DNA from: Bacillota bacterium
GTDB lineage: Bacteria > Bacillota_I > Bacilli_A > Acholeplasmatales > Acholeplasmataceae
Length of the DNA: 33,826 bases
Reading direction: 5' to 3'
Assembly: GCA_018817915.1 (NCBI GenBank)
Contig: JAHISX010000062.1
Location: forward strand, 1-33,826
The translations under genes were made by a program, and so were the position numbers. Within the stretch, counting starts at the first letter, position 1. Every line of letters begins with the position of its first letter. This document shows, piece by piece, positions 1 through 33,826 of the stretch. A model generated the notes under the pieces. It did not search any database, was not told the origin of the DNA, and saw only the letters and a list, made by a program, of their open reading frames with translations.

Positions 1-96
1 GAAGTCCTAAGTGATAATGATTTGATGCCAAATCAATGGCTTAAATTAATTGACTATACCGGCACTTTATTTGAAGAGGCTAAATACGTCTCTTAA
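1..96 (+). CDS. C-terminal end of an unidentified protein (cut by window start)
   Basis: Frame 1 is open from the first base to a TAA at 94-96 and gives 31 residues ending in FEEAKYVS, with the stretch NQWLKLIDYTG in the middle. Codon use resembles the genuine genes here, and the following 700 bases are not open in this frame. I do not recognise the family. No clear terminator follows. The gene must start outside the window, so its function cannot be judged. Confidence 0.45.
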   Translation, partial: EVLSDNDLMPNQWLKLIDYTGTLFEEAKYVS

Positions 97-540
97 CTCG
101 AATCTTCCATATCTTCCATTAAACTTTTGACACTACCATATTTTTTATCAATTGAGATTGAATTTATCAATTCGAATTAGAAACAATTTTGTTGGATAAA
201 ACTCATTGAACAAACTTCTTACTTTAATCTTATGTAGATTTTAATGTTGTTTTCACTTGAAGATATAATTTTTATAGATATGCATTTAATAAGTAGTAAG
301 TAATGACCTGTAATTATTAAATGATAAATAGAATACTGACTGTATAATTTGTGGTTTCTTTTATAATCTAGTGAATCCATTATAACTACAGTATAATATA
401 ATTTTTCCAAATTTATAAGGGCGTATATGTCCTATAATAGTGCATATTTATTCGGATATTAATAAAAATTAACTATTTATCATTTAGATAAAGAATCGAT
501 TGGAAGTGTACTCAAAATAAATGTTACAAAGAATAATATA
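97..540. other. Non-coding AT-rich stretch without recognisable genes
   Basis: Very AT-rich sequence between the partial gene at the left edge and the decayed frame further on. The longest open frame is a 63-codon minus-strand stretch (219-410) with no ribosome binding site and an unlikely amino-acid composition, so I do not call it. A few TATAAT-like strings occur (for example near 391) but have no partner -35 element or gene downstream. This looks like a decaying or spacer region. Confidence 0.5.
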
Positions 541-581
541 GAAATCTTAATTCTAGTTTTATTCAATTTTTTACTAAGACT

Positions 582-781
582 AGAGGATGCAGCAGCATCC
601 ATGGAAAGAAATTTAGTTCGTAGCCCTTGAAGGTGGACGCTAATTCTTGTTAATCTATATCAGATGATTCGATGCTTAAATACTTACCTACATGCTTAAC
701 AATATAATTGACATATTTTTCATAATCGGTTTGTTTCTCATTGATTTATACAAGTTTGTCCTGAATCTCTTTTCAATCCAT
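582..781 (-). pseudogene. Probable decayed gene fragment
   Basis: On the minus strand, reading from an ATG at 781, a protein-like frame runs for about 66 codons broken by three in-frame stops (codons 3, 12 and 46). Between them are long sense runs, including NEKQTDYEKYVNYIVKHVGK and QELASTFKGYELNFFPW. Each stop is one transition away from a plausible codon (TGG to TGA, CAA to TAA twice), as expected of an abandoned gene drifting toward AT. The frame fades out after a fourth stop near 555. I do not recognise the family. Chance openness in AT-rich DNA is the alternative. Confidence 0.4.
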
Positions 782-816
782 AAATACTACATTTCTTCTA
801 GGTTGACAAATTATCT

Positions 817-850
817 ATAAAAAAGGAGCAATCCAATATTTGGATTACTC
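817..850 (-). terminator. Rho-independent terminator of the HAD hydrolase gene
   Basis: On the minus strand an 11-bp stem (840-850 with 826-836, one G-U pair, 3-base loop) is followed by a T-rich tract (817-824). The outer stem overlaps the stop codon of the upstream gene at 845-847. Confidence 0.85.
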
Positions 851-1666
851 TACATCTTTTAAATTGAAATATTCTATTAAATAATTAGCAATACCATCCT
901 CATCATGTGAGAACTTAGTTACATCCTTACAAACGGCTTTTACTTCATCAACCCCGTTGCTCATAGCAACCCCTAAATGAGCATCTCTAATCATTTCAAC
1001 ATCATTAATACCATCACCAAATGCGATTAATTGTTCTTTCTTCATCCCGAAATGATCGAGCAAATAAGTTAAAGCTGATGATTTAGAAATGTGCTTTAAA
1101 TAAATTTCATATAAAGCATATCCATTTTCTACACCCCATAGACGATGAGAAAGGGTGTCACCAAATGCTTGATCCACATAAGCTTCAAGAGTTTTCATAT
1201 ATTTTGAATTGATCAGATAAACGAGACCTGTGGGTTCAACCTTTAAATCAGTAAAATCCAGTTCAATTACTTTTTCACTACTCATCCCATTAAAAAACTC
1301 TTCAAGCTTCTTATCATACTTATAAGCATAAACGACTTGATTATCGCTAAAAAATGCAGAAATGATATATTCCTTTGTGTTTTTAAAGAGTTCGTGAACA
1401 ACTGGTAAAGGTAAATAAGTCTTTTGTCTAGCAAAAGAAGAATCCATAGGGTTTATAATAGAACCACCATTATCCGTAATCAAAGGTGTATCAAGACCTA
1501 CTTCTAAATATTTAGGAATAGCACCTTCATAAGGTCTACCTGTAGCTATGACTACGATATGTCCATCTTTTCTCAATTCATTTAAAACATGGATTGATTT
1601 TTTTGTTAATTGGCCTTGCTTATTGAGTAGTGATCCATCAAGATCACATGCGATTAAATGTTTCAT
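845..1666 (-). CDS. Cof-type HAD-IIB family phosphatase
   Basis: 273 residues, the usual length for Cof/YidA-like HAD hydrolases. These are cytoplasmic Mg-dependent phosphatases acting on sugar phosphates, FMN, PLP or similar small phosphoesters. Visible motifs are the catalytic DxD near the N terminus (ACDLDGSLL, D8 and D10), motif II as ATGRP at about residue 42, and motif IV as FGDGINDVEMI at about residue 216. The region between them fits the C2B cap. The ATG start is preceded by GAGG at proper spacing. The gene is monocistronic, with its own promoter (1685-1712) and terminator. Substrate cannot be told from sequence. It is next to, but not obviously related to, the pilus genes. Confidence 0.9.
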   Translation of the reverse strand: MKHLIACDLDGSLLNKQGQLTKKSIHVLNELRKDGHIVVIATGRPYEGAIPKYLEVGLDTPLITDNGGSIINPMDSSFARQKTYLPLPVVHELFKNTKEYIISAFFSDNQVVYAYKYDKKLEEFFNGMSSEKVIELDFTDLKVEPTGLVYLINSKYMKTLEAYVDQAFGDTLSHRLWGVENGYALYEIYLKHISKSSALTYLLDHFGMKKEQLIAFGDGINDVEMIRDAHLGVAMSNGVDEVKAVCKDVTKFSHDEDGIANYLIEYFNLKDVE

Positions 1667-1684
1667 AAAATGTCCTCAGGTCCT

Positions 1685-1712
1685 ATTATCTCATAAAAAA
1701 AAAGATATACAA
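1685..1712 (-). promoter_or_regulatory. Promoter of the HAD hydrolase gene
   Basis: On the minus strand, TTGTAT (1712-1707), a 16-base spacer and GATAAT (1690-1685) lie about 20 bases before the start codon at 1666. The short leader is consistent with direct initiation for this single gene. Confidence 0.6.
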
Positions 1713-1744
1713 GTCTAAATGAGCAAGGAAAAGGTAAAAAAGAA

Positions 1745-1768
1745 GAAAAAAAGATATACAAGTATATC
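1745..1768 (-). terminator. Terminator of the minor pilin operon
   Basis: On the minus strand, a 7-bp hairpin GATATAC/GTATATC with a 2-base loop (1753-1768) is followed by seven T and lies right after the stop codon at 1771-1773. The stem is short and AT-rich, so termination may be partial. Confidence 0.65.
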
Positions 1769-1770
1769 CT

Positions 1771-2916
1771 TTAGTCTAATATTGGACTCGTAAACTTAAA
1801 TGAGGTGGTTCCGCTAGATTCTCCATCGCCTTCAATATCAATTGATGTTGGAATAGCATAACTATAAAACAATTGAGAATCAAGAAATGAATTTATTATG
1901 TTGTCATTTTTTAAACTCAAAGTTCCAGTTACATAAGTGCCACCAGTAATGGTCGTTGTTCTTTGTGTTGAAGATAAATTTCTACTTAAAAAATAGCCAT
2001 AACCATTTGTATATTTACCTATAAAGACATCCTTTTCTGTTAATATAAAACTTGGTCTAGATATTGAACCTAATTTCGTATAATTAGCAAGTGTCACATC
2101 ATCTTTAGCATATACAGTTCCATAGATATATTGTGAGTAACCTGATTTTCCATTAACTTTAAATTTTCCATTAACAATCACATTTCCTGTTAATGTGCTT
2201 CCACGATTCATTGTTAAATCACCATCAATGACCAATAATCTATTATCAGGTATTGTCAAATTTTTGCCATTTGGGATGGTTACGTCGTCATCAATATACC
2301 AATGCCACCAAGCAGTTGGATCCCATGCATTTTCTAAGTCGGATGATCTTCTTTCATCAAAACCGCTGTTATCATCTGCTAAATCTTTAATATATTCGAC
2401 GATATCATCTATACTTGTAAAATTTGTCTCAGGTGTCAACCAAGGAAAATTTTCTTCGAAATATTGTGGAATATAAGTCGACATCAGATTTGAAGGTGTA
2501 GCTAAGGGACTTAAGATAAAATCCTGTTCTTGCCCGGTATTTTGAAAGATAGAATCAAAGGTGTCAACAGCTGAAGCGGATCCAGTTAGATAACTTGTAA
2601 TGCTTTGTGTTGCAGTAATCATTGAAGTGATAGTATAAACTCCAGCGCTATATACATCAATGGATACACCCATATAGGTTTCTAGATCTAACAGGTATTG
2701 TGGTTCAAGGTTTTGATCTCTCACTATAATTTTTATGGTCGCATCCACCGATTGAACAGCATTAGCATAAGCTTCTGTTTGTTCAAAACTCTGATCTACT
2801 AGGCGTGCTTGAAAGACTGCAAAAGTTAGAAGAGATGCAGTTATAGCGATGACAAAAGTAACGATACCAAGTACTGTTGGTAAACCAATGCCACGATTGT
2901 TTAGTTTGAATCTCAT
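1771..2916 (-). CDS. PilX-like minor pilin with large extracellular domain
   Basis: 381 residues. The N terminus has a short basic leader ending NNRG, then a roughly 22-residue hydrophobic segment starting IGLPTVLGIV, so it looks like a class III (prepilin) signal. Position +5 after the Gly is Thr instead of the conserved Glu, as in PilX/GspK-type tip pilins. The C-terminal two thirds (about residues 205-340) is rich in short hydrophobic and Gly/Asn repeats such as LVIDGDLTM, GNVIVNGKFKVNGK and GTVYAKDDVTL. These suggest a right-handed beta-helix similar to polymer-forming or adhesin domains. The start follows GAAGGTGAG at good spacing. It is the last gene of a three-gene minor pilin operon, 17 bases after its neighbour. 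Inferred role: tip pilin or adhesin. The exact family is unproven. Confidence 0.7.
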   Translation of the reverse strand: MRFKLNNRGIGLPTVLGIVTFVIAITASLLTFAVFQARLVDQSFEQTEAYANAVQSVDATIKIIVRDQNLEPQYLLDLETYMGVSIDVYSAGVYTITSMITATQSITSYLTGSASAVDTFDSIFQNTGQEQDFILSPLATPSNLMSTYIPQYFEENFPWLTPETNFTSIDDIVEYIKDLADDNSGFDERRSSDLENAWDPTAWWHWYIDDDVTIPNGKNLTIPDNRLLVIDGDLTMNRGSTLTGNVIVNGKFKVNGKSGYSQYIYGTVYAKDDVTLANYTKLGSISRPSFILTEKDVFIGKYTNGYGYFLSRNLSSTQRTTTITGGTYVTGTLSLKNDNIINSFLDSQLFYSYAIPTSIDIEGDGESSGTTSFKFTSPILD

Positions 2917-2933
2917 GATCTCACCTTCTTTTT

Positions 2934-3458
2934 TTATGGTGTAGGAACTGCAAGTATAGCAAAGCTATAAGATGTTGTAAATGTGTAGACTTTTCCACTA
3001 TCAGCAACAAGCTCAATTGTCAAGACAAAATATGCTTGCGATAGGTTTTCAATAAGTTCAATTTGTGTCCCAGAGCCTAAAGTAAAATATTCAATTTGTA
3101 AAGGAACGTCATCAATTAGAATTTGCCCATCAGATATTTCAATTTTATGTGTTAATGCTGGGTTATAAACAGTTAATACGATATCTTCAAGATTTGGGTC
3201 AAATTCATAAATAAAGGCTTTTTGAAAGATGACGCAATTACTTCCACATGTCATATATTCTGTAGGACCAAAGTCTTGAATATGATCTTTAATTTCACGA
3301 TCTAAATAGAGTCCTTGAGTATTCGCCATTGAATTAATTTCAATTCGAGTACTTGCGTAGTTGATGAGTGAAATGACTGTTGCTAGTAAAGATATAAGTA
3401 ATCCAAAAATAACAAGTGATGCAAGTACTTCAATTAAAGTCATCCCTTTTTTATTCAT
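2934..3458 (-). CDS. Minor type IV prepilin (PulJ/PilW-like position)
   Basis: 174 residues with a textbook prepilin N terminus: MNKKG, then MTLIEVLASLVIFGLLIS. Cleavage would be after Gly5, and the key Glu is at +5, followed by one hydrophobic helix. The globular part has a close Cys pair (TCGSNC, about residue 104), which could form a disulfide outside the cell. The start overlaps the end of the previous gene by 8 bases, suggesting translational coupling. Substrate of the prepilin peptidase encoded at 8798-9550; expected to be inserted in the membrane and to join the pilus or its priming tip complex. It could also be named a pseudopilin of a secretion or competence pilus. Confidence 0.85.
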   Translation of the reverse strand: MNKKGMTLIEVLASLVIFGLLISLLATVISLINYASTRIEINSMANTQGLYLDREIKDHIQDFGPTEYMTCGSNCVIFQKAFIYEFDPNLEDIVLTVYNPALTHKIEISDGQILIDDVPLQIEYFTLGSGTQIELIENLSQAYFVLTIELVADSGKVYTFTTSYSFAILAVPTP

Positions 3459-3900
3459 AGATGATACCTTCTAGCGTTAGAAATCTATTAGGGTAATACT
3501 CAATAACTATTTCGAAATGAATCACTTGATATTGAATAGATTCAACAGTAGGAGCTAAAAAAACGATGGATAGAGAATCGTCATAAACTTTGTTGTCTAT
3601 TTCATAAGTAAATATATCACAAGAAAAAGGAGTTGATAAGACTGTGCAGTTGTCATTGGTTAATATAACCTGTTCACCATTCATCCAAATCAAGACATCA
3701 GCATATGTCGAATTATTGATGAGATCGTCTCTAATCATTGAACCAACTTGGGTTGCTAAAATGCGTTGGTTTGTAGCTTCAGTTTGATTACGTACATTGA
3801 TGATGATTGTTACAACAGTAGTTAATACTAAAGAGATGATAAAAATAGAAGCAACTGCTTCTAGGACAGTGAAACCTTTATGTCTGATGTTGTTTTGCAT
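3451..3900 (-). CDS. Minor type IV prepilin (PilV/PulI-like position)
   Basis: 149 residues. The leader MQNNIRHKG is followed by FTVLEAVASIFIISLVL: cleavage after Gly9, Glu at +5, then a long hydrophobic helix. The remainder is a small soluble domain with two Cys (about residues 83 and 94) that may pair. The start is preceded by GGTGAGGAC. It is the first gene of the leftward operon and overlaps the next prepilin gene by 8 bases. The leftward promoter region (about 3926-3959) shares an intergenic space with the divergent pilB-pilC operon, so the two halves of the pilus machinery are probably co-regulated. The exact minor pilin type cannot be assigned by eye. Confidence 0.82.
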   Translation of the reverse strand: MQNNIRHKGFTVLEAVASIFIISLVLTTVVTIIINVRNQTEATNQRILATQVGSMIRDDLINNSTYADVLIWMNGEQVILTNDNCTVLSTPFSCDIFTYEIDNKVYDDSLSIVFLAPTVESIQYQVIHFEIVIEYYPNRFLTLEGIIYE

Positions 3901-3925
3901 GTCCTCACCACTTTCTTATACCATC

Positions 3926-3959
3926 ATTATATTATAAATAATTGATTTCGGTTCACTTA
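3926..3959 (-). promoter_or_regulatory. Putative promoter of the minor pilin operon
   Basis: On the minus strand there are two overlapping TATAAT boxes (3936-3931 and 3931-3926). With a 17-base spacer the -35 position reads TAAGTG, far from consensus. A consensus -10 with a poor -35 fits a promoter that needs an activator. The palindrome at 3976-3990 lies just upstream. Confidence 0.45.
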
Positions 3960-3975
3960 ATGAAGAACTCTTATC

Positions 3976-3990
3976 TTAAGATTTTCTTAA
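3976..3990. promoter_or_regulatory. Inverted repeat TTAAGA-N3-TCTTAA in the divergent pilus promoter region
   Basis: A perfect 6+3+6 inverted repeat in the 156-base space between the two divergent pilus operons. Its centre (3983) is 45 bases before the rightward -10 (4028) and 47 bases from the leftward -10 (3936). The identical half-sites with the same spacing occur before the major pilin promoter at 8145-8159. Candidate activator site; the binding protein is unknown. Confidence 0.5.
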
Positions 3991-4027
3991 TTTCAAAAAA
4001 AACAACGCGATTAAACTATTCATTTGG

Positions 4028-4033
4028 TATAAT
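4028..4033 (+). promoter_or_regulatory. Putative -10 element of the pilB-pilC operon
   Basis: A consensus TATAAT lies 23 bases before the TTG start codon. The -35 position at 4005-4010 (ACGCGA with a 17-base spacer) has no match to consensus, again suggesting activator dependence. Confidence 0.5.
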
Positions 4034-4056
4034 ATTCTTAAATAGAGGTGATGGAA

Positions 4057-5253
4057 TTGAACAAGTTCAAGCGATTATTTAAACGGAATGCATATTTCAT
4101 GATCACACTCATTGTTTTAGTACTATCCATTGCATTTGCGGGTTTTATACTCGCAGTTTTTAGTATTGGCAATACAGTAGATCAAACGAGTGTTGGTTTT
4201 ATTTATTTAGGGAATTACGATGAAGACCAATATGATACAAGATTAAGTCGTGAAATTGATCTATGGAAGGTTACCGCTGACTATAGAATTGAATATCAAG
4301 ACTATACATATTTAGTCGATTTAAGTATGATTGATTTTGATTCGGATGCTACAATTTCCAACTTAGTAAAAGATCGTGAAAACAAAGCTTATTTCAATCT
4401 TTCAATAGACAATATTGTAACTTTAGAAGATGAAATTATGACTCAATTCACAACATCTGTCACATCTACATTTAATATAGAGTTATTTACTTCTGATTTA
4501 ATGAATGATGTTAGCGCATTAAAAAATCGAAAGATTTATGATTTGACTGATTATCTTGAACCCAATGTGTCTGCCACAACCCTAGATCAAGCAGAAGTAA
4601 CTTCGATCTCTAGTCCTGATGTCCTTTCAATTATTGCTCAAGTGAGCACAATCTATATTGGAGCAAATCAGAGATTTTCTCTATTAAACCAATTGGGAGA
4701 TTTACCTCTAACGAATGAACAATTAAGTATCATTGCCTCTGGCATACAAGCTGTGACAATGAATACTAATTTTAATGGGTTTATTTTTGAACAAAATTAT
4801 ACACTACCAACTTGGGCTTCAAGTGGTATGAATGTTAGAATCTTGCGTGTCAATCAGTTTGATTTTACTTTTTTCAACGATTTTAGTTTTAACTATCAAA
4901 TTTTAATTGAACAGGTAGATGCTACTACACTTTCGTTTTCTTTATTAGGTTATCCACTCATTACTGCATATGAAACAACACCTGTTTTCCAGGTTAGTAT
5001 ACCCTTTCAAACCATTTATATCGTGAATGAGGATATTAATGAATTGACAGAAAATGTTATTATCACTGAAACCGACACTGAATATATCTATCATGTTCTC
5101 ATTCAAACCGGTGTTGCTGGACATGTCACATTTTATATGAGAACCGAAACTAGATTAGGTGAACTTGGTGATTCAATCAAGCTATTTGATGAAGAAAGTC
5201 TTCCTACACCTGAAATATATTATGAGAATATAGTTGATAAGGAGGTCATTTAA
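4057..5253 (+). CDS. Unknown membrane-anchored protein, first gene of the pilB-pilC operon
   Basis: About 398 residues; family not recognised. It has a basic N terminus (NKFKRLFKRNAYF), one hydrophobic segment at about residues 13-35, and then a long, mostly beta-type, Cys-free region predicted to lie outside the cell. I place the start at TTG 4057: the strong SD AGAGGTGAT (4044-4052) sits just before it, whereas the upstream in-frame GTG (4048) and ATG (4051) overlap that SD. The stop codon abuts the ATG of pilB, so the two are co-transcribed. Position and topology suggest a T4P accessory protein, perhaps an anchoring or assembly factor filling a PilP-like or extracellular role. This is inference from context only. 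Confidence 0.7.
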   Translation: MNKFKRLFKRNAYFMITLIVLVLSIAFAGFILAVFSIGNTVDQTSVGFIYLGNYDEDQYDTRLSREIDLWKVTADYRIEYQDYTYLVDLSMIDFDSDATISNLVKDRENKAYFNLSIDNIVTLEDEIMTQFTTSVTSTFNIELFTSDLMNDVSALKNRKIYDLTDYLEPNVSATTLDQAEVTSISSPDVLSIIAQVSTIYIGANQRFSLLNQLGDLPLTNEQLSIIASGIQAVTMNTNFNGFIFEQNYTLPTWASSGMNVRILRVNQFDFTFFNDFSFNYQILIEQVDATTLSFSLLGYPLITAYETTPVFQVSIPFQTIYIVNEDINELTENVIITETDTEYIYHVLIQTGVAGHVTFYMRTETRLGELGDSIKLFDEESLPTPEIYYENIVDKEVI

Positions 5254-6909
5254 ATGGCACTTAAACGCATTGGCGATGTCTTACTTCAAGAAAAAGTAAT
5301 TACACAAGAACAATTAAATCATGCACTTAAACATAAAGAAAAAGATGAGCGTTTAGGAGAAACACTCGTTCGACTAGAAATTGCTAGTGAAATGCAAATT
5401 TTAAAGGCACTTGAAAATTCTACCGGTGTTCAACGTGTATCTTTATCCAATTTTACGATTGAAGAGCATGTGCTAACCTTAGTAGATGAAAACTTTTGTC
5501 GCCGTAACGTCATCATTCCACTTAGAATTGAAGGCAATAGAATATTATTTGCTACATATGATCCTCTAGATTTTGCAGTCATTGAAGAATTACGTATGAT
5601 GACTGGGTACCGACCTAAAGCATATTCTGCACCTAAAAATGATATTTTAACTCAAATTGAAAAGTATTATGGATTTACTAGAACCTTAGAAGCATTAGGT
5701 GTTAAACAAAATATTATGAGTGAAGAAATCATCGAAGAAGATGATGATTTAGATGATACACCTATGGTGAAGCTCGTCAATCAAATTCTAACCTCAGCCG
5801 TTTTTCAAAGAGCAAGCGATATTCATATCGATCCAATGGACGATAAAGTTTTGGTCAGATATCGTGTTGACGGTGTTTTAGATGTCGTTAGAGAATTTCC
5901 AACAAAAATCCATCATCAAATGATTAGTCGTATCAAAGTCATGTCGGGTATGGACATTACTGAAACCAGAATTCCTCAAGATGGACGTATCCAAACATCA
6001 ATTCAACAAAAAAATATTGATTTACGTATTTCCACTTTACCTACGGTTCGCGGTGAAAAGGTCGTGATGCGTATTTTAGACTTATCAGGTTCGATGAATA
6101 AAATTACTGCAATCGGTCTTGATCAAAAAGAAGAAGCACAAGTTAGACATTTGATTGCTCAACCCAATGGCATTGTTTTAGTCAGCGGACCCACTGGTTC
6201 AGGTAAAACAACGACTCTTTATGGTTGCTTAAATGAATTGAATAAACCGAATGTGAATATTGTTACAGTTGAAGATCCAGTTGAAATCAAAATGGAAGGT
6301 GTCAATCAAGTTCAAGTACAACCTGAAGTGAACCTAACATTTGCACGTGCGCTACGCTCAATCTTAAGACAAGATCCTAACATCATCATGATAGGTGAAA
6401 TTAGAGATGTTGAAACTGCAGAGATATCCATCAGAGCTTCTCTTACGGGTCATTTGGTTTTGTCAACAATTCATACCAATGATGCAATCAAAACGATTAC
6501 ACGCTTATTAGATATGGATATAGAGCCATTTTTAATTGCTTCATCATTAAGTGGTGTTATTTCTCAAAGACTTGTTAGAAGATTATGTAGTGAATGTAGT
6601 TATGATGAAAAACCTAGTGAAATGGAAGCGGAAGTATTTAAGAAGCACCATTTTGAAGTTGATCATGTCAAGCGCGCAAAAGGATGTCCATCATGTAATT
6701 ATAAAGGATATGCTGGACGTGTAGGTATATTCGAAGTTTTACCAATTTCTAAAGAAATGCAGAAATTAATTGCTGAAAATGTTGGTTTAAATGTATTAGA
6801 AAATCAAGCTAAAAAAGAAGGCATGAGAACTATTTTGCAATCAGGATTGCAAAAAGTTAAAGACGGTATGACAACTTTAGAAGAGGTACTTAAAGTCGCT
6901 AACGAATAG
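5254..6909 (+). CDS. pilB: Type IV pilus extension ATPase PilB/GspE family
   Basis: 551 residues, full length for PilB. This is the cytoplasmic hexameric ATPase that drives pilus assembly. Domains in order: an N-terminal T2SSE_N/MshEN-like domain (about 1-150, with GDVLLQEKVITQEQL), a linker, an N2 domain and the RecA-like motor. Motifs: Walker A GPTGSGKTTT (about 311-320), Asp box and Walker B region IIMIGEIRD (about 375), His box region LSTIHTND. A four-Cys zinc motif (CSEC near 446 and CPSC near 487), typical of PilB/GspE and absent in PilT, argues for the extension motor. SD AAGGAGG precedes the ATG. It sits between the unknown anchor gene and pilC in one operon. Confidence 0.96.
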   Translation: MALKRIGDVLLQEKVITQEQLNHALKHKEKDERLGETLVRLEIASEMQILKALENSTGVQRVSLSNFTIEEHVLTLVDENFCRRNVIIPLRIEGNRILFATYDPLDFAVIEELRMMTGYRPKAYSAPKNDILTQIEKYYGFTRTLEALGVKQNIMSEEIIEEDDDLDDTPMVKLVNQILTSAVFQRASDIHIDPMDDKVLVRYRVDGVLDVVREFPTKIHHQMISRIKVMSGMDITETRIPQDGRIQTSIQQKNIDLRISTLPTVRGEKVVMRILDLSGSMNKITAIGLDQKEEAQVRHLIAQPNGIVLVSGPTGSGKTTTLYGCLNELNKPNVNIVTVEDPVEIKMEGVNQVQVQPEVNLTFARALRSILRQDPNIIMIGEIRDVETAEISIRASLTGHLVLSTIHTNDAIKTITRLLDMDIEPFLIASSLSGVISQRLVRRLCSECSYDEKPSEMEAEVFKKHHFEVDHVKRAKGCPSCNYKGYAGRVGIFEVLPISKEMQKLIAENVGLNVLENQAKKEGMRTILQSGLQKVKDGMTTLEEVLKVANE

Positions 6910-6920
6910 GAGGATTGAAC

Positions 6921-8141
6921 ATGGAGCTCCGTAATTTTAAATACACTGCTGTCAATGCTGATGGCAAACTGATTCGGGGCCGAATTGAAGCCTTGAATCG
7001 TAATGTATGTATTAAATATCTTCAAACTAAAAATTATCAAGTTAAAACAATTCAAGAATATAAAAGTATCATTTCTAAATTAAACCAAATTTCATTTGGT
7101 AGTACGCTTAAATCGAAGCAACTCATTTTCTTTTTAAAGCAATTGGGTTCTTTATTAAATGCAGGTGTCAATATTGTTCAAGCACTTGAATTATTAAGTT
7201 TACAACAAGATAATAGATTGCATAGAAAGCTCTATTTTGAATTATATCAAGCAGTTTATAATGGGTTCTCTTTTTCACATGCTTTAGCCAAAAGACCTAA
7301 AGAATTTCCTAATTTACTCGTTCAAATGATTGAAATTGGTGAAATTTCAGGTGGGTTACCACAAACGGTTTTAAAGATGGCTGACTATTATGATAAGCAA
7401 ATGAAAATTACAAACGATATCAAAAGTGCCATTCGTATGCCTTTGATCTATTTAGTCGCGACATTCATTATTGCAGCAGGCATGTTAATCTTTGTTTTCC
7501 CTAACATTACTGATCTTTTCTTATCCTTTGATGGCGCTCAATTGCCAGGTATTACACAATTCTTTTTAGATGCTGGTAATTTTACAGCTCAATATGCACT
7601 CTTTATTTTTGGTGGATTAGCATTAGTTATTCTTGCGATTTGGGCACTCAATAAATATGTGCCTTCTATGCATAGAGCATTTACAATATTTATGCTGAAA
7701 TTTCCTGTTATTGGTTCGCTAACACAAATGAACAATCAAATTATGATTGCAAACTCACTATCACAAATGATGTCCAATGGTATTAACTCACTTAAAGCCT
7801 TACATACCATAAGAAATTTTGTTAAGAATACAATCTATAAGGAGTTACTAACTAAAACAATACTTTATATCGAAGATGGTAAGCCATTTTCTAAATCATT
7901 TGTCGAGAGTCCTTTCATCGATCCAATTATGTCTAAAATGATAGCAACCGGAGAAAGAACAGGAGATATTCCAAAATTGATGGATAATTTAGCAATATAT
8001 TATAATGGCATATCAGAAATAAGAGTTGCTCAAATTAAAAATTCGCTTCAGCCAATCTTATTAATCGTTGTATACGCACTCGTAGGCGTGATGATTTTGG
8101 CAATTATGCTACCGATGCTTTCTCTTGGTAGTCAAATCTAA
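6921..8141 (+). CDS. pilC: Type IV pilus inner-membrane platform protein PilC/GspF
   Basis: 406 residues with two T2SSF domains (about 63-185 and 270-390). Transmembrane segments are visible at about 170-190 (LIYLVATFIIAAGMLIFVF), 220-240 and 378-400. The conserved repeat-type motifs EIGEISGGLP and ATGERTGDIPKL, one per half, are diagnostic. I chose ATG 6921, 7 bases after AGGAGG (6908-6913), over the in-frame TTG at 6915, which is too close to the SD. It follows pilB by 11 bases. PilC couples PilB motion to pilin insertion. No retraction ATPase gene follows. Confidence 0.95.
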   Translation: MELRNFKYTAVNADGKLIRGRIEALNRNVCIKYLQTKNYQVKTIQEYKSIISKLNQISFGSTLKSKQLIFFLKQLGSLLNAGVNIVQALELLSLQQDNRLHRKLYFELYQAVYNGFSFSHALAKRPKEFPNLLVQMIEIGEISGGLPQTVLKMADYYDKQMKITNDIKSAIRMPLIYLVATFIIAAGMLIFVFPNITDLFLSFDGAQLPGITQFFLDAGNFTAQYALFIFGGLALVILAIWALNKYVPSMHRAFTIFMLKFPVIGSLTQMNNQIMIANSLSQMMSNGINSLKALHTIRNFVKNTIYKELLTKTILYIEDGKPFSKSFVESPFIDPIMSKMIATGERTGDIPKLMDNLAIYYNGISEIRVAQIKNSLQPILLIVVYALVGVMILAIMLPMLSLGSQI

Positions 8142-8144
8142 ATA

Positions 8145-8159
8145 TTAAGAAATTCTTAA
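8145..8159. promoter_or_regulatory. Inverted repeat TTAAGA-N3-TCTTAA upstream of the major pilin
   Basis: Perfect inverted repeat, extended by one base on each side (8144-8160). Its centre (8152) is 46 bases before the -10 start at 8198 and 16 bases lie between it and the -35. It has the same half-sites, spacing and promoter distance as the copy at 3976-3990. It could alternatively be a weak hairpin at the end of the pilC transcript, but there is no T-tract. Confidence 0.5.
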
Positions 8160-8175
8160 TTCAACATGCGTATTG

Positions 8176-8203
8176 TTGACAAATATAAATGCTGTGATAA
8201 GAT
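8176..8203 (+). promoter_or_regulatory. Promoter of the major pilin gene
   Basis: Consensus TTGACA (8176-8181), 16-base spacer, TAAGAT (8198-8203), about 40 bases before the start codon. The strong -35 fits high expression of a structural pilin. Confidence 0.7.
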
Positions 8204-8242
8204 TAAGTTAAAGATAAGGGAAATCATAAGGAGGAAAAAATT

Positions 8243-8644
8243 ATGACTCGAATTCTAAAAAGTAGAAAAGGTGTAACATCAGTTGAATTATTAGCAGTAA
8301 TCGTAATTCTTGGTATCATTGCAGCAATCGCTGTTCCTACTATTGGTGGTTTGATTGAAAGACAAAGAGTGAGTGCTGCTGAAGCAACATTCTCAAATAT
8401 CGAATCACAAGCTTTAATTTTTGCAGTTGATGATGAAGATGGTGTGTTTACACTTTCCGCTTTAATCGCTGATGGTTTCGATCTTAAGGACAATGTTCTT
8501 ACTTATGACGAAGCACAAGAAGAAGCTGTTGTAACTACAGCCATTACGATTACAGTTGTTGGCTCAACAGTTACTTTTGGACATGCAACTGAAACTGAGC
8601 TTTACATTAATGGTTATTTAGTCTCAACATTAGTTAACCCTTAA
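8243..8644 (+). CDS. Major type IV pilin (prepilin)
   Basis: 133 residues. The leader MTRILKSRKG is followed by VTSVELLAVIVILGIIAAIA: cleavage after Gly10, Glu at +5, and the long N-terminal hydrophobic helix of type IVa-like pilins. The mature protein, about 123 residues, has no Cys and ends in a beta-rich domain with ITITVVGSTVTFG. SD AGGAGG lies before the ATG. It has its own strong promoter and a good terminator, so it is a single-gene unit inside the T4P locus, as expected of the most abundant subunit. Acted on by the prepilin peptidase encoded next. It could be a ComGC-like competence pilin; pilin versus pseudopilin cannot be separated by sequence alone. Confidence 0.93.
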   Translation: MTRILKSRKGVTSVELLAVIVILGIIAAIAVPTIGGLIERQRVSAAEATFSNIESQALIFAVDDEDGVFTLSALIADGFDLKDNVLTYDEAQEEAVVTTAITITVVGSTVTFGHATETELYINGYLVSTLVNP

Positions 8645-8668
8645 TACTGTATTTAGTTATCAATTGAT

Positions 8669-8700
8669 AGAGGTCACTTCTTAAGTACCTCTTTTCTTTT
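8669..8700 (+). terminator. Terminator after the major pilin
   Basis: AGAGGT-C-ACTT pairs with AAGTACCTCT around a 3-base loop (one bulged C), followed by TTTCTTTT. Confidence 0.85.
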
Positions 8701-8721
8701 ATATAAGGATAAAATCTAGTA

Positions 8722-8750
8722 TTGTTAGAACTTTAAAAACAATGTATAAT
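8722..8750 (+). promoter_or_regulatory. Promoter of the pilD-pilMN-pilO operon
   Basis: TTGTTA (8722-8727), 17-base spacer, consensus TATAAT (8745-8750). The leader downstream contains a small inverted repeat CTTAAT/ATTAAG (8767-8784) that covers part of the SD. Confidence 0.6.
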
Positions 8751-8797
8751 AAATGTAGGAGATGTGCTTAATTTATTAATTAAGGACTATATTGTTT

Positions 8798-9550
8798 ATG
8801 ACACTGGTATATTCGATATTGATTTTCATATTAGGCGCATTATTCACTTCTTTTTTTCAATTGGTTGCTGAAAGAATACCTAATCATGAGTCTATCAATG
8901 GGAGAAGCTATTGTCCTAAATGTCATCAAACGTTGCGTTGGGTAGACATTCTCCCTGTATTTGGTTATTTGATTAATAAGGGAAAATGTCATTTTTGTAA
9001 TATGACAATTCCGATTTCACATTTATTATTAGAAATATTTGGTGGAACGCTCTTTGTTTTTGCTTATTTAACACTTGGATTCCAACTAGAACTTATTGTT
9101 GCTATGATTATGATTTCTGTTTTGCTTGCCGAATCAATTAGTGATGCTTTATATATGATTGTCATTGATCGTATTTGGATGATTGGGATAGTGCCAATTA
9201 TTGCAATTAGAATCATCCAAGAAGATTTCTTTAAATACGCTTTATCAAGCATCATTATGTTTACAATCCTTTATCTGTTTGCTTACATCGGTAAGAAAAT
9301 TTATCGCAAAGAAGCATTTGGTGGTGGAGACGTAAAAATATATCTCTTTATTGGTTTTTGTTTAACATATCAACTAGGTATTTTATCATTATTTCTTGCT
9401 TCATTATTTGGTTTAATTTATGGTATCATCAAGCAGAAAAGCGGTCACACAGAAATTGCTTTAATACCGTTTATCTTCGCAGGTGTTTTCATTTCATATT
9501 TCTATGGAGATATGTTGATCAGTTGGTATTTAAATTTACTAGGAGTGTGA
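8798..9550 (+). CDS. pilD: Prepilin peptidase/N-methyltransferase PilD
   Basis: About 250 residues, polytopic membrane aspartic protease that removes prepilin leaders and usually methylates the new N terminus. The N-terminal domain has the zinc-binding double CxxC (CPKC and CHFC near residues 37-70). The catalytic Asp pair is visible as an Asp in the SISDALYMIVID segment and in the GGGDVK motif (about residue 175). Several hydrophobic helices surround them. I prefer ATG 8798, 11 bases after AAGGA; TTG 8792 in frame is only 5 bases away. Its substrates are the four prepilins in this locus. It overlaps no gene but is followed after 6 bases by pilMN. Confidence 0.94.
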   Translation: MTLVYSILIFILGALFTSFFQLVAERIPNHESINGRSYCPKCHQTLRWVDILPVFGYLINKGKCHFCNMTIPISHLLLEIFGGTLFVFAYLTLGFQLELIVAMIMISVLLAESISDALYMIVIDRIWMIGIVPIIAIRIIQEDFFKYALSSIIMFTILYLFAYIGKKIYRKEAFGGGDVKIYLFIGFCLTYQLGILSLFLASLFGLIYGIIKQKSGHTEIALIPFIFAGVFISYFYGDMLISWYLNLLGV

Positions 9551-9556
9551 TGTATC

Positions 9557-11011
9557 ATGTTGTTTCGAAAAGGTGAAGTCAATATCTTTATAACCGATGA
9601 AGCAGTTGGTATTTATCAAAGTGCATTAAAAAAGGACAAAGCACCGATAAGTACAGTTATCGATCTTGAAAAACAGATTGTTGAAAATGGTTATATCATT
9701 GATCCTGAAGCACTTTATTTGAAAATAAAGATGCTTTTTAAGAAAAACAATATCAAGCCAAGAAGTGTTAATATGACCATTCACGATCAAAATCTTTTGA
9801 TACGTGAGTTTAATATTGATAAAGAAGATCTTCAGAAAAAAACAATAGCTACCTATATCCGCGAACAAGAAGGCAGGTCCATTCATTTTCCTTTTGAAGA
9901 AGCAAATATTACATATTATGTCAAAGCTGAAGATGCGCAGACGATATCAGCAGTTGTTATCATCTCTGATGAAAACTTATTACAAGATTACCATGATGTC
10001 TTCGATCGTTTAGGTCTTAAATATGTCTCATTTAATATTGCACCCCGTGTTTTATATCGCTTATATCAAAATGAATTTGATAAGGATCTAGAACAAGCTA
10101 TGATTGTTTCATTATATGGCAATATGATAACTATCAACATTCTTGAACATGGCATTCCTGCATTTGGCATGATTGAAGAATGCGAAGGTCATGCCAATCA
10201 GTATTATGAAGTGGTAGAAAACTATATAGAGCGTGTTGCTAATTATTATCATTTCAATGTGAAAAAAGGATCAACAAATATTTCTGATATCATCGTCTTC
10301 AACTTTAATAAACAAATTTCAGAAAGTGACATTAAAAACAAAATTAGACCTGAAATTGAAAATTTAAAACTTGATGTCTACCAATCTCAAAATAGAATAT
10401 CTGAGATTGAAAATATTGATGACTTTTGTACAATGTCATATGCTTCAAGTCTTAAGAAAAAAGGCGATCATACGCATTTGTTTAATTTTGAATTAGAGCG
10501 CTCAAAGAGAATTACCAATTACGCAAATTACATACTTGTTTTGTCATTTACTATTTTCTCAGCGGTTGCTTTAATATATATTCCATATATTACTTTTAAT
10601 GAAGATATTAATGTTCAACAAAATATCAATCATGTTCTCCAAAATCAACTTGACACCTTGAGAGAAGAAACACCAATCGTCCCTTCAACATCTGTTATGG
10701 AGAGAGGCTATAGTAATGCATATGATTATCTGATCAGTCAAGTAGATGAACCTTCGATATATTTTTCAGATTTATTAGATCAAATTAGTGGTAGTATGCA
10801 AGTTGAACTCTATTCATTGGATGCTTCTACACAACAGATCATGATTGTTGTGTCAGCGACTTCAGAAGCTGAGTTGTATGAGTATCTCATTGTTATTTAT
10901 GAAGCATATGGTATAACAGATGGCACCGATGATTTAAGATGGATGGCATCTCAGCCCAGCAGAAGATTTATTTCAAACCTAATGATGGAGGTAACCATCA
11001 ATTATGCGTAA
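9557..11011 (+). CDS. Fused PilM-PilN pilus alignment protein
   Basis: 484 residues. Residues about 1-310 look like the actin-fold PilM domain: the alternating pattern VNMTIHDQNLLIREFNI, then IREQEGRSIHFPFEEANITY and the lobe with MIVSLYGNMITINILEHGIP. A single transmembrane segment follows at about 321-345, then a 140-residue periplasmic-type part with a coiled stretch (QQNINHVLQNQLDTLREE) like PilN. PilM and PilN are separate proteins in well-studied T4P systems, where PilM binds the short cytoplasmic tail of PilN, so a fusion is functionally sensible. The usual DIG-type phosphate-binding motifs of PilM are not evident. The next gene is PilO-like and overlaps by 8 bases. Assignment rests on pattern and context. 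Confidence 0.75.
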   Translation: MLFRKGEVNIFITDEAVGIYQSALKKDKAPISTVIDLEKQIVENGYIIDPEALYLKIKMLFKKNNIKPRSVNMTIHDQNLLIREFNIDKEDLQKKTIATYIREQEGRSIHFPFEEANITYYVKAEDAQTISAVVIISDENLLQDYHDVFDRLGLKYVSFNIAPRVLYRLYQNEFDKDLEQAMIVSLYGNMITINILEHGIPAFGMIEECEGHANQYYEVVENYIERVANYYHFNVKKGSTNISDIIVFNFNKQISESDIKNKIRPEIENLKLDVYQSQNRISEIENIDDFCTMSYASSLKKKGDHTHLFNFELERSKRITNYANYILVLSFTIFSAVALIYIPYITFNEDINVQQNINHVLQNQLDTLREETPIVPSTSVMERGYSNAYDYLISQVDEPSIYFSDLLDQISGSMQVELYSLDASTQQIMIVVSATSEAELYEYLIVIYEAYGITDGTDDLRWMASQPSRRFISNLMMEVTINYA

Positions 11012-11570
11012 AACAAATGTATTTGGACGAAAAGTCCATAGAGCTAAATTACTATACTTAGTTTTCTTTGTATTCGTTGCTGTGATCGCTTTGAATTATA
11101 CGATTATCCAAATTCAAACAAGTCAATTAGAAGAACTTCAACAACAAGAAATTATCTTGCAAGACCAAATCGATAATTTATTGGAAACTTCACAATTGGA
11201 AACCTACCATGAAGTAAGTCAAATTATCCAATATTTACCAAACACCTATAATCAATTAGGTATTATCAATGAAATTGGATTTGTTAGAAATTTATCAGGA
11301 TTAGCTTTAGCTACTAATTTCTCTTTAAATTTTGATGAATCAACAGATTCGCCATTTGAAGAAGATTTGGTAAGTACTGTGACATTCACTAAAATTACAT
11401 TGAGTATGACGATTGATAATCCTACATTGATATTTGATTTCATCGATAATTTACTTGCACAAGATAGAATTTATTATATTGATGCACTAGAAGTTACCTA
11501 TACAACAGATGATAAAGCTATGATTCAAATGACCATCTATACCTTTTATAATGATGTTTTAATTTCCTAA
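11004..11570 (+). CDS. PilO-like pilus alignment protein
   Basis: 188 residues: basic N terminus, one transmembrane helix at about 15-36 (LLYLVFFVFVAVIALNY), a Gln/Glu-rich coiled coil (about 40-62, QLEELQQQEIILQDQID), then an alpha/beta domain ending in repeated beta strands. This is the architecture and length of PilO/GspM. It overlaps the PilMN gene by 8 bases, with GGAGGT (10987-10992) inside the preceding coding region as its SD. PilN and PilO normally heterodimerise through this type of domain. Sequence identity to PilO is not obvious by eye, so the name relies on topology and operon place. Confidence 0.72.
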   Translation: MRKTNVFGRKVHRAKLLYLVFFVFVAVIALNYTIIQIQTSQLEELQQQEIILQDQIDNLLETSQLETYHEVSQIIQYLPNTYNQLGIINEIGFVRNLSGLALATNFSLNFDESTDSPFEEDLVSTVTFTKITLSMTIDNPTLIFDFIDNLLAQDRIYYIDALEVTYTTDDKAMIQMTIYTFYNDVLIS

Positions 11571-11587
11571 AAAAATGTCTTAATTGA

Positions 11588-11615
11588 AAGAGCAGAACAA
11601 TCTGCTCTTTTTTTC
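11588..11615 (+). terminator. Terminator closing the pilus locus
   Basis: A 9-bp stem AAGAGCAGA/TCTGCTCTT with a 4-base loop, followed by a run of T. Marks the end of the pilD-pilMN-pilO unit. Confidence 0.93.
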
Positions 11616-11661
11616 TATGATTATTAAATAATCAAACCTGCTTTATGTTCTTTACTAACCA

Positions 11662-11670
11662 TGATATAAT
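11662..11670 (+). promoter_or_regulatory. Extended -10 promoter of the ftsK operon
   Basis: TGATATAAT (extended -10) lies 23 bases before the start codon. The -35 region (TTTATG at 11642-11647) is a weak match. Confidence 0.5.
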
Positions 11671-11693
11671 AATCTATAAGGAGGAAATCGCCA

Positions 11694-12467
11694 ATGCAGG
11701 TATTTTTCTCAATAGGACCTATCAGATTTGATTATAGTACATTTATTAGTTTTTTAATCGGCATTAGTTTCGGTTTTTTACTATTACTCCTTATCTATCT
11801 TTATGCTGTACTCAAAAGTTTAAATAAAGGATTAAAACTTAGAGGTGTTGATGAACAGGATATAGATGAAGAAGAAATTAAATGGTTGATTAGAGATGCT
11901 CAAAAGTTATTCAAAAACAAAGAAGAAAGAAATGCTATTGGATATCCTCAGCATTTACTTAATATTACACGAGAACTTTCTGTAGATATTGCTAAAAAGT
12001 TTTACCCAAAATCAAAATACCCATATCTTGAGCTTACCGTTGATGAAACCTTAAGACTCAATCACTATATTACGAATCGGTTAGAAGAATTGTTAAGTGG
12101 TAGAATCCTCAGAATGGCAAGAGGTCTTACACTGACAAAGATTGTTGAGATGAATGAAACAAAAACTAAATTTGAAAACAATGCTATTGTAAAGACGGCA
12201 AAAAAATATCAGAATGTTGCTAAAGCTTCATTGGCTGTAATTAATGCAGTGAATCCGGTGTGGTGGTTTAGAAAAGTAACAAAAGAAGTTGCTGTTAATC
12301 AGGTTTTGATTAGGATTGGTATGACAGTGATTGCCATCACTGGTGAAGAAACATATAAGATTTATAGTAAAAAAGTATTTGATGTCGAAAAGACAATTGA
12401 TACAGGTGTAGATGCGATTTATGAAGCATTAAGTAACGATTTGAAAGATGCAGGTGCACAGGAATGA
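11694..12467 (+). CDS. Conserved-looking membrane protein of unknown function, coupled to ftsK
   Basis: 257 residues; family not recognised. One strong hydrophobic segment lies at about 16-40 (FISFLIGISFGFLLLLLIYL), followed by a cytoplasmic-looking alpha-helical, charged region (DEQDIDEEEIKWLIRDAQKLF) and a further amphipathic/hydrophobic part near 160-205 with the sequence VNPVWWFRKV. SD AAGGAGG gives a confident start. Its stop overlaps the start of ftsK by 4 bases (ATGA), implying coupled translation. Because the FtsK here has no membrane segment, this protein may act as its membrane partner; that is a hypothesis from arrangement only. Confidence 0.8.
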   Translation: MQVFFSIGPIRFDYSTFISFLIGISFGFLLLLLIYLYAVLKSLNKGLKLRGVDEQDIDEEEIKWLIRDAQKLFKNKEERNAIGYPQHLLNITRELSVDIAKKFYPKSKYPYLELTVDETLRLNHYITNRLEELLSGRILRMARGLTLTKIVEMNETKTKFENNAIVKTAKKYQNVAKASLAVINAVNPVWWFRKVTKEVAVNQVLIRIGMTVIAITGEETYKIYSKKVFDVEKTIDTGVDAIYEALSNDLKDAGAQE

Positions 12468-14527
12468 GAAAACAAAAAGAAATGCCACAACTCAATATTG
12501 AAAAGCCTCCATTTTTGATTTTCCAATTTGCAAAAATAGAAGGTATACGTGGAAAAGATATCTATAAGAAATCTCATTTTGTGTCCCCTATTTTTGGTCG
12601 TAGCGTTAAAGATGTAGTCACTGTACCATTTACTGTTAAAAATACTGGAGATACAACACGTCGTTTTGATGCTTTTAGAACAAAGACTAAATTAAGTGAA
12701 GATGATGCTAAGCGCAAGTATGGCACAAAGTATTATGAATTCACTAATATCATAAGCAACAAAACTAGAACTGAATACTTCGGAGAATCAAGTTATATCC
12801 CAACGGATGAAAAAGAAAAAGAAGAAGTTCAAGAAAGAAAGATTATTACACCAATTTCTAGAACATATAGACAACCAATAGAAAAGGAACCAACTGCATT
12901 TAAAGCAACACCACCTATTAAACGTGTTGTTCAAGTAGAACCAGTCATGGAAGAAAAGAAAGTTCCAAGTGAACCAATCGTTGATACATATAGAAGAAGA
13001 ACACCTGTTCAAATTCAAGAAATTAAAACATCGGATTTTGGAACAACTCAAAATGTAGAACCAGAATATCTATCTCCAGATCCAATCTATGTACCTAAAG
13101 ATGAACCAGTTTATCAATTTCCATCCATCAAACTATTTAGTAAAAAGGATAGAGATTTGACAGCAAAACCACAATGGTTATTGGATCAGATTGATATTAT
13201 TAATGCGACACTTCAGCAATTTGGTATTGAAGGAGAAGTGAGCGGAAGTGTTAAAGGGCCAACCGTTACGCGTTATGAGATTGCTTTGGAACCTGGTGTT
13301 AATGTTAAACGTATTTTAGGTATACAGGATAATTTAATGATGAATCTAGCATCTAAATCATTACGTATTGAAGCCCCAATTCCAGGGAAACCATATGTAG
13401 GCTTAGAAGTTCCAAATGTGAAACCAGAAATTGTTGCTTTTGGTAATGTTGTAGATACAAAAGAGTTCTTAGACGATTTTGATCACCCACTTAAGGTTGC
13501 TTTAGGTGTCGATATTGACGGTCAAAATATTTATGCTGACATTCAATCGATGCCTCATGGACTCATCGCAGGTGCAACCAATTCAGGTAAGAGTGTTTGC
13601 GTCAATACAGTCTTAGTCAGTTTATTACTCAAGAATAAACCAGAAGATTTAAAGTTAATTTTAATTGATCCTAAGATGGTTGAACTTACACCATATAATG
13701 ACTTACCACATTTGATCACCCCAGTTATTACAGATGCTAAAATGGCAGCTGCAGCACTCAATTGGGCAGTAAATGAAATGGAACAACGTTATCAAAACTT
13801 TGCGAATAGCAGAAGTCGTGATATTCGTTCATATAATGATAATATTAAACGTGGTTTGATTGAATCTGAAAAGATGCCATATATCGTCATCGTCATTGAT
13901 GAGTTAGCTGACTTAATGATGGCAGCACCACATGATGTTGAAGATTCAATTCAAAGATTGACTCAAAAGGCAAGAGCTGCTGGTATTCATTTACTTGTAG
14001 CAACCCAAAGACCTACAACAGATGTTGTTAAAGGAACGATTAAATCTAATATTCCAGTTCGTATCGCCTTTAAGGTTGCTTCATTTGTTGATTCTACAAC
14101 GATTTTAGATGGAGCAGGCGCTGAATCTCTTCTAGGCAAGGGTGATATGCTACTTAAGCGTTCAGATCGTGCACACCGTCTTCAAGGGGCATATATACCA
14201 GATGAAGAAATCTATGCTGTTACTGATTTTATTAGAAAACAATTTAAGCCAGAATATATATTTGAACATGATTCCTTAAAACAACAAGCGAGAATGCGTG
14301 AAGTCGCAAATGATGATTTATTTGAAGATGTTGCATACTTTGTTGTCCAAACAGGCAATGCATCAATTAATAGTATTCAAAAAGAATTTGAAATAGGGTT
14401 TAATAGAGCTCAAAAACTAGTTGAAATGCTAGAAGAATATCAAGTCGTTTCACCAAGTCAAGGTACAAAAGCGAGAGAAGTTCTTGTTTCTGTATCCGAA
14501 CTAAAAACAATTTTAGGACACGATTGA
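12464..14527 (+). CDS. ftsK: DNA translocase FtsK/SpoIIIE, without N-terminal membrane domain
   Basis: 687 residues. FtsK/SpoIIIE proteins pump chromosomal DNA through closing septa and help resolve dimers. The motor is complete: an alpha domain around VSGSVKGPTVTRYEIALEPG (about 262-281), Walker A GATNSGKSVCVNT (about 370), Walker B YIVIVIDELADLMM (about 473), LVATQRPTTDVVKGTIKSNI, and a C-terminal winged-helix gamma domain (about 625-685, with QKEFEIGFNRAQKLVEMLEE). Residues 1-230 contain no hydrophobic segment; instead there is a basic domain and a Lys/Glu/Pro-rich linker. Usual family members have four N-terminal transmembrane helices. It overlaps the upstream membrane-protein gene by 4 bases. 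Confidence 0.94.
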   Translation: MRKQKEMPQLNIEKPPFLIFQFAKIEGIRGKDIYKKSHFVSPIFGRSVKDVVTVPFTVKNTGDTTRRFDAFRTKTKLSEDDAKRKYGTKYYEFTNIISNKTRTEYFGESSYIPTDEKEKEEVQERKIITPISRTYRQPIEKEPTAFKATPPIKRVVQVEPVMEEKKVPSEPIVDTYRRRTPVQIQEIKTSDFGTTQNVEPEYLSPDPIYVPKDEPVYQFPSIKLFSKKDRDLTAKPQWLLDQIDIINATLQQFGIEGEVSGSVKGPTVTRYEIALEPGVNVKRILGIQDNLMMNLASKSLRIEAPIPGKPYVGLEVPNVKPEIVAFGNVVDTKEFLDDFDHPLKVALGVDIDGQNIYADIQSMPHGLIAGATNSGKSVCVNTVLVSLLLKNKPEDLKLILIDPKMVELTPYNDLPHLITPVITDAKMAAAALNWAVNEMEQRYQNFANSRSRDIRSYNDNIKRGLIESEKMPYIVIVIDELADLMMAAPHDVEDSIQRLTQKARAAGIHLLVATQRPTTDVVKGTIKSNIPVRIAFKVASFVDSTTILDGAGAESLLGKGDMLLKRSDRAHRLQGAYIPDEEIYAVTDFIRKQFKPEYIFEHDSLKQQARMREVANDDLFEDVAYFVVQTGNASINSIQKEFEIGFNRAQKLVEMLEEYQVVSPSQGTKAREVLVSVSELKTILGHD

Positions 14528-14547
14528 GAACAATAAAGGATGATAAT

Positions 14548-15396
14548 ATGACATTAAAGAAAGCATACAAAACATTAATACTGACAATTCTTCTTATGAT
14601 GTTAACGGTCGTCCTTTATGCATATCATGTGACCAAATTGACTCTACAATGGGGACTTATTGGCCTTACTGTTTCGGCAATCGCATCCATTTTCGCCATT
14701 ATTCTTTCAATCCATCAAGTTAAACACGTTAAAGAAGTTAAGTTAGAATTTTGGTCAACACACCGGTTTGAGATTCTGGATTGGTTAACTTTCCTTTCAG
14801 TTTCGCTCATGATTATTTTCATCGTTTTTTCTTTTTTCATCTTACCATCAAATATTGATCAAAATTCAATGTATCCAACACTTAAACCAGGAGAACGCAT
14901 CATCATCAGTCATTTCTTATATGAACCTGAAAGAAATGATGTGATCATTGTTGAAATTACACAAGAAGCTTATCCCGATGTTCCTTTAGATAAATTTGAT
15001 GATGGCAATGGTAATATATTAGATCGCATATATTTTGTTAAGCGCCTTGTTGGACTTCCTGGAGATTTAGTTGAGTTTTCTTTAGATCCTGACGATCCCG
15101 CTCAATCTTTTGTTATGATTAATGGTGTTGTTATATTAACACCTTATGATCAACCATATATCATTAAAAATGTTGATCTAGATAACATCAGTGTATCACT
15201 TGAATCAGGTATCTTAATGGATGGACAATATTTAGCTTTCGGTGATAATGCCAATGGTTTCATTTTTGATCCGATAACTGGAGATCGAGTGAACTTACTA
15301 GGATCATTTGACAGTAGAGGCTTTGGTGCAGTGTATTATGAAGATATTATAGGTAAGGTCATTTTTAGATTATGGCCGATGGGTGCGGTCCAATGA
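14548..15396 (+). CDS. lepB: Signal peptidase I
   Basis: 282 residues. Membrane serine protease that removes Sec signal peptides. There are three hydrophobic segments (about 7-26, 34-53 and 81-100); the catalytic Ser is in QNSMYPTLKPG (Ser107) and the general-base Lys in FVKRLVGLPGD (Lys165). The late box GDN...FDSRGFG is present, separated by a 20-residue insert. I chose ATG 14548, 7 bases after AAAGGA. An in-frame TTG at 14524 overlaps ftsK but has no SD. Three N-terminal helices are more than the usual one in Bacillus SipS and closer to larger lepB forms. It overlaps rbgA by 4 bases. Confidence 0.93.
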   Translation: MTLKKAYKTLILTILLMMLTVVLYAYHVTKLTLQWGLIGLTVSAIASIFAIILSIHQVKHVKEVKLEFWSTHRFEILDWLTFLSVSLMIIFIVFSFFILPSNIDQNSMYPTLKPGERIIISHFLYEPERNDVIIVEITQEAYPDVPLDKFDDGNGNILDRIYFVKRLVGLPGDLVEFSLDPDDPAQSFVMINGVVILTPYDQPYIIKNVDLDNISVSLESGILMDGQYLAFGDNANGFIFDPITGDRVNLLGSFDSRGFGAVYYEDIIGKVIFRLWPMGAVQ

Positions 15397-16238
15397 TGAA
15401 ACAAATACAATGGTTTCCTGGACATATGTTTAAGTCTTTGAGACAAATTAGAGAAAAAATTACTTTAATGGATATTGTACTTGTCTTATTAGATTCCAGA
15501 CTTCCTTCATCAAGTATGAATCCAGAGATATTTAAAATTATTAAGGATAAACCAACTTTAATCCTATTTAATAAAATGGACTTATCAGATGAAAGTATTT
15601 TAAATGAATGGGTTAAACATTACGAAAGTCAAGGATATTTGACTCTAAAAATAGATGCACAGTCAGGTAAGAATGTTTCAAAAATACATGATTATGCAAA
15701 AATTGTTTTAAAAGAACAAATTGAACGTAGCCGTTCAAAGGGATTAAAAGATCGCCCAATCCGGACGATGATTTTAGGTATACCTAATGTTGGGAAGTCG
15801 ACATTGATCAATCAACTATCAAAATCTGGTGCTACAAAAACAGGTAATACCCCTGGTGTGACAAAAGCACAGCAGTGGATTAAGCTTTCTGATGATTTTG
15901 AACTCCTAGATACACCTGGTGTGCTATGGCCAAAATTTGAAGATCCAAAAGTTGGTTATCATTTAGCAATTACAGGAGCAATCAAAGATAAGATTTTACC
16001 TGAAGATGATGTTGTTAAATATGCACTTAATTTCTTAAAGACATATTATTCTAACAGATTAAGAGAGCGTTATAATATAGAAAGCGAAGATGATTTCGTT
16101 GAAATGCTGGACATGATTGGTAAACAAAGAGGAGCACTTCTTAAAGGTGCTGAGATTGATTACCAGCGTGTTTATACCATTATATTAACAGATATAAGAA
16201 ATAAACAATTAGGAGGACTATCTTTTGACAGACTCTAG
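15393..16238 (+). CDS. rbgA: Ribosome biogenesis GTPase RbgA (YlqF)
   Basis: 281 residues. Circularly permuted GTPase needed for late 50S subunit assembly. Motifs come in the permuted order: G4 NKMD (about 60-63), DAQSGKN (G5 region), then G1 GIPNVGKST (129-137), G2 region GNTPGVT and G3 DTPGVLWP. A C-terminal helical domain follows (about 190-281). The start is set at ATG 15393, which overlaps the lepB stop as ATGA; the upstream in-frame ATG at 15372 would add seven residues before the conserved IQWFPGHM start and is less likely. Part of a tight run lepB-rbgA-rnhB, an order also common in Bacillota. Confidence 0.95.
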   Translation: MMKQIQWFPGHMFKSLRQIREKITLMDIVLVLLDSRLPSSSMNPEIFKIIKDKPTLILFNKMDLSDESILNEWVKHYESQGYLTLKIDAQSGKNVSKIHDYAKIVLKEQIERSRSKGLKDRPIRTMILGIPNVGKSTLINQLSKSGATKTGNTPGVTKAQQWIKLSDDFELLDTPGVLWPKFEDPKVGYHLAITGAIKDKILPEDDVVKYALNFLKTYYSNRLRERYNIESEDDFVEMLDMIGKQRGALLKGAEIDYQRVYTIILTDIRNKQLGGLSFDRL

Positions 16239-16845
16239 CCTATACTTAATAGAAAAAGAATTGTATGCGCAAGGTGTAAATTATATTGCAGGTGTAGATG
16301 AAGCAGGTAGAGGTCCTCTGGCTGGTCCAGTTGTTGCAGCTGCAGTAATTTTAAAGAAAGGCGCTACGTTTAAATATGTTGATGATTCTAAAAAATTAAC
16401 AGAAAAACAAAGACTTCTAGCTTTAGAAGAAATCAAAGCGAACGCACTAGCCATTGGTATTGGTATTTCATCTGTTGAAGAAATCGATCAAATCAATATT
16501 TATAGAGCAAGTAGAGAAGCCATGCTATCAGCCATTTTCCAACTCAAGATTAAACCGGAGTTTTTATTAGTTGATGCAATGCCAATGGAAATTGATATTC
16601 CAATGCAGAGTATTATCAAAGGTGATGCCAAAAGTATCAGTATAGCAGCTGCATCCATTATTGCCAAAACGACAAGAGATGCATATATGGTAGAAATGGA
16701 CAAAATATTTCCAGAATATAATTTTAAGCAGCATAAAGGATATGGAACAAAAGAACATTTGGAAGCTATCCATCAATTTGGTATCACACCAATCCATAGA
16801 AGAACATATGAGCCAATTAAATCAATTTTAAGAAGTAAACCATAA
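16225..16845 (+). CDS. rnhB: Ribonuclease HII
   Basis: 206 residues. Cleaves RNA in RNA-DNA hybrids and at single embedded ribonucleotides. Conserved acidic sites are visible: DEAGRGPLAGP (about 24-34), LLVDAMP with its Asp near 117, and the ISIAAASIIAKTTRD block near 140. The start is TTG 16225, supported by AGGAGG at 16211-16216 eight bases upstream. It overlaps the end of rbgA by 14 bases, so the two are coupled. A strong terminator follows. Confidence 0.95.
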   Translation: MTDSSLYLIEKELYAQGVNYIAGVDEAGRGPLAGPVVAAAVILKKGATFKYVDDSKKLTEKQRLLALEEIKANALAIGIGISSVEEIDQINIYRASREAMLSAIFQLKIKPEFLLVDAMPMEIDIPMQSIIKGDAKSISIAAASIIAKTTRDAYMVEMDKIFPEYNFKQHKGYGTKEHLEAIHQFGITPIHRRTYEPIKSILRSKP

Positions 16846-16878
16846 TTCATTAAGATATAAAGAATATATAAAAACAGT

Positions 16879-16912
16879 AGAACTCTTTAATTGTATGGAG
16901 AGTTCTTTTTTT
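16879..16912 (+). terminator. Terminator after rnhB
   Basis: An 8-bp stem AGAACTCT/AGAGTTCT with a 12-base loop, followed by about seven T. Confidence 0.9.
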
Positions 16913-17014
16913 ACCTATTTTTAAAGCAATTATGTCATTTTTACGTTAATATAAGGCGAAATAGAAAATATATATTATTTAAATATATATAAAAAATTAA
17001 GATACTCTTTTAAC

Positions 17015-17042
17015 TTGACAATCAAAATTAAGACACTATAAT
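17015..17042 (+). promoter_or_regulatory. topA promoter
   Basis: Perfect TTGACA (17015-17020) and perfect TATAAT (17037-17042) with a 16-base spacer. It decides the topA start: the ATG at 17047 would lie at or before the transcription start, so ATG 17065 is used. The 130 bases upstream are very AT-rich and hold only a weak AT palindrome. Confidence 0.85.
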
Positions 17043-17064
17043 AGATATGAAATGGAGTGTTGTC

Positions 17065-18846
17065 ATGAATAAAAAATTAATCATCGTTGAGTCACCATCT
17101 AAATCAAAGACAATCGCTAGTTACGTTGGCAACGACGTGCTTGTTTTATCTTCGAAAGGACATGTACGCGATTTAGCTACATCAGGCATTGATGGATTAG
17201 GACTTGATATCGAAAATGATTTCCAACCTATTTATAAAATCATTCCTGCAAAAGCATCTCTTGTTAAGGAACTCATCGCTAAAAGTAAAAATCGCGATGT
17301 CTTAATCGCAACCGACCCTGACCGTGAAGGTGAAGCAATTGGTTGGCATTTAGCAGAACTACTTAAATTAGATCCTAAAGCGAATAATCGTATTGTTTTT
17401 AGAGAAATTACAAAACCAGCAATATTAGAAGCATTAAATCACCCAAGACCTATTGATCAACATCTTGTCTTCTCACAAGAAGCAAGACGTGTACTAGATC
17501 GTGTCATTGGGTTTAAGTTATCAAAACTATTACAAAATAAGATTAAATCTAAATCTGCTGGACGTGTCCAAAGTGTAGCATTGAAGCTTATTGTTGATTT
17601 AGAAAAGGAAATCGAAGCATTTATACCAGAAACATATTATGAAATTGAAGCATGTTTTCATCATATGAAGGCTGATTATATGATTCCAGAAAAGAAGAGA
17701 CTATCTAAAGAGGAAGCAGACTTGATCGTATCTGAATCACAAAATCCTTTTTATGTTAAAGATATTCAAACTAAAGAATCTAAAAGATCACCTAAACCAC
17801 CGTTCATCACTTCTACATTACAACAGGATGCTATTTCTAACCTATACATGAGTGCAAGTAGAACCATGATGGTTGCTCAAGCCTTATATGAAGGGAAAGA
17901 AATCGATGGAGAACTTGTTGGGTTAATCACTTATATGAGAACAGATTCAACTAGACTTGCTGAGCCTTTCATTCATGAAGCCCAACATTATATAGAAAGT
18001 ACGTATGGTAAAAATTATTTAGGTAGATATCATGTATCTAATAAGGATAATGCTCAAGATGCACATGAAAGTGTAAGACCTACAAGCATTAATCGTACAC
18101 CAGAAAGTATTGAACAATATCTATCACGTGATGAATTTAGATTATATAAACGCATCTATCAAAGAACAATTGCTAGCCTAATGGCTCCTGCAGTTTTCGA
18201 TATGACCAAAATTAAATTAGAGTCTAATGGACATCTCTATCAAGCTGAAGGTAGTGTTGAAAAATTTGATGGACACACAAAAGCATATTCAGAAGAAAAG
18301 AATAAAGATAAACATCTACCACATCTTACAATTGATCAAGAATTGAATGCTAAAGAAGTATTATCCATCGAAAAAGTCACAAAACCTAAAACAAGATTTA
18401 GTGAAGCAACACTGATTAAAGAGATGGAAACATTAGGTATTGGTAGACCATCGACATATGCACAAATTATTTCCACATTAAAAAATAGAGATTATGTGGA
18501 AATTGTTGAGAAGAGATTTAAACCAACAGATCAAGGTAAGTTAACATCAGAGCAATTAGATCTATTCTTTTCTAAGATTATTGATATTGAATATACATCT
18601 AAAATGGAAAAAGTATTAGATGATATTGCTGATGGAACCCAAAGTGGATTACATCTCGTCTCTAATTTCTATCATTCATTTGTTCCTATGGTCGAAAAAG
18701 CACAAAAGGAAATGACAAAGATAGGTCCAAAGATGACTGATGAAATATGTCCACAATGTGGCAAACCACTCGTTATTCGTACGAGTAAATATGGTGAGTT
18801 TACTGCTTGTAGTGGTTTTCCTAAGTGCAAATATGTTAAAAAATAA
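17065..18846 (+). CDS. topA: DNA topoisomerase I (type IA)
   Basis: 593 residues. Relaxes negative supercoils by single-strand cleavage. The Toprim domain starts KLIIVESPSKSK, with ATDPDREGEAIGWHL at about residue 87. The active-site Tyr lies in GLITYMRTDSTR (Tyr290). Domain IV follows, with ETLGIGRPSTYA near 460. There is one C-terminal zinc motif (CPQCG then CSGFPKC, about 565-590), fewer than the three or four in many homologues, which explains the shorter protein. GGAG precedes ATG 17065. No clear hairpin terminator follows the gene. Confidence 0.96.
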   Translation: MNKKLIIVESPSKSKTIASYVGNDVLVLSSKGHVRDLATSGIDGLGLDIENDFQPIYKIIPAKASLVKELIAKSKNRDVLIATDPDREGEAIGWHLAELLKLDPKANNRIVFREITKPAILEALNHPRPIDQHLVFSQEARRVLDRVIGFKLSKLLQNKIKSKSAGRVQSVALKLIVDLEKEIEAFIPETYYEIEACFHHMKADYMIPEKKRLSKEEADLIVSESQNPFYVKDIQTKESKRSPKPPFITSTLQQDAISNLYMSASRTMMVAQALYEGKEIDGELVGLITYMRTDSTRLAEPFIHEAQHYIESTYGKNYLGRYHVSNKDNAQDAHESVRPTSINRTPESIEQYLSRDEFRLYKRIYQRTIASLMAPAVFDMTKIKLESNGHLYQAEGSVEKFDGHTKAYSEEKNKDKHLPHLTIDQELNAKEVLSIEKVTKPKTRFSEATLIKEMETLGIGRPSTYAQIISTLKNRDYVEIVEKRFKPTDQGKLTSEQLDLFFSKIIDIEYTSKMEKVLDDIADGTQSGLHLVSNFYHSFVPMVEKAQKEMTKIGPKMTDEICPQCGKPLVIRTSKYGEFTACSGFPKCKYVKK

Positions 18847-18895
18847 TCAATTTTCACAAAATTATACAAGTTAACAGTGGTTCACTATAATTCAC

Positions 18896-18924
18896 TTTAC
18901 AATTAAAATTAAAAGTGATAATAT
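18896..18924 (+). promoter_or_regulatory. Promoter of a structured non-coding transcript upstream of tpx
   Basis: TTTACA (18896-18901), 17-base spacer, TAATAT (18919-18924). No coding start with an SD follows it for more than 150 bases. Confidence 0.5.
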
Positions 18925-18930
18925 GGTGGT

Positions 18931-19034
18931 GCATCCTAAAAAGGTGCTACTTATCCCCTATTAACGTGTACAAAAGTACACAAAATCCCCTTAACTGATC
19001 CCCTACATTTTGTGGGGGATCGCTTATTATTAGC
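18931..19034 (+). ncRNA. Candidate small structured RNA or long tpx leader
   Basis: About 105 bases with unusual structure for this genome. There is a perfect 6-bp hairpin GTGTAC-AAAA-GTACAC (18966-18981) and a very stable 11-bp GC-rich stem (18997-19007 with 19011-19021, 3-base loop, one G-U). A 4-bp hairpin CGCT/AGCG follows. ATCCCC occurs three times (18953, 18985, 18998) and only one GGGGAT can pair with them, so alternative pairings are possible. It lacks a clean T-tract. I cannot match it to SRP RNA, tmRNA, RNase P, 6S or a known riboswitch. It could be a regulatory leader of tpx or an independent sRNA. Confidence 0.4.
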
Positions 19035-19050
19035 GTTCCAATTTTTAAAG

Positions 19051-19059
19051 TGATATAAT
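19051..19059 (+). promoter_or_regulatory. Extended -10 promoter of tpx
   Basis: TGATATAAT lies 31 bases before the tpx start, with no good -35. It suggests tpx can be transcribed independently of the structured element upstream. Confidence 0.5.
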
Positions 19060-19090
19060 ATGTATGAATCATAAATAAGGAAGTGTAACA

Positions 19091-19591
19091 ATGAAAACAT
19101 TTGGTGGAAAACAAGTAACATTACTTGGAGAAACAAAGCATGTAGGAGATTTAGCTCCCAATTTTCAAGTTGTGAATAACAAATTTGAAGTCAAGCATTT
19201 ATCTGACTACAAAACACGTTATATCATTTTAAATGTTGTCCCTTCACTGGATACTACAGTATGTGATAGACAAGCAAGAACAGTCAATCTTGAATTAGCA
19301 GAAAGAAAAGATGTTGTTGTCCTAACAATCAGTAATGACTTACCTTTTACACAAGCTAAATGGTGTGGAAGTTCAGGTATTGAAAACATCATTACTTTAA
19401 GCGATTACCAAGATTTAGATTTTGCTAACAAATTTGGAACAAACATTAAAGAATTAAGATTACAAGCAAGAAGCGTCTTCGTTTTGGATGAACAACGTAA
19501 AATTGTTTATCTCGAGTATGTTGATGAAATGAGTCAACATTTAAACTTTGATGATTTATTGTCATTCGTTAAACAATTGCCGAAAGAATAA
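19091..19591 (+). CDS. tpx: Thiol peroxidase Tpx (atypical 2-Cys peroxiredoxin)
   Basis: 166 residues, the standard Tpx length. Reduces hydrogen and alkyl peroxides using thioredoxin-type electrons in the cytoplasm. The peroxidatic Cys58 lies in PSLDTTVCDRQ and the resolving Cys92 in KWCGSSGIENI, with the spacing of E. coli Tpx (61/95). The N-terminal TFGGKQVTLLG is typical. SD AAGGAAG precedes the ATG. The stop codon lies in the loop of its terminator. It is a stand-alone gene between topA and ftsY. Confidence 0.94.
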   Translation: MKTFGGKQVTLLGETKHVGDLAPNFQVVNNKFEVKHLSDYKTRYIILNVVPSLDTTVCDRQARTVNLELAERKDVVVLTISNDLPFTQAKWCGSSGIENIITLSDYQDLDFANKFGTNIKELRLQARSVFVLDEQRKIVYLEYVDEMSQHLNFDDLLSFVKQLPKE

Positions 19592-19609
19592 TCTTTCGGT
19601 TTTGTTTTT
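19580..19609 (+). terminator. Terminator of tpx
   Basis: An 8-bp stem CCGAAAGA/TCTTTCGG with a 4-base loop containing the tpx stop codon, then TTTTGTTTTT. Confidence 0.92.
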
Positions 19610-19613
19610 GATA

Positions 19614-19622
19614 TGGTATAAT
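19614..19622 (+). promoter_or_regulatory. Extended -10 promoter of the ftsY-ylxM-ffh operon
   Basis: TGGTATAAT, immediately after the tpx terminator and 24 bases before the ftsY start; no clear -35. Confidence 0.55.
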
Positions 19623-19646
19623 ATTCAAAGAATTAGGGAGATATTT

Positions 19647-20603
19647 ATGGGATTATTTCAAAAATTATTCGGTAAAAAACCCAAGAATGAGCGTTATCAA
19701 TTGGGTTTACATAAAACTAAAGAAAACCTTGGTAATCTAAAGGCGATACTAGCTGCATCTAAGAAAATTGATGATGAACTTTTTGATTCACTTGAAGATA
19801 TTTTCATTCAAGCAGATATAGGTATTGATACTGTGATCTATTTTATTGACCAACTCAGACAAGAAGTAGAGCATAAAGAGATTACTGATCCAAACGACTT
19901 AGCTGAAATCATTGTTGATAAAATGTTTGAGATTTACCTGAAGGGTGAACTCGTTCAAACAGATTTAAATTATGATGAGCATGAAGTCAACGTTTATCTC
20001 TTTGTTGGTGTCAATGGCGTGGGTAAAACAACAACCATTGGTAAGCTAGCCAAACAACTTAAAGATGACGGTAAGAAGGTTATGATGGTTGCTGGTGACA
20101 CATTTAGAGCTGGCGCTATTAATCAATTAGTCGAATGGGGAAAAAGAAGTGGAACTTTTGTTTATACGAAAGAAACAGGTTCAGATCCTTCCAGTGTTAT
20201 TTATGATGCATTAGAAATAGCTAGAACTGAAAAATATGATGTTGTCTTGTGTGATACAGCAGGTAGACTTCAAACAAAAGTCAATTTAATGGCTGAACTA
20301 TCTAAAATGAAAAGAGTCATTCAAAAATCACTACCCAATGCCCCTCAAGAAACATTGCTTGTTATTGATGCGACTACAGGTCAAAATGGGATGCGTCAAG
20401 CTGAAGTATTTAAAGAAGCAACCGACGTTAGCGGCATCATCTTAACTAAATTGGATGGAACCGCAAAAGGTGGTATCGTTTTAGCAATTAGACATTTATA
20501 CAATTTACCAATCAAATATGTTGGACTCGGAGAAAAAATAGATGACCTTGTTATGTTTGATATAGAGCAATACATATATGGATTATTCAAAGATTTCTTT
20601 TAA
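19647..20603 (+). CDS. ftsY: Signal recognition particle receptor FtsY
   Basis: 318 residues. Membrane-associated GTPase that docks SRP-ribosome complexes at the Sec translocon. N helices are followed by the G domain: GVNGVGKTTTIGKLAKQL (about 121-138), DTAGRLQT, and TKLDGTAKGG near 268. The start is ATG 19647 with TAGGGAG upstream; longer in-frame starts lie inside tpx. The acidic N-terminal A domain is nearly absent; instead a short basic segment MGLFQKLFGKKPK begins the protein and could be the lipid-binding helix. First gene of an SRP operon. Confidence 0.96.
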   Translation: MGLFQKLFGKKPKNERYQLGLHKTKENLGNLKAILAASKKIDDELFDSLEDIFIQADIGIDTVIYFIDQLRQEVEHKEITDPNDLAEIIVDKMFEIYLKGELVQTDLNYDEHEVNVYLFVGVNGVGKTTTIGKLAKQLKDDGKKVMMVAGDTFRAGAINQLVEWGKRSGTFVYTKETGSDPSSVIYDALEIARTEKYDVVLCDTAGRLQTKVNLMAELSKMKRVIQKSLPNAPQETLLVIDATTGQNGMRQAEVFKEATDVSGIILTKLDGTAKGGIVLAIRHLYNLPIKYVGLGEKIDDLVMFDIEQYIYGLFKDFF

Positions 20604-20611
20604 GGAGACTT

Positions 20612-20926
20612 ATGGAAAGTTTAGAAAAGAAGGAACAATTGAATCAATTATTTGATCTTTACAGTGCATTGCTCACAGAAAAGCAAGTACTCTATTTTGA
20701 ACACTACTACCATGAAGATTACTCATTGCAAGAAATTGCGGAACTTTATCAAGTGAGTAGAAATGCAGTCTATGATCACTTAAAAAAAGTTGAAGAACAT
20801 CTTTATCATTATGAAGAAAAACTCAAACTATTTGAACTTAAAGAAATCAGATTAAATTTAATTGAAAAAGCAATAAAAGACAATGACTTATCCCTATTAG
20901 AACAATTAAGAAAGTTGGATGAATAA
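20612..20926 (+). CDS. ylxM: SRP-associated helix-turn-helix protein YlxM (UPF0122)
   Basis: 104 residues, all alpha-helical, with a sigma70 region 4-like helix-turn-helix: SLQEIAELYQVSRNAVYDHL (about 40-59), preceded by LTEKQVLYFEHYY. In Streptococcus and Bacillus this small protein is encoded just before ffh and has been linked to SRP function. Here it lies 8 bases after ftsY and its stop overlaps the ffh ATG by one base, so expression is coupled. SD AAGGAGA. Confidence 0.93.
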   Translation: MESLEKKEQLNQLFDLYSALLTEKQVLYFEHYYHEDYSLQEIAELYQVSRNAVYDHLKKVEEHLYHYEEKLKLFELKEIRLNLIEKAIKDNDLSLLEQLRKLDE

Positions 20927-22332
20927 TGGCAGAAAATAGTTTAAGCTCACGCTTGCAAATGGCCATGCGCCGTTTAACAGGTAAGGGCTTTTTAACCGAA
21001 AATGATATTGATGAAATGATGCGTGAAGTGCGTCTTTCTTTATTAGAAGCTGATGTGAACTTTAAGGTTGTTAAGACCTTTATTGCAAACATTAAAGAAC
21101 AAGCTGTTGGTGAAAAGATTCTTAAAGGATTAAATCCAGGTCAACAGGTTGTTAAGATCGTCCATGATGAGTTGAAGCGTGTCATGGGTGAAGATTCTGA
21201 GGGCATCAGATATAATTTGAATGGTATAACTACCATCATGACCATCGGTTTACAAGGCTCTGGTAAAACAACAGCTATTGGTAAATTAGGTGTCTATATT
21301 CGCAAAAATGAAAATAAAAAAGTATTGTTTATTGCTGCAGACGTGTACCGTCCAGCTGCAATTGAGCAACTTCAAATCATAGGTAAACAGATTGGTATTG
21401 AAGTATTCGATAAAGGCCTTATTGACGCAAGAACAATTGTTAAAGATGGTTTAGCTTATGCGAAGCTCAATGGCTTTGAAGTCGTCATTATTGATACAGC
21501 TGGTCGCTTGCATATCGATGAAAAAATGATGCAAGAATTAGTTGATGTTAAAGAGATAGCAAGACCGAATGAAATACTACTTACTGTTGATGCGATGACT
21601 GGCCAAGATGCAGCAAATATTTGTAAAAGCTTCCATGAACAATTAAATGCTACAGGTGCTATCTTAACAAAACTTGATGGTGATACAAGAGGTGGAGCAG
21701 CCTTATCAATTAAAGAAGTTTCAGGTATTCCAATTAAGTTTGCATCTAGTGGTGAAAAGATGGATACCTTTGAAGTCTTTCATCCAGAGCGTATGGCATC
21801 CCGTATTTTAGGAATGGGAGACGTACTCACATTAATTGAAAAAGCAACTGAATCAATTGATGAAGATGAAGCAATGGGCATGATGGAAAAGCTCATGTCA
21901 GACACCTTCAATTATAATGATTTATTAAAACAATTTAAGATGATTAAAAAGATGGGTTCAGTCAGTAAAATATTGGGATTTATGCCTGGTATGGGGCAAC
22001 TCAGAAACGCAGCATCTCAAGTCGATGATAAGCAGTTCGAGCAAATGGGTGTCCTCATACATAGCATGACTGAAGCTGAAAGAAAAGACCCCAAATTAAT
22101 TGATATGAGTTCTAGACGTAGAGAGCGTGTTGCGAAAGGTTCTGGGATGAAAGTCGCAGATTTAAATCGCTTAAGACAAGCGCTTGAAGCTCAGAAAAAA
22201 ATGATGAAAAAAATGATGAGCATGGATGAAAAAGAGATCGAGGGCTTATCTAAAAATCCATCAAAGATGATACAACCAGCTAAACAAAAAAAAGGAAAAG
22301 GTAAGGGAAAGGGTCAATTCCGGTTTCGGTGA
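20926..22332 (+). CDS. ffh: Signal recognition particle protein Ffh
   Basis: 468 residues. SRP54 homologue that binds 4.5S RNA and signal peptides of nascent membrane proteins. The NG domain has GLQGSGKTTAIGKLG (about 107-121), DTAGRLHIDE and TKLDGDTRGGAA. The M domain is Met-rich, with MGPMM-like stretches represented by FMPGMGQL and KKMMKKMMSM, ending in a Lys/Gly-rich tail. The stop lies inside its own terminator stem. The SRP RNA gene was not found in this window. Confidence 0.97.
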   Translation: MAENSLSSRLQMAMRRLTGKGFLTENDIDEMMREVRLSLLEADVNFKVVKTFIANIKEQAVGEKILKGLNPGQQVVKIVHDELKRVMGEDSEGIRYNLNGITTIMTIGLQGSGKTTAIGKLGVYIRKNENKKVLFIAADVYRPAAIEQLQIIGKQIGIEVFDKGLIDARTIVKDGLAYAKLNGFEVVIIDTAGRLHIDEKMMQELVDVKEIARPNEILLTVDAMTGQDAANICKSFHEQLNATGAILTKLDGDTRGGAALSIKEVSGIPIKFASSGEKMDTFEVFHPERMASRILGMGDVLTLIEKATESIDEDEAMGMMEKLMSDTFNYNDLLKQFKMIKKMGSVSKILGFMPGMGQLRNAASQVDDKQFEQMGVLIHSMTEAERKDPKLIDMSSRRRERVAKGSGMKVADLNRLRQALEAQKKMMKKMMSMDEKEIEGLSKNPSKMIQPAKQKKGKGKGKGQFRFR

Positions 22333-22343
22333 CCCTTTTTTTT
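22308..22343 (+). terminator. Terminator after ffh
   Basis: AAAGGGTCA/TGACCCTTT stem with a 13-base loop and eight T; the ffh stop codon (22330-22332) forms part of the stem. Confidence 0.9.
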
Positions 22344-22379
22344 CCCACAAAAGTTGTGGAAAAGTAGTCTATATATCTA

Positions 22380-22388
22380 TGATAAAAT
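22380..22388 (+). promoter_or_regulatory. Putative extended -10 of the polA operon
   Basis: TGATAAAAT lies 21 bases before the polA start, within the short gap after the ffh terminator. No convincing -35 at 17 bases; TTGTGG (22354-22359) is too far upstream. Confidence 0.4.
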
Positions 22389-22409
22389 TAAGAAAAGAGG
22401 AGAAAACAT

Positions 22410-25028
22410 ATGCAAAAATTAATCTTGGTTGACGGTAACTCCATCTTATTTAGAGCCTATTATGCAACCGCATATCCAGGAGCGAAATTAATGCAAACAG
22501 GACAGGGCATTTACACGAATGCGCTTTTTGCTTTTGTTGGGATGTTTGAAAAGATCATCACTGAGACTTCATCTTATGCATTAGTCGCTTTTGATACGAA
22601 AGAACCTACAAAAAGACATTTAGCTTATGAAGGCTATAAAGCAGGTAGAACGAAGATGCCTGAAGAATTAGGGATGCAAATTCCTTTGGTGAATGAATAT
22701 ATTCATTTATTTGGTGTTAAACAATATAGTAAAGCTGGATATGAAGCTGATGACATTATTGGTACATTAGCAAAAAGAGCAAGTCAAAAGGGATTTCAAG
22801 TTGAAATCTTTTCAAGTGACCGCGACTTACTTCAGCTTGTTGATCAAAATATTACAGTCAATCTGCTTAAAAAAGGGATGAAAGAAGTCCATCGTTTTGA
22901 TCCGAAGATGCTTGAAGAAACTTATGGATTAACACATGAACAAATGATTGACCTTAAGTCACTGATGGGTGATCCTTCAGATAACATTCCAGGTGTACCT
23001 GGTGTTGGTGAAAAAACAGCTGTCAAATTATTACAAGAATATCAAAACTTAGAAAATTTATATGAACATAAAGATGATATCAAGGGGAAACTTGGAGAAA
23101 ACTTAAGAGAATTTGAGCATTTAGCTAGAATGAGCAAAGAATTAGTAACGATTGAAATCGATGCTGATATTGATTGCAAAGTCGAAGACTTAAAAAGAGC
23201 TGAAGTTGATCATAACGTCCTCATGTCATTCTTCCAATCCTATGATCTTCACGTTTTTGTAAAAAAAATGGAATCACCACTTACTCAACATGAAACATGG
23301 ATCTATCAATCCATTCGTGATGAACGTGAACTAGCGAATATTTTAAAACCTAATTTAGCACTTCACTTTGAATTAAGTGATTATAACTATCACAAAGCTG
23401 AATTATGGGGTGTTGGTATCTCAGATGGAAAAAACCATTATTATCTAACACCTGAAGTAGCTCTTACATCCATTAATTTTCAAATGTATTTAGCTGATGA
23501 AACCATACCCAAGTTTATTTATGACTATAAAGCGATCAAAGTATTCCTTTTATGGAACCACTTAGATTTTAATGGCATCATTTTCGATTTATTACTTGCT
23601 GCTTATCTCATAAATTCACATCTAGGAAAAGAAGAGTTTAAACGCATTGTGTCAGCTTTTGATTATGAAGATATTTTATATGATGATGTCATTTATGGGA
23701 AAGGTGCTAAAAAAGGATTACCTGAAAAAGATATTTATGAAAGACATATCGTCAGTAAAGCAAAAGCAATCTTTGAACTTAGAACACCATTACTAGAGCA
23801 GTTAGAAGATCAAGAACAAACACATTTACTTCTAGAACTTGAAATACCACTATCAGAAGTTTTAGCTGAAATGGAGTACACTGGATTATTTGTTGATCAA
23901 AACGAACTTGTTTTGCAAGACAAAGATTTAACAGGACGAATTCAATCAATAGAAAAAGAAATCATTGAACTTGCTGGCGAAACATTTAATGTATCAAGTC
24001 CTAAACAATTAGGAGAAATTCTATTTGAAAAGCTACAACTACCCTATGGTAAAAAGACAAAGACTGGATATTCGACCAATGTAGAAGTATTAAACCAACT
24101 ACAAGGTAAACATCCTATTATTGACCATATTATGGAATATCGCACACTTACAAAACTACATTCAACCTATATTGTAGGAATTAGACAAAACTTATTCGAA
24201 GATGGCAAAGTCCATACGATATATATGCAAGCTTTAACCACGACAGGCCGTTTATCATCACTTGATCCTAATCTTCAAAATATACCAATTCGCAGTGAAG
24301 AAGGCAGAAAAATAAGAAAATTATTTCTAGCAACCAATGGCAATTATTTATTAGGTGCTGACTATTCACAAATTGAACTCAGAGTTTTAGCGGATATGGC
24401 TAATGTTAAATCACTTATTGAAGCTTTTAATAAGCATCAAGATATTCATACCAAAACAGCTCAAGATGTCTTCCATGTTGATGAAGTCACATCGGAACAA
24501 AGAAGAGCTGCTAAGGCAGTTAATTTCGGTATCATTTATGGTATTGGAGCTTGGAGTTTAAGTGAAGATATTCATGTGACTCCTAAACAAGCTCAAGTTT
24601 TCATTGATCAATATTTATCCATATATCCTGAAATTAAGGATTACATGGAAAATATTGTCGTTTTTGCTAAAGAGCATGAATATGTTGAAACACTCATGAA
24701 GCGTAGAAGATATATCCCTGAACTTAAGTCTCCTGTCTTCATGCAAAGAGCGTTTGGCGAAAGAACAGCACTCAATGCCCCAATACAGGGCAGTGCAGCT
24801 GATATTCTTAAGAAAGCCATGGTCGACTTGTATAAGTATTTAAAGAAGCATAAGAAGCAATCTAAGCTTTTACTACAAGTACATGATGAACTGATTTTAG
24901 AAGTTCCTGAATCTGAATTAGAAGAAATGAAAAGCATCGTTCCACACATGATGGGACAAGCGGTTAAGCTCAGAGTTGACCTTGAGACATCGTGCGATAT
25001 CGGAAAAACTTGGTATGATCTAAAATAG
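22410..25028 (+). CDS. polA: DNA polymerase I
   Basis: 872 residues. The 5'-3' exonuclease domain (about 1-290) has AFDTKEPTKR, EADDIIGTLAKRA, SSDRDLLQL and GDPSDNIPGVPGVGEKTA. The middle 3'-5' exonuclease-like domain (about 300-460) lacks the DxE proofreading residues (ALHFELSDYN at the first position), as in Bacillus-type Pol I. The polymerase domain is intact: motif A GADYSQIELRVLADMA (about 650), motif B RRAAKAVNFGIIYGIGAWSL (about 697), motif C LLQVHDELILEVP (about 827). SD GAGGAG. mutM and coaE follow closely, forming a repair/replication operon. Confidence 0.97.
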   Translation: MQKLILVDGNSILFRAYYATAYPGAKLMQTGQGIYTNALFAFVGMFEKIITETSSYALVAFDTKEPTKRHLAYEGYKAGRTKMPEELGMQIPLVNEYIHLFGVKQYSKAGYEADDIIGTLAKRASQKGFQVEIFSSDRDLLQLVDQNITVNLLKKGMKEVHRFDPKMLEETYGLTHEQMIDLKSLMGDPSDNIPGVPGVGEKTAVKLLQEYQNLENLYEHKDDIKGKLGENLREFEHLARMSKELVTIEIDADIDCKVEDLKRAEVDHNVLMSFFQSYDLHVFVKKMESPLTQHETWIYQSIRDERELANILKPNLALHFELSDYNYHKAELWGVGISDGKNHYYLTPEVALTSINFQMYLADETIPKFIYDYKAIKVFLLWNHLDFNGIIFDLLLAAYLINSHLGKEEFKRIVSAFDYEDILYDDVIYGKGAKKGLPEKDIYERHIVSKAKAIFELRTPLLEQLEDQEQTHLLLELEIPLSEVLAEMEYTGLFVDQNELVLQDKDLTGRIQSIEKEIIELAGETFNVSSPKQLGEILFEKLQLPYGKKTKTGYSTNVEVLNQLQGKHPIIDHIMEYRTLTKLHSTYIVGIRQNLFEDGKVHTIYMQALTTTGRLSSLDPNLQNIPIRSEEGRKIRKLFLATNGNYLLGADYSQIELRVLADMANVKSLIEAFNKHQDIHTKTAQDVFHVDEVTSEQRRAAKAVNFGIIYGIGAWSLSEDIHVTPKQAQVFIDQYLSIYPEIKDYMENIVVFAKEHEYVETLMKRRRYIPELKSPVFMQRAFGERTALNAPIQGSAADILKKAMVDLYKYLKKHKKQSKLLLQVHDELILEVPESELEEMKSIVPHMMGQAVKLRVDLETSCDIGKTWYDLK

Positions 25029-25038
25029 AGGTGCTAGA

Positions 25039-25848
25039 ATGCCTGAACTTCCAGAAGTAGAAACCGTCAGAGTAACACTAGAAAACGAAATCAGAAATGA
25101 AATCATTGTTGGTCTTGATTTGTATTATTCAAAAATCATCAAAAATGAGCTTGAATGGTTTATCTATTCAATTACAAATCAAAAAATTCATCGTATTGAT
25201 CGCATGGGAAAATATCTTATTTTCATTCTCGATGCATACGCGATGATCATACATCTTCGAATGGAAGGCAAATTCTATATTAAAACAGATGAGCCTATCG
25301 ACAAACATGAGCATGTCGTATTTCACTTTAAAAGCGGTAGAAATTTAAGATATCATGATGTCCGTAAATTTGGAACGATCACACTTTTAAACATTAATAC
25401 CTATTTAGATGAGTACCCACTCATACAATTAGGCAGAGAACCAAAGAATCTAGATTTTCATCATTTCTTTGAAATGATAAAAAATAAGAAAACAACCATT
25501 AAACAAGTTTTACTTGACCAACACATAGTAGCTGGATTAGGTAATATTTATGTGGATGAAACATTATTTTTGAGTCAAATTCATCCAACAAGAATTGCAT
25601 CATCAATTACAATCAAAGAAGCAGAAATAATCATCGAATCTGCTCGGCAAGTTTTAGAAAAAGCCATTGAACTAGGCGGAACAACCATTCGTTCATATAC
25701 ATCAAGTCTTGGTGTACATGGTAGATTTCAAAATGAACTCAACGTTCATATGAAGAAGGGTGAACCTTGCCCAGTATGTAAAACAGAAATCATTAAAATA
25801 AAAGTCGGAGGACGAGGCACATATGTCTGTCCAAAATGTCAGCACTAG
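25039..25848 (+). CDS. mutM: Formamidopyrimidine-DNA glycosylase
   Basis: 269 residues. Removes oxidised purines (8-oxoG, Fapy) and nicks the site by beta,delta-elimination. The N terminus MPELPEVETV holds the catalytic Pro2 and Glu3. Lys58 lies in RMGKYLIF. The helix-two-turn-helix region has VAGLGNIYVDETLF (about 164), and the C-terminal zinc finger reads CPVC...CPKC with the conserved Arg in GGRGTYVC. It is 10 bases after polA and its end overlaps coaE by 26 bases. Confidence 0.96.
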   Translation: MPELPEVETVRVTLENEIRNEIIVGLDLYYSKIIKNELEWFIYSITNQKIHRIDRMGKYLIFILDAYAMIIHLRMEGKFYIKTDEPIDKHEHVVFHFKSGRNLRYHDVRKFGTITLLNINTYLDEYPLIQLGREPKNLDFHHFFEMIKNKKTTIKQVLLDQHIVAGLGNIYVDETLFLSQIHPTRIASSITIKEAEIIIESARQVLEKAIELGGTTIRSYTSSLGVHGRFQNELNVHMKKGEPCPVCKTEIIKIKVGGRGTYVCPKCQH

Positions 25849-26437
25849 TCCAATCATCATTGGACTAACTGGAGGTATAGCTAGCGGTAAAACAACAGCT
25901 GCAAAATATTTCCAACAACTGAATATTCCCGTCATTGATAGCGATTTAATTGTTAGTGATTTATGGGACAACAATCAAGAGATGATCAAAAAGGTCGAAG
26001 CTTTTTTCCATCTCTCAGTTAAAACACATGAAGATAGAAAAAAACTAGGTCATTTAATCTTCCATAATCAAGAAAAACGTGAAGCTTTAAATCAAATAGT
26101 TCATCCATATGTTTTTGAGCGCATAGAGCAATTAAAGAAAACATATGCTAAACACCAATTCATCGTGATTGACATGCCATTATTGATTGAAGTAGGATAT
26201 CAAGAGTTATGTGACTATATCTTGGTTGTCTATGTGAGTTTGGAAACTCAAATTAAACGATTGGTCACTAGAGATGAATTTTCAAGGGAAGAAGCAATCA
26301 CGCGCATTCACTCACAACTCCTCTTAGAAGAGAAAATTAAGCGTGCTGATGTAGTTTTAGATAACAATCTATCGCAACAAGAACTTTATACACAAATAGA
26401 TGATTTTTTAAGGAGTATACAAAATGAAAAACAGTAG
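25823..26437 (+). CDS. coaE: Dephospho-CoA kinase
   Basis: 204 residues. Last step of coenzyme A synthesis: phosphorylates the ribose 3' hydroxyl of dephospho-CoA. The P-loop is GLTGGIASGKTT (14-25), followed by VIDSDLIVSDL and the lid/late motif ADVVLDNN near 180. ATG 25823 is the only reasonable start, with GGAGGA and GAGG inside the mutM coding region. It overlaps dnaB downstream by 14 bases. The order polA-mutM-coaE-dnaB-dnaI is typical of Bacillota and related Mollicutes. Confidence 0.95.
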   Translation: MSVQNVSTSPIIIGLTGGIASGKTTAAKYFQQLNIPVIDSDLIVSDLWDNNQEMIKKVEAFFHLSVKTHEDRKKLGHLIFHNQEKREALNQIVHPYVFERIEQLKKTYAKHQFIVIDMPLLIEVGYQELCDYILVVYVSLETQIKRLVTRDEFSREEAITRIHSQLLLEEKIKRADVVLDNNLSQQELYTQIDDFLRSIQNEKQ

Positions 26438-27584
26438 TACTTTCACAATACAAAGTCAATCTGATTTATGTGCTGCTGATTTTAAAGTTTTAGCACTCTT
26501 ATATCAACCATTGATGGGACTAGAGGGTCAAGCGTTATTTACAACATTTTACCAACTTGTCAATAAAACCAACCGCAATACATATACACATCAAGAATTA
26601 TTTGATTTGCTTAATATGAAACAATTTGATTTTCTTAAGATAAGAAATAAACTTGAGGCTTTAAATCTTTTAGTAATCTACCAAAAAGAAGATCAATTCC
26701 TTTATTTCATGAAAGCACCACTCACCGCAAAACAATTTTTAGTGGATACCGTCTTTGGAAGCTATCTTCAAAGTGAGATTGGTGAAAAGAACATGAATCT
26801 TCTCACTTCACTATTTAAAACGGATGTGCCTAACAACGAAGGTTTTGAAAATGTGACAAAATCATTTGATGCGCTTTATGAATTCAAGAGTTTAAATCTA
26901 CTCAATGTCGATTATGCACTTCAAGGTAGACAGCAAAATGGTGGTAGTCATATCAATTATAAGTTTAATTATGAAGCATTTGTTGATCATTTACCTGATC
27001 GTCTAAAGACATCACAGCTACTCAACGAAAAACTTAAAGAACAAATCAATAAGATTGCATTCGTCTATCAATATGATGTTGCAGATATGGTTGAAGTCTA
27101 TGAGGAAGCATCTAAATCTAGACAAAATGTTAATTTTGCTCAACTCAACATGAGAGCAAAACAACATTATGACCAAAAACATCAATTACTGACAATTAAG
27201 CAAAAAGATGTACCAGTGACCAACCTGATAGATCAAGTTGCACCACAAGTCATTATTCAAAAATATGCTAAAACAGATCAACAGGGTATCGCTTTATCAA
27301 CTGCAACACAGTTATTAGAAAGAAATGCTGTTGAACCAGGTATTATCAATGTCATTTTAATGCTTGTATTAAAGCATAAAGATGGTGTATTACCAAATAT
27401 CAATTATATGGAAAAAGTATTACATGATTGGTTGAATAAAGGTGTTCAAACAACTGAAGATGCAATCAATCATTCAACAAACCTAGAAACACAATATGAA
27501 CAAAAGAAGAGCAAGGTAGCAAAAGTCGCCGAACCTGACTGGATGGATGACTATATTAAAGATCTTGCGAAAATGGAGGGATAA
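26424..27584 (+). CDS. dnaB: Replication initiation protein DnaB (Bacillus type, DnaB/DnaD family)
   Basis: 386 residues. Not the replicative helicase: this is the DnaD-like protein that helps load it together with DnaI. The N-terminal winged-helix type domain includes FKVLALLYQPLMGLEGQALF (about 21-40), and a C-terminal DnaD-like region lies around 285-345 (ATQLLERNAVEPGIINVILM, LHDWLNKGVQT) with the conserved late YxxxINYMEKVLHDW-type pattern. AAGGAG lies in the end of coaE, with which it overlaps by 14 bases. It is shorter than the Bacillus protein (about 470). Confidence 0.9.
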   Translation: MKNSSTFTIQSQSDLCAADFKVLALLYQPLMGLEGQALFTTFYQLVNKTNRNTYTHQELFDLLNMKQFDFLKIRNKLEALNLLVIYQKEDQFLYFMKAPLTAKQFLVDTVFGSYLQSEIGEKNMNLLTSLFKTDVPNNEGFENVTKSFDALYEFKSLNLLNVDYALQGRQQNGGSHINYKFNYEAFVDHLPDRLKTSQLLNEKLKEQINKIAFVYQYDVADMVEVYEEASKSRQNVNFAQLNMRAKQHYDQKHQLLTIKQKDVPVTNLIDQVAPQVIIQKYAKTDQQGIALSTATQLLERNAVEPGIINVILMLVLKHKDGVLPNINYMEKVLHDWLNKGVQTTEDAINHSTNLETQYEQKKSKVAKVAEPDWMDDYIKDLAKMEG

Positions 27585-27586
27585 AC

Positions 27587-28399
27587 ATGACATTAGACGA
27601 AATGAGAAAAGTTGTTTCTAAAGATCCAGAAACAAAAAATCTGAGCTTGCTAGATATTGATATTTACAAAGTATTTCAATATCTTCAAGATCGTGATCAA
27701 CACATGGTTAAGGATGGTTATCAACCAGTTCTTAGAACAGATCCTTATATTGAAATTGTTTACCGACCAACCAAGGAAAAAGCTGAAGAACTCAGAAGAC
27801 AAAAGATTAGAGAACACTTAAAGTTCTATGATAGCGAAGTCTATATTCAAGATGCGAGCTTATCACGCTTTGAAGTGACAAATGACGAAAGAGAAAAAGC
27901 TTACAAACTTTCTTTAGAGTTTGTTGAAAACTATCGTAAGGATAAGTACATTAAAGGTTTATATATCTTTGGTAAATATGCAACAGGTAAAAGTTATTTG
28001 CTGTCAGCTATTGCTCAAGAGTTAGCAGAAAAGAATATCTCAGTCTTATTTGTTTATATGCCTGATTTAGTCAGAAGCATTAGACAAGGCATGAATGAAG
28101 GCAACTTGGAACAAAGAATCAATCAGCTTAAACAAGCCGATGTTTTAATGATGGATGATATCGGAGGAGAAAATATGTCTCCTTGGTTTAGAGATGAAAT
28201 CTTAGTTCCTGTCATGCAATACCGACTATCAGCCCAACTCCCTGTCTTCATGACTTCTAATTTTGAGTACGTTCAACTTGTTGAAGCACTTACGGTCAAT
28301 AAAGATGAAATGAATAGAGTGAAGGCTGCAAGACTGATTCAAAGACTTAAAGATCTCATGACTTATGTAAAATTAACGCAAGATCAATACAAAGGCTAA
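27587..28399 (+). CDS. dnaI: Primosomal helicase loader DnaI
   Basis: 270 residues. AAA+ ATPase loading the replicative helicase. Walker A lies in FGKYATGKSYLL (129-137), Walker B is ADVLMMDDIGGE (about 180), sensor region VFMTSNFEYVQL (about 220), followed by a C-terminal RLIQRLKDL helix. The N-terminal domain is short and the whole protein has no Cys, so the zinc-binding fold described for Bacillus DnaI cannot be present. SD GGAGGG; 2 bases after dnaB. Last gene before the thrS leader. Confidence 0.93.
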   Translation: MTLDEMRKVVSKDPETKNLSLLDIDIYKVFQYLQDRDQHMVKDGYQPVLRTDPYIEIVYRPTKEKAEELRRQKIREHLKFYDSEVYIQDASLSRFEVTNDEREKAYKLSLEFVENYRKDKYIKGLYIFGKYATGKSYLLSAIAQELAEKNISVLFVYMPDLVRSIRQGMNEGNLEQRINQLKQADVLMMDDIGGENMSPWFRDEILVPVMQYRLSAQLPVFMTSNFEYVQLVEALTVNKDEMNRVKAARLIQRLKDLMTYVKLTQDQYKG

Positions 28400-28405
28400 A
28401 AACAC

Positions 28406-28433
28406 TTGAAATTTTAGCAAGTAGTGCTATAAT
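28406..28433 (+). promoter_or_regulatory. thrS promoter
   Basis: TTGAAA (28406-28411), 16-base spacer, TATAAT (28428-28433), placed just ahead of the T-box stem I. Confidence 0.8.
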
Positions 28434-28437
28434 GAAA

Positions 28438-28646
28438 GTAATTACGAAGAAGAGGATAACGTTTGAATCAAACCTAGCGACGCGGAAATGGTGAAAGCCG
28501 CGAACGATTCGAATTACTCCCTTGGAGTTGACTTAATAAAATTGAGTCCGGGTCATGCCGTTATCCATATGATAAGTGCTAGCATTGCTAGAACTAAGGT
28601 GGTACCACGAACTTTTCGTCCTTAGAATTTTCTAAGGACTTTTTTA
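28438..28646 (+). promoter_or_regulatory. T-box leader (tRNA-Thr sensing) of thrS
   Basis: The T-box consensus AAGGTGGTACCACG is at 28596-28609. Stem I is visible as GTAATT/AATTAC (28438-28443 with 28512-28517), TGAATC/GATTC and an apical GCGG...CCGC stem with the conserved ATGGTGAAAG loop. By comparison with other T-boxes the specifier is probably ACT (Thr) at 28516-28518, competing with the outermost pairs. The antiterminator CTAAGG/CCTTAG (28594-28599 with 28620-28625) overlaps the terminator. Uncharged tRNA-Thr would favour read-through into thrS. Confidence 0.92.
28618..28646 (+). terminator. Conditional terminator of the thrS T-box
   Basis: A 10-bp stem GTCCTTAGAA/TTCTAAGGAC with a 2-base loop, then TTTTTTATTT. 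Its 5' arm is shared with the antiterminator. Confidence 0.92.
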
Positions 28647-28666
28647 TTTATAAAGGAGAGATAAAA

Positions 28667-30601
28667 ATGATCAATATTACATTTCCAGATGGAAGCATTA
28701 AAGCATTTAAAAAAGGAATTTCCGCATTAGAGATTGCTGAAAGTATTTCAATGAGTCTTGCTAAAAAAGCGATTGCTGCTGTTTTTAACAAAAACTATAT
28801 TGAATTATCAAGAACACTTGAAGAAGATGGTGTTCTAGAATTACTTACAGATAAGGATCCAAGAATTTTAGATGTCATCAATCATAGTACAGCGCACTTA
28901 ATGGCACAGGCAATTACACATCTTTATCCAGATGTTGCTTTTGGTGTTGGACCGGCAATCGAAGAAGGGTTCTATTATGATGTTGACTTCGGTGAAACTA
29001 AAGTTAATGATGAAGACTTAGAGGCTATCGAAAAAGAAATGATGAAGATTTCAGAACAAGATCTAGCAATCGTAAGAAGAGAAGTGACTTACGAAGAAGC
29101 TCAAAAAATCTTTGCTAAAGATCCATACAAACAAGAGTTAATCGAACAATTTAAGAATGATGGACTAACCGTTTACACACAAGGTGATTTTACTGATCTG
29201 TGCCGTGGTGGTCATGTCCCAAGCACTAAATCACTTAAAAACTTTAAGTTGTTAAACCTTGCTGGTGCATATTGGCGTGGAGATTCTCATAATAAAATGC
29301 TTAATCGTATTTACGGAACAAGTTTCTTAAACAAAAAAGATTTAGATGCTCATCTTGTTTTATTAGAAGAAAGAAAACAAAGAGATCATCGTAAAATAGG
29401 TAAAGAATTAGGATTATTTATGCTCAGTAAAGAAGTTGGAGCTGGCCTACCTTTCTGGTTACCTAAAGGAGCAACTATTAGACGTGTGATTGAAAGATAC
29501 ATCACTGATGTTGAAATCAGTTTAGGTTATCTTCATGTTTATACACCAATCTTAGCTGATGTCAATCTTTATAAAACATCAGGACATTGGGATCATTATC
29601 AAGACAGTATGTTTCCTCCAATGGACATGGGTGATGGAGAATTACTAGTTGTGAGACCAATGAACTGCCCTCATCATATGATTTTATACAAGAATGATGT
29701 ACATAGTTACAGAGAATTACCTCTAAGAATTGCTGAATTAGGGATGATGCACCGTTACGAAAAGAGTGGTGCTTTATCGGGCCTTCAACGCGTGAGAGAA
29801 ATGACATTAAATGATGCTCATATTTTCGTACGTCCTGATCAAATTAAAGATGAATTCAAGAGAACAGTTGCATTAATGCTTGCTGTTTATGAAGATTTCA
29901 ATATTACTGATTATGTATTTAGAGTGAGTTATCGTGATCCTAAAGATACTGAAAAGTATTTTCCAGATGATGATATGTGGAATAAAGCAGAAAAAATGCT
30001 TAAGGAAGCAATGGATGAATTAGGATTAGATTATTTTGAAGCAATCGGTGAAGCTGCTTTTTATGGTCCAAAACTTGACGTTCAAGTAAAAACTGCTTTA
30101 GGTAATTCTGAAACATTATCAACAATTCAATTGGATTTCTTATTACCTGAACGATTCGAATTAACCTATGTTGGTGAAGATGGAAAGAATATCTATCGTC
30201 CAGTTGTTATCCATAGAGGCATCGTTTCAACAATGGAACGATTTGTAGCTTATTTAATTGAAGAATATAAAGGGGCTTTTCCTTTCTGGCTCGCTCCAGT
30301 TCAAGTTAAAATATTACCTGTTAATGTTGAACTTCATCATCAATATGTCATGGACGTTCATGAAGCACTACAAATCATGGGATTTAGAGTTGAAAGTGAT
30401 CTAAGAGAAGAAAAATTAGGATATAAGATTAGAGAAGTTCAAACAATGAAAATTCCTTACTCACTTGTTTTAGGAGATAATGAAAAAGATGGAGGGCTTG
30501 TTACCTATAGAGCATATGGCTCACAAAAACAAGTTACAGTTTCACTCGAACAGTTCATAGAAATGATTTCTAAAGAAAAAAAGAATAGAAATAAAAAATA
30601 G
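28667..30601 (+). CDS. thrS: Threonyl-tRNA synthetase
   Basis: 644 residues, full length. Charges tRNA-Thr. The N-terminal TGS domain ([16 protein letters not shown]) is followed by the editing domain with [11 protein letters not shown] (about 75) and the CRGGHVPST motif. The class II catalytic core has RPMNCPHHM (zinc ligand Cys), [11 protein letters not shown] and the motif 3 region [14 protein letters not shown]. The C-terminal anticodon-binding domain begins near [23 protein letters not shown] precedes ATG. It is alone in its transcription unit under T-box control. Confidence 0.97.
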
Positions 30602-30608
30602 CAGAGTC

Positions 30609-30640
30609 ATGATGCAGCATTAGGTTGCATCATGTTTTTT
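30609..30640 (+). terminator. Terminator after thrS
   Basis: A 9-bp stem CATGATGCA/TGCATCATG with an 8-base loop, followed by six T. Confidence 0.92.
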
Positions 30641-30689
30641 GTGCACGAAAAAAATTAATAATCAGAAATAATAATCGATAATAATACTA

Positions 30690-30718
30690 TTGCAAAAATA
30701 ATAATTTTATGGTATTAT
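30690..30718 (+). promoter_or_regulatory. Promoter of the ABC transporter operon
   Basis: TTGCAA (30690-30695), 17-base spacer, TATTAT (30713-30718) with an upstream TGG. It shows that the longer in-frame ATG at 30709 lies inside the promoter, so translation starts at 30775. Confidence 0.75.
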
Positions 30719-30774
30719 ATATATGTAAACAAGACTTGTTGACAAAAAAGAAGTATTTCGAAAGAAGGTTTATT

Positions 30775-31677
30775 ATGCTAGAAGTAAAAAATGCGCGCAT
30801 GCTCTACGGGGATTTAGTCGCTGTTGATCACTTAAGTTTTAAGATTGATTCAGGTGAGATCTTTGGATTACTTGGAACCAATGGTGCGGGGAAAACGACG
30901 ACATTTAGAATGATTATGGGTTTACTTGAACCAACTGAAGGAGAAGTCCTTTATAACGGAAAAAAAGTAGGATACCATAATGTAAATGAAATTGGATATA
31001 TGATTGAAGAACGTTCATTACTTACTAAGATAACAGTTAAGGAATTGATGCTATATTTTGGACAACTCAAAGATATGGAACCTAAGATAATCTTAGAACG
31101 ATTAGATTATTGGTTAGAACGATTTAGTATCACTGATTATAAGAATAAGAAGATTAAAGAATTATCCAAAGGTAATCAGCAAAAGATACAATTTATTTCT
31201 GCAATCATTAATAATCCTAAATTATTAGTGTTAGATGAACCCTTTAGTGGACTCGATCCAATCAATATGGAATTATTTGTTGAAGTCATTCGTGATTTTC
31301 AGAAAAAAGGGTCAATGGTTGTATTTTCTTCACATCAGCTTGATCATGTCGAATCTTTTTGTGAACAATTGATTGTTCTAGAAAAAGGTAAAGCAATTAT
31401 CGAAGGTAAAATTGAGCAAGTTAAAAAAGATTTTAAAAAACAAAACATCAGAATCATTGGTGATGTTGATGTCGAAGTACTTAATAAAATACCAGGTGTA
31501 TTTAAAGTTATTGTGAATTCAAATGAAATCATAGCTAAGATTGAAAATGAAGATGTTGCTAGTGCAGTTTTTGATTATATTCGCACGTGCCATCACATCA
31601 CTAAGTATGATGTCGAACAGGCAACACTCTCTGAAATATTCATCGCAAAGGTAGGTCAAAGCCATGAAGAAGTTTAA
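30775..31677 (+). CDS. ABC transporter ATP-binding protein (NatA/YhaQ-like)
   Basis: 300 residues. Nucleotide-binding subunit: Walker A LLGTNGAGKTTT (about 36-47), signature LSKGNQQK (about 136), Walker B LLVLDEPFSGLDP, switch His in VVFSSHQLDH. After the ATPase core, an extra C-terminal domain of about 85 residues (DUF4162 type) follows, as in NatA-like exporters. SD AGAAGG before ATG 30775. Overlaps the permease gene by 14 bases. Related systems export sodium ions, antibiotics or are of unknown cargo, so no substrate is assigned. Confidence 0.92.
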   Translation: MLEVKNARMLYGDLVAVDHLSFKIDSGEIFGLLGTNGAGKTTTFRMIMGLLEPTEGEVLYNGKKVGYHNVNEIGYMIEERSLLTKITVKELMLYFGQLKDMEPKIILERLDYWLERFSITDYKNKKIKELSKGNQQKIQFISAIINNPKLLVLDEPFSGLDPINMELFVEVIRDFQKKGSMVVFSSHQLDHVESFCEQLIVLEKGKAIIEGKIEQVKKDFKKQNIRIIGDVDVEVLNKIPGVFKVIVNSNEIIAKIENEDVASAVFDYIRTCHHITKYDVEQATLSEIFIAKVGQSHEEV

Positions 31678-32947
31678 ATTCTTAGTTCGATATGGATTAA
31701 AAAAGAGAATAGGAAGAAAAGCATTTCTTATTTCAAATATTGTTATTGCTTTATTATTGATTGTTATTATCAATATTCCATCCATTGTGAGTTTGTTTGG
31801 CGGGGGAGAAGATCCAAACGCTCAAGTGAATATTGGTGTGATTAACGAAACAGCAGAAGTAGATTTACCTTCCGACTATTCATTGCTCATGAATCAAGGA
31901 AGTACAGGTGTCGATTACTTTGTTATTACGGCAATTTCAGTAAGTGATTTCGATCTTACAGCTTTCTGGGAAGATGCGGAGTCTGACATTGTCATCCAAA
32001 TCACGGGCTCTATTGAAACTCCTACAGTTACTTTTTATAGTAAAATGCCTGAGCTGAACAGCTTCCTTTTATCTCAGCTTGAGCTACAACTCATTAATTA
32101 TCAAATCACAGATTACCAATCACCAATTGTGAATAACGTTTATGCGCCTGATTATGAAGATCCAGAACAAGAAGCATTCGTTAGCTCAATGACAAGTATG
32201 TTGGTATTACCTATGTTTATCTTAATTGTAATGGCGACACAATTTGTTGGTGTTGACATCATTGAAGAAAAATCTACAAAAGCAATTGAAACAATTATTT
32301 CAAGTGTTCCAGCTAAAATGCATTTTATTTCGAAGATTACAGCAAGTATCCTATTCGTTATTGTCCAAGGTGCGCTCACGATCGCCTATGGAGCAATTGC
32401 AGCATTAATTGGCAAATTATTCGCATCTTCTAGTTCAATTACATTACCAGTGGGAACAACTTCATTATTATCTTATTTAAGTGATATTCTTCCTAATTGG
32501 CCAATCGTTTTAATTTTCTCATTACTCTTTATGATTGTTGGAACATTGTTTTATTTGGTTGTTGCTTCACTATTTGCATCCATGGCAGTTACACAAGAAG
32601 ATTATCAACAATTTCAAACACCACTCATGCTTACATTACTCGCAGCATTCTATATTGGTATATTCGCTCCAATAGCTGGAGGATTCGGATTCATGAAAGT
32701 GATGGCATTTATTCCAATATTTACACCAATTCTTGCACCTATAGCTTTTGCAACAGGATTATTAACAGTATGGGAAGCGATTATCGCATTGGTCGCAGTC
32801 ACAATTTTCTTAGTCATTTCACTTTATTTGGTTGCTCCAGTATACAAAATAGCTATTTTGAGCTATGATCAAACGAAGTTTATGACAAGGGTTAAAAACT
32901 ATTTTAATAAGGCTTTTCAAAAAAACGGAAAAGCCGAAGCTAAATAA
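31664..32947 (+). CDS. ABC transporter permease (NatB/YhaP-like, ABC-2 type)
   Basis: 427 residues. One N-terminal transmembrane helix (about 24-43), a large extracellular domain (about 45-175), then five or six helices between about 180 and 405: the typical ABC2_membrane_3/NatB topology. The motif GVDIIEEKSTKAIETIISSV, at the edge of the membrane part, is characteristic of this family. It ends in a basic cytoplasmic tail. Start codon within the ATPase gene with AAAGG nearby. Pairs with the preceding ATPase as a half-transporter set; likely an exporter. Confidence 0.92.
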   Translation: MKKFKFLVRYGLKKRIGRKAFLISNIVIALLLIVIINIPSIVSLFGGGEDPNAQVNIGVINETAEVDLPSDYSLLMNQGSTGVDYFVITAISVSDFDLTAFWEDAESDIVIQITGSIETPTVTFYSKMPELNSFLLSQLELQLINYQITDYQSPIVNNVYAPDYEDPEQEAFVSSMTSMLVLPMFILIVMATQFVGVDIIEEKSTKAIETIISSVPAKMHFISKITASILFVIVQGALTIAYGAIAALIGKLFASSSSITLPVGTTSLLSYLSDILPNWPIVLIFSLLFMIVGTLFYLVVASLFASMAVTQEDYQQFQTPLMLTLLAAFYIGIFAPIAGGFGFMKVMAFIPIFTPILAPIAFATGLLTVWEAIIALVAVTIFLVISLYLVAPVYKIAILSYDQTKFMTRVKNYFNKAFQKNGKAEAK

Positions 32948-32966
32948 AAAAAACGATAATTTAAAG

Positions 32967-32997
32967 ACATATGACTAAAAATCATATGTTTTTTTTA
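32967..32997 (+). terminator. Terminator of the ABC transporter operon
   Basis: An 8-bp stem ACATATGA/TCATATGT with a 7-base loop, then about eight T. Confidence 0.9.
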
Positions 32998-33133
32998 TCA
33001 ATTTCACATTTTTATAACTTTTTACCAATAAAAAAAGCATATCGCCTCGTTAATAAAGCGTATAGAGATAAACTAGTATTATAAAAAACTCTTATCTAGA
33101 AGATATAGAAATCAGTTAAAGGAGCGTGAGTCA

Positions 33134-33670
33134 ATGAAAAACAAAATTTTACTTTTCATATTTGTAAGTTTGTTTGGTGCGAGTGCAGTCATCGAACCCA
33201 TAAGCTCAGCTTCTGATTTCATTACTGGAGCAACTTATATTGCTAGCCATAGTTCAACAGATCAAATTGCAGGAGCATCAACAGATGCAAATGGCAACTA
33301 TATAGAAGTTCCAATAGATCCAAGTATATCCTCAAGTACACAAACTGATATTATATCGGGTTCATCAATACCAGTAGAAACGACAACGCCAGGCACAACA
33401 CCAACGACGACTACTACACCATCAGGAGATTTAACAACAGGATCTTCAATTCCAAATGAAACGACAACCACAGGTACAACTACAAATCCAGGAACAACGC
33501 CACCAAATAGTGATTTAACAACTGGTGCATCAACTTCAACTGGATCTGATGACGACGATCACGATGATGATGATGACGATCACGATGATGACGACGATGA
33601 TGATTACTATTCTAGGGATACTTATTATAATCACGACGAACACGATGATGACGATGAACATGATGACTAA
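33134..33670 (+). CDS. Secreted Thr-rich protein with Asp/His-rich C-terminal tail
   Basis: 178 residues; no family recognised. An N-terminal signal peptide (KNKILLFIFVSLFGASA, then likely cleavage before or near SASD) indicates export, with no lipobox Cys and no sorting motif. The middle has imperfect repeats beginning DFITGA, DQIAGA, DIISGS, DLTTGS and DLTTGA, two followed by SIPxETTT and Thr/Pro-rich linkers. The last 42 residues are mostly Asp with regularly placed His (DDDDHDDDD pattern), a strongly acidic segment that could bind divalent metal ions. SD AAAGGAG at good spacing. Probable surface or extracellular protein; metal binding is inferred from composition only. Confidence 0.8.
   Translation: MKNKILLFIFVSLFGASAVIEPISSASDFITGATYIASHSSTDQIAGASTDANGNYIEVPIDPSISSSTQTDIISGSSIPVETTTPGTTPTTTTTPSGDLTTGSSIPNETTTTGTTTNPGTTPPNSDLTTGASTSTGSDDDDHDDDDDDHDDDDDDDYYSRDTYYNHDEHDDDDEHDD
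33538..33667 (+). repeat. Low-complexity GAY codon repeat
   Basis: Tandem GAT/GAC codons interrupted by CAC, CAT or GAA, encoding the Asp/His tail. Such tracts are prone to slippage, so tail length may vary between strains. Confidence 0.8.
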
Positions 33671-33690
33671 ATAAATAAAACAAATAAAAA

Positions 33691-33826
33691 GGGGCTGTAA
33701 CGAAATGAAGATTTAATTTTCTTCATGGACTTAGCAGTCCTTTTTTCTTTATCTTAGCCATCTCATTGTGGAAAACATATCAAAACCAGCTGTTTTCTGG
33801 CATGTTTAAAAGAGATTCGTCATGAA
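33691..33826 (-). mobile_element. Possible end of an insertion sequence running off the window
   Basis: The sequence begins GGGGCTGTAACGAAATG at 33691, which resembles terminal inverted repeats of IS1182-like elements, then two hairpins with a T-run (33705-33746). On the minus strand a short open frame entering from the right edge ends in a TGA at 33780-33782 with the residues HDESLLNMPENSWF, possibly the end of a transposase. Only one end is in view, so target duplication and transposase identity cannot be judged. Confidence 0.35.
33727..33746 (+). terminator. Hairpin terminator downstream of the Asp/His-rich protein gene
   Basis: GGACT-TAGC-AGTCC followed by six T and more pyrimidines. A second stem ATGAAGA/TCTTCAT (33705-33726) lies just before it. 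It may serve the gene at 33134, or belong to the adjacent insertion-sequence-like end. Confidence 0.7.

Follow-up and report, generated by a model that had tools for sequence, protein, structure and literature searches.

A type IV pilus locus with two copies of a short repeat

The window (the whole stretch of DNA analyzed, 33,826 nucleotides, contig C12 of a 2.13-Mb draft genome) contains a type IV pilus (T4P) locus with divergent minor-pilin and pilB operons. Two copies of a short repeat, here called boxes, lie within it. The genes, boxes and promoter elements are listed below.

1771..2916, minus strand: leftward operon, third gene; product with no family match
2934..3458, minus strand: minor pilin with a prepilin N-terminus
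3451..3900, minus strand: ComGE/GF-like minor pilin, the gene that opens the leftward operon
3926..3936, minus strand: -10 region of the minor-pilin operon, with two hexamers that overlap and lie 39 and 44 bp from box 1
3975..3990, no strand assigned: box 1, CTTAAGATTTTCTTAA, between the divergent minor-pilin and pilB operons
4025..4033, plus strand: extended -10 of the pilB operon, TGG-TATAAT (hexamer 4028-4033), 37 bp from box 1
4048..5253, plus strand: gene that opens the rightward operon; 401-aa product with no family match
5254..6909, plus strand: pilB, with an N-terminal MshEN c-di-GMP-binding motif
6915..8141, plus strand: pilC
8144..8159, plus strand: box 2, ATTAAGAAATTCTTAA, preceding the major pilin gene
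8176..8181, plus strand: -35 of the pilin promoter, TTGACA (consensus)
8198..8203, plus strand: -10 of the pilin promoter, TAAGAT (TGA-TAAGAT), 38 bp from box 2
8243..8644, plus strand: major pilin
8792..9550, plus strand: prepilin peptidase (pilD)
9557..11011, plus strand: pilM-like gene

A sequence-only reading of the window had placed the inverted repeat TTAAGA-N3-TCTTAA at 3976-3990 and 8145-8159. Both coordinates are correct, and these two sites (TTAAGATTTTCTTAA and TTAAGAAATTCTTAA, respectively) are the only exact dyads in the window. The distances given from the center of the repeat to the -10 elements (45 bases on the pilB side, 47 on the minor-pilin side and 46 for the pilin) also agree with our measurements. 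On the minor-pilin side, the value of 47 is for the hexamer at 3936-3931; a second hexamer of equal quality overlaps it at 3931-3926, and the distance to that one is 52. As had been noted, both divergent promoters have good -10 elements and no good -35, consistent with activation. The pilin promoter has a consensus -35 that the earlier reading did not mention. Box 1 consists of CTTAA at 3975-3979 and again at 3986-3990, 11 bp apart, and is a tandem box that can be read in either direction.

Relatives with pilB orthologues at 75-93% identity are Acholeplasmataceae/Tenericutes MAGs and Peloplasma aerotolerans M4Ah, a species assigned in the literature to GTDB genus UBA2284. A search for an Rfam c-di-GMP riboswitch upstream of the pilus genes gave no Rfam match anywhere in the window.

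Exact copies of the repeat are enriched in the genus

We found that the exact dyad is more frequent in the genus than expected from base composition. The control in these counts was the reversed pattern, which has the same composition. The exact dyad occurs 5 times in the genome that contains the window (2.1 Mb; 1 reversed control) and 37 times across 20 genomes of the genus (7 controls). Outside the genus (21 genomes) it was not enriched, with 8 copies and 14 controls. Dyads with one mismatch showed no excess in the genome scan (33 vs 35 control), nor did dyads with two mismatches in the window. The loose definition of the inverted repeat is the wrong one, because one-mismatch dyads show no excess. 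The exact copies carry the signal, and the mismatched dyad fails to describe it.

When the tandem box defined below was combined with a TG-extended TATAAT, the 20 genus genomes contained 20 matches in the forward and 19 in the reverse orientation; the reversed controls gave 0 and 0. Sister genera had no excess of the box, and their pilin promoters lacked it. The genome that contains the window is AT-rich, and UP elements occupy the same region of a promoter, so an AT-rich promoter element or chance might be considered. However, given the empty controls and the restriction of the enrichment to genomes with the candidate regulator described below, we regard this explanation as scarcely credible.

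The conserved element is a tandem repeat

We found that the element conserved throughout the genus is a directional tandem repeat, [AC]TTA[AC]-N6-[AC]TTAA, with 11-bp spacing between half-sites. The perfect inverted repeat is one subset of this tandem element. Upstream of the pilin gene, the tandem box was kept in all 14 genus genomes read, and the dyad was lost in eight of them. Close relatives have a site of the ATTAAGAAATTCTTAA type; others have CTTACATTTTCATTAA, ATTACAATTTTATTAA, CATTACATTTTCATTAA or CTTACGTTTTTATTAA in the same place. The divergent intergenic region likewise keeps a tandem box in most relatives (e.g., CTTACAAATACCTTAA and ATTACAAATTCATTAAC), often with loss of the dyad. 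One genome (G018) has only a degenerate site there, and the divergent region of L100 (79% PilB identity) has no box. The box was also absent from the pilin promoters of further T4P loci (L061, L062, L073, L074, L077 and L083).

The box is conserved beside pilus genes in relatives, and the inverted-repeat reading does not survive the comparison of orthologous sites. A true inverted-repeat operator TTAAGA-N3-TCTTAA, as first proposed, bound by a symmetric dimer would account for the enrichment of exact dyads in the genus. We consider it very unlikely, since what orthologous sites retain is the tandem pattern and not the dyad, dyads with one mismatch show no enrichment, and a symmetric site would not yield the orientation-dependent phase described in the next section.

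The divergent pilus regions of three loci that have no box (L060, L061 and L083) hold another dyad, similar to TTGGC-N9-GCCAA, perhaps another operator.

Box orientation and distance to the -10 element

We found that the distance from box to -10 follows the DNA helix and that the two orientations are half a turn apart. At the exact sites, with -10 elements picked by eye among the listed candidates, the gaps clustered near 16, 23, 28, 33.5, 38, 44, 48 and 54.5 bp. Flanking bases at these sites hinted that orientation sets the series of gaps, and we therefore tested the box together with an extended -10 across the genus. Forward boxes lie approximately 28, 38 or 49 bp from the -10, and reversed boxes approximately 23, 33.5 or 44 bp. 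Sites that match only in the forward orientation were mostly at 27-28 and 37-39 bp; reverse-only sites were at 22-23, 33-35 and 44 bp.

The difference in phase between orientations was significant (12:1 vs 2:12; p about 1e-5, and 3-5e-4 once orthologues were collapsed). One of the 13 forward sites and two of the 14 reverse sites broke the rule. Among these 27 sites, one (G011:C18) came from the exploratory set and two were pilus sites seen earlier. The distance between box and -10 had been described as fixed; instead, the gap shifts in helical steps, with the phase set by the orientation of the box. Seven species have one site for both divergent pilus operons, with a gap of 48-50 bp on the pilB side and 33 bp on the side of the minor pilins.

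The -35 regions of box promoters resembled random sequence, and none of 36 had 5 or more matches to a -35. The difference from other extended -10 promoters reached only p 0.07. Some boxes, those with a gap of 16 bp, would overlap the -35 region, as might be expected for the operator of a repressor. In contrast, most boxes lie upstream of the -35 region and keep helical phase with the -10, and their promoters have no -35; we consider a repressor operator very unlikely.

Genes downstream of the box

The surroundings of every exact copy in the genus (n=37) were read. More than half of the copies (20/37) precede genes with a GGDEF domain, and 7/37 precede pilus genes. One of the remaining copies is located before the neighbor of the candidate regulator, 6 are before other genes or no clear gene, and 3 are intragenic. 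The count of 20 takes in copies before orthologues of GGDEF genes that are truncated by contig ends, and before the ODP portion where an ODP-GGDEF gene is split.

It had been reported that no exact copy lies upstream of a non-pilus gene. This is true of the window and not of the genome, which has three such copies before GGDEF or GGDEF-related genes: a PAS-GGDEF-HD gene (contig C19), another PAS-GGDEF-HD gene (C75), and a gene for an ODP-type sensor related to ODP-GGDEF-REC proteins (C44). The suggestion that the motif is the operator of a T4P regulator holds in so far as a regulator's operator is conserved at pilus genes; it does not hold as a pilus-only operator, as most copies precede c-di-GMP genes.

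The ODP-GGDEF-REC gene on contig C44 (L153) is split by an in-frame TAA, and intact orthologues are present in relatives (L141 and L147). At three loci (L142, L144 and L181) a gene for a DinG-like helicase is divergent from a GGDEF gene with a common box, with a gap of 16 bp on the helicase side in L142 and L144.

The tandem box was found before 11/47 GGDEF genes in total: 7/15 in the genome that contains the window, 2/16 in G006 and 2/16 in G017. Dinucleotide shuffles of the 47 upstream regions contained a mean of 0.7 boxes and a maximum of 3. Setting GGDEF genes directly against other genes (11/47 vs 12/134, p 0.02) makes a weak comparison, because most of the 12 control boxes belong to pilus, regulator-adjacent or GGDEF-divergent targets; the shuffles are preferred.

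A candidate regulator

Several matches to the box adjoin the gene for an OmpR-family protein of 231 aa (contig C2:27709-28401 of the genome that contains the window). Its receiver domain (PF00072, 79.2 bits) and DNA-binding domain (Trans_reg_C, PF00486, 88.9 bits) both score above the cut-off. Receiver residues E9, D10, D53, T81 and K102 (the acidic pair, the phospho-acceptor aspartate, T and K) are invariant. The protein is conserved in the genus at 76-96% identity, with an invariant recognition region.

A strict box lies just 3' of the candidate gene, before a gene for a 160-aa protein, at 12/15 genus loci examined. The exceptions are G013, which lacks the 160-aa gene, and G007 and G008, which have degenerate sites only. 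The 160-aa neighbor (L266:2998-3510 and orthologues) has no family match. Its structural model is PAS-like, and a structure search with the model gave only weak PAS matches (E about 5e-3). In some species, boxes are also located upstream of the candidate or its leader.

Upstream of the candidate (e.g., at L270, L267, L269, L276 and L296 (G049)) there is a promoter followed by ~130 nt, at the end of which lies a terminator-like hairpin whose loop is CCCCCC. Nine of the 11 pairs of the hairpin have two-sided compensatory changes among nine genomes, and the transcript is possibly a small RNA; it had no match in Rfam. Its promoter is preceded by a box or near-box in five genomes.

We found that the candidate and the box have matching distributions. 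The candidate was detected (E below 1e-70) in 16/20 genomes of the genus and in 1/41 others, G049. The four genus genomes in which it was not found (G010, G015, G018 and G019) are fragmented drafts, all with box matches. G049 contained 9 matches to the box plus -10 (0 control). Its minor-pilin and pilB operons are divergent, with an exact TTAAGATTTTCTTAA between them; a GGDEF-EAL gene and a GGDEF gene are also preceded by boxes, with gaps of 28 bp and 34 bp, respectively. In 18 relatives without the candidate there was no excess of the box plus -10 (54 vs 77 control). Four candidate-lacking relatives that have GGDEF genes had boxes before 0/32 of them, compared with 2/18 in G049 (p 0.12).

Based on these distributions, the box and the candidate are most likely linked, with the candidate as the best predicted binder. 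Another OmpR-family regulator of the genome might instead bind this tandem operator and control the same regulon. Genus genomes encode approximately 7 PF00486 proteins each, of which only the candidate was profiled across relatives, and the gene with the box 3' of the candidate could be a target like any other, in which case the box there would not signify self-linkage. However, the distribution of the candidate matches that of the box, including the prediction for G049, and boxes lie directly 3' of the candidate in 12 of the 15 genomes examined; several genomes also have one upstream of the candidate or its leader. We therefore think a different regulator unlikely.

Proposed mechanism

The box has direct half-sites ~11 bp apart and orientation-dependent helical phasing, both features of tandem operators of the OmpR/PhoB type. 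We think it probable that a response regulator of the OmpR/PhoB type, with the 231-aa protein as the best candidate, uses the motif as its operator and joins the pilus operons and many GGDEF/HD/EAL genes in one regulon. From the sequence-supported elements (box, phasing, targets and co-distribution) we infer binding, activation, phosphorylation and c-di-GMP feedback.

A phosphorylated head-to-tail dimer would bind two [AC]TTA[AC] half-sites 11 bp apart. The bound dimer would touch RNA polymerase from one face of the helix and activate promoters that have a TG-extended -10 and usually no -35. Boxes would lie at whole helical turns in one orientation and be shifted by half a turn in the other because the dimer must face RNA polymerase correctly. 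One regulator would thus govern the pilus machine as well as how much c-di-GMP is supplied. The MshEN domain of the PilB motor is probably a sensor of c-di-GMP; as PilB has the MshE-type motif, the machine and the signal read by its motor would both be under the control of the regulon. There is perhaps an even chance that the candidate is a genus-wide master regulator in free-living wall-less bacteria, coupling T4P genes with much of the c-di-GMP enzyme set, and that c-di-GMP made by its targets feeds back on the MshEN domain of PilB, itself a target.

In the literature searched, no paper dealt with type IV pili and c-di-GMP together in Tenericutes, and neither pili nor c-di-GMP are mentioned where the species Peloplasma aerotolerans is described. 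Although mechanisms of this kind are known, the regulon and the candidate regulator appear to be undescribed in that literature. With a predicted box, regulon and regulator, the question can be tested directly in a cultured species.

Comparison with known systems

The closest named family of the candidate is WalR/YycF, at 209.1 bits. This is below the NCBIfam equivalog cut-off of 340, and we rejected the assignment. WalR prefers TGTWAH-N5-TGTWAH, and the box described here differs from that sequence.

AmrZ is a ribbon-helix-helix protein of a Gram-negative bacterium, and its DNA site is unrelated to the box. In Pseudomonas aeruginosa this one transcription factor controls both type IV pili and c-di-GMP synthesis (PMC3946381).

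The SaeR box of Staphylococcus aureus, GTTAA-N6-GTTAA, is recognized by an OmpR-family regulator (PMC5083920). Like the SaeR box, the element described here has tandem TTAA half-sites with an 11-bp period. Unlike the SaeR box, its half-sites have A or C in place of the initial G, and the first half-site tolerates C as its fifth base. The regulator is different, and the targets here are pilus and c-di-GMP genes. Only the TTAA core and the spacing are common to both, and we rejected the possibility that the element is a SaeR box.

PhoP is an OmpR-family activator of Salmonella, for which experiments show that boxes in one orientation lie at whole turns, and those in the other at half turns, from the -10 (PMC3335776). 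Here, too, a tandem box is used in both orientations with an orientation-dependent half-turn phase. The PhoP half-site (GTTTA) and the PhoP targets are different. The absolute distances fit PhoP best if the reverse orientation here corresponds to the direct orientation of PhoP boxes. The promoters described here are a large natural set that follows the rule of orientation and half turns demonstrated by those experiments on PhoP.
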